NCBI GenBank assembly: GCA_003161435.1
Contig: PMOS01000031.1
Span: 62,001 to 126,000, forward strand
DNA length: 64,000 bases
DNA from: Vulcanimicrobiota bacterium
Lineage (GTDB): Bacteria; Vulcanimicrobiota; Vulcanimicrobiia; Vulcanimicrobiales; Vulcanimicrobiaceae
Direction: 5' to 3'
Positions 1 to 64,000 of this stretch are shown here, one piece after another. The notes beneath the pieces are model-generated. The model made no database searches. It saw nothing but the letters and a program-made list of their open reading frames with translations, and had not been told where the DNA came from. The first letter of the stretch is position 1. Each line of letters begins with the position of its first letter. Made by a program: the position numbers and the translations under genes.

Positions 1-1
1 T

Positions 2-271
2 GAGAGCGGCCGCGTTTTGCGGACGATTCCGGTACCACGGCAGATAACCGGGATGGTGATCGTCGCCGGTCGCTTCTATCTCGTGACGACGGAGAGCCGG
101 GAGGTCGACGACCACCGGCTTTTATGTTTGGACGCGCGTAAGGAACAGCCCGAAGTGCACGAGCTGGCATCGATTCCGTTCGTGGCGCGGAGTCTGGGCT
201 TCGACGGATCGAAGCTCTGGACGAACGACCGCGGCGAGAACCAGATCGTCGCTTTCGCCAAGCCCGGTTGA
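2..271 (+). CDS. C-terminal part of a probable beta-propeller protein (5' end outside window)
   Basis: The frame is open from the window edge, so only the last 89 codons are seen. The text has the rhythm of repeated propeller blades: a strand ending in IPVPRQITGM, a blade ITGMVIVAGRFYLVTT, then LGFDGSKLWTNDRGENQIV. This resembles YncE/SMP-30/glutamine-cyclotransferase-like propellers, but the family cannot be fixed from the tail alone. No catalytic residues can be assigned. The stop is followed by a 56-bp gap before the next rightward gene. Confidence 0.55.
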   Translation, partial: ESGRVLRTIPVPRQITGMVIVAGRFYLVTTESREVDDHRLLCLDARKEQPEVHELASIPFVARSLGFDGSKLWTNDRGENQIVAFAKPG

Positions 272-327
272 GGTAGCTGGACGCAGGTGAACGGGGACCG
301 CCTGCGTCCGTTACGAGCTACGCAAGG

Positions 328-1395
328 GTGACGACGCAGCGGTCCCGGCGCTCGAGCGTCCGAGCGGTTTTCGAAACGGTCGTCCAGGAGCACGCCGTCA
401 CGGCGACGCTGCACGACGAGCTTTGGGCCGTGCTGTGGAACCGGCGGTACGAGGACGTCGACGAACCGGTGTGGAGCGTCGATAGTGCTTACAGTGGTAC
501 GCTGGTGTTCGCGCGTGAGCTCGACGCGCTCACGTGGCTGATCGGCCTCGACACGCGCGAAACGTTTCTCGTTCTTCGCGTCACGGGTTCGGCGCCGCCG
601 ATCGGCAGCCGCGTGCGGCTGCTCCCTGCGATTGCGGAGCGCTGGCGCTTCGCCGACGTTCGGCGGCTCGGCCTCGGGATCGAGCTGCGTTTCGAGGACC
701 CGACGCCGATCCCCGACTTGATCTGGGTCGCGATACTGCGCTCGGGCGTACGGCGGCTCGCAGCCTTGATCGACGCACGCCGCGTGCAGCTCGTCTCGCG
801 GCGCGCGCAACTGGGCGTGGTCACCGAGTCGCCGACGGTCGATCAGGTGTGGCGGGAGAAGATCGCCGCGATCGGCGAGCGCGTCGCGTTCGCGACCGAT
901 TACACGCCCCAGGAGCATCGTTCCCTCGCGCATGCTCGCTCGAAAGGCGCGCGGACCGGCGATGAAGAGGAGCATCGAATCGTCATGGCCCGTCGACTCC
1001 GCTACAGCGAACGCCGCGATGCAGAGGTGGCACACTTTCGCTCCGGCGAGTGGCAGGCAATCCACGATCAGGTCGCGGCGGCGCGCAGCAGGTATGAAGA
1101 ATATCGCGACGAGGCGATCGGCCTCGAGGACGCGCTGCAGCGCCTGCGCTCGCTGGCCGAACGTGCGGCGCGCGCGATGATTCTGCTCGACGACCTCGAG
1201 CAGGTCGAGTTCCCGGTTCGCGCGTTGTCGTTCGACGAGGAGCGCTTGGAAGAGCCCGCCTACGCGCAGGAGTTGCTGCGCAGCGTCGAGCTGCTCCACG
1301 CCGCGGTCCCGCCGCGCTCAGCGTCCGGGGCAGCCCACTTCAGCGCGTATCGTGCGCGGACTGCCGGCCCGTCCGTCATCCCGCCTCGCTATTAG
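328..1395 (+). CDS. hypothetical protein with helical, probably coiled-coil C-terminal half
   Basis: I do not recognise a family. A 355-residue product with a GTG start is proposed; there is no convincing ribosome site, so the start could be further in. Residues about 55-130 alternate short beta-like strands (for example TLVFARELDALTWLIGLD). Residues about 200-310 are rich in Arg/Glu/Ala and probably form long helices (AAARSRYEEYRDEAIGLEDA). There is no signal peptide or membrane segment, so it is probably cytoplasmic. The antisense frame over the same DNA has the Arg/Asp-rich composition of a shadow frame. The gene runs into a convergent neighbour, overlapping its 3' end by 20 bp. Confidence 0.6.
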   Translation: MTTQRSRRSSVRAVFETVVQEHAVTATLHDELWAVLWNRRYEDVDEPVWSVDSAYSGTLVFARELDALTWLIGLDTRETFLVLRVTGSAPPIGSRVRLLPAIAERWRFADVRRLGLGIELRFEDPTPIPDLIWVAILRSGVRRLAALIDARRVQLVSRRAQLGVVTESPTVDQVWREKIAAIGERVAFATDYTPQEHRSLAHARSKGARTGDEEEHRIVMARRLRYSERRDAEVAHFRSGEWQAIHDQVAAARSRYEEYRDEAIGLEDALQRLRSLAERAARAMILLDDLEQVEFPVRALSFDEERLEEPAYAQELLRSVELLHAAVPPRSASGAAHFSAYRARTAGPSVIPPRY

Positions 1396-1891
1396 TCTCC
1401 ACTCGCATGTCGCCCTTCGACAGGCTCAGGGTGACAGCTGATGCCGCTTTTGGAACTCGGGATTCGGCTTCGGCTTTGAGGGCGGCGAGCATCATCTCGG
1501 AGTTCTCGCGAACTTTTTTCTGGAGGGTCGGTCCGATCAGCTCGGCGAGGGTCGGGACACCGAAATCGTACTCGACCGAGAGCACGACGCGCGTCATCTC
1601 GCCCACTCGCTCGAATGTCCAAGCGCCCTCGAACGTGTCGAGATCGCCTTCGATCAGCGCGTAGTCGATCCGCAGCCGCTCGTCGTCGAAGCGGTCGTTC
1701 TCGGTCCACTCGATCGGCGCGTCTTCGACCAGCGTCTTCCAGCGCGTGACGACGTGGTCGGCGTGGCGTTCGAGCACGACGACGGTCTCGACGTCGGGCA
1801 TGAACTCCGGGAAGCGGTCTTGCTCCTTGGCAAGCTCGTACACCGTCGCGGCCGGCGCCGCAACGTCGATCGAGCACTCGACATACGGCAT
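1376..1891 (-). CDS. SRPBCC/START-like (polyketide cyclase/Coq10-type) protein
   Basis: A 171-residue product. The start MPYVECSIDVAAPAATVYEL followed by a DxxRFPEFMPDVE segment is the usual opening of the SRPBCC fold (coenzyme Q-binding Coq10/RatA type and polyketide cyclase 2 families), which binds hydrophobic ligands in a helix-grip cavity. The end of the domain, ENSEMMLAALKAEAE, matches the final long helix. The last ~20 residues (VTLSLSKGD...) are encoded by a copy of the dispersed repeat described below. They look like a read-through tail rather than part of the fold, and this tail makes the gene overlap its convergent neighbour by 20 bp. Start codon ATG lies 1 bp beyond the stop of the upstream aminotransferase gene, so the two are probably co-transcribed. 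The ligand is unknown. Confidence 0.8.
   Translation of the reverse strand: MPYVECSIDVAAPAATVYELAKEQDRFPEFMPDVETVVVLERHADHVVTRWKTLVEDAPIEWTENDRFDDERLRIDYALIEGDLDTFEGAWTFERVGEMTRVVLSVEYDFGVPTLAELIGPTLQKKVRENSEMMLAALKAEAESRVPKAASAVTLSLSKGDMRVETNSEAG
1413..1436. repeat. dispersed repeat copy 1 (CTTCGACAAGCTCAGGGTGA family)
   Basis: Reads CCCTTCGACAGGCTCAGGG followed by TGACA on the plus strand. It lies inside the 3' end of the SRPBCC gene, where its complement encodes VTLSLSKGD. Related copies are found at 4175, 11563, 11619, 17901, 19876, 19906 and 30230. Confidence 0.75.
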
Positions 1892-1892
1892 T

Positions 1893-3185
1893 TTAGGCGA
1901 GGACGCCCAACTGGTCGAACGCGGCGGCGACGGCCTCGTCGAAGGCGCGCAGCGCGAGGTCGATCTCGGCGGCCGTGACCACGAGCGGCGGTTCGAGCCG
2001 AATCACGCGCTGCTGGTTGAGCGTCCACGCGGCGGTGACACCGCGTTTGAGCAGCTCGGGGATGATCGTCCCGCCATAGCCCTCACTGCGCAGCTCGACG
2101 CCGACCAGCAGCCCCGCGCCGCGCGCATCGGCGATGACGGCCGGCCGGCGCGCCATCGTCGCGCGCACGCCGTCGAGCAGCTGCGCGCCGCGCTGGGCGG
2201 CGTTCGCGACGAGATCCTCGTCGATCAGCACGTCGAGCGCGGCGAGCGCGGCGGCGCACGCCAACTCGTTGCCGCCGAAGGTCGACGTGTGAAGCAACGG
2301 CGCTTTGCCGTATGCTGCGTTCCAGACCGCCGGCCGAGCGACGTACGCGCCGACCGGGATCACGCCGCCCGACAGCCCCTTCGCCAACGTCATCACGTCG
2401 GGGACGACGCCGTCGCGGTCGCAGCCGAACATGACGCCGCAGCGCCCCAGTCCGGTCTGCACCTCATCGGCGATCATGACCGCGCCGGCCGCATCGCAGA
2501 TCGCACGCACGTCGCGCAGATACCCGTCGGGCGGGACGTTGACGCCGCCCTCGCCCTGGATCGGTTCGACGATCACCGCCGCGACCGCAGCGTCGACGAC
2601 CTCGCGCAGCGCGCTCGCGTCGCCGAACGGAACGTGGCGAACGTCGGCGAGCAACGGCATGAACGGATCGCGGAACGCGTCGCGCCCGCTCGCCGAGAGC
2701 GCGCCCAGCGTCTTGCCGTGAAACGCGCCGTGCGTCGCGACGATCGCCGGGCGTTTCGTCGCGGCACGGGCCAGCTTGAGCGCCCCTTCGACCGCCTCGG
2801 TTCCGGTGTTGGCGAAGAACGAGATCGTCAGATCGCCCGGCGTCAGCGCGGCAAGCCGTTGCGCCAGCCGTCCCATCAGCGGGTTGAACATCGTGCGGCC
2901 CGACAGCGCGATGCGGTCGAGCTGATCTTTGACCGCCGCGACGACGCGCGGATGGCGGTGCCCGAGCGTGAAGACGCCGTAGCCGCCGGCGAAATCGAGG
3001 TACGTCTTGCCGTTGTGGTCGGTGATCGTCGACCCCGCGGCGCGCACCTCGACCGGCGAGCCCGACATCTTCATCACCCGCGCGAGCGGCGGGTTGAGGT
3101 AGCGGCGGTAGTTCTCGTAGGTTTCGTCGTACAACGCGGCCGCGGACGCCGCCCCGTAGAGGTCTTCGTCGGCCCCCGTCCTCAC
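1893..3185 (-). CDS. class III PLP-dependent aminotransferase (acetylornithine/putrescine/4-aminobutyrate type)
   Basis: 430 residues, the usual length for the class III (ornithine/4-aminobutyrate) aminotransferases, cytoplasmic and PLP-dependent. Visible marks: a glycine-rich GGYGVFTLGHRHP entry, FFANTGTEAVEGALKLAR for phosphate binding, the acidic cofactor motif IADEVQTGLGR, and the PLP lysine in MTLAKGLSGG. The wording is nearest to acetylornithine, putrescine or ornithine aminotransferases; the exact substrate cannot be decided. I chose the GTG at 3185 because it overlaps the stop of the upstream dus gene by 4 bp (GTGA) and gives the expected N-terminus. The frame stays open further upstream only because it runs antisense-free through the dus gene. 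Likely transcribed with dus and the SRPBCC gene. Confidence 0.9.
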   Translation of the reverse strand: MRTGADEDLYGAASAAALYDETYENYRRYLNPPLARVMKMSGSPVEVRAAGSTITDHNGKTYLDFAGGYGVFTLGHRHPRVVAAVKDQLDRIALSGRTMFNPLMGRLAQRLAALTPGDLTISFFANTGTEAVEGALKLARAATKRPAIVATHGAFHGKTLGALSASGRDAFRDPFMPLLADVRHVPFGDASALREVVDAAVAAVIVEPIQGEGGVNVPPDGYLRDVRAICDAAGAVMIADEVQTGLGRCGVMFGCDRDGVVPDVMTLAKGLSGGVIPVGAYVARPAVWNAAYGKAPLLHTSTFGGNELACAAALAALDVLIDEDLVANAAQRGAQLLDGVRATMARRPAVIADARGAGLLVGVELRSEGYGGTIIPELLKRGVTAAWTLNQQRVIRLEPPLVVTAAEIDLALRAFDEAVAAAFDQLGVLA

Positions 3186-4240
3186 GCGACGGCGAGCTCG
3201 CGCGTGTGCGCTTCCAACTGGTCGATCGTTTCGGCGAGGACCGCTAGCGTCTCGGCCGCGGTTTCGGTGCGCATCAGGCGCTCGCGCAGCGCGCTCGCAC
3301 CGGCGAAACCCTTGAGATAGTAGCCCAAATGCTTGCGCATCTGTGGGACCGCCCGCGGTTCGCCCCACTCCTCGACCATCGTGCGATAATGGTGCATCGC
3401 GAAGCGCAGACGCTCCGGCGCCGGTGGGGTCGCCTCGGGTTCGCGACCTTCCATCAGCGCGTGCAAGCGCGAGACGAGCCACGGATTGCCCAGCGTCGCG
3501 CGACCGAGCATCAACGCGTCCACGCCGCTCTCGCGCATGCGCTGGAGCGCTTCGTACGGGTCGCCCAGGTCGCCGTTGCCGATGACCGGAATGTCGACCG
3601 CGCGCTTGAGCTCGGCGATCTTCGACCAGTCGGCGTTGCCCTTGTAGAACTGTTTGGCGGTGCGCGCGTGGAGTGTGAGCGCCTGGACGCCGACGGCCTG
3701 TGCGCGCTTGGCGACCTCGACGAAGACGAGCTCGTTTTCGTTCCAGCCCAGTCGCATCTTCATCGTGACCGGACAGTCGACGGCATCGACGACGGCTTTC
3801 ATGATCGCCTCGCAGCGGTCGACGTCCCGCAGGCACGCGCTGCCGCCTTCGGTCTTGGTGACCTTCGGCGCCGGGCAACCGAAGTTGATGTCGACGATGT
3901 CGGCGCCGCATTCGCGCACGACCTTGGCGGCCATTGCCATGATCGCCGGGTCGTTGCCCCACAGCTGGGTGGAAACCGGTCGCTCGACGCCGTGCTGGTC
4001 GATCATCTCCATCGTCCGCCGGGCGCCGTACTGCAGCGCGTTCGAGGAGACGAACTCCGTCACGGTGAGCCCGAACCCGAACGGCTTGTAGAGCGCGCGC
4101 ATGGTGCGGTTGGTAACCCCCGACATCGGCGCGAGCACGATGGGGGGCCAAACCTCGACGGAACCGATGCGCAACCCTTCGACACGCTCAGGGCGGGCTC
4201 CGACGAGGAATGGTTCGCTCACGACGAAGGAGTGTACCAT
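3182..4240 (-). CDS. dusB: tRNA-dihydrouridine synthase, DusB-like
   Basis: FMN enzyme that reduces uridine to dihydrouridine in the D-loop of tRNA using NADPH. The 352-residue frame shows the family marks in order: PPIVLAPMSGVTNR (FMN phosphate/TIM barrel start), STQLWGNDP, DINFGCPAPKVTKTEGGSA with the catalytic cysteine, MKMRLGW, TLHARTAKQFYKGNADW, PVIGNGDLGDPYEAL and MLGRATLGNPWL. The start is uncertain. The ATG at 4240 has no good ribosome site, and the first 22 residues are partly encoded by a repeat copy (4175-4193). Family members usually begin near LRIGSVEV, which corresponds to a TTG at 4174. The start region overlaps that of the divergent hydrolase gene. First gene of a dus-aminotransferase-SRPBCC run. 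Confidence 0.93.
   Translation of the reverse strand: MVHSFVVSEPFLVGARPERVEGLRIGSVEVWPPIVLAPMSGVTNRTMRALYKPFGFGLTVTEFVSSNALQYGARRTMEMIDQHGVERPVSTQLWGNDPAIMAMAAKVVRECGADIVDINFGCPAPKVTKTEGGSACLRDVDRCEAIMKAVVDAVDCPVTMKMRLGWNENELVFVEVAKRAQAVGVQALTLHARTAKQFYKGNADWSKIAELKRAVDIPVIGNGDLGDPYEALQRMRESGVDALMLGRATLGNPWLVSRLHALMEGREPEATPPAPERLRFAMHHYRTMVEEWGEPRAVPQMRKHLGYYLKGFAGASALRERLMRTETAAETLAVLAETIDQLEAHTRELAVA
4175..4193. repeat. dispersed repeat copy 2
   Basis: CCCTTCGACACGCTCAGGG, matching the repeat core with one change. It sits at the 5' edge of the dus gene; if translation starts at 4240 it encodes part of an N-terminal extension (PERVEG). Confidence 0.7.
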
Positions 4241-5189
4241 GATCGCCGCGCTGGTCCTAGCGACGCTCGTCGCGGCCGCCTCGCCTGAACCCCACCCGGG
4301 AGCCCCGATCGAGGTGGAAGTCCATCAGAACTCCCTCGTCGGCGAGTTCGCCCGGCCGCCCGATCCCGGCCGCCATGCGGCAATCATCGTGCTGGGCGGG
4401 TTCAACGGCGGCGTGCCGAGCGAGGACTTCGCGTTCGCGGAGCTCGGCTACTCGGCGCTGGCGCTCGCCTACTTCGGAGCCCCGCCGCTGCCTCGGGGAA
4501 TCGACCAGATCCCGGTTGAGACGGTGTCGCACGCGATCGACTGGCTGGCGGGAAATCCCGAGGTCGATCCGTCCCGCATCGGCGTGGTCGGGATCTCGGA
4601 CGGGGCCGCGCTCGCCCTGCTCGCCGCAGCCCTCGACCCGCGCATCAAAACGGTCGTCGTGATCTCGCCGACAGCGTACGTGTGGTTCGCACCGGTCTTC
4701 GACGGCGGTTACGACCGCTCGTCGTGGACGGCGCGGAACGTGCAACTCGCCTTCATCTCGCCGAACACGACCGCCGAAACCTCGCTGGCCAAGGCCGACC
4801 AAAGCGGCGGCACCTACGCCTTTCGCGATCTGTATGACGCTTCGCTCGCATCCGCGCCGGCGTCGACCGTGGCGAGCGCGACGATCCCCGTCGAACGGAT
4901 CGCCGGGCCGATCTTGTGCATCGCCGGCGACGACGACCGCAAGTGGGACAGCGCGGGCTCCTGCGCGGTGATCGCCGCGCGCCGCAAGGCAGCGCACCGC
5001 GACGGCCGCGATGAGGTCGTGATCGAGCACGGCGCCGGTCACGCGCTCTCGTTCGGCGGCCGGCCCACGCCCGTCACCATCCCGGCCGGTAAGATGCAAC
5101 TGCTGATGGGCGGCGCCCTCGACGCGAACGCTCGCGCCGCCTCCGACGAGTGGTCGCGCACGCTGTCGTTTCTCGCGCGAGCGCTATGA
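4239..5189 (+). CDS. secreted alpha/beta hydrolase (BAAT/acyl-CoA thioester hydrolase C-terminal-like)
   Basis: 316 residues. The N-terminus MIAALVLATLVAAASPEPHP is a short signal peptide, so the product is probably periplasmic or exported. An alpha/beta-hydrolase core follows: the nucleophile elbow GISDG (serine nucleophile), AGDDDRKWDS (likely acid position) and GAGHALSFGG (catalytic histidine). The pattern with ILVLGGFNGGVPSEDFA near the start resembles the C-terminal domain of bile-acid-CoA:amino acid N-acyltransferase/acyl-CoA thioesterases and dienelactone-hydrolase-like enzymes. The start ATG at 4239 is well placed behind AAGGAG at 4226-4231. It shares bases with the ATG proposed for the divergent dus gene. 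Substrate unknown. Confidence 0.85.
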   Translation: MIAALVLATLVAAASPEPHPGAPIEVEVHQNSLVGEFARPPDPGRHAAIIVLGGFNGGVPSEDFAFAELGYSALALAYFGAPPLPRGIDQIPVETVSHAIDWLAGNPEVDPSRIGVVGISDGAALALLAAALDPRIKTVVVISPTAYVWFAPVFDGGYDRSSWTARNVQLAFISPNTTAETSLAKADQSGGTYAFRDLYDASLASAPASTVASATIPVERIAGPILCIAGDDDRKWDSAGSCAVIAARRKAAHRDGRDEVVIEHGAGHALSFGGRPTPVTIPAGKMQLLMGGALDANARAASDEWSRTLSFLARAL

Positions 5190-5226
5190 GCGATCGGGAC
5201 GCCGCGGCGGTGACGCCGTCGCGCTG

Positions 5227-6000
5227 CTACGCGCGGGACGCGTTGAGGTGGTCGGTCCGCAAGCCGTACAGCACGAGATGCGGTTCGACCCGCTCGATGA
5301 CGCTGGTTTCGGCGGCCACGACGCCGGCCATGCCGCCCGCCGCGATCACGCGCGCGCGCTGGCCGATCGCGCCGCGCATGCGGCGCACCAGCTCTTCGGT
5401 CTGACCGACCGCGCCGTAGACGAGCCCGGCTTGAATCGCGGTCACCGTATCGCGGCCGATCACCGCCCCGGGCGCGACGAGCGCGACCTGCGGGAGCTTC
5501 GCCGTGCGCCCGACCAGCGCGTCGAGCGAAACCTGAAGCCCGGTCGCGATCGCGACGCCGGCGTAGGCGCCGTCGGCGTCGATCGCGCCGAACGTCGTCG
5601 CCGTGCCGTAATTGATCACGATCGCCGGCGCGCCGACGAACGACACCGCCCCGATTGCGCCGGCGATCAGATCGCTGCCGACCTCGGTGGGGCGATCGGT
5701 GCGCACGACGATCGAACGCTGCGTCGCCGCGGTGAAGAACGTCGGCTGCACGCCGAAGTACTTCTCGCAGCCTTCGCGCAGCGGCCGGTCCACCACCGGG
5801 ACGACCGACGACACGACGATCGCTTCAACGTCGCCGATCGGAAAGTTCGCGGCTGAGAAGAACGCGGCGAACAGCACGCCGTACTCATCGGCGGTGCGCC
5901 GGCGCGCGGTCGTGACGCGCCACGTGCCGACGATCGCGCCGGACGCGTCGAACGCACCGAGCTTGGTTTCGGTGTTGCCGACATCGATGCACAGCAGCAT
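5227..6000 (-). CDS. coaX: type III pantothenate kinase
   Basis: Phosphorylates pantothenate with ATP, the first step of coenzyme A synthesis, in the cytoplasm. 257 residues, the normal length of CoaX. Seen: LLCIDVGNTETKLGAF (ASKHA phosphate-1 motif with the catalytic aspartate), DEYGVLF, SSVVPVV, the GSDLIAGAIGAV helix with its essential aspartate, VINYGTATTFGAID, and the C-terminal AAGGMAG phosphate-2 motif. The type III enzyme is resistant to CoA feedback. The gene starts 8 bp after the stop of coaBC, so FHA-coaBC-coaX form one operon with two consecutive CoA-pathway enzymes. Confidence 0.95.
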   Translation of the reverse strand: MLLCIDVGNTETKLGAFDASGAIVGTWRVTTARRRTADEYGVLFAAFFSAANFPIGDVEAIVVSSVVPVVDRPLREGCEKYFGVQPTFFTAATQRSIVVRTDRPTEVGSDLIAGAIGAVSFVGAPAIVINYGTATTFGAIDADGAYAGVAIATGLQVSLDALVGRTAKLPQVALVAPGAVIGRDTVTAIQAGLVYGAVGQTEELVRRMRGAIGQRARVIAAGGMAGVVAAETSVIERVEPHLVLYGLRTDHLNASRA

Positions 6001-6008
6001 TTCGTGCC

Positions 6009-7211
6009 TCAGCGGCCGTTCTTGAGCTCGAGGATCGCGTCCCACAGCCGCGCAGCAAGCTCGCGCTTCGAGCCGCTGCCCAGATCCTTGCGGCCGTCGG
6101 TTCCCCACAGCAGCACCAACGCGTTGTCGACGGCGCCGAAGCCGCGCTCGCCGGCGACGTCGTTGACGGCGATCGCATCGAGCTGCTTGCGCGTCATCTT
6201 CGCGCGCGCGTTGGCTTCCAACGCCTCGGTTTCGGCGGCGAAGCCGACCACGAAGGTACCGTTCTTCGCCGCCGCGAGCCCGGCCAGGATGTCCGGGTTG
6301 CGTTCGAGGGCGAGCGTCTGCGGTTCGTCGGTCTTCTTCACCTTGTGCGCGTGGGTCGTCGCCGGCCGCCAATCGGCGACCGCCGCGGTCGCGATGGCGA
6401 TCGTCGCATCGCCCGCGCGCTCCCGCACCGCCGCTTCCATCTCGCGCGCCGTCGTCACGCGCGTCGTGCGCGCACCGTCCGGCGCGGCGAGCGTCGTCGG
6501 GCCGAGGACGAGGTCGACTTGCGCACCGCGCGCGAGCGCTTCGCGCGCCAGCTCGATTCCTTGCGTTCCGCTCGCGGCGTTCGAGAGAAACCGCACCGGA
6601 TCGATCGGTTCGCGCGTCGGGCCTGCGGTGATCAACACGCGTTCGCCGGCCAGATCGCTGGTTCGCTGCAGCACGCTCTCGATCGCCGCGACGAGCGCCT
6701 CTTCGTCGGCGAGCCGGCCGGCGCCGTGCTCGCGCTCGGCCAGAAAGCCGACGCCCGGTTCGACGATGGTCACGCCGCGCGCGCGCAGCGCCGCGAGATG
6801 CGCGCGCGTCGTCACGTGCTCGAGCATCGCCGTGTTCATCGCCGGCGCGACGACCAGCGGAGCTCGCGTCGCGAGCACGATGTTGGTGAGCAGATCGTCG
6901 GCGAGACCGAGCGCGACCTTCGCGATCGTGTGCGCGGTCGCCGGGACGATCGCGACCACCTCTGCTTCGCGGGCGAGCGCGATGTGCGGTATCTCCTCGA
7001 CCCGCTCCCACAGCGACGTGTGCACCGGCCGGCGTGCCAGCGCCGCGAAGGTCGCCGCGCCGATGAATCGCTCCGCGTCGCGGGTGAGCACGACGTCGAG
7101 CACGGCGCCCGCCTGCACCAGGCGACTCGCCAGCGCCGCGGCCTTGTACGCCGCGATCCCGCCGGTGACCCCGAGCAACACGCGCCGGCCGCTCAAACGT
7201 GTGATTTGCAT
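6009..7211 (-). CDS. coaBC: bifunctional phosphopantothenoylcysteine decarboxylase/phosphopantothenate-cysteine ligase
   Basis: Catalyses two consecutive steps of coenzyme A synthesis: CTP-dependent joining of cysteine to 4'-phosphopantothenate, then FMN-dependent decarboxylation. 400 residues, full length. The N-terminal CoaC domain shows LLGVTGGIAAYKAA (FMN binding), HIALAREAE with the catalytic His, and APAMNTAML. The C-terminal CoaB domain shows LITAGPTREPIDPVRFLSN and AASGTQG, then ATAAVADWRP and the Lys-rich ligase loop KVKKTDEPQTL. The start ATG follows the FHA gene stop by a single base. Confidence 0.95.
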   Translation of the reverse strand: MQITRLSGRRVLLGVTGGIAAYKAAALASRLVQAGAVLDVVLTRDAERFIGAATFAALARRPVHTSLWERVEEIPHIALAREAEVVAIVPATAHTIAKVALGLADDLLTNIVLATRAPLVVAPAMNTAMLEHVTTRAHLAALRARGVTIVEPGVGFLAEREHGAGRLADEEALVAAIESVLQRTSDLAGERVLITAGPTREPIDPVRFLSNAASGTQGIELAREALARGAQVDLVLGPTTLAAPDGARTTRVTTAREMEAAVRERAGDATIAIATAAVADWRPATTHAHKVKKTDEPQTLALERNPDILAGLAAAKNGTFVVGFAAETEALEANARAKMTRKQLDAIAVNDVAGERGFGAVDNALVLLWGTDGRKDLGSGSKRELAARLWDAILELKNGR

Positions 7212-7212
7212 C

Positions 7213-7509
7213 TTACGAGTGGATCACGCGAAGGGTCGTCCGGCCGATGACGAAGGGCTGACCAAGGTCCAGTGGTTCGGGAGCTGCCAGCGGCCGTCCG
7301 GCGAGCCGGGTACCGTTTCGGCTCGCCAAGTCGGCCAAACGCAAACTGCCATCCTGTTCTTCGTAGAGGCGGGCGTGTTTTCGGGAGATGTATCGGTCGA
7401 TCGTAATGCAAGCGGTGGCTACCGCGTCGTCACGACCGATGGTGATCTCGCGCTCGAACGCCCAGGTCTTGCCGTCGAGCGGGCCGCTCATCACCTCGAG
7501 GACGTACAT
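7213..7509 (-). CDS. FHA domain protein
   Basis: A 98-residue stand-alone forkhead-associated domain, a phosphothreonine-binding module. The hallmark residues are visible: IGRDD (Gly-Arg), ISRKHARL (Ser-x-x-His) and LASRNGTRLAG (Asn-Gly). I chose the ATG at 7509, preceded by GAAGGCGG; an upstream ATG at 7566 gives only an Arg/Gly-rich leader. It leads the coaBC-coaX operon. A Ser/Thr kinase partner is implied by the family but none is encoded in this window. Confidence 0.88.
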   Translation of the reverse strand: MYVLEVMSGPLDGKTWAFEREITIGRDDAVATACITIDRYISRKHARLYEEQDGSLRLADLASRNGTRLAGRPLAAPEPLDLGQPFVIGRTTLRVIHS

Positions 7510-7568
7510 TGCCGGTCCGCCTTCGCGCGGCCCGGACCGCCGGTCCTCTCCACAGGAAGCGTTCACCG

Positions 7569-7790
7569 GTGAACCGAGACGATCAATCCCTCCTCGACAT
7601 CGACCCTGACTCGCTCCGCGCGGCCGAGTTCATGCAGGCGCAAGAGCTTCTGGCCGGGATGGTCGGCAAGCAGGTCGTCGCGGCGCAGCTCGAAGAGACG
7701 CGGATCTCGGTCGAGCTCGACGACGGAGCGATCTACTACTTCTACGGTTTCATGGGCGAAGACGCGCCGGGCGGCGACGACCCAGCCTAG
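7569..7790 (+). CDS. small hypothetical protein
   Basis: 73 residues from a GTG with AGGAAG at 7554-7559. The composition is acidic, with an ordered-looking end (VAAQLEETRISVELDDGAIYYFYGF) that suggests a small beta-sheet domain. No family recognised. It is divergent from the FHA gene and its stop overlaps the stop of the convergent MGL-like gene by 3 bp. Confidence 0.6.
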   Translation: MNRDDQSLLDIDPDSLRAAEFMQAQELLAGMVGKQVVAAQLEETRISVELDDGAIYYFYGFMGEDAPGGDDPA

Positions 7791-9046
7791 CCTCCGCCGT
7801 CCAGCCGCAGCACGGCGTCGGCGGCCAGCACGGCACCCAGGGCCGCGTGCTCGGCGGTCACGCCGCCCTGCAGGTAGACTTCGTACGGGGCGCGCAGCGG
7901 CGCGTCGCACGACAGCTCGATCGTCGCCCCGCTCACGAAGGATCCGCTCGACATGATCACTGGGTCGACGTAGCCGGGGACCGGGCCGGGCTCGGGCGCG
8001 AAGCGCGCGTTGACCGGCATCGCCCGCTGCAGACCGCGCGCGAACGCGATAAGCCGCGGGCGCGAACCCAGCCGGATCGCCTGCACGATGTCGGTTCGCG
8101 GCTCACCCGCACGCGGGTCGACCGGGAACCCGAGCTCCGCAAACAACGCTGCGGCGAAGTCGAGGCCGCGCAGCGCTTCGGCGACGACGAGCGGCGCGTA
8201 GAACAGCCCTTGCACCAGCGCTCGGCCGAACCCCAGCGTGGGTCCGAGTCCGGCCCCGATCCCGGGCGCGAAGACGCGCGCCGCGATGCGCTCGATCGTT
8301 TCGGCCGAGCCCGCGAGGTAACCGCCGGCCGGGGCCAGCCCGCCGCCGAGGTTCTTGATGAGCGAACCGGCGAGCACGTCGGCACCGGCTTCGAGCGGCT
8401 CGCGTTCTTCGACCAGCTCACCGTAGCAGTTGTCGACGAACACGACGGCGTCGCGGTGTGCGTCGCGCACGACCGCGACCAGCGCCCCGATCGCGTCGAT
8501 CGACAACGAGCGCCGCGCGGCGTAACCGCGGGAGCGCTGAACGAACACGACCGCGGGCCGGTGCGCTCGCAGCGCGTCGGCCAACGCGCCGTGATCCGTC
8601 TCGCCTCCGCCGGTGCGCGGCACCTCGACGTACCGCACGCCGCGCGAAACCAGCGAATGCGGTGCGGTCGAGATCGCATGCCGCAGCGTGTCGTACGGCG
8701 CCCCGTTCGCGGCGAGCAGCGTCGCGCCGGGCGGGACGAGCGCGTCCAAACCGGCGACGATCGCGTGCGTGCCGCTGACGATCGAGAGCCGCGCGAGGAC
8801 GCGCTCCGCGCGCAGCACGCGCGCCAGCAACGATTCGTAGCGCTCGCGCGCCTGGTCGTCGTAGCCGTAACCGGTCGTGCCGGCCAGGTCGCTCTCGGCG
8901 ATACCTTCGTCGAGGAACGCGCGCAGCACGCGCGCGCGCACGCCGACCGCGCGGGCATCGCGCCGCTCGAGCCACGACTGCACGCGGCCTGCCGCGTCGC
9001 GCACGCGCGCGCCGACCGCGATATCGCCCAGCAGCGTATCGATCAT
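7787..9046 (-). CDS. methionine gamma-lyase-like PLP enzyme (aluminium-resistance/YnbB family)
   Basis: 419 residues. Fold-type I PLP enzyme of the family annotated as aluminium resistance protein or methionine gamma-lyase family (YnbB-like). Marks: GTTGYGYDDQARERYESLLA near the N-terminus, SGTHAI, VDNCYGELVEEREPLEAGAD with the cofactor aspartate region, and GSLIKNLGGGLAPAGGYLAG carrying the PLP lysine. The C-terminus SFVSGATIELSCDAPLRAPY is typical. The family may cleave sulfur amino acids; the physiological substrate is not established. The start overlaps the stop of the upstream PTS IIC gene by 4 bp (ATGA). Confidence 0.9.
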   Translation of the reverse strand: MIDTLLGDIAVGARVRDAAGRVQSWLERRDARAVGVRARVLRAFLDEGIAESDLAGTTGYGYDDQARERYESLLARVLRAERVLARLSIVSGTHAIVAGLDALVPPGATLLAANGAPYDTLRHAISTAPHSLVSRGVRYVEVPRTGGGETDHGALADALRAHRPAVVFVQRSRGYAARRSLSIDAIGALVAVVRDAHRDAVVFVDNCYGELVEEREPLEAGADVLAGSLIKNLGGGLAPAGGYLAGSAETIERIAARVFAPGIGAGLGPTLGFGRALVQGLFYAPLVVAEALRGLDFAAALFAELGFPVDPRAGEPRTDIVQAIRLGSRPRLIAFARGLQRAMPVNARFAPEPGPVPGYVDPVIMSSGSFVSGATIELSCDAPLRAPYEVYLQGGVTAEHAALGAVLAADAVLRLDGGG

Positions 9047-10335
9047 GACGCGGCACGCGCCGCTTCGAGCCGCTCGTAGACGCGCACGAACGGCAGCCAG
9101 ATCGCGCCGGCGACGGCGACGTTCACCACGACGAGCACGCAGGCGCGCCAATCGAACGTCGCCAGAAAGACGCTGACCAGCGTCGGGATCGACGACGGCA
9201 CGTAGAAGATCGGACGCCCCACCCAGCCCAGCGCCAGCGCGGCGTACGTCAGCGACGACAGCACGACCGGGGACAGCACGAACGGCACGGCGAGGACCGG
9301 GTTGTACGCGATCGGCAGGCCGAACATCACCGGTTCGTTGACGTTGATCAGCGACGGCACGATCGTCGCGAACGCGAAGGTGCGCAACCGCCGGACGCGA
9401 CTGCGCAGCAACAGCAGGACCAGCGGCAGCGTGGCACCGGCGCCGCCGGGGAAGACGAACAAGAACGTCGAGACGACGACGATGTGCGGGATCGGCTCGT
9501 GCCGTGCGGCGGCCGCGGTGTTCGCCGCCTGCAGCGTCAAGTACACCGGCAACACGATCGCGGCGAACAACGCGGGGCCGTGGATCCCGACCAGCCACAG
9601 CGCCGACTCGATCGCGGTGATCAGCGCGAGCGCCGCCCAGCTGTCGCCCAGCGTCGCCAGCGGCGCGATCGCGCTCGACAACGCCGCGGCGAGCGAGAAG
9701 TGCGCAGCGTACAGAAGGCCCGCGAGCAGGCACACCGCCGCGCCGCCGGCCACCTCGCCGGCGCCGGGACCGAACCGCCGGCGGCCGAGCGCGATCGCGC
9801 CGGCAACCGCGAGGCTGACGACGATCGCGGTGAACAGACCGCTCGCGCCGAGCGTCGTCGCGAACGCCCCGAGCCCGCTCGTGCCCCGCGACGCGGCGAA
9901 TGCGACGATCGCACGCACCGCGTCGCGCGGCATCGCGAGCCAGAACGTCAGCAGCGCGAAACCGATCGCCGGCGCGGGCGGCAGGCGCAGACGGACGGCC
10001 AGCCGCAGCGAGAGCGCGAGCACCATGACGACCGACGCGATCGAGAACGCGCTCGGGATGACGTCGCGAACCCGCGTCCCCAGCGACGCCCAGCCGCGCA
10101 ACGCCTCCGCCTGCGCAGAGCTCGTCGAGGGGGCCAAGACCAGCGCCACGATTGCGACCACGACCGCGGCCAGCGCGACGGGCAAGGACTCGCGCAGCGC
10201 GCCGACCGCGGGCGCCTCCGCGAACCGCTGGGCGTATGGTGCGACGGCGCGCTCGAAACGCGCGATCGCGCCATCGCCCGGGACCGCATTAAAGCCTTCG
10301 GATGACGGCTTCGACTCGGCCGATGATGGTGACAT
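9043..10335 (-). CDS. PTS IIC-type sugar permease (lactose/cellobiose family), orphan
   Basis: 430 residues with about ten hydrophobic segments and the family signature NVNEPVMFGLPIAYNPVLAV, the EIIC substrate-site loop of the lactose/cellobiose family. A second landmark is WLVGIHGPALF. It is an inner-membrane protein for transport (in a PTS: with phosphorylation) of a di- or oligosaccharide. No EIIA, EIIB, HPr or EI gene is seen in this window, so its energy coupling is unclear. The only usable start, ATG 10335, lies 47 bp inside the 3' end of lexA; no later ATG or GTG exists before the first membrane helix. Confidence 0.85.
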   Translation of the reverse strand: MSPSSAESKPSSEGFNAVPGDGAIARFERAVAPYAQRFAEAPAVGALRESLPVALAAVVVAIVALVLAPSTSSAQAEALRGWASLGTRVRDVIPSAFSIASVVMVLALSLRLAVRLRLPPAPAIGFALLTFWLAMPRDAVRAIVAFAASRGTSGLGAFATTLGASGLFTAIVVSLAVAGAIALGRRRFGPGAGEVAGGAAVCLLAGLLYAAHFSLAAALSSAIAPLATLGDSWAALALITAIESALWLVGIHGPALFAAIVLPVYLTLQAANTAAAARHEPIPHIVVVSTFLFVFPGGAGATLPLVLLLLRSRVRRLRTFAFATIVPSLINVNEPVMFGLPIAYNPVLAVPFVLSPVVLSSLTYAALALGWVGRPIFYVPSSIPTLVSVFLATFDWRACVLVVVNVAVAGAIWLPFVRVYERLEAARAAS

Positions 10336-10903
10336 CGTCGGCGTAGATTGGCTCCATGGTTGCGTTCTCCGGCTGGAGCCGCACGCGCCCGTGCTCGCGG
10401 TAGAAGCGCTTCACGGTGGCCTCGCCCTCGATCATCGCAACGACGATCTCGCCGTTCTCGGCCGAGGGCTGCGGCTCGACGACGATCAGATCGCCGTCGA
10501 GGATAGCCGCCTCGATCATCGAGTCGCCCTTGACGCGCAAAAGGAACCCACCCGAGCGGGGCGCCCACGATGCCGGCAGGACGAAATGATCCTCGAGGTT
10601 CTCGCTCGCGGTGATCGGCACGCCGGCGGCGACGCGGCCCACCACCGGCAGCGTGACCGACTCGACGTGGCGCGCCGCGCCCGCGGCGGGCGCCGCGACC
10701 AGCGCACGAGGCTTGGTCGGGTCGCGCCTGAGCAAGCCGCGACGCTCGAGCGTCTTGAGGTGCGACTGCACCGTGGAAGACGACGAGAGGCCGACGCGTT
10801 CGCCGATCTCGCGAACCGACGGCGGGTACCCTTGTTCCGCCGTGAACTCGCGGATCACTTCGAGGATCCGCTGCTGCTTCTCCGTCGCGGCCCGTTCGGC
10901 CAT
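10289..10903 (-). CDS. lexA: LexA, SOS response repressor
   Basis: 204 residues. N-terminal winged helix-turn-helix (residues 1-70: QRILEVIREF, PPSVREIGERVGLSS, VQSHLKTLERRG) binds SOS operators. The C-terminal S24 peptidase domain has the Ala93-Gly94 self-cleavage site (GRVAAGVP), nucleophile Ser128 (VKGDSM) and general base Lys165 (ATVKRFY). On DNA damage RecA filaments trigger self-cleavage. The ATG at 10903 has an excellent GGAGGG site. The intergenic region toward the divergent LysM gene carries two LexA-type boxes, so the gene is probably autoregulated. The 3' end overlaps the downstream PTS gene. Confidence 0.97.
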   Translation of the reverse strand: MAERAATEKQQRILEVIREFTAEQGYPPSVREIGERVGLSSSSTVQSHLKTLERRGLLRRDPTKPRALVAAPAAGAARHVESVTLPVVGRVAAGVPITASENLEDHFVLPASWAPRSGGFLLRVKGDSMIEAAILDGDLIVVEPQPSAENGEIVVAMIEGEATVKRFYREHGRVRLQPENATMEPIYADDVTIIGRVEAVIRRL

Positions 10904-10994
10904 TGTCCCTCCAAAGAGAATGCCACCCAGTAGGCACAGCAACATGTGATGCTGGCCATACGACGCCGGTGTTGGCGCCGCGTTGATTGCGGGC

Positions 10995-11024
10995 ATCTTA
11001 GCACAGATGCACGGCGCGGAGCAA
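10995..11024 (-). promoter_or_regulatory. predicted lexA promoter
   Basis: On the minus strand TTGCTC (11019-11024) and TAAGAT (10995-11000) are separated by 18 bp and face lexA. The -35 element overlaps the end of the LexA box at 11022-11035. Inferred from sequence only. Confidence 0.5.
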
Positions 11025-11035
11025 ACATACGTTCG
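11022..11035. promoter_or_regulatory. LexA (SOS) box 1
   Basis: CAAACATACGTTCG matches the Gram-positive/actinobacterial operator CGAAC-N4-GTTCG at all positions but one (CAAAC for CGAAC). It overlaps the predicted -35 of lexA and lies just upstream of the -35 of the LysM gene. Confidence 0.8.
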
Positions 11036-11042
11036 ACATACC

Positions 11043-11071
11043 TTGACGGCCGGCGAGCGCCTTGGTACCAT
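11043..11071 (+). promoter_or_regulatory. predicted promoter of the LysM gene
   Basis: TTGACG at 11043-11048 and TACCAT at 11066-11071 with 17 bp between them. Transcription would begin near 11078, inside the second LexA box. Confidence 0.6.
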
Positions 11072-11079
11072 ATGGGGGA

Positions 11080-11093
11080 CGAACGAGCGTTCG
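11080..11093. promoter_or_regulatory. LexA (SOS) box 2, perfect palindrome
   Basis: CGAACGAGCGTTCG is an exact CGAAC-N4-GTTCG inverted repeat. It covers the expected transcription start of the LysM gene and ends 29 bp before its ATG, an ideal place for repression. Confidence 0.85.
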
Positions 11094-11122
11094 GCCCAAT
11101 ATCTAGGGGGACACTGATCACT

Positions 11123-11407
11123 ATGTACGGGACGCGCAAATACAAACCGACCCTGATGCCGCTGGTCGCACTCGGCGCGCTCAGCCTGGCGGTGACGCTC
11201 CCAGCCCTCTCGAGCACGGTTCACGCCGCCCCAACCGTGGCGTACGCGACCGTCACGGTCCGCCCCGGCGACTCACTGTGGACCCTCGCGCAGCGCGGCA
11301 CCCCTGCCACCGGCGACGTCCAGTCCACCGTCGACGACATCATGGCCGCCAACCACCTCACCGGCGCCAACCTCGCCGTAGGCCAACACCTCCGCATCCC
11401 CCGCTAA
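11123..11407 (+). CDS. LysM-domain membrane/exported protein, predicted SOS-induced cell-division suppressor (YneA/DivS-like)
   Basis: 94 residues: a basic start, one hydrophobic segment (about residues 11-36, ending VHAAP) that is either a membrane anchor or a signal peptide, then one LysM peptidoglycan-binding domain (VTVRPGDSLWTLAQRG to VGQHLRIPR). The size, order and position directly divergent from lexA match known SOS division inhibitors: yneA in Bacillus, divS in Corynebacterium and Rv2719c/chiZ in Mycobacterium. Two LexA boxes precede it, so induction by DNA damage is likely. It could alternatively be an ordinary wall-binding lipoprotein-like factor. A terminator follows at 11457. Confidence 0.88.
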   Translation: MYGTRKYKPTLMPLVALGALSLAVTLPALSSTVHAAPTVAYATVTVRPGDSLWTLAQRGTPATGDVQSTVDDIMAANHLTGANLAVGQHLRIPR

Positions 11408-11456
11408 CCCAGGCCCAGCCCCCGAACCCCGCCAACCCGGTAGCCCGACCCCAACC

Positions 11457-11486
11457 AACAGCGCCCCCAAGGCGCTGTTTCATTTC
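11457..11486 (+). terminator. intrinsic terminator of the LysM gene
   Basis: A perfect 9-bp stem AACAGCGCC/GGCGCTGTT with a five-base loop, followed by TCATTT, 50 bp after the LysM stop codon. Confidence 0.8.
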
Positions 11487-11562
11487 CCCCCGCTTCCCCC
11501 CAGCCACGACCCCTGCTTGCCCCACGAGCGCACTCCGAACAAAACAATGCCGGGTTCGTCGG

Positions 11563-11581
11563 CCCTTCGCCAAGCTCAGGG
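11563..11581. repeat. dispersed repeat copy 3, palindromic form
   Basis: CCCTTCGCCAAGCTCAGGG with flanks that extend it to an inverted repeat: GTCGGCCCT (11558-11566) and AGGGCCGAC (11578-11586). Confidence 0.65.
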
Positions 11582-11618
11582 CCGACCGCGCGATACTCAC
11601 GCCCGCAGCGTCGCGCCG

Positions 11619-11642
11619 CCCTTCGACAAGCTCAGGGTGACA
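11619..11642. repeat. dispersed repeat copy 4
   Basis: CCCTTCGACAAGCTCAGGG followed by TGACA, the most typical copy. It stops 7 bp before the large inverted repeat. Confidence 0.8.
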
Positions 11643-11649
11643 AAGTGGA

Positions 11650-11796
11650 GGGGTGGAGCGGGTGGGTGTGCCTCACAGGGTACTCGCGAAGGAGCGAAGC
11701 CAGGATTGGCGAGAGCGACTGAGCGCCGTAGCGACCGAAGCGCAGGACTGCGCGAAGGGAGCGTGCCCAGTGAGGCACACCCACCCGCTCCACCCC
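11650..11796. repeat. 147-bp element bounded by 27-bp perfect inverted repeats
   Basis: The arms 11650-11676 (begins GGGGTGGAGCGGGTGGGTGT) and 11770-11796 are exact reverse complements. Pairing continues inward with one mismatch and GGG/CCC. The 93-bp interior contains several GAGCGAAG-like words. No coding potential. It could be a MITE-like non-autonomous element or a very strong hairpin; no target-site duplication is evident immediately outside the arms. Confidence 0.75.
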
Positions 11797-11845
11797 GAGC
11801 CCCACTCCTCAAAACCCGCGCGCCAAGAGCCAAGCGGAAAGCCGG

Positions 11846-11878
11846 AAAAAGAAAAGCGGCCCCGCCGAAGCGGAGCCG
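11846..11878 (-). terminator. intrinsic terminator of the first TonB-type receptor gene
   Basis: On the minus strand a 9-bp stem CGGCTCCGC/GCGGGGCCG (one G-T pair) closed by a TTCG tetraloop and followed by CTTTTCTTTTT, 30 bp after the receptor stop codon. Confidence 0.88.
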
Positions 11879-11907
11879 CCGATCATCCCTTTCAGGAGTA
11901 CGCGAGA

Positions 11908-14900
11908 CTAGATTTTGACGCGTGCCTCGACGTACACGTTTAAGGGAGGCGCTGCGCCGAAGCCCGGCCCGTAAGGGACGGTGAGGAGCGGCTGGAGCGT
12001 CTGGCCGGGGTTGTAGAAGTTCCCGATCGGCGGGATACCCGACCCGCCGACCGGTGTTCCGTACGCGCACGCACCCGAAACCGCCCACGGAACCTTGGAG
12101 CCGCCGAAGCAGGTGGCCGCGAGGTTGGCGAAGTTGGCGACGAGCGTCACGCGCTTGCTGAGGTCGTACGAGACCTGCATGTGGAGAATCAGCGTTGACG
12201 GGTCGACGAACGACCCGATCCCGTCGAAACGTCCGGTTTCCGGATTCGGAATGGCGATCGCACCGCCGCACGACGTCGCGTCGTACGGCGAGCCGCCGAC
12301 CGCGCCACCCGGGTAGCGTGGATCGCCGGTCGTGGATCCGCCGAGCACCGCACCGCACGTGGTCGGATTGATCCCCTGCGTGGTGATGGGGACGCCGTAC
12401 CGCTGGCCGGCCGAGAACTGCAGCGCAGGGGTGACCGACAAGCGATCCTTCTTGTACTGCAGCAGCAGCGTCGCGACGTAGGGTACCGCGTAGGACGTGT
12501 AACCGGCGCCGGCGACGGAGCTACTCGCGAACGTGCTGAACGGCGCGAAGTCGGCATTGGGGCTGAGCAATCCTTGCGGTGCCTCATTGTAGTACGGGTT
12601 CGCGACCGACCCGGCCGGGCACAACGGCGCCGGGGCACCGGCCGTCGTGTAGCACGGCGAGCCGGCCGTCGTACCGTTACCGGCCTTGGTGAACGCGTTG
12701 AACGCGTTGATCGTCGTATTGATCGCGCCGGAAACCGAGCTGCCGTTGAACACGTTGTACCGGATGTACGAGTTCGTGTAACCGAAGCTGAACTTCGCGG
12801 CGATCCCGTTGCGGCTGAAGTCGCCCTTGTCGATCTCGAGCTCGACGCCCTGCGAACGCTGGTTTCCGACATTGGCGCCGGAGACGAAGTTCGTGCGCTG
12901 GTCGAGGACGAAATCCTCGATCTGGTTCTGCGTCTGGCGCAAGAACGGCGTGAGCTTCAGCGACAGATCGCTACCCAGCTGCTTCTCTAACGAGATGTCG
13001 AAGTTGTTCGACTGCGGCGGGACGATCCTGTGCATGAACGTGTTGCCCAGACCGCCGCCCGCAAAGGAGACGAGCCCGGGAACCGCGTTCGGCTGCAGGT
13101 AGTTGTACTGCTCGAATGCGTCGAGCGGCGGCTGCCCGTACCGGCCGTAGCTGGCGCGGATCACCGTCGTCGGGTTGACGCTATACGTGAAGGCCACCCG
13201 CGGCTGGAAGACCGGGAACTGCTCGCTCTGCACCGAGTTCGGGTCGTACACCGTCGGGAGGCCACTGGCGGCAGCTTGGCTATTGTACGCCGCGAACAGG
13301 AACTGCCGGGCGGACGAGTTGTACGGGTTGTCCCCGATGAACTGATACGAGTCGTACCGGAACCCGAGGTCGACCGTGATCTTGTCGGTCGGCTTCCAGT
13401 TGTCGTTGATCGAGATCGCCCCGAAGTGCGGCGTCGCGTTGTTGAAGCTGGTCGCTTCCCCGTTGTTGATGACGAGGTACTGGCAGACCGACGTACCGCA
13501 CATCGTACCGACCGGAACGACCGGAGCCGTGCCCGCGTACGCCTTGGTCGTCGTCAGGAAGTTCGCGCCCCCAGCTCCCGTGTTGAAGGCCGTACCGACG
13601 TAGCAGTTCACGGGCGAGGCGACTCCGCCGCCGTATCCGTAGCACTGCCCCGTGCCGAGGTTGTTGGGATTGACGAGCACTGCGTACTGCGTCCCCGAGC
13701 CGAGCCACATGTTGGTGGCGTTCGCGCGGTACACGCTCGAGCTCGAGTAGTTGCCTTGCACCGTCAGCAGGTTCTTGTCGTTGATCTGATCGGAGAACTG
13801 GATGCTGAACCCGTGCGTGTGGCTGCCGACGTTGTAGTCGATCGCCCCCGAGACGCCGGCGGCGTAGCTGTTCAGATACGCGTTGGCCGAGTTGGGACTG
13901 TTCTCCAGCCAGTCGGAGTAGAACGTGTATCCGTAGACCCGGAGATACGCGTTGGTTCCGAAGTTGTGCTGGTACTGAGCCTTCACGATCCCTTGATCGA
14001 CTAAGAGGTTGTCTTCCATGTTCGGCTGGATCGGCGCGCCGAGTAGGCGTCCGGTCGGCGAGAACGGATACAGCGCGGGGACGACGCCGTTCGTGGCCGA
14101 GCCGATCGGCACGAGCGCGCCGGCCGGAGCGCCGACGTAGCTGAGCCGATCGTCGTACGACGGCGTGCCGTACCCGACCGCGTCGAGATAGGGTGCACCG
14201 CCGAGATCGTTGGCCGAGTTGTAATAGTTGCTCTGCAGCCCCGACGAATCCCACAGAAATTGCACGTCGTCGCGGTTACCGCTCTTCTGCGGGATGGCGA
14301 AATGCAGGTTGAGAACCGTGTCGCGCTCTTGGTCGCGCGACACGAACGGAGCCGCTTGGAAGTTTGCGAGGACGTAGGCCGGAGTCGCGCCGCCGTTCGT
14401 GTAATTGGCGCCCGACGGCGAATAGCACGACGGTGCCAGTGACCGACTGATCGTCGGCGTGCACGGCACGAGAGGGTCGCCCCAGGTCTGGCTCAACGAG
14501 GCTCCGTTGAACTGGTCGTAGGGGCGATAGTCCTCGTTGTAGCCGCCCGTTCCGAAATAGTACGTGAACGTGCGCGACGGCGTCGCGCCGCCGGTTTCGA
14601 ACGAGATCTTGTTGTAGTACGTCGGCGAGCCGACGCCGAGGTCGAGCGAACGATACGCCGGCAGCGTCCCGGTCCGGATGACCTGGTTGATGTAGCCGGA
14701 GATACCCTGGCCCTCGGAGTTCGACGGAGCGGCTCCGGTATAGACCTGGAGCTCCTGCTGGCCCAGCGAGGACAGCTTGCCCGACGGGTAGTTGTCGTAC
14801 GAGCGGTTGACCGGGACGCCGTCCAGCTCGTAACCGATCTGGTCGTAGTCGCCGCCGCGGATGCTGACGCCCGAGCCGGCGCCGATGTAGCCGTTCTCGC

Positions 14901-15432
14901 CCGCCGCGACGTACACGCCGGGGACGGTGGTGATCGCCGACCAGGCGCTGTTGAGCAACCCGCCGCCGCTCATCGTGGACGCCTTGTCCTGCGTCGTCGG
15001 ATTGATGGAGTAGACGTCCACCGTCGTGCCGGGTTTGACCAGCGCGGAGGCGGCGCGCGACGTCGTGTGACCGATCGTCGTCAGCGTGTTCGGCGTCAGC
15101 GTGATCGTCTGCGTCTGATCGGCCTGCACCGTGATGCCGGCGAGCTGGAACGCATCACGGCCTTGTGCGGCCGCGACGGTCAACGTATACGTGTCCGGAG
15201 CTAAGGAGAGAAACGCGAAGTGACCTGTGCCGTCTGAGGTGGTGGTCGCCGATTGCGAAGGACTCGCCGCGCTGACGGTCGCGCCGGAGATGGCCTTTTG
15301 GCTGGTGGCGTCTACTACGATCCCGGTGATCGAACCCGTCGTGCCTGCCAGAACGCTTGTCGTTCCCTGGAGCACGAACGCTACGAGCAACAGAACCGCG
15401 ACGACACCTCTTACTGAATGAGGTATGGCCAC
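11908..15432 (-). CDS. outer-membrane TonB-dependent receptor-like protein with N-terminal carboxypeptidase-regulatory domain
   Basis: 1174 residues. After a signal peptide (VVAVLLLVAFVLQGTTSVLA) comes a CarboxypepD-reg/CNA-B-like domain (GSITGIVVDATSQKAISGAT ... LAPDTYTLTV). A plug-like region follows (SIRGGDYDQIGYELDGVPVN, QELQVYTG) and then a long beta-barrel region full of aromatic alternating strands, ending in VNVYVEARVKI-like aromatic/charged residues. Such proteins sit in the outer membrane and take up large ligands with TonB energy. The substrate is unknown and no TonB/ExbBD gene is present here. I chose the second GTG (15432) because AGGAAAG is spaced correctly before it. A strong terminator follows. 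The second receptor at 30259-33228 has the same architecture. Confidence 0.9.
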   Translation of the reverse strand: MAIPHSVRGVVAVLLLVAFVLQGTTSVLAGTTGSITGIVVDATSQKAISGATVSAASPSQSATTTSDGTGHFAFLSLAPDTYTLTVAAAQGRDAFQLAGITVQADQTQTITLTPNTLTTIGHTTSRAASALVKPGTTVDVYSINPTTQDKASTMSGGGLLNSAWSAITTVPGVYVAAGENGYIGAGSGVSIRGGDYDQIGYELDGVPVNRSYDNYPSGKLSSLGQQELQVYTGAAPSNSEGQGISGYINQVIRTGTLPAYRSLDLGVGSPTYYNKISFETGGATPSRTFTYYFGTGGYNEDYRPYDQFNGASLSQTWGDPLVPCTPTISRSLAPSCYSPSGANYTNGGATPAYVLANFQAAPFVSRDQERDTVLNLHFAIPQKSGNRDDVQFLWDSSGLQSNYYNSANDLGGAPYLDAVGYGTPSYDDRLSYVGAPAGALVPIGSATNGVVPALYPFSPTGRLLGAPIQPNMEDNLLVDQGIVKAQYQHNFGTNAYLRVYGYTFYSDWLENSPNSANAYLNSYAAGVSGAIDYNVGSHTHGFSIQFSDQINDKNLLTVQGNYSSSSVYRANATNMWLGSGTQYAVLVNPNNLGTGQCYGYGGGVASPVNCYVGTAFNTGAGGANFLTTTKAYAGTAPVVPVGTMCGTSVCQYLVINNGEATSFNNATPHFGAISINDNWKPTDKITVDLGFRYDSYQFIGDNPYNSSARQFLFAAYNSQAAASGLPTVYDPNSVQSEQFPVFQPRVAFTYSVNPTTVIRASYGRYGQPPLDAFEQYNYLQPNAVPGLVSFAGGGLGNTFMHRIVPPQSNNFDISLEKQLGSDLSLKLTPFLRQTQNQIEDFVLDQRTNFVSGANVGNQRSQGVELEIDKGDFSRNGIAAKFSFGYTNSYIRYNVFNGSSVSGAINTTINAFNAFTKAGNGTTAGSPCYTTAGAPAPLCPAGSVANPYYNEAPQGLLSPNADFAPFSTFASSSVAGAGYTSYAVPYVATLLLQYKKDRLSVTPALQFSAGQRYGVPITTQGINPTTCGAVLGGSTTGDPRYPGGAVGGSPYDATSCGGAIAIPNPETGRFDGIGSFVDPSTLILHMQVSYDLSKRVTLVANFANLAATCFGGSKVPWAVSGACAYGTPVGGSGIPPIGNFYNPGQTLQPLLTVPYGPGFGAAPPLNVYVEARVKI

Positions 15433-15570
15433 GGGCACCTTTCCTTTCGAAGGGTGGGGGTGGCGTCTCGGCCAGGCTGCGAGATAACACACGGAAACCT
15501 CCGACCAACCTGATCAGACGCTGGCAGTCTTCTGGGAGCCCCGGCTCGCTCCCCTCCCGAGCGCGCAGGA

Positions 15571-15786
15571 CTATCGACCCGGTCGCTCCACGACCACGAC
15601 GCTGTGGCCGTCATGGCGGTCCAGGAAGGCCAGCCCCTCGTCCATCCAGCCGTCCAGCCCTGCTCCTAGGTGGCGCTGCACCTCCCGGACGACGTGGCGC
15701 CGGCTTCGCAGCCATTGGAGCTCGGCCCGCGTCGTCGGCAGCCAGACGGCGTCTTTACACTCCTCGCAGTGGAAGCCGAACCCCAC
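15571..15786 (-). CDS. small CxxC-containing hypothetical protein downstream of sucD
   Basis: 71 residues from a GTG that shares one base with the sucD stop (TAGTG). It has a single knuckle, [10 protein letters not shown], near the N-terminus (a half zinc ribbon, perhaps metal-binding as a dimer), then an Arg-rich helix ([20 protein letters not shown]) and an ending [19 protein letters not shown]. Tight coupling to sucCD and a sensible amino-acid composition support it as real. No family recognised. Confidence 0.6.
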
Positions 15787-16667
15787 TATGCCGGGACCGG
15801 CCTCATGCGTTCCGCCAGCAGCCGCGGGATCTCCGACGGCCGATCGGCGACCGGGACGCCGGCCGCGGCGAACGCCTTGACTTTCGACTCCGGGGTTCCG
15901 GTGTTGCCGGAGATGATCGCGCCGGCGTGGCCGAGCCGCTTGCCCTCGGGTGCCGAGCGCCCACCGATGAACCCCACCACCGGCTTGTCCGGGATATGGT
16001 CCTTGATGAACGCGGCCGCGTCTTCTTCGTCCGACCCGCCGATCTCGCCGGCGACCACGATCGCCGCGGTCTCGGCATCGTTCGCGAACGCGCGCAGGCA
16101 ATCGACGAACGTCGTGCCGATAATCGGATCGCCCCCGATTCCCACGCAGGTCGACTGGCCGAACCCGGCGCGCGTGAGGCCATCGACGATCTCGTAGGTC
16201 AGCGTCCCCGAGCGCGAGATCATCCCGACGTTGCCTTCTTTGAAAATATGGGACGGCATGATACCGACCAGCGACTTACCCGGCGAGATGAGGCCGGGGC
16301 AGTTCCCACCGATGATGCGCATCCCCGGCGTGGTGTTGACCACGCGCAGCATGTCGTGCGCCGGGATCCCTTCGGTGATGCAGACCGCGAGCATGATCCC
16401 CGCGTCGTGCGCCTCCCACAGCGCGTCGGCGCCGGCGAACGGCGGCACGAAGATGATCGAGTGCGTCGCTCCGGTGGCGTCGACCGCGTCCCTGACCGTA
16501 TCGAAGACGGGCTGGCCGCTCTCGATCGTCGTCCCGCCCTTGCCGGGGGTGACGCCGCCGACGATCTTGGTGCCGTACGCCAACATGCGCTGCGTGTGGA
16601 ACGCACCCTCGCGCCCCGTGATGCCCTGCACGATCACTTTGGAGTTCTTGTCGAGAAAGATCGCCAC
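15786..16667 (-). CDS. sucD: succinyl-CoA synthetase (ADP-forming) alpha subunit
   Basis: 293 residues, normal length. The alpha subunit binds CoA and carries the phosphohistidine intermediate; with SucC it interconverts succinyl-CoA and succinate with ATP formation in the TCA cycle. Seen: [20 protein letters not shown] (CoA-binding Rossmann start), [35 protein letters not shown], and [20 protein letters not shown] with the active-site histidine. The GTG at 16667 follows the sucC stop by one base and gives the conserved [11 protein letters not shown] start. Confidence 0.96.
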
Positions 16668-16668
16668 G

Positions 16669-17859
16669 TCAGTTGCTCCCGTTCGCCAATGCGACGGCGC
16701 GCGCGGCGCCTTCATCCATCGTCTCCACCGGCACGAAGCCGGCCCGGTCCAATATGGCTCGTCCTTCTTCCGCGTTCGTTCCGGTCAACCGCACGACGAG
16801 CGGAACTTTGCGAACGTCATCGCCGGCCAACGCTTCGACGATTCCTTTGGCGACTTGATCGCCGCGCGTGATCCCACCGAAGATGTTGATGAACATCGCC
16901 TTCACGCGCTCGTCGGACGTGACGAGCTTATAGCTTTTTTTCACCAGATCGGCTTGCGCTCCGCCACCGATGTCGAGGAAGTTCGCGGCTCCGCCACCCG
17001 CGTTTCCGATCGCGTCCATCGTCCCCATCCCGAGCCCGGCGCCGTTCGCGATCGTGCCGACCGTCTTGGCCGGTTTCCCCGGTTCATCGGGAAAGCGCGC
17101 GTAATTGCTCATGCCCAGTCCGATCGCAACCGCCGCCGCCTGATCTTCGTCGGCCGGAGCCGCCGTGTTCCAGGCTGCAATGTCCGGGTGCTTGTAGAGC
17201 CCGCTGTCGTCGAGCTCGACCTTCGCGTCGCTCGCGATCACGCGTCCGTCTTTGGTCAACACGAGCGGATTGATTTCGACCAAGGTCGCGCCGTAGTCCA
17301 TGAAGAGGGTGTAGAGCGCCCCGAGGACCGACGGAAACGCCTTGCGATAGCCGTCCGGCAGCTGCGCGCGGAACGCAAGCAGCCGGCCCATGAACGGCGA
17401 GTAGCCGGCAGCCGGATCGACCCAATACTTCTTGATGTCGTCGGGATTCTTCGCTGCAACTTCTTCCACGTCCATACCGCCGAATCGCGAAACCATGACG
17501 ATGGGCTTCTTCGCCGCCCGGTCGATGGCGATCGAGACGTACGCCTCGCTCGCGATGTCGACTTTCTCTTCGACGAGCAGCGACTTCACGTGCTCGCCGG
17601 CGGGATTTTGGATCGACTGCAGGAGCTTGCCGATCAACTCGCGCGCCAGCATTTCGCCTTGCTGTGCGTCGTCGGCGAACTTGATCCCACCGGCCTTGCC
17701 GCGACCGCCCATTAGTACCTGGCTCTTGAGCACCCACGAGCCCGGATGCGCGGCGAGGTACGACTTCACGTTGTCGGCGGTCGTCGCGAAGACGCCTTCC
17801 GGCGTCGGGATGCCGACGCGCCGGAACAGATCCTTGCCCTGATATTCCATCAACTTCAT
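16669..17859 (-). CDS. sucC: succinyl-CoA synthetase (ADP-forming) beta subunit
   Basis: 396 residues. The ATP-grasp subunit binds nucleotide, Mg and succinate. The start [20 protein letters not shown] is the canonical SucC opening, which fixes ATG 17859 rather than the ATG 27 bp upstream. Also seen: [19 protein letters not shown] (ATP-grasp lysine), [54 protein letters not shown] and [11 protein letters not shown]. sucC-sucD and the small CxxC gene form a leftward operon. A dispersed-repeat copy lies just upstream. Confidence 0.96.
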
Positions 17860-17900
17860 CGGACGCCCACCGTTCCGCGCGACCAAACACGGCCCCTGGA

Positions 17901-17920
17901 CCCTTCGACGAGCTCAGGGT
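17901..17920. repeat. dispersed repeat copy 5
   Basis: CCCTTCGACGAGCTCAGGGT, in the space between divergent sucC and the exported protein gene. A partial echo (AGGGTCAGGGTGATG) follows at 17933-17947. Confidence 0.7.
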
Positions 17921-17989
17921 CCGCGCTCGAGTAGGGTCAGGGTGATGCCGTCAGGCCGACGAATCCCAGCGGAGAGAGGAAGGACCGGT

Positions 17990-18721
17990 ATGCGCTGCTT
18001 GCTCGCCTTCGTCGCGGTATTCGCCGTCGTCACCCCGCAGGCTGCGTCCGCGGCCGACCGGCTCAAACCGCTCCGAACGCTCGTCTACACGATCGTGTAT
18101 TCCGCGCAAGACCGCAACGACGAGCATATCTCCGGTTTCAACAGCGGCGGCAACGGACCGGGCACCCCCGGCAACGTGATAACGCGCGTCAGCGACAGCG
18201 GTGACAACGGAACGCTCACCGTGAATGTGGTGGCTGCAACGCCCGACGGCGGTCTCGTCGTCGACGCCGCGTTCGACGGCAAGTCGACGCAGCAACCGGC
18301 ATTGCGCGTGGCGATCTTTCCGGACGGCCGTCTGTCCACGCCGCCGGACGCGGTGCTCAGCCCCGCCGCCGCATACCTGCTTCCGCTGCTCGCTCGCGGC
18401 CTCGTCGCGGACCGCCAAATCGAGTTGGGCGCGACGTGGTCACAACCCGTGGCGGCGCCGGCCAAAGGGGCGACGACGTTTCGCGTGATGCTCGTCGACG
18501 GCGACAAGGCTACGTTGAAGATCGCGGGATCGGTCAGCGTGCGCGGCACGCGCGGCTACGACGAAACCGACGCCGGCACCGCCGTCTACGACACGGAAAA
18601 ATTGGCTCCTGTGTCCTACGATCTCGTCGTAACAATGCGCCACGCCGTCGCGGAACAATACGTCACCTCGAGCGCGCGCCTGACGGCAAAGCTCGTCAGC
18701 GACTCGTTCGGAGCGAAGTAG
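17990..18721 (+). CDS. secreted hypothetical protein
   Basis: 243 residues starting at ATG 17990 behind GGAGAGAGGAAGG. A clear signal peptide (CLLAFVAVFAVVTPQAASAA) suggests export. The mature part reads as beta-rich (LRTLVYTIVYSAQD, GTLTVNVVAATPDGGLVVDA, ATLKIAGSVSV), ending in a lipocalin- or LolA-like run of strands, but I do not recognise a family. It is followed after 12 bp by a DUF393 gene. Confidence 0.75.
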   Translation: MRCLLAFVAVFAVVTPQAASAADRLKPLRTLVYTIVYSAQDRNDEHISGFNSGGNGPGTPGNVITRVSDSGDNGTLTVNVVAATPDGGLVVDAAFDGKSTQQPALRVAIFPDGRLSTPPDAVLSPAAAYLLPLLARGLVADRQIELGATWSQPVAAPAKGATTFRVMLVDGDKATLKIAGSVSVRGTRGYDETDAGTAVYDTEKLAPVSYDLVVTMRHAVAEQYVTSSARLTAKLVSDSFGAK

Positions 18722-18733
18722 CCGCCGGCCATC

Positions 18734-19135
18734 GTGGGCACCGGCAACGTGGCGCCGCGGGTGGTCGTGCTGTTCGACGGCGTCTGCAACCTGTGCAACG
18801 GCGCAGTGCGGTTCATCTCGACCAATGACCGGGAGGGTCGGTTCGCGTTCATCTCGCTGCAGTCGCCGCAAGCACGCGAGTTGCTGGGCGATCGCCCGCC
18901 GGATCCGGACGAACCCGACTCGATCGTTCTGCTGGACAACGGCCGGCGCTACGAGCGCAGCGACGCGGTGCTGCATATCGCGCTGTGGCTGCGCGCACCG
19001 TGGCCGCTCGCTTTCGCGGCGATCCTGATCCCGCGCCGCGTGCGCGACGATATCTATCGCTGGATCGCGCGGAATCGTTATCGCTGGTTCGGCCGAGCCG
19101 ACGTCTGCGCGCTCCCGCCGCCGCACGCGCCCTAA
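18734..19135 (+). CDS. DUF393/DCC-family thiol-disulfide oxidoreductase-like protein (YuxK-like)
   Basis: 133 residues. The family's eponymous motif is near the start: FDGVCNLCNGAVRFI (Asp then Cys-x-x-Cys), followed by a thioredoxin-like layout and the family's ALWLRAPWPLAF, RDDIYRWIARNRYRWFGR and a cysteine close to the end. Activity is presumed to be redox; it is not well established for the family. GTG start at 18734, 12 bp after the previous stop, so probably co-transcribed with its neighbours. Confidence 0.88.
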   Translation: MGTGNVAPRVVVLFDGVCNLCNGAVRFISTNDREGRFAFISLQSPQARELLGDRPPDPDEPDSIVLLDNGRRYERSDAVLHIALWLRAPWPLAFAAILIPRRVRDDIYRWIARNRYRWFGRADVCALPPPHAP

Positions 19136-19139
19136 AGAC

Positions 19140-19856
19140 GTGCCCTGGGCCGTGGCGATGGACTGGCGCGACGCGCTCTTCCTGCACTGGCGCGTCGACG
19201 CCGAGGCGATGCGGCGCGTCATCTCGCCCGACCTCGCGCTCGACCTCTACGACGGCAGCGCCTGGATCGGCATCGTCGCGTTCCGCATCACCGGCGCGCG
19301 CCTGCGCGGCCTGCCACGGTTTGCCGCGCTGCCGCCCTTCAACGAGATCAACGTCCGCACGTACGTCCGCGACGCGGAGAAGCCCGGAGTCTGGTTCCTC
19401 AGTCTCGACGCCGCTAACACGCTCGCCGTCTGGGCCGGCCGCACCGGACTGCACTTGCCGTACGTGCACGCGCGAATCGACGGCAAGTGGGACGGCGCGA
19501 GCTGCACCTACGGTTCCGAACGAATCGCTCGCACGACCGGCGCGCGCTTCGACGCCACCGCACGCATCGACAGCACCGCCCGCAACACCGCACCGCACAG
19601 CCTCGAATACTGGCTAGCCGAGCGCTACTGCTTCTTCACCCGCGACAGCCATGGCAGAACGCTGCGCGGCGACGTCGAGCACGAGCCCTGGCCCCTGTAC
19701 GACGCGACGCCGGCGATTGCAGCGAACACGCTCCTCACCGCAGCCAACGTCGTCCCGTTCGACGACACCCCGCTGGCCCACGCCTCGCCAGGTGTCTCAA
19801 CCCGCGCCTGGCCCTTGCGTCCAGCGCGAATCGCAACATCATCGTTCCAGCCATGA
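19140..19856 (+). CDS. DUF2071 (YqjF-like, acetoacetate-decarboxylase-fold) protein
   Basis: About 238 residues. The typical DUF2071 text is seen: WRDALFLHWRVDAEAMRRVI, SPDLALDLYDGSAWIGIVAF, FNEINVRTYVRD, GVWFLSLDAAN and LEYWLAERYCFF. The fold is that of acetoacetate decarboxylase but no function is established for this family. The first start is GTG 19140; ATG 19158 (MDWRDALF) is also possible. Last gene of a rightward group of three, followed by repeats. Confidence 0.85.
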   Translation: MPWAVAMDWRDALFLHWRVDAEAMRRVISPDLALDLYDGSAWIGIVAFRITGARLRGLPRFAALPPFNEINVRTYVRDAEKPGVWFLSLDAANTLAVWAGRTGLHLPYVHARIDGKWDGASCTYGSERIARTTGARFDATARIDSTARNTAPHSLEYWLAERYCFFTRDSHGRTLRGDVEHEPWPLYDATPAIAANTLLTAANVVPFDDTPLAHASPGVSTRAWPLRPARIATSSFQP

Positions 19857-19875
19857 CGGCGGGCACGCATCGTCG

Positions 19876-19899
19876 TCCTTCGACAAGCTCAGGATGACA
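19876..19899. repeat. dispersed repeat copy 6
   Basis: TCCTTCGACAAGCTCAGGA followed by TGACA, just past the DUF2071 stop. A degenerate partner (CCCCGACAAGCTCAGGCGA, from 19906) follows at once. Confidence 0.75.
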
Positions 19900-19966
19900 A
19901 GATTTCCCCGACAAGCTCAGGCGATCAAATCCCAGCCGGAGGTGCTCCCGCACCTCACGCCACCAT

Positions 19967-20031
19967 CGTCAACAACAATCGTCAACCACGATCATCAACC
20001 AGGGTCGTCAACCGCGATCGTCAACCAGGGT
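19967..20031. repeat. tandem array of five 13-bp units
   Basis: Units are CGTCAACAACAAT, CGTCAACCACGAT, CATCAACCAGGGT, CGTCAACCGCGAT and CGTCAACCAGGGT, with a sixth partial unit (CGTCAGTCGA) that contains the stop codon of the acyl-CoA dehydrogenase gene. Confidence 0.85.
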
Positions 20032-20033
20032 CG

Positions 20034-21197
20034 TCAGTCGAAGCGCCCGAGCATGCCCCGAGCGATGACGAGCTGCTGAATCTCCGAAGTCCCCTCGTAG
20101 ATCTCGGTGATCTTCGCATCACGATAGTAGCGCTCGACCGGAAACTCCGTCGTATAGCCGTACCCGCCGTGAATCTGCACCGCCTCAGAAGCGTGCACGC
20201 GCGCCGCGGTCGACGCGAACAGCTTGGCCTTCGACGCTTCGACGACGAACGGCCGGCCCGCGTCGGCCAGCGCCGCCGCCCGGTAGACGAGCAGCCGCGC
20301 CGCGTCGAGATCGGTTGCCATGCGCGCGATCTTGAACGAGATCCCTTCGTGCGCCGCGATCGGCTTGCCGAACGCGACCCGCTCGCGCGCGAACGCGATC
20401 GACGCGTCCAGGCAGGCGGAGAGGATCCCGGTCGCTTGTGCCGCGATCCCGATGCGCCCCGAGGTGAGCGCGGTGAGCGCCTGCGTCAGGCCGGTCCCTT
20501 CGTTGCCGAGCAGCGCCGATGCCGGGCAGCGCACGTCGTCGAACGCGAGATCGACGGTGTTCGAGGTGTGGATCCCGAGCTTCTCGGTCGTGCGTTCCAC
20601 CACGATCCCCGGCAACGAGCTGTCGACCAAGAACGCGCTGATCCCCTTGGCGCCCGGTCCGCCGCTGCGGAACATCGCCATCACGACGCCGGAGTAGCCG
20701 CCGTTGGTGCACCATTGCTTGCGACCGTTGAGGATCCAGTCGTCGCCGTCGCGCCGCGCCGTTGCGCGAATCGCCGCCGCATCGGATCCGGCGTCGGACT
20801 CGGTGAGGCCGAACCCGGCGATCACGTCGCCTGCGGCCAACAGCTCCAGCCACTGCTGCTTCTGCTCGTTCGAACCCAACCGCGCGATCGCGTTGCAGAT
20901 CATCGAATGGACCGAGACGGTCACAGCGGTCCCGGCGTCGACGCGCGCCAGCTCTTCGATCGCCAGGGCGTACGCGACGTAGTCGGCCTCGATGCCGCCG
21001 TTCGACTCGGGGACGAGCATTCCCATGAGCCCGGCCTCGGTGAGCTTAGCGTACAGTGCGCGCGGAAAGGTGTGCGCCTTGTCCCACGCGGCGATGTGCG
21101 GTGCGATCTCGCGCTCGGCGATCTCGCGCGCGGCGTCGCCGATCTGCCGCTGCTCGTCGGTCGGTTCGAAACCGACGAAGCGGGTCGTTTCGGTCAC
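20034..21197 (-). CDS. acyl-CoA dehydrogenase (short-chain/butyryl-type)
   Basis: 387 residues. FAD enzyme that oxidises acyl-CoA to trans-2-enoyl-CoA, passing electrons to ETF. Marks: GFGLTESDAGSDAAAI (FAD and substrate contact), WILNGRKQWCTNGGYS, GRIGIAAQATGI, QIHGGYGYTTEFPVERYYRDAK and EIYEGTSEIQQLVIAR, which contains the usual catalytic Glu of short-chain types (YEGTSEIQ). The GTG at 21197 overlaps the stop of the upstream 3-hydroxyacyl-CoA dehydrogenase gene (GTGA). With the two upstream genes it forms a C4/short-chain acyl-CoA operon; no crotonase is present in the window. Confidence 0.93.
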   Translation of the reverse strand: MTETTRFVGFEPTDEQRQIGDAAREIAEREIAPHIAAWDKAHTFPRALYAKLTEAGLMGMLVPESNGGIEADYVAYALAIEELARVDAGTAVTVSVHSMICNAIARLGSNEQKQQWLELLAAGDVIAGFGLTESDAGSDAAAIRATARRDGDDWILNGRKQWCTNGGYSGVVMAMFRSGGPGAKGISAFLVDSSLPGIVVERTTEKLGIHTSNTVDLAFDDVRCPASALLGNEGTGLTQALTALTSGRIGIAAQATGILSACLDASIAFARERVAFGKPIAAHEGISFKIARMATDLDAARLLVYRAAALADAGRPFVVEASKAKLFASTAARVHASEAVQIHGGYGYTTEFPVERYYRDAKITEIYEGTSEIQQLVIARGMLGRFD

Positions 21198-22078
21198 CGC
21201 ACCGGCATGGGAGCGGCGACCGGTGTACCGTTGGGCGACGCTGTATAATCGTAGAACCCGCGACCGGACTTCTTGCCCAGCCAGCCGGCGGCGACGTACT
21301 GCTTGAGCAGTGGGCACGGCCGGTACTTCGAGTCGGCGAAGCCTTCGTGGAGCACGTTCATGATGGCCAGACACGTGTCGAGCCCGATGAAGTCGGCCAG
21401 GGTCAGCGGCCCCATCGGATGGTTCATCCCGAGCTTCATCACGGTGTCGATCGCTTCGACCGACGCGACGCCTTCGTAGAGCGCGTAGATCGCTTCGTTG
21501 ATCATCGGCAGCAAAACGCGGTTGGAGATGAAGCCGGGGAAGTCGCGCACCTCGACCGGCGTCTTGTCCAGCTCGGTCGCCAAGTCGCGCACGAACGCGA
21601 ACGTCGCGTCCGACGTCGCGATCCCGCGGATGATCTCGACCAGCTTCATCACCGGCACCGGATTCATGAAGTGCATCCCGACGACGCGCTCGGGCTTCGA
21701 GGTCGCCGCGCCCAGCACGGTGATCGAGATCGACGACGTGTTGCTCGCCAGCAGCGCCTCGGGCGGTGTGTTGCGATCGAGCACGCGAAACAGGTCGAGC
21801 TTGAGGTCGAGCCGTTCGGTCGCGGCCTCGATCGCCAGCGCGACGTCGAGATCGTGGAAATGCGGCCGGGCGTCGATGCGGGCGAGCAGGTCGCCGCGGT
21901 GCTCCGGCGTGAGCCGGCCTTTTTCGACGTCTCGGTCGAGCCGCTTGGCGATCGCGTCGATCCCGGCGCGAATGCGCGCCTCGTCGATGTCGTTCAGCAG
22001 CACCTCGTGGCCCTTTGCGGCCAGCACTTGCGCGATGCCGTTCCCCATCTGACCGGCACCGACGACGAGTATGCGCAT
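21194..22078 (-). CDS. hbd: 3-hydroxybutyryl-CoA (3-hydroxyacyl-CoA) dehydrogenase
   Basis: 294 residues, the single-domain-pair form typical of Hbd/PaaH. NAD(P)-dependent interconversion of 3-hydroxyacyl-CoA and 3-oxoacyl-CoA. Seen: LVVGAGQMGNGIAQVLA (Rossmann), EAATERLDLKLDLF, ASNTSSISIT, the catalytic His in GMHFMNPVPVMKLVEII, DFPGFISNRVLLPMINEA, and GMNHPMGPLTLADFIGLDTC. Start ATG 22078, 9 bp after the thiolase stop. Confidence 0.95.
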   Translation of the reverse strand: MRILVVGAGQMGNGIAQVLAAKGHEVLLNDIDEARIRAGIDAIAKRLDRDVEKGRLTPEHRGDLLARIDARPHFHDLDVALAIEAATERLDLKLDLFRVLDRNTPPEALLASNTSSISITVLGAATSKPERVVGMHFMNPVPVMKLVEIIRGIATSDATFAFVRDLATELDKTPVEVRDFPGFISNRVLLPMINEAIYALYEGVASVEAIDTVMKLGMNHPMGPLTLADFIGLDTCLAIMNVLHEGFADSKYRPCPLLKQYVAAGWLGKKSGRGFYDYTASPNGTPVAAPMPVR

Positions 22079-22087
22079 CGTTCGCCC

Positions 22088-23419
22088 TCAGACTTTGACG
22101 AGGACCGCGTCGCCCTGGCCGCCCCCCGAACAGATGGCGGCTATGCCGTAGCCGCCGCCGCGACGGCGGAGCTGCTGCACCACCGCAGCGACGATTCGCG
22201 CGCCCGATGCGCCGATCGGATGGCCCAGCGCGACGGCGCCGCCCTGCACGTTGATCACATTTGGATCGAGACCCAGCCGGGTCGCCGCGGTCAACGCAAC
22301 GGCCGCGAACGCTTCGTTGATCTCCCAGACGTGAATGTCCGAGGCTTTGAGGCCCTGCCGGTCGAGCAGCTTCTGCGCGGCCATCGCCGGGACGAGCGCG
22401 AGATACGGCGGATCCCACGCCACGCCGGCGTGATCGACGATCTCGCCGAGCGGCTCCGCCCCGACCGACCGCGCGTAGGCGGCGCTCGACAGGACGAGCG
22501 CCGCTGCGCCGTCGTTCACGCCGGGCGCGTTCCCGGCCGTGATCGTGCCGCCGGCGTCGATCGGCTTGAGCTTGGACATCGTTTCGAAGGACGCGTCGGT
22601 CCGCACCGGCTCGTCGCGGTCGACGCGCGCATACGGCACGTCGCCGGTCACGTAGGGCGAGTAACGGGTCGGGTCGGCGATCATGTTCTGCGGCGGGACG
22701 TGATCCCACACCGAACCGCCGCCCGCTCCCGCCAGCACCGGGATGCGCTCCCGGGCCGGGACCGGGACGGCGTCGACGACGATCTTGCCCTTGGCTTTGG
22801 TCGCGACGTTGATCGGCGCGATCTCCGCCGCGAAGTTGCCGGCCTCGTGCGCGTCGTGCGCGCGCTGGTGGCTCCGAAAGGCGAACTCGTCCTGGACCGC
22901 GCGAGTGACGCCGAGCTCGGCGGCGACGCGGGCACCCTGCGCCGCCATGGCTTCGTCGAAGTAGTAGTCCCACAGACCGTCGTTGATCATTGCGTCGACC
23001 AGCGTCGCGTTACCGTAGCGGTAGCCGCCGCGCGCGCCGGGCAGCAGATACGGCGCGTTCGACATCGACTCCATCCCGCCGGCAACGACGACGTCGTGGT
23101 CGCCGTCGGCGATCGTCCGAGCGGCGTACACGACCGCCAGCATCCCCGAGGCACAGACCTTGTTCACCGTCTCGGCGGTCGTCGTCTTGGCCAGACCGGC
23201 CTTGAAGGCGGCCTGGCGTGCCGGTGCCTGACCGGCCCCGGCCTGGATGACCTGCCCCATGATGACGTGCTCGACGTCGGCCGGGTCGATCCCGGCGCGC
23301 GCGATCGCGTTGCGAATCGCGTCGCCGCCCAGGCTGGTCGCGACGAGGGAGGAAAGCGCGCCGCCCAGTCGCCCGAAGGGCGTGCGCGCGGTCGAAAGGA
23401 CGACGGTACCGGACTTCAT
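22088..23419 (-). CDS. acetyl-CoA acetyltransferase (thiolase) with an internal insertion
   Basis: 443 residues against about 390 usual for biosynthetic thiolases. Joins or splits acetyl-CoA/acetoacetyl-CoA. The nucleophile Cys89 (NKVCASGM), His400 (GHPIGASGAR) and Cys430 (CSGGGQGD) are all present. The extra length is a loop-like segment at about residues 208-270 (for example AGAGGGSVWDHVPPQNM and TRYSPYVTGDVPYAR), placed before the usual RTDASFETMSKLKP. The start MKSGTVVLSTARTPFG fits ATG 23419. It follows the cation efflux gene by 5 bp and leads the thiolase-hbd-acd group. Confidence 0.93.
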   Translation of the reverse strand: MKSGTVVLSTARTPFGRLGGALSSLVATSLGGDAIRNAIARAGIDPADVEHVIMGQVIQAGAGQAPARQAAFKAGLAKTTTAETVNKVCASGMLAVVYAARTIADGDHDVVVAGGMESMSNAPYLLPGARGGYRYGNATLVDAMINDGLWDYYFDEAMAAQGARVAAELGVTRAVQDEFAFRSHQRAHDAHEAGNFAAEIAPINVATKAKGKIVVDAVPVPARERIPVLAGAGGGSVWDHVPPQNMIADPTRYSPYVTGDVPYARVDRDEPVRTDASFETMSKLKPIDAGGTITAGNAPGVNDGAAALVLSSAAYARSVGAEPLGEIVDHAGVAWDPPYLALVPAMAAQKLLDRQGLKASDIHVWEINEAFAAVALTAATRLGLDPNVINVQGGAVALGHPIGASGARIVAAVVQQLRRRGGGYGIAAICSGGGQGDAVLVKV

Positions 23420-23424
23420 ATCCG

Positions 23425-24363
23425 TCACAACTTCGTTGAGAAGCCGAGGGATTCCCGAGGCACCTGCGTGCACACGATCGTCGTATCCGGGTCGCAGGTC
23501 TCGCACTCGAACTGGATCGTCGAGTGGGCGATTTCGAAATCCGCCCGCATCGCAGCGTCGATCGAACGCAGGATGGCGCTCGCCTCGCTGAGCTTGCGGT
23601 CGTCCAGCACGACGTGGGCGGAGAGCGCGTGACTCCCCGACCCGATCGTCCAGACGTGTAGATCGTGAACGCCCACGACGCCCGCGACCCGGACGATCCG
23701 CGCGCGCACGACCGGGATGCCGGCGTGGTCCGGCGTGCTTTCGAGCAGCACGTCGCCGGCCTCGCGCACGATGCGCACCACCCCGGCGATCACGATTGCG
23801 GCGACGAACAGCGACAGCACCGGATCGATCCAGGCCGCCCCCGTGACGGCGATCAGGGCGCCGCCGGCGACCACCGCGAGCGCGCCGAGCGCATCGCCCA
23901 CCACGTGCAGGATCGACGCGCGCAGGTTCAGGTCGTGGCGCCGGTCCCCGAGCAGGACCAGCGCGACCGCGACGTTCACCGCGAACCCGATCCCGGCCAC
24001 GATCGCCATCAGCGAACCCGACGGCAGCTCGGGATGGATCAGCCGCTTCACGGCTTCGACCGCGATCAGGATCGTGACGGCGGTGAGCAGCGCGCCGTTG
24101 GCCAGCGCGGCAAGGATCTCGTAGCGCGCGAAACCGTAGGTCTGGCGATTCGTCGCCGGGCGTTTGGCCGCGACCGCGGCGGCCAGCGCGATCCCGAGCG
24201 CGACGCCGTCCATCGTCACGTGAACCGCGTCGGAGATCAGCGCGAGCGAGCCGGCGCGCACGCCGCCGGCCAGTTCGAGAACGGCGACGCCGGCGGTCGC
24301 CGCCAGCGCGATCTTCAGCCGCGTCGTAGAAGCGACCGGATGAAGATGATCGCCGTGCGTCAT
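23425..24363 (-). CDS. cation diffusion facilitator (Zn/Cd/Co efflux) transporter
   Basis: 312 residues with six hydrophobic helices, typical of the CDF/ZitB family: divalent metal/proton antiport out of the cytoplasm. The metal-site pattern is visible in helix 2 (SDAVHVTMDGVALG) and helix 5 (LHVVGDALGAL). The C-terminal cytoplasmic domain carries VVGVHDLHVWTIGSGSHALS and a Cys pair near the end (FECETCD). The start ATG overlaps the stop of the upstream ICMT-family gene (ATGA). Confidence 0.93.
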   Translation of the reverse strand: MTHGDHLHPVASTTRLKIALAATAGVAVLELAGGVRAGSLALISDAVHVTMDGVALGIALAAAVAAKRPATNRQTYGFARYEILAALANGALLTAVTILIAVEAVKRLIHPELPSGSLMAIVAGIGFAVNVAVALVLLGDRRHDLNLRASILHVVGDALGALAVVAGGALIAVTGAAWIDPVLSLFVAAIVIAGVVRIVREAGDVLLESTPDHAGIPVVRARIVRVAGVVGVHDLHVWTIGSGSHALSAHVVLDDRKLSEASAILRSIDAAMRADFEIAHSTIQFECETCDPDTTIVCTQVPRESLGFSTKL

Positions 24364-24953
24364 GCTCGCAGTGTTTTGAACGCTAGCACCGCGAGGGCGG
24401 CGCCCATGGTCAGCCAGGTCCGGGATTCCGCTTTGAAGATCACGTCGGGATCGTATGACCCGTGCTGTGGCTCGGCGGGTTCCAGCGCCGGGATGATCCG
24501 CGGAACGCGAGAGGTGTAGTCGTCGAAAGCGTCGCCGAACTTGCCGCGCAGGAATGCTTCCTCGTGCGGAACGATCACCGAGTACACGGCCACCATCGCG
24601 GCCAGCGAACCGAGCACGAGCGCGCCGCGCGCCGGCGCCGAGTTCTTCCCGGTGAACGCAAGCGCGAAGCCGGCCGCGGTGACGAAGTTTCCGACGTACA
24701 ACGGATTGCGAACGTAGGCGTACGGTCCGGCGGTGACCAGCGCAGGTGCGGTGACGCTGTCTGAGCGCGTCGTCACGCCGCTGTAGCCGACGGCCCACAT
24801 GCGAATCGCCTCGCCGGCGAATGCCAGCGGCAACCCGCTCGCGACCGAGAACGCGCTGGGCTTGCCGAACGCGGCGAGCGCGACCGCCGGAAGCACCAGC
24901 AGCATTCCGCGGTTGCCGAAGACGAAGGAGCCGAAAGTCTGGTCTGAGTTCAC
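24360..24953 (-). CDS. isoprenylcysteine carboxyl methyltransferase-family membrane protein
   Basis: 197 residues with four to five membrane helices. The conserved block GPYAYVRNPLYVGNFVTAAG and later HEEAFLRGKFGDAFDDYTSRVPR are the SAM-binding half-motifs of the ICMT/PEMT (phospholipid or isoprenylcysteine methyltransferase-like) family. The bacterial substrate is unknown. A GTG at 24953 begins 10 bp after the GDP-deoxyhexose reductase stop. Confidence 0.87.
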   Translation of the reverse strand: MNSDQTFGSFVFGNRGMLLVLPAVALAAFGKPSAFSVASGLPLAFAGEAIRMWAVGYSGVTTRSDSVTAPALVTAGPYAYVRNPLYVGNFVTAAGFALAFTGKNSAPARGALVLGSLAAMVAVYSVIVPHEEAFLRGKFGDAFDDYTSRVPRIIPALEPAEPQHGSYDPDVIFKAESRTWLTMGAALAVLAFKTLRA

Positions 24954-24963
24954 CTGGTCACCG

Positions 24964-25908
24964 TCATCCGGAGGTCGTCAAGGGGACGCGTGTGCGTGCT
25001 TCCTCGTAGACGTCGCGCAACGCCGCCGCGAGAGAGATGCGCGGTGCCCAACCGGTCGCTGCGCGCAGCTTCGCGGCGTCGCCGACGCTGATTGGCACGT
25101 CTGCCGGGCGCATTCGCTCCGTATCCTCGCGCACCTCGACGGCGACGCGCGCGATCTCGATCAGCCGGCGCAGGATCTCGCGCATCGAGATCGCCGAACC
25201 GCTGCACACGTTGTAGATCTCGCCTGCCTGGCCCGCACCCTCGAGGATGCGCACGTAGGCGTCGCACACGTCGCGCACGTCGAGGACGTCGCGCGTCGCG
25301 GCGAGGTTGCCGACCCGGACCACGGGTTCGGCGCCGGCGGCGATGCGCGCGAGTTGAAGCGCGAACGCCGGCACCGCGAAGCGTTCGTCCTGACCGGTGC
25401 CGATGTGGTTGAAGGCCCGCGTGACGACGACGTCGATGGCGAACGAGTGCGCGAAGGCCGATGCGAGCGCTTCGGCCGCGACCTTACTGGCGGCGTATGG
25501 GTTGGCCGGCCGCGGCGCCGTCGTCTCACGCAACGGATACGCTTCGGGCGGCTGCGCGCCGTAGACGTCGGCGCTGCTCACCACCAGAACCCGTGCCCGC
25601 ACGCCGGCGTCTGCCAACAAGCGCGCGGCCTCGAGCACGTTCTGCGTGCCGCCGGCGTTGATCCGCAACGTCGCGGCAGGGTCCTCGATGGAGGCCGGAA
25701 CGAATGCTTGCGCGGCCAAGTGCGCGACGGCGTCAGGCCGAGCGAGCTCGAACGCGGCGCGCACCGCCAGCGGATCGGTGACGTCGACGCCGAGCACGTC
25801 GCCGTGGCCGGCGTGGTCGGTTTCGAGAACGTCGTGATCGCGTTCGCGCAGCGCCGCCCTAAGGTGACGTCCGACGAAGCCCGCCGAACCGGTGACAAGG
25901 ACGCGCAT
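24964..25908 (-). CDS. rmd: GDP-4-dehydro-6-deoxy-mannose reductase-like SDR
   Basis: 314 residues, extended SDR. Seen: LVTGSAGFVGRHLRAAL (NAD(P) binding), LAAQAFVPASIEDPAAT, VVSSADVYG, PYAASKVAAEAL (catalytic Tyr-x-x-x-Lys), TRAFNHIGTGQDERFAVPAF and DVLDVRDVCDAYV. These match Rmd/GDP-6-deoxy-talose synthase-type reductases, which reduce the product of GDP-mannose 4,6-dehydratase. It lies 17 bp downstream of that dehydratase gene, so GDP-D-rhamnose (or another GDP-6-deoxyhexose) is the likely product of the pair. Confidence 0.88.
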   Translation of the reverse strand: MRVLVTGSAGFVGRHLRAALRERDHDVLETDHAGHGDVLGVDVTDPLAVRAAFELARPDAVAHLAAQAFVPASIEDPAATLRINAGGTQNVLEAARLLADAGVRARVLVVSSADVYGAQPPEAYPLRETTAPRPANPYAASKVAAEALASAFAHSFAIDVVVTRAFNHIGTGQDERFAVPAFALQLARIAAGAEPVVRVGNLAATRDVLDVRDVCDAYVRILEGAGQAGEIYNVCSGSAISMREILRRLIEIARVAVEVREDTERMRPADVPISVGDAAKLRAATGWAPRISLAAALRDVYEEARTRVPLTTSG

Positions 25909-25925
25909 CGAGCCGGCGCTCCGTG

Positions 25926-27950
25926 CTAGGTCGCGACCAGCGGCCGCAGGCGATCCATCTCGGCGGCGACCATGCGCTGCACGAGCTCCTCGAACGGCAC
26001 CTCGACCTCCCAGCCGAGAACGGCTTTCGCCTTCGCGGGATCGCCGACCAAGAGATCGACCTCCGCGGGACGGTAGAACCGCGGATCGACGACGGTGTAC
26101 GGCTCCCAATTCAAATCGACGGCGGCGAAGGCGAGCCGGACGAAGTCGCGCACCTCGTGCGTGCGTCCGCTCGCGACGACGAAATCTTCGGGACCTTGCT
26201 GCTGGAGCATCATCCACATCGCGCGCACGTAGTCGCCGGCGAATCCCCAGTCGCGCTTCGCGTCGAGATTCCCGAGGCGCAGCTCGCTCGCGAGGCCCAG
26301 CTTGATCCGCGCGACACCGTCGGTGATCTTCCGCGTCACGAACTCCTTACCGCGGCGCGGCGAGTTGTGAATCAGACATTCGCCGACGCCGGCGTGAAAC
26401 CGCCCCGTCGTCGTGGTGAAGTCGTAGAGCCAACCGTCGTAGTGCGGATCGGGAACGACGCGCTTTACCTCGGCCAGGTCGCGCTTGAGTTGCGCGCCCT
26501 TCGCTCCGGGGACATTCGGCGACCGCAGGTTGATCGAGTAGAACGGCCCGGGACGCTCCGGCGGTCCGACCTCGACGTTCAAGACCGTCTCCTGTCCGAG
26601 AGCGCGCTTCGCCATCCACCACAGACCCATTGCAAGGACGGCCGAGTTCGTCTTGAAGTTCTTATAGGCGTACGTGCCGCTCCCGGCCTTGAGCCCATCG
26701 GTCGCGTTGTAGCCTGCGAGGAACGCGCGCCAAACGGCGATTCCGGCGTTGAGCACCACCCGCGGAACGCGCTTGTAGCCGTCTTCTGTATAGCACTCGC
26801 TGCGCAGCCACTCGACGTACGTCGGGGCGCCGCTGAGCACGAGTGCTCCGATAACCTTCCCCGGAACGAAGCCCGAGGTCGTCGCCGAGTACCGAACGTC
26901 GCCGCACGTCACCTGCTTCCAAACCTCGGCAAATGCAGCACGCAATCTCGAATCGCTATTGGTGAACTTCGCGCTCGTCCGTGCTCCATCGTTGTGCGCC
27001 GAGCCGTCGCCAACGAACATCCCGAGCATCCACGCCGCGTCATTTGTCAGCGACGTGGACGAAGGAATCTCCGGAAGTTCGGCGCGCACCATTCGCTGTC
27101 CGGCGTCAATGGTCTTCGCAGCACGCTCGCCGTCAGCCATGAAGATCACATGGTCGCCGGTCGTCGTCACTGTCCCGCAGCGCGCTTCGATCCGCGCAAC
27201 GCTCTTGTTGTCGACCTTCGGCCGATGTCGGTACGCTGTACCACCGAGAACGGGCACGAAGTCGTCTCCGTCCCACACTTCCAAGCCGTGCAACGCGAAG
27301 CGCTGAATGTTCGCCCCTTTCTCTCGCACGCGCAAGATCTCACCGATCGGCTTGACATCGACGATGCAGTCTTCACGGACGATGACGGGCGTCGTGGCTG
27401 GAATCGATTCGTGGTTGAAAAGTATACCTGAGCAAGCGTAGATGTCGAACGACTCTCGGTAGTTGACGGTGATCCAGTGACCGTAGAGCTTCGCGACGCC
27501 GTACGGCGAGCGCGGATAGAACGGCGTCTCTTCGTTTTGCGGCACGGTTTGGACTTTGCCGAACATCTCGGAGCTCGACGCCTGATAGAACTTGATGTTG
27601 CGGTCGACCGCTCGAATCGCTTCGAGCACGCGCGTGACCCCGAGCGCGGTGAACTCCCCGGTGAGCACCGGCTGCTGCCACGACGTCGGGACGAACGACT
27701 GCGCAGCGAGGTTGTAGATCTCGTGCGGGCGCACGTCGGCGATGATCGTGCTCATCGAGCTCTGGTCGAGCAGGTCGCCCGAAACGATCTCGATCCGGTC
27801 GACCAGATGTTGGATGCGTTCGTGCACGTCGGTCGAGGTGCGGCGCGTCATGCCCACGACGCGATAGCCTTGCTCGAGCAGCAGCTCGGCGAGATACGAA
27901 CCGTCCTGTCCGGTGACGCCGGTGATCAGCGCGGTCTTTTGCGACACCAC
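25926..27950 (-). CDS. gmd: GDP-mannose 4,6-dehydratase precursor containing an in-frame intein
   Basis: 674 codons, of which 348 are an intein; the spliced enzyme would be 326 residues, a normal Gmd length. Gmd converts GDP-mannose to GDP-4-dehydro-6-deoxy-mannose with bound NADP. N-extein (1-181): ITGVTGQDGSYLAELLL, NLAAQSFVPTSW, FYQASSSEMFG (Ser/Glu catalytic), YPRSPYGVAK (Tyr150, Lys154). C-extein (530-674): SPRRGKEFVTRKI, GNLDAKRDWGFAGDYVRAMW, YRPAEVDLLVGD. The break falls inside the invariant NHES-PRRG loop, so the enzyme should be inactive until spliced. GTG start behind AAAGGCG, 7 bp after the PilZ gene; rmd follows. Confidence 0.95.
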   Translation of the reverse strand: MVSQKTALITGVTGQDGSYLAELLLEQGYRVVGMTRRTSTDVHERIQHLVDRIEIVSGDLLDQSSMSTIIADVRPHEIYNLAAQSFVPTSWQQPVLTGEFTALGVTRVLEAIRAVDRNIKFYQASSSEMFGKVQTVPQNEETPFYPRSPYGVAKLYGHWITVNYRESFDIYACSGILFNHESIPATTPVIVREDCIVDVKPIGEILRVREKGANIQRFALHGLEVWDGDDFVPVLGGTAYRHRPKVDNKSVARIEARCGTVTTTGDHVIFMADGERAAKTIDAGQRMVRAELPEIPSSTSLTNDAAWMLGMFVGDGSAHNDGARTSAKFTNSDSRLRAAFAEVWKQVTCGDVRYSATTSGFVPGKVIGALVLSGAPTYVEWLRSECYTEDGYKRVPRVVLNAGIAVWRAFLAGYNATDGLKAGSGTYAYKNFKTNSAVLAMGLWWMAKRALGQETVLNVEVGPPERPGPFYSINLRSPNVPGAKGAQLKRDLAEVKRVVPDPHYDGWLYDFTTTTGRFHAGVGECLIHNSPRRGKEFVTRKITDGVARIKLGLASELRLGNLDAKRDWGFAGDYVRAMWMMLQQQGPEDFVVASGRTHEVRDFVRLAFAAVDLNWEPYTVVDPRFYRPAEVDLLVGDPAKAKAVLGWEVEVPFEELVQRMVAAEMDRLRPLVAT
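26364..27407 (-). mobile_element. full-length intein with LAGLIDADG homing endonuclease, inserted in gmd
   Basis: Codons 182-529 of gmd (348 residues). Splicing residues are complete: Ser182 (intein position 1), block B TTTGDHVIF with Thr264 and His267, block F WLYDFTTTTGRFHAGVGE, penultimate His528, terminal Asn529, and Ser530 as the +1 nucleophile. Two LAGLIDADG motifs lie in the middle: MLGMFVGDGS (308-317) and FLAGYNATDG (410-419), so the homing endonuclease may still be active. Removing it rejoins NHE to SPRRG exactly. Base composition looks slightly less GC-rich by eye than the flanks. Confidence 0.95.
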
Positions 27951-27957
27951 ACGCCTT

Positions 27958-28629
27958 TCAATTCAGGATCTGAACGTTCTTGCCGCTCTCGTCGAAAACG
28001 AACCGCGTCTCGTACAGCTCGTCGGTTTCCGGACCGACGACCTTCGATTGGATGACCAGGCGGTGCATCAGCTTGTCGTTGTGCCGCACGATACCGGAGT
28101 AGAAGTATTGGACCAGCGGGGTGACGCGCTCGCCGAGCGGGGCGAGGCGGCGGCGTTCGACGAGCAGTTGCAACAGCCGGCTCTGCAACTCCCCGGGCAA
28201 GAGCCGCGCCGTATCGTCGGGCGTCATGCGCACGGTCGCGAGCTCTTCCTGCGCCTTGTTGGATTCAGCGACGGGGCGGTCGGTGGTGTAGCGCATGATC
28301 GCATCCCAGTCGTCGGCCGGGATCCCGGTGAAGCGCGTGCCGTAGCGCCAGACCTTGCGGCCCTGGTGCTGCACGTTGTCGTGCCAGACCGTCTTGACGC
28401 GCACGTGGAGCTGCCGCTCGTCGAGCTGCACGCGAACCTCGAACTCCTCGCGCGCGACCGGTTCTTGGGTGATGATGCACAGGCCGCCGCCGCCGATATC
28501 CAAACCGATCGCTGCCCGGCTCGTGTGCCCGTCGAAGCTATAGGTCGCACGAAACGGCTTGCGCTTCCGCGGAAACTTGCGCCGGTTCTGTTCCTTGCCG
28601 GTGAACCAGGCCAGCAGTTCGGGCAGCAT
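27958..28629 (-). CDS. PilZ-domain protein (probable c-di-GMP binding)
   Basis: 223 residues. The PilZ c-di-GMP motif is present: RRKFPRKRKPFRATY (RxxxR region) and GLDIGGGGLCI (the D/N-x-S-x-x-G region, here DIGGGG). The domain spans about 15-120 and ends WRYGTRFTGI. Residues 120-223 form a helical extension of unknown role (LLPGELQSRLLQLLVERRR). There is no membrane segment. Its position directly before gmd-rmd suggests that sugar-nucleotide supply and c-di-GMP signalling are coupled; that is inference. Confidence 0.85.
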   Translation of the reverse strand: MLPELLAWFTGKEQNRRKFPRKRKPFRATYSFDGHTSRAAIGLDIGGGGLCIITQEPVAREEFEVRVQLDERQLHVRVKTVWHDNVQHQGRKVWRYGTRFTGIPADDWDAIMRYTTDRPVAESNKAQEELATVRMTPDDTARLLPGELQSRLLQLLVERRRLAPLGERVTPLVQYFYSGIVRHNDKLMHRLVIQSKVVGPETDELYETRFVFDESGKNVQILN

Positions 28630-28685
28630 AAGGTTTCGCTATCGTTGGACAACGCGACCGGAACTCCCGGGGTCGCCTGCCCAAG

Positions 28686-30218
28686 CTACCAAGTGAGCCG
28701 GGCGATGGCGTCCCACTGGGCCGGTCCGGTGCCGGTCAGATCGTAGAACGCGACGCCGATCGCTCCGGCTTCGCGCGCGGCGGTCGAGGCCGACGTCACC
28801 TCGTCGCCCGGCGGCGCTCCGCGCTTGGAGAGGACGCCGGTTTGCGCCCCGACGTCGATCGGGACGTCCCGTCCGGCGAGCCGGCGGACGAGCGTCACCG
28901 AACCGGTGACCGCGGCGCGCGCCTTCTCCGGCGTGTCCCACGGACCCATCATTCGCCAATACGTCATCGGCTGGAGCACGTCGGCGTCGCGAGCGATCTC
29001 GCGGTACGGGAACTTCGCTTCGTCCAGCCGCTCGAGGTACGGATCTTCGATCGTCGCGATCAGCAACACGTGCGGACCGACCGCTTCGCGCAACAGGCCC
29101 AGATATGCGCTCAGCGCGGCGTAGCCGCGCGGCCCGTCCCCGAGAAACTCATCGCCGCGTTCGAGATCGACGGCGAGTCCGCTGATGCGGCTGCCGCGCG
29201 GCGTGCGATAGGCGGCGACCGCCGCGTTCTCAGCGAGGTCGTCGAACGCGTTCGCGCGCGGCACCGTCCAACCGATCACCGCGATCCCGTGCTCGGTCAA
29301 GCCGTCGATGAGCCGATCGATCGTCGCCTTCGCCGACGGCGTGCTCTCGTCGAACGCGCCGTAGGCGAGGCGCAGCTCGATGGAACGGAGTCCCGCGCGC
29401 AGTGCCGTCGCAACGATCCGATCGACGTCGAGCTTCGCGAACGATGCGTCGTCGAGCGGATCGGCCGAGAACGCGAGCCAGGCCGATTTCCCGCGAACCG
29501 TGCCGACGTTCGTGAGCGGAAGCTCGCCGGGGACCACGGCATCCACCGCGGTTCGGGCCTGCGGGGCTTCGACGACATAGTGCGCGACGGTGCCGGGCCG
29601 AACCGTCGCGTCGTCCCACGACGAAGACGGCGATGGGATCGTCGCGGCGAGCTGTCTGCGATCCGCGCCGTCGACGCGATAGACGCGCACCGAACCGTCG
29701 GTCACGCGCGGAAACCAGCCGATGCGCACCGCGTGCGGGCCGAGCGCGCCGGCGACCGCGTGTGGCAGCGACCACGCACGCGGGTCGAAGCTCGCGCGCT
29801 GCGTGCCGAGCCCCGCCGGCCGATTCGCGACGACGCGCAACGCGACGGGCCCCGCTTCACGCACGGACACGATCGCCGCCGGCCCGTCGTAGCGCAGCCG
29901 CGTTTGCCACTGTGCCTCGCCGCGATCCGTGAAGTAGTCGAAGTCGGCGCCGCGCCGCAGTTTCACCACGGCGCCCGCGCCGTCGCGCAGCACGACGCGG
30001 ACGAGCGCGCGCGCCTCGCCGTCGGGGCTGACGCCGAGCGATTCGACCGTCACGGCGAACGACGTCGCAGGCGCGTTCCGCCAGAGCACGGTCGGCTGCG
30101 GCGCCGGCGCGGTCGTCGCCATCGGCGTCGGCCACGCGAACGGCGCGGGGGTTTCGGCGACCACCAGCAGCACCGGCAGCGCCGACAGCGCGAGCACGAT
30201 ACGCATGATTTTTGTCAT
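28686..30218 (-). CDS. secreted protein with TIM-barrel-like C-terminal domain, function unknown
   Basis: 510 residues. Signal peptide MRIVLALSALPVLLVVAETP (start ATG 30218, or the internal ATG 30206), a Pro/Ala/Thr-rich linker, a beta-rich middle (about 50-230) that resembles fibronectin-like modules, and a C-terminal half with alternating helices and strands: DRLIDGLTEHGIAVIGWTVP, SGLAVDLERGDEFLGDG, DADVLQPMTYWRMMGP, GVAFYDLTG. This is the pattern of a glycoside-hydrolase-like barrel (GH10/DUF4015-like), but no catalytic pair can be named with confidence. It sits between the receptor gene and the PilZ-gmd operon, all leftward. Confidence 0.75.
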   Translation of the reverse strand: MTKIMRIVLALSALPVLLVVAETPAPFAWPTPMATTAPAPQPTVLWRNAPATSFAVTVESLGVSPDGEARALVRVVLRDGAGAVVKLRRGADFDYFTDRGEAQWQTRLRYDGPAAIVSVREAGPVALRVVANRPAGLGTQRASFDPRAWSLPHAVAGALGPHAVRIGWFPRVTDGSVRVYRVDGADRRQLAATIPSPSSSWDDATVRPGTVAHYVVEAPQARTAVDAVVPGELPLTNVGTVRGKSAWLAFSADPLDDASFAKLDVDRIVATALRAGLRSIELRLAYGAFDESTPSAKATIDRLIDGLTEHGIAVIGWTVPRANAFDDLAENAAVAAYRTPRGSRISGLAVDLERGDEFLGDGPRGYAALSAYLGLLREAVGPHVLLIATIEDPYLERLDEAKFPYREIARDADVLQPMTYWRMMGPWDTPEKARAAVTGSVTLVRRLAGRDVPIDVGAQTGVLSKRGAPPGDEVTSASTAAREAGAIGVAFYDLTGTGPAQWDAIARLTW

Positions 30219-30229
30219 CCCGATCGTCG

Positions 30230-30253
30230 CCCTTCGACGGGTTCAGGGTGACG
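30230..30253. repeat. dispersed repeat copy 7
   Basis: CCCTTCGACGGGTTCAGGG followed by TGACG, located in the 40-bp gap between the second receptor gene and the exported protein gene. Confidence 0.75.
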
Positions 30254-30258
30254 ACCGG

Positions 30259-33228
30259 TCAGAACTTGGTCGAGAGGTAGAGCTGGAACTGACGCGGCGT
30301 CTGGTCGGGCGCGTAGTAGTAGAGCGTGTTCGGAACGCTCGACGTGCCGTAGGTGTTGAGGTCCGCGTTGTTTCCCTTCGGGTACGCCGTGCTAGTGGCG
30401 GGGAAGACGTCCGCGTACGGCTGACCGAACAGGTTGCGAATGTTGATCCCGAGCGTGACGGTGCGCGAGCCCGACTTGACGATGTCGTAGCCGAAATCGA
30501 CCGCCGCCCAGTAGTTGGCCCGCGCAAAATGGACTTGCGAGTCGTTGAGCGTGGCCGGACAGGCATTCGACGAAGACCCGATCGCCGAATAGCTCTGAAC
30601 CAAACAGGTGTTGCCGGCCACGTTGTACGGCGCGCCGACCTGATAGATCACGTACGGATCGACGTGAGCCCGGCCGTTCCGGTAATCGCCGGTGAACGTT
30701 GCGCTCCACGGAGGCTGCGACGGGTTGCGGAACAACACGCCCGTCGCGAGGAACTCGCGCAACTGCAGATTGTTCCCGGTGAACGAGGTCGACGTGATGC
30801 TCCCGTACGGCGTCCCTCCCGAGAGCGCGGCGCTGGTGATCGAGCCCCAATAGTTGACGTACGTTCCGTCGAAGTACCAGGAGAAGCCGTCACCGTGATG
30901 GACGTGATCCCAGGCGAACTCGGCGCCCGTCGCCTTGTTCTCGATCCCGCTGCGAAAGTACGTCGCGCCGGTGAACGACACCGAGGTCGGCGAATTGATG
31001 GTATACGACTTGATCGCCTCGAGCTTGTCGACCGCGTGGCGGTAGAACGGGGTGATCCGCCACGAGTCGACACCGTTGTGCAGCGCGTGCTCGAACGACA
31101 AGTCGGTGTTGTAGTCCATCTGCGGCGTAACCGCCGCGCCCGGATAGTAGGGCGAGATGACGCGTGAATCGCCGGCCGCTACGCCGTTGGGCGAGTCGTT
31201 GAACACGTAAGCCGCGGGGACGAAGGTCGTGGACGTGCCGTACGAGCCGCGAATGGCGTTGTACGGGTTGAACGCCCACGAGAATGCGAAGCGGGGGCTG
31301 AACGAATGGTCGCTGTACGGACCGTACGCGTAGCTCTTGATCACGGCCCCGGTCGTCGCGTTGACGCCGTTGGGGACGTTCGGGATGTCGTACGTCTCTT
31401 CGTCGTAGCGAACCGACGGCTCGAGGGTCAGCTTGCCGAAGATCTGCTTCGTGCCGATGTAGGCGCTCGGCAGAATCAACGGATAGTCGACCTGCAAGAA
31501 CAGGTTGGGCCAGGTGCCGTTGAGGTTGAACGCGCCGACGCCGCCGCTCGCCTCATCGCAACCGCACTGGTCGAAATACCGCTCGGCGCTGTTGTCGCGC
31601 TCGTAGCCGGCGCCGAAGTAGTACGTCGACCGCGCGTTGGGCGTGTACGTGAGGTCGAGGTTCGCGAAGTACATCTGCGATCGACGATCGTCGAGCTCTT
31701 CCTGGAAGCCGATTCCGGCAGCCGGGGTTCCGACCGGGACGAACGCGTTGACTTTCCCCGGATTGGTCGTGCCGATCGGCTGACCGGCAAGGTACGGTGC
31801 GCCGCTGGTCGTCGTGCCGTTGATCGTCGCCAAACTGAACGGCTGGTCGAAGATGTACTGGTTGAAGTTTTCGGCCAGCCGGAACGACGCGAACAGCTTG
31901 TCACTGAAGATGTGGTTCCACTGAATCTTGGCAAGGTTCGACCAGTGGTACCACACGTTGGCGTTCTGCTGTCCGAGATCGTAGTATTGTAGCCCGGTGT
32001 TCTTGTAGCCGGTGACGGTGGGAACGCCGCCGACGGGAGTCGTCACGACCGGAACGGCGCACGGCTGACCGGAACTGCTGACGCCCGGGTTGGTGATCAC
32101 GCCGCCGGCGATGGTGACGCCGCTGCAGGGCGTGACCCCGAGGATCGCCTGACCGGAGAGGCCCTTGTCCCAGGGCAGCTTTTGGTTGCCGGTTTGGGTG
32201 AGGAACTGGATGTCGTCCCGGTCGGTCGGGCGGAAGTGGATGTTGGCGACGGCGTCGCGCGAGTAGATCGTCGAGGGCGTGTTGTCGCGCGCCGTCAACG
32301 CCTGCGACAGGATGAAGGGCTCGTAGCCGTTCGCGAAGATGGCGTCCGAGTTGCTTTGGTCGAGCGAGAAGTACCAGGAGAGCTTCCCGTTGGGCGTCGC
32401 GCCGCCGTACTCGGCCACGAGATCGTGCTCGGCGTACGGGGACTGCGTCGTGTAGGTGATGCTGCCGAAGCTCGGGTTGGTGCCGCGCTTGACGACCGAG
32501 TTGATGATCCCGGCAGCCGCGTTACCGTATTGCGCGTTGAATCCGCCGGTGTAGACTTCGAGGTTCTGCGTTCCGATGATCGATAAGTTGGTGGTGAACA
32601 GCCCGGTCAACCGGTCGTTGACGGGGATCCCGTCGTACTCCCACGCGACGTCGCCGACATCGCTGCCGCGAATGCGCGGCCGTCCCGAGACGCCGGTCGA
32701 GGTGACGCCGGCCGAGGTCTGGATGACGTCGTAGAGCGTGCGGTGGCCGCCTTCGCCGGCTGCGGCGCCGAGTTGCTGCGCCGAGACGTTGTAGACGTCG
32801 GCGGTCTGGTTCGGCTGCACGAGGTTGCTCGCGCTGCGCGTCGAGACGCCGCCGATCTTCTGCAGGGTGCGCGCCACCGACTCATTGAGCGTGACCGTCT
32901 GGTCCTGCACGACGGTGACCCCGCCCAGAACGAGGGGCTCGTAGCCCTTCGCGGAGATCGAGACGGAGTACGTATCGGGCGCGAGCCCGTTGATGTTGTA
33001 GAATCCGTTCGCGTCGGTGGTCGCGGTGCCGGTGCCCGACGGTGAGGCGGCGACGACGGCGACGCCGGGCAGCGGCTTCTTGGTGTCGGCGACGGTGACG
33101 GTCCCCGAGATGGTTCCCGTCGTCGCCGCGAAGACCGGGCTTGCGAGCCCGAGCACGAGCACGATGGAGAAAGCGGCGAAGACCGCATACCTTAGCCGGA
33201 AGGTTCCGGACGAAGCACGATGTTGCAC
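30259..33228 (-). CDS. outer-membrane TonB-dependent receptor-like protein with N-terminal carboxypeptidase-regulatory domain (second copy)
   Basis: 989 residues. Signal peptide (VFAAFSIVLVLGLASPVFA), CarboxypepD-reg domain (GTISGTVTVADTKKPLPGVA ... LAPDTYSVSI), plug (IRGSDVGDVAWEYDGIPVND, NLEVYTGGFNAQYGNAAAG) and a long beta-barrel ending in PRQFQLYLSTKF, the aromatic C-terminus required for outer-membrane insertion. Same plan as the receptor at 11908-15432, but the barrel sequences differ widely, so different ligands are likely. GTG start with GGAGA at 33232-33236. A terminator-like hairpin lies directly before this ribosome site. Confidence 0.9.
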   Translation of the reverse strand: MQHRASSGTFRLRYAVFAAFSIVLVLGLASPVFAATTGTISGTVTVADTKKPLPGVAVVAASPSGTGTATTDANGFYNINGLAPDTYSVSISAKGYEPLVLGGVTVVQDQTVTLNESVARTLQKIGGVSTRSASNLVQPNQTADVYNVSAQQLGAAAGEGGHRTLYDVIQTSAGVTSTGVSGRPRIRGSDVGDVAWEYDGIPVNDRLTGLFTTNLSIIGTQNLEVYTGGFNAQYGNAAAGIINSVVKRGTNPSFGSITYTTQSPYAEHDLVAEYGGATPNGKLSWYFSLDQSNSDAIFANGYEPFILSQALTARDNTPSTIYSRDAVANIHFRPTDRDDIQFLTQTGNQKLPWDKGLSGQAILGVTPCSGVTIAGGVITNPGVSSSGQPCAVPVVTTPVGGVPTVTGYKNTGLQYYDLGQQNANVWYHWSNLAKIQWNHIFSDKLFASFRLAENFNQYIFDQPFSLATINGTTTSGAPYLAGQPIGTTNPGKVNAFVPVGTPAAGIGFQEELDDRRSQMYFANLDLTYTPNARSTYYFGAGYERDNSAERYFDQCGCDEASGGVGAFNLNGTWPNLFLQVDYPLILPSAYIGTKQIFGKLTLEPSVRYDEETYDIPNVPNGVNATTGAVIKSYAYGPYSDHSFSPRFAFSWAFNPYNAIRGSYGTSTTFVPAAYVFNDSPNGVAAGDSRVISPYYPGAAVTPQMDYNTDLSFEHALHNGVDSWRITPFYRHAVDKLEAIKSYTINSPTSVSFTGATYFRSGIENKATGAEFAWDHVHHGDGFSWYFDGTYVNYWGSITSAALSGGTPYGSITSTSFTGNNLQLREFLATGVLFRNPSQPPWSATFTGDYRNGRAHVDPYVIYQVGAPYNVAGNTCLVQSYSAIGSSSNACPATLNDSQVHFARANYWAAVDFGYDIVKSGSRTVTLGINIRNLFGQPYADVFPATSTAYPKGNNADLNTYGTSSVPNTLYYYAPDQTPRQFQLYLSTKF

Positions 33229-33240
33229 GTAGGTTCTCCA

Positions 33241-33277
33241 ATAAAAAGAAAACGCCCGGCGTCATCTGACGCGCGTT
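33241..33277 (-). terminator. intrinsic terminator after the SIS-domain gene, immediately before the second receptor gene
   Basis: On the minus strand AACGC-GCGTC-AGAT-GACGC-CGG-GCGTT followed by TTCTTTTTAT: a 10-bp stem with a 3-nt bulge and a T-tract. It ends only about 12 bp before the receptor start codon. Confidence 0.82.
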
Positions 33278-33327
33278 CGCATCGGTCAAGTATGACTCGC
33301 GTGCACGTAATCCTTCGGCCGGCATAC

Positions 33328-34323
33328 CTACAGCATGAATTTTCGCAGGCCGCGCGGAGCGTCGGATTCGACGAAGTTGGCTCGGCCCAGGCTCAGCGCC
33401 AAAAACTGTCCGGCGGCCAGCCAGGCCAGCGTGTTGAACGCGTCACCGGTCGCCGGGCCTAGCAGCGGGATGTCCCCGACGCGCATCCCGATGACGTAGC
33501 GCGCGGCCTCGGCTTCGGCGGCTTCGGCCAAGGGACGATGGACGATGTCACGCGACGCTTCGTCGACGATGCCGATGATCGCGCTCGACGCGTCGAGGAT
33601 CGCCGAACTGCCGTGACGGAACTCGCCGGCCGCGAAGCCCTCGGCGTGAACGTAGCTTGCTTCCTTTATCTTGAGCGACAACTCGTAGGCGACCGGCACG
33701 CCGTAGCCGGCCGCGACGACGGCGACGCTGCGCCGTCGTGCGAGCCGGCGCGCGGCGGCCTCGACGTCGCCGACGCCGGAACCGCTCAGCCAGTCGGCGA
33801 CGTCGTCGGCCGTTTGATCCAGCGTGGCCGCGGTGCGATTCCGCTTCCCGCCGGTCAGCGTCGCTGCCCACAGCAGAATCGCCGCCATCGAGGTGACGCT
33901 CTTGCTCGCCGGGACGGCGATCTCGGGGCCCGCCAAGCAGTCGATCACGATATCGGCCCGTGCCGCGAGCGGCGAGGCGGCGTCATTGGTCAGCGCGATC
34001 AATCGGGAAGGCGCGACCACGTCGATCGCTTCGAGCAAGTCGATCGAGCGTCCGCTCTGAGAGAGCGCTACGACGCTCGCGTTCGGATACGCGCCGTGGT
34101 CGAATCGCGCTTCCGTCGCCGCGAGTGCGTAGGCGCGAACGCCCCGCCGTCGGAACGCCAGCGCACCGAGCATCCCGATGAAGAGCGAGCTCCCGCTGCC
34201 CAGGAACAGGATGTCGCGGCCCGCGACCGCCGCTGCGAAGCGCGACGCGGCGTCGGACGCGGCGATCCGTCGCCATACGTCGGGCTGCTCGCGAATCTCG
34301 GATTCGAAATGCGCGCCCAGCAC
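33328..34323 (-). CDS. SIS-domain sugar isomerase-like protein (GlmS C-terminal/AgaS-like)
   Basis: 331 residues holding two SIS (phosphosugar isomerase) domains: ILFLGSGSSLFIGMLGALAF and ALSQSGRSIDLLEAID in the first, VVAAGYGVPVAYELSLKIKEASYVHAEGF in the second, then GEFRHGSSAILD. This is the layout of the isomerase half of glucosamine-6-phosphate synthase and of AgaS/FrlB-type deglycases; no glutaminase domain is present. Substrate: probably an amino-sugar or fructosamine phosphate. The GTG at 34323 begins 7 bp after the dacB stop, so the gene is the last of the aminomutase-dacB operon. The longer upstream frame is antisense-free but overlaps dacB. Confidence 0.86.
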   Translation of the reverse strand: MLGAHFESEIREQPDVWRRIAASDAASRFAAAVAGRDILFLGSGSSLFIGMLGALAFRRRGVRAYALAATEARFDHGAYPNASVVALSQSGRSIDLLEAIDVVAPSRLIALTNDAASPLAARADIVIDCLAGPEIAVPASKSVTSMAAILLWAATLTGGKRNRTAATLDQTADDVADWLSGSGVGDVEAAARRLARRRSVAVVAAGYGVPVAYELSLKIKEASYVHAEGFAAGEFRHGSSAILDASSAIIGIVDEASRDIVHRPLAEAAEAEAARYVIGMRVGDIPLLGPATGDAFNTLAWLAAGQFLALSLGRANFVESDAPRGLRKFML

Positions 34324-34330
34324 GCCGGCG

Positions 34331-35866
34331 TCAATTCTCGACGAACTGCGCGAGCACGCGACCGCGCGCATCGCGCAGGTCGGTGGCGTCGCCGACCCAG
34401 TCGTCGACTTGGAACGCAAAGATCACCGCGCCGTGCTTCGTCGTCGCGATGTACCCGGCCAGCGTGCTCGCGTGCGACACCGTGCCGGTCTTGGCGAACA
34501 CGTGCCCCTCGGCCGGCGTCCCGGCGTAGGACGACTTGAGCGTGCCGCGCACGCCGGCGATCGGCAGCGCATCGAGCACGACGTCGTGATACGGGCCGTC
34601 CCAATCGTGTCGCAGGACCAGCACGAGATCGCGCGGCGTGATGCGGTCGTAGGCGGAAAGCCCGCTCCCGTCGACGAGCGACAGCGCGCTGCCGGTGTCG
34701 ATGCCGAGCTTGCCCAGCCACGCTTTCTCCCACGCGATGCCGGCTTCGCTCGTTCCGCGCGGCGCCGGCGGTTCCGCGCCGACCGCGTGCAGCAGCTCCT
34801 CGGCGAGCATGTTGTCGCTGGGCAGCCACACGTCGGCGAGCAGATCGGAGAGCGGCTCGGAGTCGTGCGACCACACCACGCGCGGCGGGGTGGCGTCTTC
34901 GGTCGCACGTGCCGCGACCGGCTCGCGGTTGCTGATCCGGACCCCGCCGGCGACGATCGCGCGCCGCGCCGCCGCGGCAGCGAAGCGCGGCGGGTTCGGA
35001 ACCGCCAGCGAGAGCTTCTCCGGTTGCGCTCCCGCGGCGAGCGCGCCGGTGAGATAGACCTCGCCCGGACGATCGAGCGGGCGTATCGCGTCGAGCGTCG
35101 ACGGCGAGGCAGCCGCGCCGGTCGTCGCCGACACGATGATGCAGAACGAGAGCTCGCGCGGCGCGCAGGCGCTCGCGTCACGCACCGCCCTACCCCATGG
35201 TTCGACCAGCGCCGACACGGGATCGCCCGGTTTCGCGCCCGGCGTGACGGTCACCGTCACCCGGTCGTCGGCGTAGCCGAGCGCGGTGATCGGTGCGGCG
35301 TAGTACCAGGGCACGTCATCCAAGGCCCAGCCCGGCAGGTACTGCAACGGGTCGTCGGCGGCTACCACGTCTTGCGCGATCTCGTCGATCGAAGCGGCCC
35401 GCAACGCAGCCGGCAGCGTCGCTAGCGCCGCGTCGTCGAGCAGCACGTCACCGGTTCCGTGCAGCGTCAGGCGCCCGCGCAGCGTGCCGTTCACCACGAC
35501 GTTCTCGAGCGTCGCGTCGGTGTGGAAACGAAAGGCCGGCCCCAACTTGTCGAGCGCGGCGCTGCCGACGACCAGCTTGAGCGTCGACGCCGGCTGGAAC
35601 GCATCGTCTTGATTGCGCTCGTAGAGCACCCGCCCGTCGCGCGCGTCGATCGCGTACGCGCCGACATGCGCGCCGGCCAACGTCTTGCTGCCGGCGACTG
35701 CAATGTCGATGTTGGCATCGAGCGCCGCGATCTGGGCATCGGTCCAGGGCTCGCCCGAAGCGTTCGGCTTTGGTACGCCGGCACCGAGGCTGCGGTCGAC
35801 CGCGAACGCGGGCGACGCAGCGGCGATCGCCACGACCGCGACCAGCGCCGCCCATCCGAGCCTCAT
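34331..35866 (-). CDS. dacB: D-alanyl-D-alanine carboxypeptidase/endopeptidase, PBP4 (DacB) type
   Basis: 511 residues with a signal peptide (AALVAVVAIAAASPAFAVD); a periplasmic class C penicillin-binding protein that trims D-Ala or cuts cross-links in peptidoglycan. All three penicillin-binding motifs are seen: Ser94-Thr-Leu-Lys97 (QPASTLKL), SxN in LPSDNMLAEE, and KTG in FAKTGTVSHAS. The large insert between the first two motifs is normal for PBP4. The start ATG overlaps the stop of the aminomutase beta gene (ATGA). Confidence 0.93.
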   Translation of the reverse strand: MRLGWAALVAVVAIAAASPAFAVDRSLGAGVPKPNASGEPWTDAQIAALDANIDIAVAGSKTLAGAHVGAYAIDARDGRVLYERNQDDAFQPASTLKLVVGSAALDKLGPAFRFHTDATLENVVVNGTLRGRLTLHGTGDVLLDDAALATLPAALRAASIDEIAQDVVAADDPLQYLPGWALDDVPWYYAAPITALGYADDRVTVTVTPGAKPGDPVSALVEPWGRAVRDASACAPRELSFCIIVSATTGAAASPSTLDAIRPLDRPGEVYLTGALAAGAQPEKLSLAVPNPPRFAAAAARRAIVAGGVRISNREPVAARATEDATPPRVVWSHDSEPLSDLLADVWLPSDNMLAEELLHAVGAEPPAPRGTSEAGIAWEKAWLGKLGIDTGSALSLVDGSGLSAYDRITPRDLVLVLRHDWDGPYHDVVLDALPIAGVRGTLKSSYAGTPAEGHVFAKTGTVSHASTLAGYIATTKHGAVIFAFQVDDWVGDATDLRDARGRVLAQFVEN

Positions 35867-36597
35867 GCGGAGACGCGTTCGGCCATGCGGCGCGCGATGA
35901 ACGTCGCCACGTCGCTCGGAAGGGTCCCGCGCCCGAAGCCGGCGTCGTAGCCGAGCTCGGCGGCGAGCAGATTCGTCACGCGCGGGCCGCCGGCGATCAA
36001 AAGGACGCGCTCGCGCACGTGCTCGGCTTCGAGCAGTTCGGCCAGGGCGGTGAAGTTGGCGATGTCGCTTCCCTTCTGCGTCACGACTTGGGAGGCCAGG
36101 ATCGCGTCGACGCCGCGGTCGCGCGCGAAGCGGACGAGATCTTCGACCGCGATCTGGCTGCCGAGGTTGAACACCTCGAAACCGCGATACCGCTCCAGAC
36201 CGTAATCGCCCTTGTAGCCCTTCATGTTCAGGATCGCATCGATGCCGACCGTGTGCGCATCGGTCCCGATGCACGCGCCGACCACCTTGAGCTTGCGCCC
36301 GATGCGCTTGGCGACCAGCTCGTCGACTTGGTCGAGCGAAAGCGTCTCGCGAGCGGCCGACGGTGCTTGGATCGACGAGACGTCGATCGCGACCGGCGTG
36401 CGCGCATAGACGACGAAGAACGAGAACCCGGCGGCGATCGCGCGTCCTTCGACGACCGCGACGTCGGTGAAGCCCATCATCCCGACCAGCCGGCGCGCCG
36501 CTTCGTCGGCGGCTTCGTTCCACGGGATGGGGAGCGTGAACGAGAGCTGCACGGCGCCGTCGCCGAGCGTGTCGCCGTACGGCTTGACGGAGGTCAC
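35863..36597 (-). CDS. kamE: lysine 5,6-aminomutase beta subunit (B12-binding)
   Basis: 244 residues. Binds adenosylcobalamin and, with the alpha subunit, moves the terminal amino group of D-lysine or L-beta-lysine by a radical PLP mechanism. Marks: GTDAHTVGIDAILNMKG with Asp113-x-His115-x-x-Gly (cobalt-ligand motif) and Lys126 of the NMK motif, LGSQIAVEDLV, ASQVVTQKG, LLIAGGPRVTNLLAAELGYDAGFGRG. An ornithine 4,5-aminomutase-like role is less likely from the separate-subunit length. The GTG at 36597 overlaps the kamD stop (GTGA). Confidence 0.92.
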   Translation of the reverse strand: MTSVKPYGDTLGDGAVQLSFTLPIPWNEAADEAARRLVGMMGFTDVAVVEGRAIAAGFSFFVVYARTPVAIDVSSIQAPSAARETLSLDQVDELVAKRIGRKLKVVGACIGTDAHTVGIDAILNMKGYKGDYGLERYRGFEVFNLGSQIAVEDLVRFARDRGVDAILASQVVTQKGSDIANFTALAELLEAEHVRERVLLIAGGPRVTNLLAAELGYDAGFGRGTLPSDVATFIARRMAERVSA

Positions 36598-38138
36598 GCC
36601 GCCGCCGGCTCGCCGCGGAGCGCCTCGGCGAACGGGTTCCAGTAGCCGGGGGCTTTGGCGAACACGCCGTCGTAGCCGCGCCCGCCGTCGCGCGTGCGCC
36701 TAACGTCGGCGAACGTGCCGTCCTCGATCGCGCGCATCAAGCCGCGTTCGGCGACCGCATCGAGGATGCGCACCGCACCCGCCAGCACGTCCTGCGCGCG
36801 CCGCTCGATCTTGCCGCCCGGCTTGATCTCGATCTCGTCGCCGAAGTGGCGCGCGGTCCCCATCACGTAGCGCGCGTTCTCGAGCGCCAGCGCGCGATCG
36901 CCGACGAACGGCGTGTGGATCGCTTCGGTCAGCATCCCGCACAGGTGAATCGTCTGGTGCGTCATGACCGAGGTGAGGTTGAACATCGCGTCGATCAGGT
37001 GGCCTTTGAAGATGTTCCCGGTCATGTGCTTGGTCGGCGGCATGTACTTGAGCGGCGCGTCGGGGAAGATCTGCCGCGCCAGCTGCGCTTGAGCGAGCTG
37101 GAACAGGAACCCGTCCTCGAGGTCGGGGTCGATCTCGTAGGCGTCGCCCAAGCCCATCTGCCCCGCCGGGAGGCCGGCCCGGCGCGCGAAGGACTCGTTG
37201 ACGAACTGCGACGCGAGCACCGCCGGCGCTTGTTCCACGGCGTCGGCGGTGGTGAGGTAATTGTCCTCGCCGGTATTGATGATGATCCCGCTGCGCGCGT
37301 TGAGCTGCCGCGAGAAGTGCTGGTCGACGAAGGTGCGCTGCATGTTGATGTCGCGGAACAGGATGCCGTACATCGAGTCGTTGAGGAGCATGTCGAGCCG
37401 CTCGACCGCCGCGGTCGCCGCGATTTCGGGCATGCACAGTCCGCTGGCGTAGTTCGTCAGCATCACGTAGCGTCCCAGCCGTTCCGACGCTTCGTCGAGC
37501 GCGGCGCGCATGATGCGGAAGTTCTCCTGCGTCGCGTACGTGCCGCCGAACCCTTCGGTCGTCGCGCCGAACGGGACGTAGTCGAGCAGCGACTGCGCGG
37601 TCGAGCGGATCACCGCCACGATCTGCGCTCCGGCCTCGGCCGCTGCGATCGCCGCCGTACGGTCCTCGTAGATGTTGCCGCTGGCGACGATCACGTACAA
37701 CAGCGGCGGCGCGTCCTGCGGCAGTCGCGCCAGCATCGCGTCCCGGGTTCGCCGCGCCGCATCGAGCCGCGCCAGGCCGGCATCGACGTGGGGGCGGAGC
37801 GCGGCACGCAGCGCGGCGTCGGGCGTCCGCGTGGGATCGGGCAGGGTCTCGCCGGCAGCAACGGCCTCGGCGATCTGCTGCGGACCGCGCCCCGTCTCGG
37901 CGATCGCGGCGCCCAGAGCCCGGGCGATCCCCGGCTCGCGCGCGGTCAGCGCGTCGACCAGGCGGTTCGGGAACGGGACGCCGTCGCTATCGACGCCGTC
38001 GACCCCGCACAGCCGCGTGACGGCTCGCTCGACGCTGACCGTCGAGTGGCGGGCGATGAAGTCTTCGACGGGGTCGACGATCGCGTCGGCGAGGCGACGC
38101 GCCCGGTCGACCGCGTCCCGGTCGATCCGCAGTTCCAT
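36594..38138 (-). CDS. kamD: lysine 5,6-aminomutase alpha subunit (PLP/catalytic)
   Basis: 514 residues from ATG 38138 (MELRIDRDAVDRARRLADAI), which is where known KamD proteins begin and gives the usual length of about 515. The frame is also open to an ATG at 38291, adding 51 residues without an obvious fold or ribosome site. Seen: EDFIARHSTVSVERAVTRL, GVDGVDSDGVPFPN, ASGNIYEDRTAA, FGGTYATQENFRIMRAAL, NTGEDNYLTTADAVE, YMPPTKHMTGNIFKGH and DEIEIKPGGKIERRAQDVL. No 3,5-diaminohexanoate dehydrogenase or cleavage enzyme, which would complete lysine fermentation, is in this window. Confidence 0.92.
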   Translation of the reverse strand: MELRIDRDAVDRARRLADAIVDPVEDFIARHSTVSVERAVTRLCGVDGVDSDGVPFPNRLVDALTAREPGIARALGAAIAETGRGPQQIAEAVAAGETLPDPTRTPDAALRAALRPHVDAGLARLDAARRTRDAMLARLPQDAPPLLYVIVASGNIYEDRTAAIAAAEAGAQIVAVIRSTAQSLLDYVPFGATTEGFGGTYATQENFRIMRAALDEASERLGRYVMLTNYASGLCMPEIAATAAVERLDMLLNDSMYGILFRDINMQRTFVDQHFSRQLNARSGIIINTGEDNYLTTADAVEQAPAVLASQFVNESFARRAGLPAGQMGLGDAYEIDPDLEDGFLFQLAQAQLARQIFPDAPLKYMPPTKHMTGNIFKGHLIDAMFNLTSVMTHQTIHLCGMLTEAIHTPFVGDRALALENARYVMGTARHFGDEIEIKPGGKIERRAQDVLAGAVRILDAVAERGLMRAIEDGTFADVRRTRDGGRGYDGVFAKAPGYWNPFAEALRGEPAAA

Positions 38139-38306
38139 GAGCTGGACCAGGGGGTTCCGGGCGTGCCGCAGGCGTTCCGCCAGCGAATCGTTCGGGGCGG
38201 TCCCGGCGGCCGGAAACCGAGGCCGCTTTTTTGAGGACTCGGCGAGCAGCGCAACGAAGAGGCTCGTCCGCTCTCTCAGATCGCCAAACATAAGGATGGT
38301 TGGTTT

Positions 38307-39245
38307 ATGAAACGTATTCTCTGGCTATTTTTCGTCGGCTTCGCCATCAGCTTTTGCGCGCTGACGACAGCGGCGCAGGCGCAAGCCACCCGCACCTGGA
38401 TTTCCGGCGTCGGCGACGACGCCAACCCGTGCAGCCGCACCGCCCCGTGCAAAACGTTTGCCGGCGCGATCTCCAAGACCGCCGACTGCGGTGAGATCGA
38501 CGTCCTCGATCCGGGGGGCTTCGGCGCCGTGACGATCTCCAAGGGCATCACGCTCGACGGCGGCAGCGGGATCGTCGCTTCGATCCTCGTCGCCGGCACG
38601 AACGGAATCACCATCAGTGCCGGGACGGACCCCTGCACGGCCGTGATACTCCGAAATATCAACTTTCAAGGTCTCGCGCCCGGCGGAACGGGTCAAGGGC
38701 TGGCGGGGATCAACATCGTATCGGGCAAGAACGTCGTTCTTCATAACGTCGAGATCTCGGGGTTCACCCAGCAGTGCGTGAACATGCAGCTCAGCAACGG
38801 CGCGATGAACCTCACCGTGATAAATTCCGACCTGCAGGGATGCATCGGCGGTGGTATCGTGAGCTCGACGACCAGCGGTATCAATCGCATCAACATCCAG
38901 AACACGACGATCTCGCGTTCGGGCATCGGCATCACCGCGGGGAACGGGACCGATGCGAACGTGCAGTTTTCGATGATCTCCAACAACCCGCTCGGCGGGG
39001 TCCAAGCGCAAACCAACGCCACCGGCCGCGTCGACCTCGACCACTGCACGGTGTCCAACAATCAAGCCTTCGGCGTCCACGCGACGAGCGGCGGCCTCAT
39101 CGGCATGTCGAACACGAGCGTCATCTACAACAACGGAACCGGGCTGCTGGCCGACACCGGCGGGCAGATCATCACCTGGTCGAACAACTGGGTCGGGGGC
39201 AACACGACGGACGGAACCCGGACCAGCACGTTCACCCCTCAGTAG
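38307..39245 (+). CDS. secreted right-handed parallel beta-helix protein
   Basis: 312 residues with a signal peptide (LWLFFVGFAISFCALTTAAQ) and a conserved cap ATRTWISGVGDDANPCSRT plus APCKTFAGAISKT, followed by a beta-helix of repeating short strands rich in Asn/Gly/Ile (AGINIVSGKNVVLHNVEI, NRINIQNTTISRSGIGI, GVQAQTNATGRVDLDHCTVS). This pectate-lyase-like scaffold protein has unknown function; relatives are common in soil bacteria. Start behind AAGGATGG. Codon use looks more relaxed than in the neighbours (ATA, AAA, AAT), which may mean transfer. A hairpin terminator follows. Confidence 0.82.
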   Translation: MKRILWLFFVGFAISFCALTTAAQAQATRTWISGVGDDANPCSRTAPCKTFAGAISKTADCGEIDVLDPGGFGAVTISKGITLDGGSGIVASILVAGTNGITISAGTDPCTAVILRNINFQGLAPGGTGQGLAGINIVSGKNVVLHNVEISGFTQQCVNMQLSNGAMNLTVINSDLQGCIGGGIVSSTTSGINRINIQNTTISRSGIGITAGNGTDANVQFSMISNNPLGGVQAQTNATGRVDLDHCTVSNNQAFGVHATSGGLIGMSNTSVIYNNGTGLLADTGGQIITWSNNWVGGNTTDGTRTSTFTPQ

Positions 39246-39267
39246 CGTCTTTAGCGCTTCGAAACCC

Positions 39268-39308
39268 AAGCAAGCGGAACGGCGGTGCGCCGCCGCTCCG
39301 CTTGCTTT
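39268..39308 (+). terminator. strong hairpin after the beta-helix gene
   Basis: AAGCAAGCGGA/TCCGCTTGCTT (11 bp) continued, after an A-C mismatch, by CGGCGG/CCGCCG with a TGCG loop. The 3' arm ends in CTTGCTTTC, so it can work as a terminator, although the T-run is short. Confidence 0.75.
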
Positions 39309-39335
39309 CACCGACGCCGTGACCTCGCTATCTCA

Positions 39336-41459
39336 ATGATCGACCTCTCCGTCGTCGTTGTCGCTCACGACATGCGCCGCGAGATTCCGCGCACGGTCCG
39401 GTCGCTGTCACCACCGTATCAGCGCGGCATCGCCCCGGCGCGCATCGAGATCATCGTCGCCGACAACGGGTCGAGCGAACCGGTCGACCCGGTTTGGTTC
39501 GACGGCGTCGCGGCGGACGTGCGGCTCATCCGTTTCCCATCCGGGAATCCGTCGCCGTGCGCGGCGATCAATGCCGGCATCGCGGCGGCGCGCGGCGCGC
39601 TGGTGACCGTGCTCGTCGACGGTGCGCGACTCGCGAGCCCGGGCTTGCTCACGCGTGGGCTCGAGGCGATGCGCTTGGGCGACGACGTTTTCGCCGCGGC
39701 GATGGGCTTTCATCTCGGTCATGAAACCCATCAAACCGCAGTGAGCAAAGGCTACGGACCCGACATCGAAGACGGGCTGCTTGCCGGCATTGGCTGGCCC
39801 GACGACGGGTATCGCTTGTTCGAGATCTGCGTGCGAGCGGAGTCGCATCGCGACGGTGTGCTGTCGCCGTTTCCAGAGGCGACAGCGTTCATGATGCGCC
39901 GTTCCAGCTTCGAGCGTCTTGGCGGCTTCGACGAAGCGTTTCGGTATGCCGGAGGGGGACTCGCGTGCTTCGAGTTCTTCGAACGCGTGATCGCCGACGA
40001 GTCGGTGATGCCGGTCGTGCTGATCGGCGAAGGCACGTTCCACCAGGTGCACTACGGTATCACGACGCGAGCCGGCGGCGTGCGGCGCACCGAGTCGCCC
40101 GCTGGCCCGACGATCTGGGATGCGATGGCCCTCGAATACCAAACGCTGGTCGGCCGAGCACCGCTCACCGTGCAGCTGCGCAAGCCGGTCCTGTTCGGGC
40201 GATGCGAGAACGACGTCGTCGAGCACTGCTTCTTCGGCCGGAACGGTCACGGGACGATCGCGACGGACGATCGTCCGGTCGCCATCGAGCTCGAACCGGC
40301 GCCCGCGCAGCTCGAACCGTACGCGGGGACGCTCGTCCGCGATCCGGTGCTGGTGGCCGAAGCCGTGCAAGCCTTTGAATCCGATCTCGCCGTTCCGGAC
40401 GGATCGCTCGCGGAGATCGACCGAGCGGCGCTTGCTGACGCCGTCGCGCGCTCGCTCGACGTTCTCGCGGATCGGCTCGGTTGGCGCAAACGCATCGCGG
40501 TGCGTTTCGCGCAGACCGATCTTTCGCGCGTGCGCGCGCTGCCCGAAACGGCGCACCACTTCGCCTGCGTCTTTCGGGTCACGGCGGGCGAGTTCGACGT
40601 CATCCTTAACTCGAGCTGGCTGCGCTTCGGCACGGCGCGTCTGCTCATGAGCCGGCTGCCCGCTCTCGTTTGGCTCTTCGGTAGCGCGCTCGAGTTGGAG
40701 CCGTCGCTCGAAGGCGACTTCCCCTGCATGCTCGGGGATCCGTCGTTCTGGCCGGTCGTCTCCTTCTCAGGTTCTCACGAACGCGCGTGCTTGATCCCGG
40801 ATGCGGACTTCTTCGCGAGCGGCGGGTACCGGAGCTTTCGCGAAACCATGACGGAGCCGCCGGCCTGGGAATCGCGACTTCCTGCGGTGTTTTGGCGCGG
40901 CTCGACGACCGGAACCAAGCGCTATTGGCCGCCGAGCTCGCGGGCCGACGTGCAGTGGTTGCCGCGGCTCGAGTTGTGCGCGCGCTCGGGCGCCGCCGGC
41001 GTTGCCGGACTCTGCGACGTCGGCATCACGGCGCTCGTGCAAGTGCCCGCCGACTGGGCGGCGACGGTTGCGCAGACCATCACGCCGTTCATGCGCGCGC
41101 CGGTGGAGAAGGCGGCATTTGCGAACTTCAAGGCCGTGATCGACATCGACGGCAACAGCAATGCGTGGAGCGGCCTGTTCACCAGCTTGCTGACCGGTGC
41201 GTGCGTGATCAAGATCGAATCCGAGCACGGCTTCGCGCAATGGTACTACGACCGCCTCAAGCCATGGGTCCATTACGTCCCGGTAAAGCCGGACTTCTCC
41301 GACTTCGAGGAGGCCGTGGGGTTCGTGCTGGCCGACGACGACGCGGCGCGCGCGATCGCCGAGGCGGGCTGCCGCCTCGCGCGCTCCATCGACTTCGGGG
41401 CGGAGATGTCCGCCGCGGCGCAGCGGCTCGTCGATTGGGCCGCGTCGACACTTCCGTGA
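39336..41459 (+). CDS. two-domain glycosyltransferase: GT2 fused to GT90 (CAP10/KDELC-like)
   Basis: 707 residues. The N-terminal domain (1 to about 270) is a GT-A family 2 transferase: IDLSVVVVAHDMRREIPRTV, IIVADNGSSEP, AAINAGIAAARGALVTVLVD, FMMRRSSFERLGGFDEAF. The C-terminal domain (about 400-705) matches family GT90 (LpsA/CAP10): FWRGSTTGTKRYWPPSSRA, FANFKAVIDIDGNSNAWSG, LLTGACVIKIES, WYYDRLKPWVHYVPVKPDFS. Cytoplasmic; presumably adds two sugars of a surface glycan. The ATG at 39336 begins the GT2 fold exactly. It is followed by a sulfotransferase and a dioxygenase gene on the same strand. Confidence 0.9.
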   Translation: MIDLSVVVVAHDMRREIPRTVRSLSPPYQRGIAPARIEIIVADNGSSEPVDPVWFDGVAADVRLIRFPSGNPSPCAAINAGIAAARGALVTVLVDGARLASPGLLTRGLEAMRLGDDVFAAAMGFHLGHETHQTAVSKGYGPDIEDGLLAGIGWPDDGYRLFEICVRAESHRDGVLSPFPEATAFMMRRSSFERLGGFDEAFRYAGGGLACFEFFERVIADESVMPVVLIGEGTFHQVHYGITTRAGGVRRTESPAGPTIWDAMALEYQTLVGRAPLTVQLRKPVLFGRCENDVVEHCFFGRNGHGTIATDDRPVAIELEPAPAQLEPYAGTLVRDPVLVAEAVQAFESDLAVPDGSLAEIDRAALADAVARSLDVLADRLGWRKRIAVRFAQTDLSRVRALPETAHHFACVFRVTAGEFDVILNSSWLRFGTARLLMSRLPALVWLFGSALELEPSLEGDFPCMLGDPSFWPVVSFSGSHERACLIPDADFFASGGYRSFRETMTEPPAWESRLPAVFWRGSTTGTKRYWPPSSRADVQWLPRLELCARSGAAGVAGLCDVGITALVQVPADWAATVAQTITPFMRAPVEKAAFANFKAVIDIDGNSNAWSGLFTSLLTGACVIKIESEHGFAQWYYDRLKPWVHYVPVKPDFSDFEEAVGFVLADDDAARAIAEAGCRLARSIDFGAEMSAAAQRLVDWAASTLP

Positions 41460-41495
41460 GCGGAGCGAACGTGGGCTGCTGCGAAGAGAGGCGTC

Positions 41496-42380
41496 ATGGT
41501 TGAGGCGCCATTGCGCCGACTTCGCCTCGTGCTGCATGCCGGGACTCCGAAGACCGGGACCAGCGCTCTGCAGCGAGCGCTGTACCGTCATGCCGACGAC
41601 CTCGAACGAATCGGGATATGGTATCCGCCGGCCGACGTCGATCCGGTGAAGAAGAAACACCAATATCTCGTGGGCCTGCTGCTCGACGGCGACGAAGCCG
41701 CGCTGCGCGGGCGGTTCGACGACATCGCGCGAGCGGCGCCCCCGCAAACGCACACGATCGTGTTGTCGACCGAAGGGCTGTTCAACCACTGGTGGGATTA
41801 CTCGGCCACGTCGAAGGCGCTGCTGCGCGATCTGACGGCGCGCTTCGACGTTCGGATCTGGACGTGCTTTCGGCCGCCGGTCGAGTTCGCCGTATCACAG
41901 TACGCCCAGCTGTTGCGCAACCCGAAGCAGGACGCGCCGGCCTATGGGCTCGACGCCGATTTGGAGACGATGCTCGAGAACGCGTGGTTCGCCAAACGGC
42001 TCGACTACGCGGGCTACATCCGCGAGGCCGAAGCGGCGATCGGGGCGGGCAACGTTCGCGCGTTTCGCTACGGACCAGATATCGTGCAGCGCATCTTTCA
42101 CGCCCTGGGAGCGCCAGAGCCCGAGGCCGAGCAGGTCCATCCCTCGCTGCGCGCGGCGGGCGTCGCATTGATGCGGACCGTCAACCGGTACGATCTTCCG
42201 CCCGACGAGCAGCATCGCGCCGCGCGGCTGGTGCTCGAACTCGACACGCTCATCGGCGAACGCGCCGAGACCGTGCGCGCAAGTCCCGCCGCGCAACGGC
42301 GAATCCGCGAACTCAGCGCGGGCAGCTGGGAGTTGATCGAGGCGATGACCACCGGCGAAGGCTGCGAGGCGGTCCGATGA
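41496..42380 (+). CDS. sulfotransferase-family protein
   Basis: 294 residues. The PAPS 5'-phosphosulfate loop is near the start: LHAGTPKTGTSALQRALY. The 3'-phosphate region WTCFRPPVEFAVSQYAQLL follows at about residue 125. Families of this kind sulfate carbohydrates. Placed between a GT2-GT90 fusion and a PhyH-like dioxygenase, it probably decorates the same surface glycan. Its stop overlaps the start of the dioxygenase (ATGA). Confidence 0.85.
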   Translation: MVEAPLRRLRLVLHAGTPKTGTSALQRALYRHADDLERIGIWYPPADVDPVKKKHQYLVGLLLDGDEAALRGRFDDIARAAPPQTHTIVLSTEGLFNHWWDYSATSKALLRDLTARFDVRIWTCFRPPVEFAVSQYAQLLRNPKQDAPAYGLDADLETMLENAWFAKRLDYAGYIREAEAAIGAGNVRAFRYGPDIVQRIFHALGAPEPEAEQVHPSLRAAGVALMRTVNRYDLPPDEQHRAARLVLELDTLIGERAETVRASPAAQRRIRELSAGSWELIEAMTTGEGCEAVR

Positions 42381-43084
42381 TCGACCATCGCTGCGCCGTC
42401 GCGGTCGACCACGACGAGGCGGTCGCGCAGAGCTTCGCAGCCGGCGGAGCGGTTCACATCCGCGGTGCGCTCGATCCCGCTCTCATCGCCGACGTGCACG
42501 CGGCGGCCGACGCGGTTTTTCGGCACTGGTCCGAGCTTGCCGCGACGGGTCTTCTGCCAGCGGAGTTCGAGGCGCCGCTGAAGCGCCGGTACGTTCCGTT
42601 GGCACAGTTGCCCGACGTGGCGGAACGTCTGAACGCGTCGCTTCAGCCCTTCCGCGATCTGGCGCTACCATATCTGGGCAAGGAGCCGGAGATCGAGCCG
42701 AACAGCCATGTCCGCTCGATCGTGCTCGAGCGCGCCGACGCGCATCTGCCGTTCCACCAAGACCAAACGATCCTCGGATGCAGGCTGCTCAACATCTGGA
42801 TCCCGCTCGATCCCTGCGGGCGCGACGCGCCGGGGCTGGAGGTCGTCTGGGAAAGTTGGCGCGAGCTCTTGCAACCAGCGCCGGCCGAAGATGCGCGGTT
42901 TCCGGTCGAGCGCGTGCGCCTCGATCCCGCGACGGTCGTCGGTCGCTATGGCGAGGACGCGTGTTGGCGACCGGAGTTTCGCGTCGGCGACGCAATGGTG
43001 TTCGCCGGCGCGACGATCCACCGAACCTACGTGACCCCGCACATGACCGCCAACCGAATGAGCGTCGAGATTCGCTTGATTTAG
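42377..43084 (+). CDS. phytanoyl-CoA dioxygenase (PhyH)-family Fe(II)/2-oxoglutarate oxygenase
   Basis: 235 residues. The double-stranded beta-helix oxygenase motifs are visible: FHQDQ (His-x-Asp of the iron triad), IHRTYVTP (distal His), and an Arg after it (RMSVEIRL) for 2-oxoglutarate. The substrate is unknown; the position after a glycosyltransferase and a sulfotransferase suggests hydroxylation of a glycan or a sugar nucleotide. A second PhyH-like gene sits in the other glycan region at 60359. Convergent with, and overlapping by 4 bp, the next gene. Confidence 0.87.
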   Translation: MIDHRCAVAVDHDEAVAQSFAAGGAVHIRGALDPALIADVHAAADAVFRHWSELAATGLLPAEFEAPLKRRYVPLAQLPDVAERLNASLQPFRDLALPYLGKEPEIEPNSHVRSIVLERADAHLPFHQDQTILGCRLLNIWIPLDPCGRDAPGLEVVWESWRELLQPAPAEDARFPVERVRLDPATVVGRYGEDACWRPEFRVGDAMVFAGATIHRTYVTPHMTANRMSVEIRLI

Positions 43085-43920
43085 CGGGTGGCGAGCGGGG
43101 GTGCGATCGGGACGGGTTCGGTTGCGGTGTAGGCTGCGACCGCGGCGTCGAACGCGGCGAGGTCCGGAGCGCCATGCTTCGCATCATTCAGCAGGCGGTA
43201 CGTTCGCGCGATCAGCGCCTGGTGCTCGTCCGCCGTATCGGCAACAACCGCCGCGTGATGGTCGAGACTCGGCGACAGGAACGCGTTCACCGCGTCGGAT
43301 CGCCGATCGAACAACGGCAAGCTCAGGTCGAGGCGCTCGATGCACGACGCGATCACTGCGCGCCAGTCGAACATCAGATCTTCGTATGCGACGAAGACGC
43401 GCGGGAAGCCGCGCGCGTCCCGTTCGGCGACGAGGTTATACTTCAGCCACAGCGCGTTGGACTGCGCGGCCGACAGCTCGTCGCGCACCGCCAGCGACGC
43501 TGCTACGGACTCCGGCCGGCGAAACACGTGGACGATCTTCGTTACGAACCCGATCAAGGACGCGGCATCCGCCCAATAGGGCAGGAGCATCGAGATCCGC
43601 GGATCCTTCACCACCAGCGGCCCGTCGCTTTCGAATCCGGCTGCCAACACGCCCGCGATGTCGGCCACGAAGCGCCGGCTCTCGGCGGACGCCGCATCGT
43701 AGCGCGCCGGCACCGTGGCGTCGTACCATGACGATGCGCGCTCGGAGAGGAACCGGTCGTTCACGGCGATGGAGAGCGCGGGCTCCCAGTAGCCGGTCGG
43801 GTTCCCGTGGTTCGCGGCGATTGGGGCGAGCGGCAGCGCTGCGCCGCACAGCGACAGGACGCGCGTCAACGCCGACGTTCCACTGCGGCCCATGCCGACG
43901 ACGAAGATCGCGTCCCTCAT
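43081..43920 (-). CDS. sulfotransferase-family protein
   Basis: 279 residues. PAPS loop VVGMGRSGTSALTRVLSLCG at residues 7-26, a 3'-phosphate segment VTKIVHVFRRPESVAASL at about 132-150, and WLKYNLVAERDARGF. It differs from the sulfotransferase at 41496 and is closer to those often linked to capsule or O-antigen genes. It is the last gene of the leftward deoxysugar operon, with its start overlapping the methyltransferase stop (ATGA). Confidence 0.86.
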   Translation of the reverse strand: MRDAIFVVGMGRSGTSALTRVLSLCGAALPLAPIAANHGNPTGYWEPALSIAVNDRFLSERASSWYDATVPARYDAASAESRRFVADIAGVLAAGFESDGPLVVKDPRISMLLPYWADAASLIGFVTKIVHVFRRPESVAASLAVRDELSAAQSNALWLKYNLVAERDARGFPRVFVAYEDLMFDWRAVIASCIERLDLSLPLFDRRSDAVNAFLSPSLDHHAAVVADTADEHQALIARTYRLLNDAKHGAPDLAAFDAAVAAYTATEPVPIAPPLATR

Positions 43921-45149
43921 GGGTCGAGGGTCAGGCTCGGGACCGCGATCACGAAACGACCGCCCCACGAGCGCACGGCGGCCATCTGCTCGACGATCTC
44001 GGCGGTCAGGTTCCACGGAAGGATCAACACGTAGTCCGGACGGCGTTCGCTCAGCCGATCGACCGCTTCGATCGGCAGCCGGCTGCCGGGGAGCAGATGG
44101 CCTTGCTTGTGCGGGTTGCGGTCGACGACGAACTCGACCAGGTCGCTGCGAATGCCGCAATAGTTGAGCAGCGTGTTCCCCTTCGCGGCCGCGCCGTACG
44201 CGGCGACCCGCTTGCCGCGCTCCGCAGCGTCGATCAAGAAGCGCAGCAGGTCGTTCTTGATCTTGCGCACGCGCGGCGCGAACGCGCGATACGTGTCGAG
44301 GTCCGCCAAGCCGGCGGCGAGCTCGAGACGCCGCAACTCGTCGACCTCCGGCGCCGGGCCGCGCGCCGATTCGGCGTGCGCGACCCACAGCCGCAGCGAG
44401 CCGCCGTGGGTGGAGATGCGATCGACGTCGACGACGGCGAGCGCGTGCGCGGCGAAGACCGGTTCGAGCGCCAGCAACGACAAGTAGCTGAAATGCTCGT
44501 GATAGATCGTGTCGAACTGCGTTTGCTCCAGCAGCGGGACGAGGTGCGGGAACTCGAACGTCGCGACGCCGTCGTCGGCCAGCAGGCGCCGAAAGCCTTC
44601 GACGAAATCGTGGATGTCGGGGACGTGCGCGAGAACGTTGTTGGCCAGCATCATGTCGGCGCGACCGTGCTCGTCCGCGATGCGGCTCGCCTCTTCGGCG
44701 CCGAAGAACGCCGTGCGCGTGCGCACCCCGTTGCGCCGTGCTTCGCCGGCGACGTTTGCAGCAGGCTCGACGCCGAGCACCGGGACGCCGCGCTCGACGA
44801 ACGATTTGAGCAGGTACCCGTCGTTGCTGGCGATCTCGACCACCAGCGAGCGGTCACCGAGCCCCAGCCGCTCGACCGACGCCGCCACGTGCGCGGTGCA
44901 GTGATCGAGCCATGACGTCGAGTACGACGAGAAGTACGCGTAGTTGCCGAAGATCTTCTCGGGCGACGCGAAAACGCCGAGTTGGACGAAGAAGCACCGC
45001 GCGCACACCATCGGGTGCAGCGGGTAGAACGCCTCCGCGGCGTCCGACATTGCGCGCGGGACATAGGCGTTCGACAGCGGCTGGACGCCGAGGTCGACCA
45101 GCGACTCGCTTACGACGGCGCCGCAGCCGCGGCAGATCAGGCTCGGCAC
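43917..45149 (-). CDS. NDP-sugar C-methyltransferase, class I SAM-dependent (TylCIII/NovU type)
   Basis: 410 residues in the three-part layout of deoxysugar C-methyltransferases: an N-terminal zinc knuckle (CRGCG ... CARC), a central SAM domain (VVEIASNDGYLLKSF, GVEPAANVA, ADMMLANNVLAHVPDIHDFV), and a C-terminal domain (KGNTLLNYCGI, DRNPHKQGHLLPGSRLPI). TIYHEHFSYLSLLAL is the conserved active-site block. It would put a branched methyl group, usually at C3, on a 4-keto-6-deoxysugar. The GTG at 45149 overlaps the upstream dehydratase gene by 13 bp. Confidence 0.9.
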   Translation of the reverse strand: MPSLICRGCGAVVSESLVDLGVQPLSNAYVPRAMSDAAEAFYPLHPMVCARCFFVQLGVFASPEKIFGNYAYFSSYSTSWLDHCTAHVAASVERLGLGDRSLVVEIASNDGYLLKSFVERGVPVLGVEPAANVAGEARRNGVRTRTAFFGAEEASRIADEHGRADMMLANNVLAHVPDIHDFVEGFRRLLADDGVATFEFPHLVPLLEQTQFDTIYHEHFSYLSLLALEPVFAAHALAVVDVDRISTHGGSLRLWVAHAESARGPAPEVDELRRLELAAGLADLDTYRAFAPRVRKIKNDLLRFLIDAAERGKRVAAYGAAAKGNTLLNYCGIRSDLVEFVVDRNPHKQGHLLPGSRLPIEAVDRLSERRPDYVLILPWNLTAEIVEQMAAVRSWGGRFVIAVPSLTLDP

Positions 45150-46198
45150 GCCGGCTCCTCGTACGCGTCGAGATCCGCGTCGCACAGCGCGCGCGCATCG
45201 GCACCGTCGGCCCAGCCGCGGTACCAGGATGCGGTACGCCGGCAGGCTTCGTCGAGGCCGAAGCGCGGCACGATGCCGAGCTCGCCCGCGGCCTTGGTAG
45301 CGTCGAGCCGCAACACGGCGGCCTCCTCGACCTGCGCAGCGGGTTCGCGGGTCCACGACGGCTCGCGCCCCCAAGCCGCATACATTCGATCGACCACCTC
45401 CGCTACGGTGCGATGATCCTCGTCGCGCGGGCCGACGTTGTAGGCGCTCGCGACCGAGCGATCCCCTTCGCTCAACCGTTCGGCGACGCTGAGGTACGCG
45501 CGGAGCGGTTCGAGCACGTGCTGCCACGGGCGAACTGCCTCGGGATAGCGCAGCACGACCGGAACGTCGTCGCGCAGCGCTTGCACGACATCGGGGATCA
45601 GGCGGTCGCGCGACCAATCACCGCCGCCGATCACGTTTCCCGCCCGCACCGTGGCGAGCAGCGGTCCGTCGCCGAAGTACGACGCGCGGTACGAAGCCGC
45701 CACGAGCTCCTGGGCCGCTTTGCTCGCGCTGTAGGGATCGCGGCCGCCCAGCGCGTCGTCCTCGCGATATCCTCGGTCGAGGCCGCGGTTCTCATAGCAC
45801 TTGTCCGACGTCACGACGACGATCGCGCAGACGCCGGTCTGCTCGTGGGCCGCATCGAGCACCGCCGCGGTTCCGACGACGTTGATCTCCCACGTCTCGC
45901 GCGGCGCCGCGTACGAGACGCGGACGATCGCCTGAGCGGCGAGATGCAGCACGACGTCGGGCCGCACGCGCGCCATCGTACGGCGCACCGCCTCCGCGTC
46001 GCGCACGTCGCCGATCGTCGAGTCGACGACGTCGGCCAGCCGTAGCTCCGCGAACAAGTTCGGGCGCTCGGGCTCGGGCGCCAGCGCGAAGCCGGCGACC
46101 CGCGCGCCGCGGCGCGCCAGCCACCAGGCCAGCCACGCGCCTTTGAAGCCCGTGTGGCCGGTGACCAGGACGCGGCGGCCCTCCCATCGATCGCTCAT
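45137..46198 (-). CDS. rfbG: CDP-glucose 4,6-dehydratase-like SDR
   Basis: 353 residues. The opening WEGRRVLVTGHTGFKGAWLAWWLA is characteristic of RfbG. Further marks: VLHLAAQAIVRVSYAAPRET, VTSDKCYENR, PYSASKAAQEL (Tyr-x-x-x-Lys), GNVIGGGDWSRDRLIPDVV and RPWQHVLEPL. It makes CDP-4-dehydro-6-deoxy-glucose in pathways to 3,6-dideoxy or branched sugars. No cytidylyltransferase (RfbF) gene is in this operon, so either it is elsewhere or the enzyme uses the dTDP-sugar. The start ATG 46198 was chosen because residues upstream of it belong to spacer. Confidence 0.88.
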   Translation of the reverse strand: MSDRWEGRRVLVTGHTGFKGAWLAWWLARRGARVAGFALAPEPERPNLFAELRLADVVDSTIGDVRDAEAVRRTMARVRPDVVLHLAAQAIVRVSYAAPRETWEINVVGTAAVLDAAHEQTGVCAIVVVTSDKCYENRGLDRGYREDDALGGRDPYSASKAAQELVAASYRASYFGDGPLLATVRAGNVIGGGDWSRDRLIPDVVQALRDDVPVVLRYPEAVRPWQHVLEPLRAYLSVAERLSEGDRSVASAYNVGPRDEDHRTVAEVVDRMYAAWGREPSWTREPAAQVEEAAVLRLDATKAAGELGIVPRFGLDEACRRTASWYRGWADGADARALCDADLDAYEEPACRA

Positions 46199-46218
46199 CG
46201 CAAAGGTTCGATTCTCGG

Positions 46219-47250
46219 TCAGTAGATCGACGCGAAATCCCGCTGGCCGGCGTGGACTTCCTCGAGCACGCTCATCCAGGCGATGTTGTACCAGCGCGGG
46301 TTCGCCAGCCAACCGACGTCGTCCAGTGGCAGCTTCGCGAGCATGACGTCGATCGACTCGAGCACGGTGACGGCGGGCGTGAAGCCCAGCCGCTGCGTCA
46401 TCTTCAGGTTCGACATCCGGTAGTCACGGACGAGCTTGGGCAGCGGCGCCTCTTGCAGCTCGACGCGCCGGCCGTGGAGCGAGAGCGAGCCGGCGACGAG
46501 CATCGCGAGCTGCCGCACCTGATAGTTTTCCTGCATCACGTTGAAGATCTCGCCGCCGACGGCGTCGAGCGGCGCGGTCAGACACGAAATATGAGCACGC
46601 CCGACATCGCTCACGTCGACCAGCGGGCGCCATTGCCAACCGCCACCGTGCAAATAGAGCTTGCCCGCGGTGACGGCGTCTTTGAGAAAGGTGTTCACGA
46701 CCAAATCGAAGCGCATCCGCGCCGACCAGCCGTAGACGGTGCCTTGGCGCAGGATCGTCGGCGCGAACCCGCTGCCGCTCAGCCGCAGCAGGGCGTCCTC
46801 ACCGTACTTCTTCGAGATCGAATAGGCACCGCGCGGTTGAACCTCGGTCAGCTCGTCGAACATCCCGGGGCCGATGCCGTCGTACAGCGACGCCGACGAA
46901 CCGAACACGAAGCGTTCGATGCCGCGCTTCCGGCAGGCTTCCGCGAGCCGTTCGGTCGCAATCGCGTTCATCTTCCAGTTCGCGGTCGGGTTGTACTCGG
47001 CGGTGGGATCGTTCGACAGGCCGGCGAGATGCGACACCGCGTCGATGCCGTCGAGCCATTGTAGGTCGAGCTCGCGCACGTCGCCCGCGACGTGCGTCAG
47101 CCGTCCGTCGCTGCGGCCGGCGAGCGCGCGCAGCGGTCCGTCGCCGAAGAAAAAGCGATCGACCACGCGAACCGAGTCGCCGCGCTCGAGCAGTTGGCGG
47201 CACAGCTCCAAGCCGATATAGCCGCCGCCGCCGGTGACGAGGACGTGCAT
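46219..47250 (-). CDS. NAD-dependent epimerase/dehydratase (extended SDR)
   Basis: 343 residues. Cofactor motif VTGGGGYIGLELCRQLLERG, HLAGLSNDPTAEYNP, GSSASLYDG, a YSISKKYGED catalytic Tyr-x-x-x-Lys, and LRQGTVYGWSARMRFDLVVN. This SDR type is frequent in O-antigen and LPS loci and resembles those annotated as NDP-sugar epimerase or 4-reductase; the reaction cannot be fixed. It is separated by 4 bp from the rmlD-like gene. Confidence 0.86.
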   Translation of the reverse strand: MHVLVTGGGGYIGLELCRQLLERGDSVRVVDRFFFGDGPLRALAGRSDGRLTHVAGDVRELDLQWLDGIDAVSHLAGLSNDPTAEYNPTANWKMNAIATERLAEACRKRGIERFVFGSSASLYDGIGPGMFDELTEVQPRGAYSISKKYGEDALLRLSGSGFAPTILRQGTVYGWSARMRFDLVVNTFLKDAVTAGKLYLHGGGWQWRPLVDVSDVGRAHISCLTAPLDAVGGEIFNVMQENYQVRQLAMLVAGSLSLHGRRVELQEAPLPKLVRDYRMSNLKMTQRLGFTPAVTVLESIDVMLAKLPLDDVGWLANPRWYNIAWMSVLEEVHAGQRDFASIY

Positions 47251-47254
47251 ATCG

Positions 47255-48142
47255 CTACGCGCCGCGCGCGGCTAGCCGCGACTGCCGCGCGGCCAAGAAC
47301 TCGTCGAGCGCCTCGTCCCACGACGGCAGCGGCGCGACACCGTCGCGCGACAGTGTCGCCGACTCCAGCGGCGAGTACATCGGCCGGCGCGTCCGGTTGC
47401 CGAGCGCGGCGTACGTCGTGGCCTCGAGCGGCGCATCGGCCAGCCCTGCCTTGCCGAACGCGGCGCGGACGAACTCGTACCACGAGCACGCGCCCGCGTT
47501 CACCACGTGGTGCGTGCCATACGCTTCGCGCTCGATGAGGTCGCGGATCGCGCGCGCGACGTGGGGCGCGTACGAAGGCGAGAACACCATGTCGTCGACC
47601 ATGCGCGTGGGCTCACCCTGCTCGGCTTGACGCAAGACCTTATCGATGAGCGTGTAGCCTTTGCTCGACGATCCGATCGTGCCGAAGACGCCGCTCGTGC
47701 GCACGATCCAATGCCGGTCGCCGTGCCGCCGGGTGAGCGACTCGCCGGCCGCCTTGGAAGCGCCGTAGGCGGTGAGCGGGTTCACCGCGTCGTCCTCGCG
47801 GTACGCGCGCCCCAGCTTCCCGTCGAACACGTAGTCGGTGCTGATCGTCGCGAAGCCGATGCCGCGCGCCGCGCACAACGCCGCCAAACGGTCGACGGCG
47901 AGCGCGTTGATCGCGAACGCCCGCTCGGGTTCGCGCTCGCACGTGTCGACGTGGTGAAACGCGCTGCAGTTGATCAACGCCCGCGGCCGGCGGTCGTCGA
48001 GCAGCGCCGCAAGCGCGCCGGCGTCCTCGATCGGCACGTCGGTGTGAGAGGGCGCGACAACCTCGCGATCGCGAAATGCGTCCCGCAGCGCCGATCCCAG
48101 CTGGCCGGAACCGCCCAAGATCGCGACGCGCTCCACCCTCAC
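47255..48142 (-). CDS. rmlD: dTDP-4-dehydrorhamnose reductase-like SDR
   Basis: 295 residues, RmlD size. Seen: VAILGGSGQLGSALRDAF, INCSAFHHVDTCEREPERA, ATISTDYVFDG, PLTAYGASKAAGE (Tyr-x-x-x-Lys) and WIVRTSGVFG. RmlD normally reduces dTDP-4-dehydro-L-rhamnose, but no rmlC 3,5-epimerase gene is present, so here it may reduce a different 4-keto sugar. The GTG at 48142 overlaps the rmlA stop. Confidence 0.87.
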   Translation of the reverse strand: MRVERVAILGGSGQLGSALRDAFRDREVVAPSHTDVPIEDAGALAALLDDRRPRALINCSAFHHVDTCEREPERAFAINALAVDRLAALCAARGIGFATISTDYVFDGKLGRAYREDDAVNPLTAYGASKAAGESLTRRHGDRHWIVRTSGVFGTIGSSSKGYTLIDKVLRQAEQGEPTRMVDDMVFSPSYAPHVARAIRDLIEREAYGTHHVVNAGACSWYEFVRAAFGKAGLADAPLEATTYAALGNRTRRPMYSPLESATLSRDGVAPLPSWDEALDEFLAARQSRLAARGA

Positions 48143-48879
48143 ACCGGAGTCAGTGATTTCTTCATCCGTTCCTCCGCGACGAGTTGCGCGGCGCGGTACA
48201 GCGATTCGAATTGGCCCGCGTCGGTCCACCACCCGTCGAGGACGTCGAAGTAGCACGTACCGGCCGCGATGTACGCGTTGTTGACGTCGGTGATCTCGAG
48301 CTCGCCGCGCACGGACGGCTTGAGATCGCGCGCGTAGTCGAAGACCCGGTTGTCGTACATGTAGATGCCCGTCACCGCGAAGCGGCTCTTGGGGATCTTG
48401 GGCTTCTCTTCGATCGCCGCGATCCGTTCGCCGTCGAAGTCGGCGACGCCGAACCGCTCGGGATCGTCGACCTCCTTGAGCAACAGGCGGCAGCCGGACT
48501 TTTGCTCCCGGAAGCGCTCGACGTACGACGCGATGCTGTTCTGCACGATGTTGTCGCCCAGAATCACGACGACCGGCTCGCCGCCGGCGAAATGCTCGCA
48601 CAGCTTGAGCGCGTCGGCGATCCCGCCTTCACCCTCTTGGTAGGTGTAGGCGATGTGCGGCAGGCCGAACTCGCGCCCGTTGCCGAGCAGCTTGAGGAAG
48701 TCGCCGGCGCTGTTCCCGCCGGTGACGATCATGATCTCGCGGATGCCGGCCTCGCACAACGTTTGCAGCGGGTAGTAGATCATCGGCCGGTCGTAGATCG
48801 GCAGCAGATGTTTGTTGGTGACTTTGGTGAGCGGTCGCAGCCGGGACCCCAGCCCACCTGCCAGGATGATTCCTTTCAT
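48139..48879 (-). CDS. rmlA: glucose-1-phosphate thymidylyltransferase
   Basis: 246 residues, the short RmlA form. Joins dTTP and glucose-1-phosphate to dTDP-glucose. Seen: GIILAGGLGSRLRPLTKVTN (nucleotide loop), KHLLPIYDRPMIYYPL, VVVILGDNIVQNS, EEKPKIPKSRFAVTGIYMYD, ELEITDVNNAYI and GWWTDAGQFESL. Start ATG 48879 with GGAAGG before it, 13 bp after rmlB. Confidence 0.94.
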   Translation of the reverse strand: MKGIILAGGLGSRLRPLTKVTNKHLLPIYDRPMIYYPLQTLCEAGIREIMIVTGGNSAGDFLKLLGNGREFGLPHIAYTYQEGEGGIADALKLCEHFAGGEPVVVILGDNIVQNSIASYVERFREQKSGCRLLLKEVDDPERFGVADFDGERIAAIEEKPKIPKSRFAVTGIYMYDNRVFDYARDLKPSVRGELEITDVNNAYIAAGTCYFDVLDGWWTDAGQFESLYRAAQLVAEERMKKSLTPV

Positions 48880-48892
48880 CGATCCTTCCTCG

Positions 48893-49909
48893 TCATCGCA
48901 GCGCGTATTGACGCCGGTAGTATTCGCGGAAATCGCCCGACTTGATCGGGCGCCACCAGTCCTCGCGCTGGTGGTACCACGCCACCGTCTCGGCCAATCC
49001 GGTGGCGAAGCCGACCGAGGGCGACCACCCCAGCGCGTGCGCTTTGGCGGCATCGAGCGCGTACCGGCGGTCGTGACCCGGCCGGTCGGTTACGTGACGC
49101 ACGCTGTCGTCGTACGAACGGCCGGCCAGCCGAATCAGTTCTTTGGTGATCTCCAGGTTCGTGCGGCTGTTGCCGCCGGCCAAGTTGTAGACTTCGCCCG
49201 GCGTTCCTTGCTCGAGCACGTGCGCGATGCCGCGCGCGTGGTCGTCGACGTGCAACCAGTCGCGCACCTGAAGCCCGTCGCCGTAGACCGGGACGCGCTC
49301 GCCTTCGACCAGGTTGGTGATGAACAGCGGGATCAGCTTCTCGGGATACTGGTAAGGGCCGTAGGTGTTCGAGCCGCGCGTGATCAGGACCGGGGTCTCG
49401 AACGTCGTGTGATAGGCCAGCACCTGAAGGTCGCCGCCCGCTTTCGAGGCGGCGTACGGACTGCGCGGCCGGATCGGGTCGGTTTCGCGCGACGCGCCGT
49501 GCTCGACGTCGCCGTACACTTCGTCGGTCGAGACCTGCAAGTAGCGGCTGATCTTGTGCCGGCGGACCGCCTCGAGCAGCACGTGCGTCCCCAGCACGTC
49601 GGTTCGGATGAACGCCTCGGGCTCGAGGATCGACCGGTCGACGTGCGTCTCGGCGGCGAAGTTCACGATCGCGTCGACGCCCTCCCCGATCGCCGCGTCC
49701 ACCCGGGCCGCATCGGCGATGTCGCCCCGCACGAAGCTGTAGCGGTGGTCGTGCGCCACCTCGGCGACGTTGGCCGGGTTCCCGGCGTAGGTCATCGAGT
49801 CCAGGACGGTCACCGCGACGTCCGCGCGCTCCCTCAGAACGAGCCGGACGAACGCCGAACCGATGAATCCCAGCCCCCCGGTCACGAGCCAGCGCCGATG
49901 TGCCACCAC
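48893..49909 (-). CDS. rmlB: dTDP-glucose 4,6-dehydratase
   Basis: 338 residues. Converts dTDP-glucose to dTDP-4-dehydro-6-deoxy-glucose with bound NAD. Seen: LVTGGLGFIGSAFVRLVL, NFAAETHVDRSI, QVSTDEVYGDV (Thr-Asp-Glu catalytic), PYAASKAGGDL (Tyr-x-x-x-Lys), TRGSNTYGPYQYPEKLIPLF and VRDWLHVDDHARGI. First gene of the leftward deoxysugar operon, divergent from the sigma factor gene. The start may be GTG 49909 or the adjacent GTG 49906; no strong ribosome site. Confidence 0.95.
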   Translation of the reverse strand: MVAHRRWLVTGGLGFIGSAFVRLVLRERADVAVTVLDSMTYAGNPANVAEVAHDHRYSFVRGDIADAARVDAAIGEGVDAIVNFAAETHVDRSILEPEAFIRTDVLGTHVLLEAVRRHKISRYLQVSTDEVYGDVEHGASRETDPIRPRSPYAASKAGGDLQVLAYHTTFETPVLITRGSNTYGPYQYPEKLIPLFITNLVEGERVPVYGDGLQVRDWLHVDDHARGIAHVLEQGTPGEVYNLAGGNSRTNLEITKELIRLAGRSYDDSVRHVTDRPGHDRRYALDAAKAHALGWSPSVGFATGLAETVAWYHQREDWWRPIKSGDFREYYRRQYALR

Positions 49910-49992
49910 GGGCCGCGGTGTTCGGGCACCCCAAAAAAGTCTCCCTTATGGGGCGGAAACTTCAGGCGCCGGCGGTAGTATGTGCGATCAGC

Positions 49993-50652
49993 ATGGCTGT
50001 CCAGCAGTCGGCCCCCGACATCACGGACGAACGGCTCGTCCAAGCGGTCCTCGACGGGGATCGCGACGCTTTCGGACATTTGGTCGAGCGTTACAAGCGA
50101 GGGATCGGCTCGTTCATCGGTGCCTCGGTTCGCCAGCCCAGCGACATCGCCGACCTCACGCAGGAGACGTTCTTGCGCGCCTATGCGCATTTGGGCACCT
50201 TCAACGCCGACCTGGGGCGCTTCTCGACCTGGCTCTACCACATCGCCCGGAACGTCGTACGGACGTTCCTGGGCCGCTCGCTGCGCCGTCCCGCGGTCGC
50301 CGAGCTGGCCGAAGAGCAGACGATCGAGAGCACCGTCGCCGACATCTCCCGCGATGCTGACCCGGCGGGCGGCGTTTTACGCGCCGAGGCCGAGGCCGAG
50401 GTCCGCGCCGCCTTGGCCGACCTCCCGGAGCGGACCCGGACCGTGTTAGCACTGCGCTTCTACGACAACATGGACTATCAGACGATCGCGTCGACGATGG
50501 GCCTCTCGCTGGGCAACGTCAAGACGCTGATCCACCGCGGCAAGCTCGCACTCGCGCATCGGTTGCGCGAGCGGGAGGCGACCGCCCAGGGAAACTGCGC
50601 AACCCGGATGTTCCGGGCGGTCGGGGGCTTCGGTGAGCTGCAACTCGTCTGA
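49993..50652 (+). CDS. ECF-type RNA polymerase sigma factor
   Basis: 219 residues. Region 2: DAFGHLVERYKRGIGSFIGA ... DIADLTQETFLRAYAHLGTF ... FSTWLYHIARNVVRTFL. Region 4: LPERTRTVLALRFYDNMDYQ, IASTMGLSLGNVKTLIHRGK. It directs RNA polymerase to an extracytoplasmic-stress regulon. The 3' end overlaps the anti-sigma gene by 20 bp, so the two are translationally coupled. ATG 49993 gives the usual N-terminus; the frame upstream is unlikely. Confidence 0.93.
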   Translation: MAVQQSAPDITDERLVQAVLDGDRDAFGHLVERYKRGIGSFIGASVRQPSDIADLTQETFLRAYAHLGTFNADLGRFSTWLYHIARNVVRTFLGRSLRRPAVAELAEEQTIESTVADISRDADPAGGVLRAEAEAEVRAALADLPERTRTVLALRFYDNMDYQTIASTMGLSLGNVKTLIHRGKLALAHRLREREATAQGNCATRMFRAVGGFGELQLV

Positions 50653-51172
50653 ACGACTCTTCGAAGGCTATCTCGACAACACGCTGGCGCCCGCCCAGCG
50701 CGCGCGACTCCTCGCGCACCTGAACGCGTGCGGCCGCTGCAAGGGCGTGCTCGACGAGCTGCGCGTCGTCGACGCACTTATCGCGTCACCGCGCCACGTC
50801 GAGCTGCCGGAGAACTTCACGTTTGCGACGATGGCCGAGGTTCGGTCGTTGCCGCGGCCGCACGCCTCGGCAGTCCCTGCGTACGCCTACCTCGTCTCGT
50901 ATCTCGCCGCCGCGTGGCTGCTGATCGGCGCTGGGTTTTTGCTGGCCTCCAGCACGATGCGGGCGTTCGGTGAGACGGCACTCGACGTGAGCGCCGGCGT
51001 CCTTCACACCATCGGGCCCATCGGTCACGCCGGTGCACGGCTGCTGGGCGACTTCGGGTCACTGGGCGCCATCTTCGGCGCGGCGATGCTGCTCGACGTC
51101 GCGGTCGCGTTCGCGTTGATCGCCGGTTTCGTCCTCATGCGGCCGCGCGTGGCGGAACGTTCCCGCTGGTGA
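50633..51172 (+). CDS. zinc-finger anti-sigma factor with membrane segments
   Basis: 179 residues. The N-terminal ZAS-type zinc motif is visible (HLNACGRCKGVLDEL: His-x3-Cys-x2-Cys) in a putative zinc-finger domain LFEGYLDNTLAPAQRARLLA. Two membrane helices follow (AYLVSYLAAAWLLIGAGFLL and AAMLLDVAVAFALIAGFVLM). It should hold the upstream sigma factor at the membrane. GTG start at 50633 inside the sigma gene; its stop overlaps the next start (GTGA). Confidence 0.87.
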   Translation: MSCNSSERLFEGYLDNTLAPAQRARLLAHLNACGRCKGVLDELRVVDALIASPRHVELPENFTFATMAEVRSLPRPHASAVPAYAYLVSYLAAAWLLIGAGFLLASSTMRAFGETALDVSAGVLHTIGPIGHAGARLLGDFGSLGAIFGAAMLLDVAVAFALIAGFVLMRPRVAERSRW

Positions 51173-52020
51173 ACGTTCGCCCGGCGGCACTGCTCGCCGT
51201 TCTTGTCGCGTTGGCCGGCGTGGCCTTCGCGTCGCCGGCGCTGGCGCGCGGCGGCGACGGCGGTGAAACCGAGGTCTTCACCGACGTGTACGTCTCGCCG
51301 AACGAGACGATCGACGGCGACGTCAATGTCGTCTTCGGCGACGCGAAGATCGCCGGAACCGTCCGCGGCGACTGCAACGACGTCTTCGGGACGTGCACGC
51401 TCGTCGACGGCGGACGCGTGCTGGGCCAGATCAACAACGTCACCGGCGACGGCCCGCGGTCGTTCTTGCCCTTCGCGGTCGGCGGCTACGGGCTGGGCGC
51501 GATCGCCGAGCAGGATCACCGCCTGTTCACCAAGCTGCTCTCGAGCGCGGTCGTCGTGCTCATCTTCCTGCTCTTTCCGCTGCGCATGCGCGTCGCGCTC
51601 GATCGTGTCGAACGGCATCCGGCGATGTCGGCCGCGGCGGGTGCCGTCGCCGCGGTCTTGATCGTGCCGATCGCCATTTTGCTGATCGTGAGCATCATCG
51701 GGATCCCGCTGGTCGTGCTGGAGATCGCGGGGCTGATCGCCGGCGTGTGGATCGGAACCGGCGCGGTCGCGTTGCTCGTCGGCCGGCGGTTGTGCGAGCT
51801 GGTGATGCCCGCATCGACGCCGTCGCCGCTGGTCGCGCTGATCCTGGGCTTGGTCGTCGTCTCGGCGGCGGAGATCGTGCCGCTGCTCGGTTGGGCCGTG
51901 ACCGCACTGGTGTGGCTGGTCGGACTGGGCTCGGCGATCCTGTCGTTCGTCCGCTCGACCCAGCTCGACACGGTCCCGCATCGCGTGCCGATCGGCGGCC
52001 CGCCGATGTCGCGCTACTAG
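51169..52020 (+). CDS. membrane protein with bactofilin-like polymer domain
   Basis: 283 residues. Signal peptide (LLAVLVALAGVAFASPALA), then a short beta-helix-like repeat (ETIDGDVNVVFGDAKIAGTV RGDCNDVFG in consecutive turns) as in polymer-forming/bactofilin domains, and then four to five membrane helices (SSAVVVLIFLLFPLRM, AVLIVPIAILLIVSII, VALILGLVVVSAAEIV). Third gene of the sigma/anti-sigma operon, so it is probably a target or sensor of the stress regulon. Function unknown. Confidence 0.8.
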   Translation: MNVRPAALLAVLVALAGVAFASPALARGGDGGETEVFTDVYVSPNETIDGDVNVVFGDAKIAGTVRGDCNDVFGTCTLVDGGRVLGQINNVTGDGPRSFLPFAVGGYGLGAIAEQDHRLFTKLLSSAVVVLIFLLFPLRMRVALDRVERHPAMSAAAGAVAAVLIVPIAILLIVSIIGIPLVVLEIAGLIAGVWIGTGAVALLVGRRLCELVMPASTPSPLVALILGLVVVSAAEIVPLLGWAVTALVWLVGLGSAILSFVRSTQLDTVPHRVPIGGPPMSRY

Positions 52021-52105
52021 AGCGTCGATCGTTCTGGATATCGTTCTTCCGCCGCCGCGTCTCGCGCGCCGCGTCCAGCGATTCAAGCCGTCGACGATTC
52101 GCGAG

Positions 52106-53254
52106 ATGCTCAAGGTGACGCAGGACCCGGCGGTCATCTCGTTCGGCGGTGGTCTGCCGGCGGCCGAGCTGTTCCCGGTTGAAGATGTCTCGGCGGCCCA
52201 AGACCGCGTGATGAAAACGCGCGGCGCGGCCGCGCTCCAGTATTCGGTCACCGACGGGATCCCGGAGTTGCGCACGTGGGTCGCCGAGCGCCTGCGCACG
52301 CATCAGGGACTCGAGGTCGACGGCGACGACGTGGTCATCACCGGCGGCTCGCAACAGGGGCTCGATCTCTACGCGCGCGTCTTTCTCGATCCCGGCGACG
52401 TGGTCGCGCTGGAGAACCCGTCGTATCTCGGCGCGATCCAAGCCTTCGACGCCTTCGAGCCCAGCTATCTCGCCATCGAGAGCGACGCGTCGGGGATGAT
52501 TCCTGCGGCGCTCGCCGCGGCGCTCGAGCGCGCCGCGCCGCTGCCGAAGTTTCTGTACATCGTGCCGAACTACGAGAATCCGACCGGCAACACGCTCGTC
52601 GCCGAGCGGCGCCCGCAGATCGTCGATATCTGCGCGCGCTACGGCGTGCCGATCCTCGAAGACGATCCATACGGCGAGATCGCCTTCGACGGCCCGCCGC
52701 CGCCGGCGCTGCTCTCGCACGGCGCGAAGGGCGCGGTGACCTACCTGGGCACCGGTTCGAAGATGGTCGCACCCGGGTTGCGCGTCGCCTGGATGGTGAT
52801 CCCCGACCACGATCTGCGCGACAAGATCGTGACCGCCAAGCAAGGCGCCGACCTGCACTCGTGCTCGTACGCGCAGTACGTCTTTCACGCGTACGTCGAG
52901 GATGAGCCGCGGCTCGCTGCGCATCTGGCGCGCGTCCGCGCGGCGTACAAGCTCCGCCGCGACGCGATGATCGACGCGCTGCAGCGAGAGATGCCGTCGC
53001 ACGTGCATTGGAACGCGCCCGCGGGCGGGATGTTCTTGTGGGCGACGGTCGGCGCCGGGATCGACACCGAGGAGCTCTTCGAGCGTGCCGTCCGCGACGC
53101 CGTGGTCTTCGTTCCCGGCCGGCCGTTCTATCCGAGCAGGGATCGCGGCGACGGGATGCGCTTGAACTTCTCCGCGATGCCGGAGGAACGCATCGCCGAG
53201 GGCATCAGGCGCTTGGCTCGCGCGGTGCGCGAGCAGGATGCGACTCAGCCCTAG
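52106..53254 (+). CDS. class I PLP-dependent aminotransferase (2-aminoadipate/LysN-like)
   Basis: 382 residues from ATG 52106. Fold-type I aminotransferase related to LysN, KATII and the MocR enzyme domain: VISFGGGLPAAELFP, ALQYSVTDGIPELRTWVAER, ITGGSQQGLDLYARVF, VPNYENPTGNT (Asn-Pro), LEDDPYGEI, GTGSKMVAPGLRVAW (PLP lysine), LNFSAMPEERI. The conserved segment normally found before this start (ARRVQRFKPSTIREMLKVTQ) is encoded in frame upstream from about 52034, but the frame there has no ATG, GTG or TTG; a CTG at 52034 is a possible start. The true N-terminus is therefore uncertain. Confidence 0.9.
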   Translation: MLKVTQDPAVISFGGGLPAAELFPVEDVSAAQDRVMKTRGAAALQYSVTDGIPELRTWVAERLRTHQGLEVDGDDVVITGGSQQGLDLYARVFLDPGDVVALENPSYLGAIQAFDAFEPSYLAIESDASGMIPAALAAALERAAPLPKFLYIVPNYENPTGNTLVAERRPQIVDICARYGVPILEDDPYGEIAFDGPPPPALLSHGAKGAVTYLGTGSKMVAPGLRVAWMVIPDHDLRDKIVTAKQGADLHSCSYAQYVFHAYVEDEPRLAAHLARVRAAYKLRRDAMIDALQREMPSHVHWNAPAGGMFLWATVGAGIDTEELFERAVRDAVVFVPGRPFYPSRDRGDGMRLNFSAMPEERIAEGIRRLARAVREQDATQP

Positions 53255-53297
53255 CCCGAACGGGCGCTGATCCAAGCCGCATCGAGAGAGGTACTTC

Positions 53298-53726
53298 GTG
53301 GGTCTGGTCGTGACCGGCATTTCCCAAAACGGCGACATCTCGGGAATCGAATCCGCCCTCAAAGCTGCGGGGCTACCGCTCGACCCGATCCAACTCATCG
53401 GACCCGACGACTCGACCCAGGGCGCGGCGTCGTCGATGGGCATGATCGACCCGGGTTTGATGACGGGCGGCGGTCAGGGCACCGGCGTCCCCGGCGTCAC
53501 CAGCGGCGTGCCGACGGCCGGTGGGTACGGAACGCGCTACTTCCGCAACGAAGCGCTGAGCGATCGGCTCGGGGACCTCGAGATCCCCGACGACGAGGTG
53601 GAGAATTACGTCGACGCGCTACAAGCCGGGCGCAGCGTGGTCGCGTACTTTGCCAAGCCCGACACCATCGGTCAGGTGACGGAGATCTTCCGTACCGCCG
53701 GACTCGCCAAGGTCAAGACGTTCTAG
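53298..53726 (+). CDS. hypothetical protein, general-stress-protein-like
   Basis: 142 residues, GTG start behind GAGAGAGG. A glycine/threonine-rich middle (TGGGQGTGVPGVTSGV) separates an N-terminal GISQNGDISGIESALKAAGL segment from YGTRYFRNEALSDRLGDLEI, VENYVDALQAGRSVVAYFAK and a final VTEIFRTAGLAKVKTF. The layout (ferredoxin-like halves around a flexible loop) recalls YflT/GSP17M-type stress proteins, weakly. The stop overlaps that of the convergent epimerase-GT2 gene. Confidence 0.7.
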   Translation: MGLVVTGISQNGDISGIESALKAAGLPLDPIQLIGPDDSTQGAASSMGMIDPGLMTGGGQGTGVPGVTSGVPTAGGYGTRYFRNEALSDRLGDLEIPDDEVENYVDALQAGRSVVAYFAKPDTIGQVTEIFRTAGLAKVKTF

Positions 53727-55693
53727 AAACTCTTCCCATCCGGCAAGAGCTCCGTGCTGGTACCGTCGCGAATGAGCGCGGCGCGTATCAGACGCGGACG
53801 GCCTTTTACTTCGGTCATGATCTTCGCGATGTACTCCCCGACTAGGCCGATAGCAAAAAGATTGAACGATCCAAAGAGGAGGATCGCGATCAGCACGGTG
53901 GTGGTACCGCGCGGAGCGATGTTCGGAACGAACAGCCGCAACGCGGCGGTTACGACAGCGAGCAGGAGCGAGACGGCAAGCGAGGTCACACCAGCGGCCG
54001 TCAGCATCGTGAGCGGCGTGTTGCTGAACGAGAAGATTCCCTTTTTCGCCCACTCGATGTTCTTGAAGAGGTTGTTCGTCGAGCGTCCGAACGGACGGTC
54101 GGGGCGCACGTAGTCGACGCCGTCCTGACGAAAGCCGACGTAGGCGCGCAAGCCACGCACGAAGAGATCGCGTTCGGGGAACTGCAGGAGCCACCCGACC
54201 ACCTTACGGTCCATCAGCGAGAAATCACCGGCATCGACCGGGATCGGGACGTAACTGAATGCTGCAAACACGCGATAGAAGAGCTTGTGGGCGGCGTTCC
54301 AGAGAAAGTTCATCTCCCGCTTGATGCGGCGCCCGTAGATCACGTCGAAGCCCTGCTCCCACTTCGCGTAGAAGTCTTCGATGAGCTCCGGCGGGTCTTG
54401 CAGGTCGCCGTCCAGCAGAACGACGCCGTCTTTCGTCGCGATCTCCATGCCGCTGCGAAACGCCATCTGCGATCCGAAGTTGCGGGAGTGCGTGATCCCG
54501 ATTACGTGATGGTCGCCGTCACTGAGCTGCCGAATGATCTCGGCGCTGTCATCGGGACTGGCATCGTTCACGAAGATGATCTCGTAGTCGATGCGCAGCT
54601 TTCGAAACGTGTCTGTGAGTCGGCGATACATCACCGGGATCGCTTGCGCGTCCTTGTAGCAGGCGATGATCGCGGTAAGGCTGCGGCGCTGTTTCGCGAA
54701 CGCCTTGTTGCCGGTAATGGAGAACTGCTCGTCGTCGAGCCCGCCGACCCACTGGGCGGTCGACCGGAGCCCCTCTTCGAGGGTGACCTCGGCCGTCCAG
54801 CCGAGCACCTCGTTCGCGGACGCCGGATCCGCGTACCAGTCGTTGAGGTCCCAATCGCGCGCCGGCATCTCGCCGAACTGAGGGTCTGCCTGAAGGCCGA
54901 AGATTCGCTTCGTCAGCGCGGCGAGCTCCCCGATCGTCGTCCGGGTGCCCGTACCGATGTTGAAGCTGGCCCCGTAGATCTGGGGGTTCATCTTTGCCGC
55001 GGTCAAGATGAATGCCGCGCAAACGTCGTCGATGTGAACGAAGTCGCGCGAGATCCGCGGATCGACGAACTGCGGGTATCGACCGGCTAGCGCCTCGCGC
55101 AGCAGGTTGGGGATGAGACGTGACGTGTCTTCGAGCGGTCCGTACACCGAATACAGGCGCAGGTTCGCACACGGAAACGCGTCATGCTGACCCATGTACC
55201 GCAGGTAGTTCGATATTGCAACCTTCGACACGGCGTAGTGGCTGTTCGGGTCGAGCGCTGCGTCTTCGTGCGGCTTTGCCGCGTTTGTTCCGTACTCGGA
55301 AGACGTGCCGGCGTGGACGAACGCGGAAATGGACCGCGCGGCGAGCAGCCCGGCGAGCCCGACGACGGACAAGAAGTTCGTCTCGTAAATCCGGTCGACG
55401 TTGCGCTCGAACGAATACGCTCCATACGCGACGCAGTCGAAAACCGTCTGCGGCGTGACGTTGTTGAGCAGGTTCTTGACGGCTGATCGGTCGGTCAGAT
55501 CGACCGCGATGACGGAATCTTCTTTGACGTCGGCCAAACGCCAGCTCTTACCGTGCTTTTCAATGGCGAAGACGTCGGACCGCTCGGCCGCGATCGCGCT
55601 GTACAGGCTCGCGCCGACAAATCCTGAGGCGCCGGTGATCAGGATCGGCCCGTGCAGGGACCGGATGTACGGGAGCAGCTCGGCGCGCGTCAT
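53723..55693 (-). CDS. fusion of NAD-dependent epimerase/dehydratase and GT2 glycosyltransferase with membrane helices
   Basis: 656 residues. Residues 1 to about 320 are an extended SDR: ILITGASGFVGASLYSAI, FVHAGTSSEYGTNAA, HYAVSKVAISNYLRYM (Tyr-x-x-x-Lys), NLRLYSVYGPLEDTSRLIPN, RDFVHIDDVCAAF. Residues about 335-656 are a GtrB/DPM1-like GT2: LTAIIACYKDAQAIPVMYRR, EIIFVNDASPDDS, LLDGDLQDPPELIEDFYAKW, GDFSLMDRK, then two membrane helices (MLTAAGVTSLAVSLLLAVV, IAILLFGSFNLFAIGLVGEY). The fused enzyme would make a sugar nucleotide and pass the sugar to polyprenyl phosphate at the inner membrane. No stop or frame break lies between the parts. The downstream end of a leftward run with two methyltransferases. 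Confidence 0.9.
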   Translation of the reverse strand: MTRAELLPYIRSLHGPILITGASGFVGASLYSAIAAERSDVFAIEKHGKSWRLADVKEDSVIAVDLTDRSAVKNLLNNVTPQTVFDCVAYGAYSFERNVDRIYETNFLSVVGLAGLLAARSISAFVHAGTSSEYGTNAAKPHEDAALDPNSHYAVSKVAISNYLRYMGQHDAFPCANLRLYSVYGPLEDTSRLIPNLLREALAGRYPQFVDPRISRDFVHIDDVCAAFILTAAKMNPQIYGASFNIGTGTRTTIGELAALTKRIFGLQADPQFGEMPARDWDLNDWYADPASANEVLGWTAEVTLEEGLRSTAQWVGGLDDEQFSITGNKAFAKQRRSLTAIIACYKDAQAIPVMYRRLTDTFRKLRIDYEIIFVNDASPDDSAEIIRQLSDGDHHVIGITHSRNFGSQMAFRSGMEIATKDGVVLLDGDLQDPPELIEDFYAKWEQGFDVIYGRRIKREMNFLWNAAHKLFYRVFAAFSYVPIPVDAGDFSLMDRKVVGWLLQFPERDLFVRGLRAYVGFRQDGVDYVRPDRPFGRSTNNLFKNIEWAKKGIFSFSNTPLTMLTAAGVTSLAVSLLLAVVTAALRLFVPNIAPRGTTTVLIAILLFGSFNLFAIGLVGEYIAKIMTEVKGRPRLIRAALIRDGTSTELLPDGKSF

Positions 55694-56592
55694 TTGGTGC
55701 CGAAGATCGCCATGTTACCGGCCGGAACCGGGATCCGGATTGCGCCGACCGCGCGCAAGGCCGGATGCGCCAACGATGCCAGAAGACCGCGCTTCACGCG
55801 CGCGGGCAGCGGAAAGAGCTTGAGCCAATACGTCAGCGCATAGGCGTTGAGTATAGAGAACACGTTCACGTCCTGGAAGCCGGTCTGCGTCAGCAAATAG
55901 CGGACGCTGCGGGGATTGAACAGCTGGACGTGCTCGATGTCGAAAATCGGCGACTTCTCCCCCATGACCCGAGCGCTGAAGGCGCCCAGATCGTGCTCGA
56001 TGAGGAAGACCTTGCCGCCGGGCTTGAGTATTCGGAAGATGTCTTCGAGCAGCTTACGCGGCTCGTAGACGTGCTCGATCGTCTGAAAGCACGTAACCAG
56101 ATCGAAGGAGTTTTCGGCGAAGAGCGCCCTGTCGAACATCTCCTGCCGAATCAACGGCCGTACATCTTCGGAGGCGACCCGTACCGGTGCTTCCGAAGGT
56201 TCGACTCCGACGATTTCGCGAAATCCTAAGCGGAGCAGTTCACGCAAGAAGGCTCCGTCGCCGCAGCCGATGTCGAGCGCACGACCGGGCTCGAAGCCCT
56301 GCTTGCGCAGGTACTGGGCATACGTCCGGGCGGCATCGGTCGACTCGACGCTCGCTTCGAACGAGGCGCGGCGGTATGCCTGGCTCGCGGCCTCCGCCGA
56401 CGCCACCGGGCTCCCGTACGTCAAACCACACGCGCCGCACGTCAAGAGCCGAAAGTGCATGTACTCCGGCACCTTACGCGACGAAAAGCTGGCTTGGGTC
56501 CAACGGCTCTCGTCGTATGTCGACTCGCGATACACAACCGAATGGTCGGACGTCTTGCAAATCGGACACGGTCGCTCTTCGAGCGCAAGCAT
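55690..56592 (-). CDS. class I SAM-dependent methyltransferase with N-terminal zinc knuckles
   Basis: 300 residues. N-terminal CPICK and CGACG knuckles, then the SAM domain: ALDIGCGDGAFLRELLRLGF, GVEPSEAPVRVA, FDLVTCFQTIEHVYEPRKLL, ILKPGGKVFLIEHD. Typical of small-molecule or glycan methyltransferases in polysaccharide loci. The start ATG 56592 overlaps the upstream stop by one base (TGATG). Its stop overlaps the start of the epimerase-GT2 fusion gene. Confidence 0.88.
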   Translation of the reverse strand: MLALEERPCPICKTSDHSVVYRESTYDESRWTQASFSSRKVPEYMHFRLLTCGACGLTYGSPVASAEAASQAYRRASFEASVESTDAARTYAQYLRKQGFEPGRALDIGCGDGAFLRELLRLGFREIVGVEPSEAPVRVASEDVRPLIRQEMFDRALFAENSFDLVTCFQTIEHVYEPRKLLEDIFRILKPGGKVFLIEHDLGAFSARVMGEKSPIFDIEHVQLFNPRSVRYLLTQTGFQDVNVFSILNAYALTYWLKLFPLPARVKRGLLASLAHPALRAVGAIRIPVPAGNMAIFGTK

Positions 56593-57371
56593 CAAGTCGG
56601 GTCGCCCTTTTCGGCCAGCGCGGTATATCCGAGACAATCGTCGCCGCCCTCGAATCGTAACGAGAGGTTACCAACGACGGCGGCGGTGACGAACGACGGC
56701 ACGAGCGCGATACCGATCAAGCGAAAGAGCATGGACCGCAGGCTCGACTTCTCCTGCGGCATGATGAACTTGGTGCAGATGGCCATGAATTTATAGCAGG
56801 CGACGGTGAGCGCGTTGCCGCGCGCGTGGACGACAACGCCGCTAAAACCGGCACGGCCGAGCAAATGCAGCAAACCAGATGGTGTGAACCGCCAGTAGTC
56901 CGCCGGTATGAAATGCCAGCGAGCGGCGAACGGCACAGTGAGGACGAGCCGGCCGCCCACACGCAGGCAACGGTAGGCCTCATCCAAGAAACGGTCGGGC
57001 TCTTTGACGTGCTCGAGGGTTTCCGTCGCAAGGACGACATCCACGGATTGGTCGTCGATCGGCCAATGGAGGCCGTCGTAGTACTTCGTGTCGGGTGTGT
57101 GGTATCCGAAGTATTCCAACGAGTCGGCGGTATCGATTCCAATGTACGTAGCGTCTTTCGGCAAGAGCGGGCGGTAAGGCTGCGCGCCGCAACCGACATC
57201 CAAAAGCGTCCCGCGAACGCGCGACAGTTCGTCGACGAGATCGCGCCAGACAGTCCCCGCTTGAAGATCGAAGAATCGGCGTATCGGCGTGACGTCGCTA
57301 CAGGCGATCGGTTTCCAACCCTCTTCCGACGATGTTCGCTCCACTTGGTTCCGTGCAGGCTTCCGCGTCAT
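56592..57371 (-). CDS. class I SAM-dependent methyltransferase
   Basis: 259 residues. SAM motif LLDVGCGAQPYRPLLPKD, then IGIDTADSLEYFGYHTPDTK, VDVVLATETLEHVKEPDRFL and LRVGGRLVLTVPFAARWHFI, followed by WRFTPSGLLHLLGRAGF, seen often in methyltransferases of O-antigen loci. A hydrophobic C-terminal segment (LFRLIGIALVPSFVTAAVVG) may bind the membrane. First gene of the leftward trio; 147 bp separate it from the divergent transketolase genes. Confidence 0.88.
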   Translation of the reverse strand: MTRKPARNQVERTSSEEGWKPIACSDVTPIRRFFDLQAGTVWRDLVDELSRVRGTLLDVGCGAQPYRPLLPKDATYIGIDTADSLEYFGYHTPDTKYYDGLHWPIDDQSVDVVLATETLEHVKEPDRFLDEAYRCLRVGGRLVLTVPFAARWHFIPADYWRFTPSGLLHLLGRAGFSGVVVHARGNALTVACYKFMAICTKFIMPQEKSSLRSMLFRLIGIALVPSFVTAAVVGNLSLRFEGGDDCLGYTALAEKGDPT

Positions 57372-57518
57372 ACCATTTTGAGAGCCTGTCAGCTCACGGA
57401 AGGGCCACGACCAAGCCGGCGCCGATTTGTGTCACCACCGCCCGCGGTGTTCGTCCGTGGTACAACACTCTCCCGCGCGCCAGGACTACGGAACCTTTCG
57501 AGCAAGGCCTAACGGCTC

Positions 57519-58331
57519 ATGACAACCTCGAGCGAGACTCATCGTTCGGTCACCGGGCGCCGGATTCGCGAGCATGTGCTGCGCGAATCCCGCCGAGCGA
57601 ACGTCGGCCACATCGGATCGTCCTTGTCCATCGCGGACATTCTCGCAGCGCTGTACGGCGGAATCCTGCGCGTCGGATCGCCGGAGGATCCCGATCGCGA
57701 CCGCTTCGTCCTCTCGAAAGGACACGCGGCGCTGGCGCTCTACGTCACGCTGTTCCTGCGTGGTTGGTTACCGGAGAGCGAGCTCGCGACGTACTGCGGC
57801 GACGACAGCCTCCTTGGCGTCCACCCGGCGAGCGAACTGCCTGGCATCGATTTCTCCACTGGCTCGCTAGGTCAGGGTTTGTCGCTGGCGGCGGGCGCGG
57901 CATTGGCCGCTCGCATGAGCGGTTCGCGCCGCCGTGTTTTCGCGCTCGTCAGCGATGCCGAGCTGAACGAAGGTTCTACCTGGGAAGCGGTGATGTTCGC
58001 CGCTCAGCATCGGCTCTCCAACCTTTACCTCTTCGTCGACCTCAACGGACAACAGGCGCTGGGGTACACGCGCGACGTGATGGCGATCGAGAACCCGGTC
58101 GAGCGCTTCACCGCGTTCGGCTGGGATGCTGAAGAGGTCGACGGGCACGACGTTCCTGCGATGACCTCTGCCGTCGCCGCTGCGGAAACGGATCCGCGGC
58201 CGCACGTGTTCGTCGCACGCACCGTGTTCGGTCGCGGCGTCTCGTACATGAACGGTCAGATCAAGTGGCATTACTGGCCGATGTCCGAAGAGGAGTTCGC
58301 GCAGGCGATGCGCGAGGTCGCCGAGACGTGA
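57519..58331 (+). CDS. transketolase, N-terminal (TPP-binding) subunit
   Basis: 270 residues, half a transketolase. Seen: LRESRRANVGHIGSSLSIAD, RFVLSKGHAALALYVTLF, GSLGQGLSLAAGAALAARM and the TPP diphosphate motif ALVSDAELNEGSTWEAVMFA (GD replaced by SD), NLYLFVDLNGQQALG. With the next gene it forms the two-subunit enzyme, as in many archaea and in secondary clusters. ATG 57519; the stop overlaps the C-subunit start. Confidence 0.92.
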   Translation: MTTSSETHRSVTGRRIREHVLRESRRANVGHIGSSLSIADILAALYGGILRVGSPEDPDRDRFVLSKGHAALALYVTLFLRGWLPESELATYCGDDSLLGVHPASELPGIDFSTGSLGQGLSLAAGAALAARMSGSRRRVFALVSDAELNEGSTWEAVMFAAQHRLSNLYLFVDLNGQQALGYTRDVMAIENPVERFTAFGWDAEEVDGHDVPAMTSAVAAAETDPRPHVFVARTVFGRGVSYMNGQIKWHYWPMSEEEFAQAMREVAET

Positions 58332-59257
58332 GAGCAACGTTCGCGAAGACGCTGACCGAGATTGCCCGCGAGGACAAGCGGGTTCTGCTGCTGACGGCCG
58401 ACCTCGGATACATGGCGCTCGAACCGTTCGCCGAGGCCTTCCCCGAACAGTTCATCAACGTCGGCGTCGCCGAACAGAACATGGTTGGGATCGCGACCGG
58501 TCTCGCCGACGGCGGCTTCATCCCTTTTCTCTACTCGATCGCCCCATTCGCGTCGTTGCGCGCGTACGAGTTCATTCGCAACGGTCCCGTGTTGCACCGG
58601 CTGCCGGTACGGATCGTCGGCGTCGGCGCGGGTTTCGAATACGGAACGGCCGGGCCGACGCATCACGGCATCGACGACGCAGCAGCGCTGCGTCCCCAAC
58701 CGGGCCTGACCATCATCACGCCAGCCGACGCGCTGCAGATGCGCTCCGCCATGCTCGCTACGTGGGACGGTGACGGACCGATCTACTATCGTATCGGGAA
58801 GGAAGAGAAGGTTGTGGTGCCCGGGCTCGACGGCCGCTTTCGGCTCGGGCGCGCGGAAACCGTCCGCGAGGGGAACGATCTCGCGTTTGTCGTCATGGGA
58901 GCGCTCGCGCCCGAGGTCTGCGCGGCGGCAGAGCAGCTTTCCGAGCGGGGAATCTCGGCGACGGTGGCGGTCGTCTCGTCCTTCAATCCGTCGCCGGTCG
59001 AGGACTTGGCGCTGCTTGCGCAGGCGCATCGCCTGCTCGTCAGCGTCGAGGCGCAGCACGTCGATGGCGCGCTCGGTTCGCTCGTCGCCGAGACGATCGC
59101 CGAGGCCGGAACCGCGTCCAAGCTCGTACGCATCGGCGTCCGGCGTTCACCTCAGGGCCGAAGCGGTAGCCAACGGTTCTATCACGCGCTGCACGATTTG
59201 AGCCAGACCGCGATCGTCGAACGTGTCCTCTCGCTGGCCGCGGGAGAGCCTGTTTGA
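58328..59257 (+). CDS. transketolase, C-terminal (pyrimidine-binding) subunit
   Basis: 309 residues from GTG 58328 (GTGA overlap). Pyrimidine-domain marks: VLLLTADLGYMALEPFAEAF, QFINVGVAEQNMVGIATGLA (catalytic Glu), SIAPFASLRAYEFIRN, GVGAGFEYGTAGPTHHGIDD, ADALQMRSAMLA. The C-terminal domain (VMGALAPEVCAAAEQLSERG, HVDGALGSLVAETIAEAG) is present. Location amid glycan genes suggests a two-carbon transfer for a special sugar rather than the central pentose pathway. Confidence 0.92.
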   Translation: MRATFAKTLTEIAREDKRVLLLTADLGYMALEPFAEAFPEQFINVGVAEQNMVGIATGLADGGFIPFLYSIAPFASLRAYEFIRNGPVLHRLPVRIVGVGAGFEYGTAGPTHHGIDDAAALRPQPGLTIITPADALQMRSAMLATWDGDGPIYYRIGKEEKVVVPGLDGRFRLGRAETVREGNDLAFVVMGALAPEVCAAAEQLSERGISATVAVVSSFNPSPVEDLALLAQAHRLLVSVEAQHVDGALGSLVAETIAEAGTASKLVRIGVRRSPQGRSGSQRFYHALHDLSQTAIVERVLSLAAGEPV

Positions 59258-59345
59258 CCGATCTCTGGGATGGCATCAGGCGCTTGGTACGCGCGGCGCG
59301 CAAAGGAGAGCGGGGCCGCTGCGCGCCGGCGCGAAGAGGTGGGCC

Positions 59346-60362
59346 GTGACAGGCGATGCCCTTGGCGAACCGTCGGCGGCGGCGCCGCTCGCGTTGGACC
59401 CGGCTCTCGACTCGCAGGCGCCGCAGCTATCGGTCGTCACGACGATGTATCATTCGGCGCCGTATCTCGCCGAGTTTCACCGCCGTATGAGCGCCGCCGC
59501 GGGCGCGCGCTTTGCGCGCATCGAATTCGTCTACGTCAATGATGGCTCGCCGGACGATAGCCTCGACGTCGCGCTCACACTGCAGCGCGAAGACCGCCGG
59601 ATACGAATTGTCGACCTCACCCGCAACTTCGGGCATCATCACGCGATCGTGGCGGGACTCGAGCACACGCGAGGCGATCTCGTTTTTCTGATCGACTGCG
59701 ATCTCGAGGAAGAACCTGAAGCGCTCGACGCGCTCCTCGACGCGATGCAAGCAAACCAGGCCGATGTGGCGTTCGGCGTGCAGATCGCGCGCAAGGGTGG
59801 CTTCCTGGAGCGCTGGGGTGGCGCGCTCACTTACCGCCTGGTCGATGCGCTCTCCGGAGACCTGCGGCTGCCCGCCAATATGGTGGTAACCCGAATCATG
59901 ACACGCCGCTACGTGCAACGGTTCCTCGAGCATGGCGAGACCGCGATCGTCTTCTCTGCCCTTGCCGCGACGACCGGCTTCCGGCAAGTCGCGGTTGCGA
60001 TACATAAGCACAGCAAAGGGACGACGACGTATGGTCTGCGCCGCCGCATCCGCATGTTCGTAAAGACGACGATCGCGTTCAGCGACCGCCCATTACACTA
60101 CATCGCATATCTCGGGCTCGCGATCCTCGTCTCATCGTTACTTTACGTCGCATACCTGCTCTTCGCATATCTCTTCTACCGTTCGGTGCCGGCCGGGTAC
60201 ACGTCACTCGCTGCGTCGATTTGGTTTCTCGGCGGGTTGATTTTATTCAGCATTGGAATCGTTGCAATCTACCTCTCGGTCGTGTTCGTCGAGGTGAAGC
60301 GACGCCCGCGCTATCTCGTCCGAGCGGTGTACGCACCTCCTCCGAACAGTGAGCACTCATGA
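59346..60362 (+). CDS. GT2 glycosyltransferase with C-terminal membrane helices (GtrB/ArnC-like)
   Basis: 338 residues. GT-A core: [100 protein letters not shown]. Two membrane helices near the end ([20 protein letters not shown] and [20 protein letters not shown]). Typically transfers a sugar to undecaprenyl phosphate. The GTG at 59346 has AGAGGTGGG before it. Its stop overlaps the following PhyH-like gene (ATGA). Confidence 0.9.
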
Positions 60363-61192
60363 CGGTCCACACGCACGGCGTTAGCGCGAGCACGGATATC
60401 GCTGTTGCCAACGCGCTCGAAGCGATTCGGCTCGTCGGTTATGCCGTCATTCCGTCCGTGCTTGACGAGCGGTTCGTCGCCGAGATCACCGCTTCCATGC
60501 ACCGCGCGCACGCGCGAATCGTCGCGGAGGTCGGGCACGAACGCCTGGAGCGCGCCGGTGAGATGGGCGTGCTGCGCGCCATGATGCGTTACGACGCGAC
60601 CTTCTTCCGGTTGCTCGAGCAACCGGAGGTTCTCGCGCTCGTTGACGCGACGGTCGGCGAGCACGCTATTTTGCACTTGCAGAACGGCTTCATCCTGCCG
60701 TCGCACAGCCCCGAAGCGACGCCGCGCGTCTTTCAGAACGTCTTTCACCGCGACTTTCCGCGATACCTCAACGGTTACGTCGCGTCCGTAAACGTGATGG
60801 TCGCGATAGACCCCTTCACCGCCGACAACGGCGCAACGCTGGTCGTCCCGGGTTCCCACCGGCAGCCGGACCGGCCCGAAACGGCATATATGGAGCGCAG
60901 CGCAATACCGGTAACCTGCCCGGCAGGTTCGCTCGTCGCGTTCGATTCCACACTGTGGCACGCGGCTGGGCAAAACACTTCGGGCGCGGAGCGGTTGGCA
61001 ATCAATCACCAGTTCACGCGCTCCTGGATCAAGCAGCAAATCGACTACGTCCGCACGCTCGGCGACGAGACCATGCTCGGGTTGCCGCCGCGCACGCAGC
61101 AAATCCTCGGATGGTACACGCGTGTGGTGACCAGTCTCGACGAGTACTATCAGCCGCAAGAACGGCGGCTGTACCGCTCGGGACAGGGTTGA
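60359..61192 (+). CDS. phytanoyl-CoA dioxygenase (PhyH)-family Fe(II)/2-oxoglutarate oxygenase
   Basis: 277 residues. Iron and cosubstrate motifs: FHRDFPRYL (His-x-Asp), [34 protein letters not shown] (distal His and Arg). Again next to a glycosyltransferase, as with the related gene at 42377. It probably hydroxylates a surface-glycan component, but the substrate is unknown. Confidence 0.89.
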
Positions 61193-61202
61193 GCCGGGGC
61201 CG

Positions 61203-62129
61203 TTGCGCTGGAAGAAGCTTGGGCGCATTTTCGTCCCGGACGGTAGCGCGGCGTGGATGCGGACCCACGCGGCCTCGCCGATCCCATTGCCGCTGGAAGG
61301 CGACCGAATCCGCGTCTTCGTGAGCGGCCGCGATGACGAGTCTCGCGCGCGAATAGGCTCCATCGAATTTCACCTCGCTCGGCCGCACGATGTCGCCGTA
61401 TCCGCAGAGCCGCTCGCCGAGCTGGGCGAGCCGGGAACGTTCGACGAGAACGGGATGGTCGGCGGCTGCGCGCTTGTCGTCGGCGCGAAGGTCTATATCT
61501 ACTATTCGGGCTTTCAGCGTGGGCAGACCGTGCCGTTCTGGTTCTTCGGAGGCCTGCTCGTCAGTGACGACGGCGGGCAAACCGCGCGCCGCGCATCACG
61601 TGCGCCGATACTCGACCGAACAGACGCCGAACCGATCATCGTCGGCGCTCCGTGGATCCTTCGAGAGCGCGGGGTGTGGCGGATGTGGTACACGTCCGGC
61701 GTTCGCTGGGCTCGCGAGCGTGACGAGATGCGCCACTACTACCACGTGAAATACGCCGAATCGGACGACGGCGTTTTCTGGCGCCGCGAGGGACGCATCG
61801 CGATCGACTTCGGCCCCGACGAATACGCGATCGGGCGTCCCTGCGTCGTACGCGACCCCGATCGCTATCGGATGTGGTACTCGCGCCGGGGCGCCTCGTA
61901 TCGGATCGGCTACGCCGAGTCTGATGACGGGCTGACCTGGAACCGGCGCGATGACCGAGTCGGGATCGACGTTTCCCCCGACGGCTGGGACGCCGATATG
62001 ATCGAGTACGCGGCGGTATTCGATCATGCGGGAAAGCGGTGGATGCTCTACAACGGCAATGGCTACGGGCGTTCGGGACTCGGCTTGGCGGTGCTCGAGG
62101 AGGGCGTGCACCGAAGCGGCTCTGACTGA
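61203..62129 (+). CDS. five-bladed beta-propeller protein, glycoside hydrolase 43/32/130-like
   Basis: 308 residues from a TTG at 61203. Repeated blades with GH43-like text: GTFDENGMVGGCALVVGAKV, YIYYSGFQRGQT, GAPWILRERGVWRMWYTSG, YAESDDGVFWRREGR, GRPCVVRDPDRYRMWYSRR, YAESDDGLTWNRRDDR and MLYNGNGYGRSGLGLAVLE. There is no signal peptide, so it is probably cytoplasmic. Such proteins occur in polysaccharide loci, where the catalytic role is often unproven. The 3' end overlaps a convergent glycosyltransferase gene by 67 bp. Confidence 0.83.
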   Translation: MRWKKLGRIFVPDGSAAWMRTHAASPIPLPLEGDRIRVFVSGRDDESRARIGSIEFHLARPHDVAVSAEPLAELGEPGTFDENGMVGGCALVVGAKVYIYYSGFQRGQTVPFWFFGGLLVSDDGGQTARRASRAPILDRTDAEPIIVGAPWILRERGVWRMWYTSGVRWARERDEMRHYYHVKYAESDDGVFWRREGRIAIDFGPDEYAIGRPCVVRDPDRYRMWYSRRGASYRIGYAESDDGLTWNRRDDRVGIDVSPDGWDADMIEYAAVFDHAGKRWMLYNGNGYGRSGLGLAVLEEGVHRSGSD

Positions 62130-63424
62130 CCGAACAGCACAGCCCGTCGCGAGGCGTCGGCGAGCGCATCCCAGCAGTCCTGCGGGAGATTGGCGAACGC
62201 GCGCCACGAGAGCGGCGGATTCGCGACGACGCCGAGAGCCCGATTTGCACGAGCATGCTCGGCGGCGCGTTCGAGCGCGAAAGGATCGTCGCCCCGCACG
62301 CTCTCGACGGACGTCGGTGCCGTGGCAACATTTGAACCTCGGCGGTCGCCCGCAAGGTATGCTTCGAGAAACGACAGATAGCGTCCGACATCGTGCACGG
62401 CGCGAACGCGCTCGCGTCCGCGCGTCGCGACCCTGGCACGAAGCGCGTTGTCGTCGAGAAGCAGCGCGATCGCCTCGGCGAACGCGGTCGGCGGCACGAC
62501 GCTGCTCGGGCAATACGCATGCAGCGTCCCCTGGTTCAGTCCGTACACGCAAGAGGCGAACTCGGCAAAGCGGGGCTCGGTCTGCGCGCAAGACGACACG
62601 ACCGGAACCCCGGCAAGCGCAGCTTCCAGGCGAGAGGAACCCTCGCCGACGTACACGTCGGCGAGGGGATAGATATCGTCGAGGTCGTGCCGGAAGCCCG
62701 CGTGGGTCACGAACGGCGGCGCCTCGGCGCGAAGCTCCGCACCGTGTTGGCCGTCGCCGACGACGAGCAGCCGTAACGGATATCCGTTTGCGCGCAACGC
62801 CCCGATCCCCCTGACCAGCGGACGAACGTAGCCGAGGTGGTCGTCGTCTAGCCGCGTCGCGGTCACGACGAGCAACTCATCTCCGGCGACGAACGCCTCA
62901 CGCGGTAACGGCGCGCGCCGGCCCGGCTCGGCTACTGGCAAGTCCGCAAAGACGACGCTACCGACGGCGAAGTCGTACCGCCGCGCGTGCGCCAAGACGT
63001 CCTCCAGCGCATGCCCGAGGACGCGTCCCTCTACGACAGCTCGATGCAGCTCGGCAACAACGTCCGGGTCGTCGCCCACGAACAGGTCGTTGGATAGGAT
63101 CTCCAGGTACACTGGTGCGCTCACGCGCGCGGCGACCGCAAGCGGAAAGGCAGCGCCGGCGACGGCAAGCACGGCGTCGCGGTCGGCGAGGGCCACGGAG
63201 GCGCGCGCGCGAGCGCCCGCGTCGCGCGCCGCGCTCGGTCCGAGGGCAAGCGCCGGCTCGACGATTAGCCGCGAAGCGACAGCCGCGACATCTTCGACTA
63301 AGTCGCCCTCCGCGCAAAGCACGAGCACGTCGTGACCGCGGTCGCGAAGCCCGCGCGCCTCGCGCAGTGCGACTCGCACCGTTCCGTCGATGCGTGCCCG
63401 CTCGAGAACGATCGCGACGCGCAC
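62063..63424 (-). CDS. GT-B glycosyltransferase (GT4-like)
   Basis: 453 residues. N-terminal Rossmann half VAIVLERARIDGTVRVALRE with ARGLRDRGHDVLVLCAEGD. C-terminal nucleotide-binding half LLVVTATRLDDDHLGYVRPL, LLVVGDGQHGAELR, IYPLADVYVGEGSSRLEAAL and AGVPVVSSCA (the E-x7-E motif region). Transfers a sugar from a nucleotide donor; acceptor unknown. An Ala/Pro/Ser-rich tail of about 80 residues follows the fold. GTG start, 5 bp after the upstream methyltransferase. Confidence 0.85.
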   Translation of the reverse strand: MRVAIVLERARIDGTVRVALREARGLRDRGHDVLVLCAEGDLVEDVAAVASRLIVEPALALGPSAARDAGARARASVALADRDAVLAVAGAAFPLAVAARVSAPVYLEILSNDLFVGDDPDVVAELHRAVVEGRVLGHALEDVLAHARRYDFAVGSVVFADLPVAEPGRRAPLPREAFVAGDELLVVTATRLDDDHLGYVRPLVRGIGALRANGYPLRLLVVGDGQHGAELRAEAPPFVTHAGFRHDLDDIYPLADVYVGEGSSRLEAALAGVPVVSSCAQTEPRFAEFASCVYGLNQGTLHAYCPSSVVPPTAFAEAIALLLDDNALRARVATRGRERVRAVHDVGRYLSFLEAYLAGDRRGSNVATAPTSVESVRGDDPFALERAAEHARANRALGVVANPPLSWRAFANLPQDCWDALADASRRAVLFGQSEPLRCTPSSSTAKPSPERP

Positions 63425-63429
63425 GAAGG

Positions 63430-64000
63430 TCAGTCCAGCCGAACGCGGATGGTGACCTCGTACAGCCCATAGTCGTGCAACAGCGCGACGTTGCGCGAGT
63501 AGCGCTGGCGGCAGCGATCGAACAGCGCGTGGGGGTCGGCGTAGTATAGGTCATCGCGCATTCGCTCCGGGTCGGAGAACCCACTCAGGCAGTTGAATGC
63601 GAAGCCATTGCGCGATAGCGCAGCCAGCAAGTCGATCGTGTCGTGGACGTAGCGCGCCCAGGCGTCGACCGGAACGTCTCCTTTGACGCTGAATATCCCG
63701 CTTGCGACGGTATAGTCCGAGATCGGCACGTCATCGAGCACTTCGGTAAACCGGACGTCGGAGCGCCCGCCGTAGCGCGTTCGACCGGCATCGATCATCG
63801 CTGTCGCGATGTCGTACCCGACGTAACTCGCGAAGCCCGGCAGCAAGTCGAGACGGTCGACGAGTGCTCCGTAGCCGCAACCCAGATCGTTGAGCGTGAA
63901 CCCCGGATCGTCCGCGCAGATACTGAGTACCTGCGTGAAACGAACCTGCTGAGCGTCTTCTGAATTCCAGTCAACGCCGCGCGGCGTCTGACCGTATTGT
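63430..64000 (-). CDS. class I SAM-dependent methyltransferase (5' end outside window)
   Basis: The frame is open to the window edge, so the N-terminus is missing. Visible: a TPRGVDWNSEDAQQVRFTQV lead, the SAM loop FTLNDLGCGYGALVDRL, YVGYDIATAMIDAGR, YTVASGIFSVKGDV and DTIDLLAALSRNGFAFN. This is a common methyltransferase type of polysaccharide loci. Leftward, directly before the GT-B gene. Confidence 0.85.
   Translation of the reverse strand, partial: QYGQTPRGVDWNSEDAQQVRFTQVLSICADDPGFTLNDLGCGYGALVDRLDLLPGFASYVGYDIATAMIDAGRTRYGGRSDVRFTEVLDDVPISDYTVASGIFSVKGDVPVDAWARYVHDTIDLLAALSRNGFAFNCLSGFSDPERMRDDLYYADPHALFDRCRQRYSRNVALLHDYGLYEVTIRVRLD

Follow-up and report, generated by a model that had tools for sequence, protein, structure and literature searches.

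A probable mobile intein in GDP-mannose 4,6-dehydratase, with a possible recoding of its landing site in intein-free alleles

Does the long insert in the gene for GDP-mannose 4,6-dehydratase (gmd) of this bacterium encode an intein, and is it kept there as a switch, as a relic or for its own propagation? The window, the whole 64,000-nucleotide stretch that was analysed, carries gmd on its minus strand as an uninterrupted open reading frame of 674 codons and a stop (25926..27950). Pfam GDP_Man_Dehyd matches the precursor at 9.6e-128, split into two stretches. The whole 674-residue protein passes the equivalog threshold of TIGR01472 (gmd) with 419.8 bits (cut-off 415); either Gmd half by itself scores below it. 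The translation contains the short-chain dehydrogenase (SDR) motifs GVTGQDG, GMTRR, SSSE and YGVAK, as compared with the motif list in the accessible part of PMC3584063. It reads as an N-extein of Gmd (residues 1–181, 27408..27950, minus strand) with the last letters LFNHE and a C-extein (residues 530–674, 25929..26363, minus strand) with the first letters SPRRG.

Between NHE and SPRRG lies a 348-residue insert (S182–N529 of the precursor, 26364..27407, minus strand, as for all intein features below), delimited by its motifs and homologues, with Ser first, His-Asn last and Ser at +1. The original prediction had named these residues, and the sequence bears them out. The N-terminal nucleophile Ser1 is encoded by TCG (27405..27407), block B reads TGDH (T-x-x-H; precursor residues 264–267, 27150..27161), block G ends with His347-Asn348 (26364..26369), and the +1 and +2 codons are TCG CCG (26358..26363). 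Alignment and a predicted model place the N-terminal splicing region at approximately intein residues 1–110 (27078..27407) and the C-terminal region, with the final letters IHN, at approximately residues 313–348 (26364..26471), and the predicted structure has the HINT splicing fold. Thr83 and His86 of block B are invariant in all 22 aligned inteins, and the first residue is Ser, Cys or Thr in all 32 inteins compared. Class 3 inteins have no N-terminal nucleophile and bacterial intein-like domains are defined by a missing +1 nucleophile; here Ser1 is present, and Ser+1 is found in all 19 Eremiobacterota copies. Forty intein-free ("empty") Gmds read across the same loop, and the insertion is in frame. 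Support for the proposed assignment, a genuine class 1 intein that carries a LAGLIDADG endonuclease and is located exactly at NHE|S of Gmd, thus comes from its motifs, its homologues, the empty alleles and the predicted structure.

Some relatives depart from this pattern. The terminal His-Asn is replaced by AN in L041 and L081 and by SN in L082, where splicing may differ, and the Gmd inteins L037–L040, L076 and L240 begin with Thr rather than Ser or Cys. A PDB sequence search with the window's intein gave no match. Over all 348 residues, the predicted fold resembles the archaeal LAGLIDADG inteins TliVMA (7qsu/7qss), 2cw7 and PI-PfuI (1dq3), with a splicing domain and a two-motif endonuclease in common, although host protein and site differ and identity is 13–22% in VIA alignments. 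Searched with tblastn, the phage collection gave a single match to the window's intein, from the uncultured phage LR756508; it spans the whole length of the intein and has an HN|T junction, but its host frame is PolB-like (named by eye) and the identity is 21%. By eye, the same 484-kb phage sequence (L018) also has an insert-like stretch in a frame resembling a clamp loader, a few kb from the PolB-like frame.

The predicted homing-endonuclease domain covers approximately intein residues 120–305 (26493..27050), as judged from Pfam, alignment, model and selection. Both predicted LAGLIDADG motifs are there: LGMFVGDGSA (intein residues 128–137, 26997..27026) and FLAGYNATDG (residues 229–238, 26694..26723). 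Pfam LAGLIDADG_3 scores 23.4 bits (cut-off 22.5; 7.4e-5), and the acidic residues Asp134 and Asp237, one per motif, are conserved without exception in the 22 aligned inteins. The endonuclease is under selective constraint, with dN/dS of 0.05–0.26 in 15 of 16 pairs and one undefined, although dS exceeds 1 in all but one of the 15. The endonuclease is probably active. Two of the 16 Eremiobacterota inteins aligned, L010 and L060, have gaps of ~12–14 residues in this domain, possibly early decay. An extra stretch of ~35 residues toward the end of the endonuclease (like SQREISRTGISRTFIRKIQNGGSA), found in L037–L041, L076, L081, L082 and L240, resembles a helix-turn-helix by eye.

Matches that combine extein and intein over nearly all 674 residues were found in 11 of 60 genomes, the window's own included; in one further genome (G054) the match is interrupted by a contig end. 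Since the same arrangement recurs in these genomes, the insert is more than chance. The evidence is sequence data and the genomes are mostly metagenome-assembled, so that a dead insert or an assembly error, a worry raised at the outset for the junctions, deserves mention. This reading is scarcely credible, given identical junctions across independent assemblies, one of them the single 3.5-Mb contig of G005, the retention of Ser1, TxxH, His-Asn and Ser+1 in 12 of the 12 first-found copies, and the purifying selection on the endonuclease. On two contigs of the G054 bin, overlapping stretches from the C-terminal end of an occupied gmd (L017, L042, L062) differ slightly, which indicates either two copies or mixed strains.

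No second Gmd-level match occurs in the window's genome (assembly 83% complete), which supports the earlier proposal that Gmd activity depends on splicing. According to the part of PMC3584063 available, Arg190 of a Burkholderia Gmd is needed for orienting substrate and cofactor. In our mapping, in which the catalytic residues 131, 133, 155 and 159 of that enzyme align to chain 1rpn with a constant offset of 7, the equivalent of Arg190 would be the second Arg of SPRRG, four residues past the junction, assuming a gap-free interval. The next gene (24964..25908, minus strand; start codon chosen by eye) begins 17 bases past the gmd stop and encodes an SDR resembling GDP-6-deoxy-D-mannose reductase (6x3b, 2.1e-60); the pathway therefore probably leads from GDP-mannose to GDP-D-rhamnose. 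Upstream of gmd lie a PilZ-domain gene (27961–28629) and, beyond it, a 510-codon frame (28689–30218, minus strand) without a Pfam match at 1e-5.

Of the 149 genomes searched in the phylum, 19 match a profile of 12 inteins, as do 13 of the 85 better ones. The remaining 130 of the 149 gave no intein match, some of them being incomplete or also without a Gmd match; a Gmd match is present in 111 of 148. In a tree built from 58 Eremiobacterota Gmds without the insertion-site columns, intein presence carries no signal: it needs 16 changes, compared to 16.1 with shuffled labels (289 of 500 shuffles as low), and the well-supported branches force at least 13. A conditional switch over surface-glycan supply, which had been suggested for this intein, would agree with the single Gmd-level match in the genome and with an insertion point in a conserved enzyme loop. 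It receives no support from an intein that is without a match in 130 of 149 genomes and whose presence follows no signal on the Gmd tree; moreover, 18 of the 19 Eremiobacterota inteins start with Ser1 rather than Cys1 and so offer no obvious redox control. We consider such a switch very improbable.

Titles of named records assign the intein's host group to Candidatus Eremiobacterota/WPS-2, one (L034) being titled Proteobacteria, and the same scan gave 17 loci: 11 in Eremiobacterota, four in Omnitrophota and one each in Woesearchaeota and Paceibacterota. Both junctions are seen in 16 of the 17, always NHE|X and HN|SPRRG (AN in L041), and only the second in L042. At 1e-10, matches occur in five of 384 sampled Omnitrophota genomes (four in Gmd, one in a paralogue), in nine of 371 from the Woesearchaeota group (five in Gmd, one of which is cut short, and four in other host proteins) and in one of 379 from the Paceibacterota group. 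A search of plasmids found no copy. Viral contigs gave none with a single intein query or with alignment A2; the broader alignment A6 found nine viral loci, three in Gmd, two in the paralogue (all five from IMG/VR) and four elsewhere. The paralogue-borne inteins, L079 (Omnitrophota) and L243 and L244 (IMG/VR contigs), are related to the Gmd inteins and interrupt the homologous loop of a Gmd-family protein whose nearest PDB entry is 7us5, a GDP-D-glycero-D-manno-heptose 4,6-dehydratase; the L079 intein is 55–61% identical to the other two. One viral Gmd, L242 (IMGVR_UViG_3300032237_000764, 1279–4623), has two inteins, the second of which interrupts the catalytic SSE motif (FYNAG|C...SGN|SSEEYG).

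The Eremiobacterota inteins form one clade (97/97), and intein identity parallels Gmd identity across the phylum (r 0.78). Given the single clade and the parallel identities, much of the scatter in presence is probably loss from an old resident, and the correlation argues that transfer inside the phylum is rarer than the scatter alone would suggest. Within the phylum, inheritance seems to be the rule, with frequent loss and occasional regain. Five AU tests were run, all on groups picked after the trees were known. One of the three within the phylum is significant (p 0.012, L030; the others 0.22 and 0.355), and both between phyla are (5e-7 and 9e-10). The inteins of L041, L081, L082 and L084 form one clade (100/100) that the Gmd data reject (AU p 5e-7), which indicates that the intein moved without its gene. 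On this evidence, the intein has moved between phyla into distant Gmds. Composition agrees with such movement in some copies, where G+C is lower in the intein than in the gene (49% versus 66% in L037, 33 versus 46 in L078, and 32 versus 43 in L077). The window's own copy appears adapted, with 63 in the intein and 64 in the gene.

The scatter on the Gmd tree, the AU tests and the selection on the endonuclease all favour the suggestion that the insert is a mobile element. We conclude, with a probability of roughly 0.88, that it is a class 1 LAGLIDADG intein living as a selfish mobile element in gmd. We infer splicing, cutting, homing and, as discussed below, resistance from the sequence and its motifs, the distribution, the selection on the endonuclease and the contrast between occupied and empty alleles. 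In the proposed mechanism, gmd would be translated whole into a single 674-residue precursor. Ser1, the Thr and His of block B, the terminal His-Asn and Ser+1 would then excise the 348-residue intein and ligate NHE to SPRRG, leaving a Gmd of 326 residues. In empty alleles, we expect the endonuclease to cut at NHE|S, where the intein would be copied in.

If so, the bases around NHE|S in empty alleles become of interest. The six bases after NHE are TCN CCN in all 19 occupied Eremiobacterota alleles, and the third position of the Ser+1 codon varies among them (TCG in 11, TCT in four, TCC in two and TCA in two). The first set of empty alleles comprised 40 Gmds from the 48 intein-free genomes among the 60, with one (L129, of another class) dropped to leave 39; the genomes G002, G024, G035, G039, G055, G056, G058 and G059 have no, a partial or a distant Gmd. 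In this set, Pro is kept at +2 in 16, TCNCC is found in 10, and the Ser+1 codon is AGY in 14 of 38, compared to none of the 19 occupied alleles (p 0.002). The +2 column ranks first of 321 for the occupied/empty contrast (p 6e-6; runner-up 0.0024), and phylogenetically independent pairs divide 9.4 to 0 (median p 0.004). A second set of 36 Gmds was fetched once the pattern was known but before its own letters were read; two (L278 and L280) were unreadable and L281 was added later, giving 33 and then 34. TCNCC is found in eight of these 33 (p 3e-8), or nine of 34 with L281. For both sets combined, TCNCC is present in 19 of 73 empty and 19 of 19 occupied alleles (p 1.5e-9), first among 319 adjacent codon pairs (the next pair sharing no codon has p 0.002), AGY is used in 26 of 70 empty alleles, and independent pairs on a quick tree divide 8.3 to 0 (median p 0.008). 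The original prediction had called the interrupted NHES-PRRG loop invariant; the interruption at NHE|S stands, but the invariance does not, as the +2 Pro is replaced in 41 of the 73.

We lean, with less assurance than for the intein itself, towards a reading in which the endonuclease recognises the TCNCC bases immediately 3′ of the site as part of its target, and most surviving empty alleles are those in which these bases have been recoded. The contrast could instead reflect history, the intein having arrived on a TCN-CCN allele whose flank homing then spreads, while empty alleles drift and no resistance is involved. That account would fit the single Eremiobacterota intein clade, the co-conversion of flanking residues described for Haloferacales MCM-d in the portion of PMC10643990 available, and the occurrence of non-Pro residues at +2 in viral Gmds as well (16 of 80, the best 80 of 584). 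It is harder to reconcile with occupied flanks that differ at the third position, with the same AGY use in occupied and empty alleles at the other 12 conserved Ser columns (p ≥ 0.10), and with the low frequency of TCNCC in empty Eremiobacterota (10 of 39) compared to Omnitrophota (23 of the best-scoring 30; p 3e-5) and viral Gmds (40 of the best 80 of 584; p 0.017). We regard it as a rather unlikely explanation of the contrast.

Splicing itself might also require Pro at +2, so that the intein survives only in Pro alleles and DNA recognition is not the cause. Among the Gmd-borne inteins counted, all 34 whose C-extein could be read do have Pro at +2 (19 from Eremiobacterota, 12 from other phyla and three viral), and flanking residues affect splicing of the MCM-d intein according to the same partly available source (PMC10643990). 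Such a requirement leaves the synonymous difference at Ser+1 unexplained, and all three paralogue-borne inteins (L243, L244 and L079) have Gly at +2; we therefore consider it doubtful. A strong claim of escape from loss of Pro alone is likewise weakened, by the non-Pro viral Gmds and by the Ile at the +2 position of the solved Gmd 5uzh. Deletion scars are not favoured as the origin of recoded sites: the +2 residues of empty alleles are E, S, A, Q, D, K, T and also G, those at position 2 of Eremiobacterota inteins are I, L, V, A and C, and the two meet only in A.

Individual genomes and pairs give a less uniform view of the recoding that we favour, and the retention of TCNCC in about a quarter of the empty alleles speaks against a strong version of it. 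AGY at +1 does occur in occupied alleles elsewhere (L036, L077, L078, L241 and L242). In two Omnitrophota genomes an occupied Gmd coexists with an empty one, which reads TCT CCG in one genome (L063) and AGC CCG in the other (L064). G129, a metagenome bin with a third, partial Gmd copy, has an intein locus at the L030 coordinates and an empty Gmd (L249) that reads AGC AGC; a recoded empty Gmd beside an occupied one is as expected if an endonuclease is present. Pairs of occupied and empty alleles, chosen from the tree by eye, give a mixed picture. The +1,+2 codon pair ranks high in L012/L128 (1st of 321), L014/L122 (1st of 320), L008/L094 (2nd of 321), L017/L126 (6th of 215) and L013/L126 (7th of 320), and low in L028/L116 (22nd of 322), L007/L096 (74th), L016/L124 (101st) and L030/L091 (214th). 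In two occupied/occupied pairs, it is unchanged. The L008-type and L094-type sites read TCG CCG and AGC TCG.

A difference in flanking codons between occupied and empty alleles has a precedent in Haloferacales MCM-d, where, in the available part of PMC10643990, the codon after the site differs and a +1 Pro is believed to prevent splicing without abolishing recognition of the site. In gmd, by contrast, Ser+1 is mostly kept and is recoded synonymously, and the change falls at +2, which points to DNA recognition. Escape from a homing endonuclease through target change has been modelled (PMC3229294, as far as its accessible text goes). We give about even odds to a broader reading in which gmd is a long-running battleground: empty alleles across the phylum would have recoded, in part through synonymous Ser codons, bases that the endonuclease needs, a natural counterpart of gene-drive resistance. 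One intein family would meanwhile pass among bacterial, archaeal and viral gmd genes, having also reached the homologous loop of a paralogous sugar dehydratase. As close occupied and empty pairs differ by a few bases in their landing sites, whether a host can escape by recoding a conserved target becomes a simple question of cleavage, and one that bears on the durability of gene drives.

The host gene itself is not new. The original prediction knew of no described intein in Gmd, but the idea that none is in print is rejected by a type II intein reported in the gmd (GDP-D-mannose dehydratase gene) of Thermosynechococcus (PMC9403480). In the part of that report available, it resembles the present one in its endonuclease domain, its host gene and its lineage-specific distribution, but its host is cyanobacterial and it is known by description, without an insertion site or sequence. 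In the open full-text literature, no description of an Eremiobacterota gmd intein or of a recoded site was found among the matches listed. Of greater interest are the spread of this site over bacteria, archaea and viral contigs and its recoded landing site: one intein family occupies one site of a sugar-nucleotide enzyme across all three. Inteins have mostly been described from replication enzymes. Those known from UDP-glucose dehydrogenase and glucosamine-fructose-6-phosphate aminotransferase also belong to sugar-nucleotide metabolism, although enzymes and sites differ. Further LAGLIDADG matches are present on contigs 44, 39 and 30 of the window's own genome (L001–L005; hosts named by eye): a DnaB-like and an SNF2-like helicase frame have one each, and a ribonucleotide reductase-like frame of 2332 codons probably contains two inteins.
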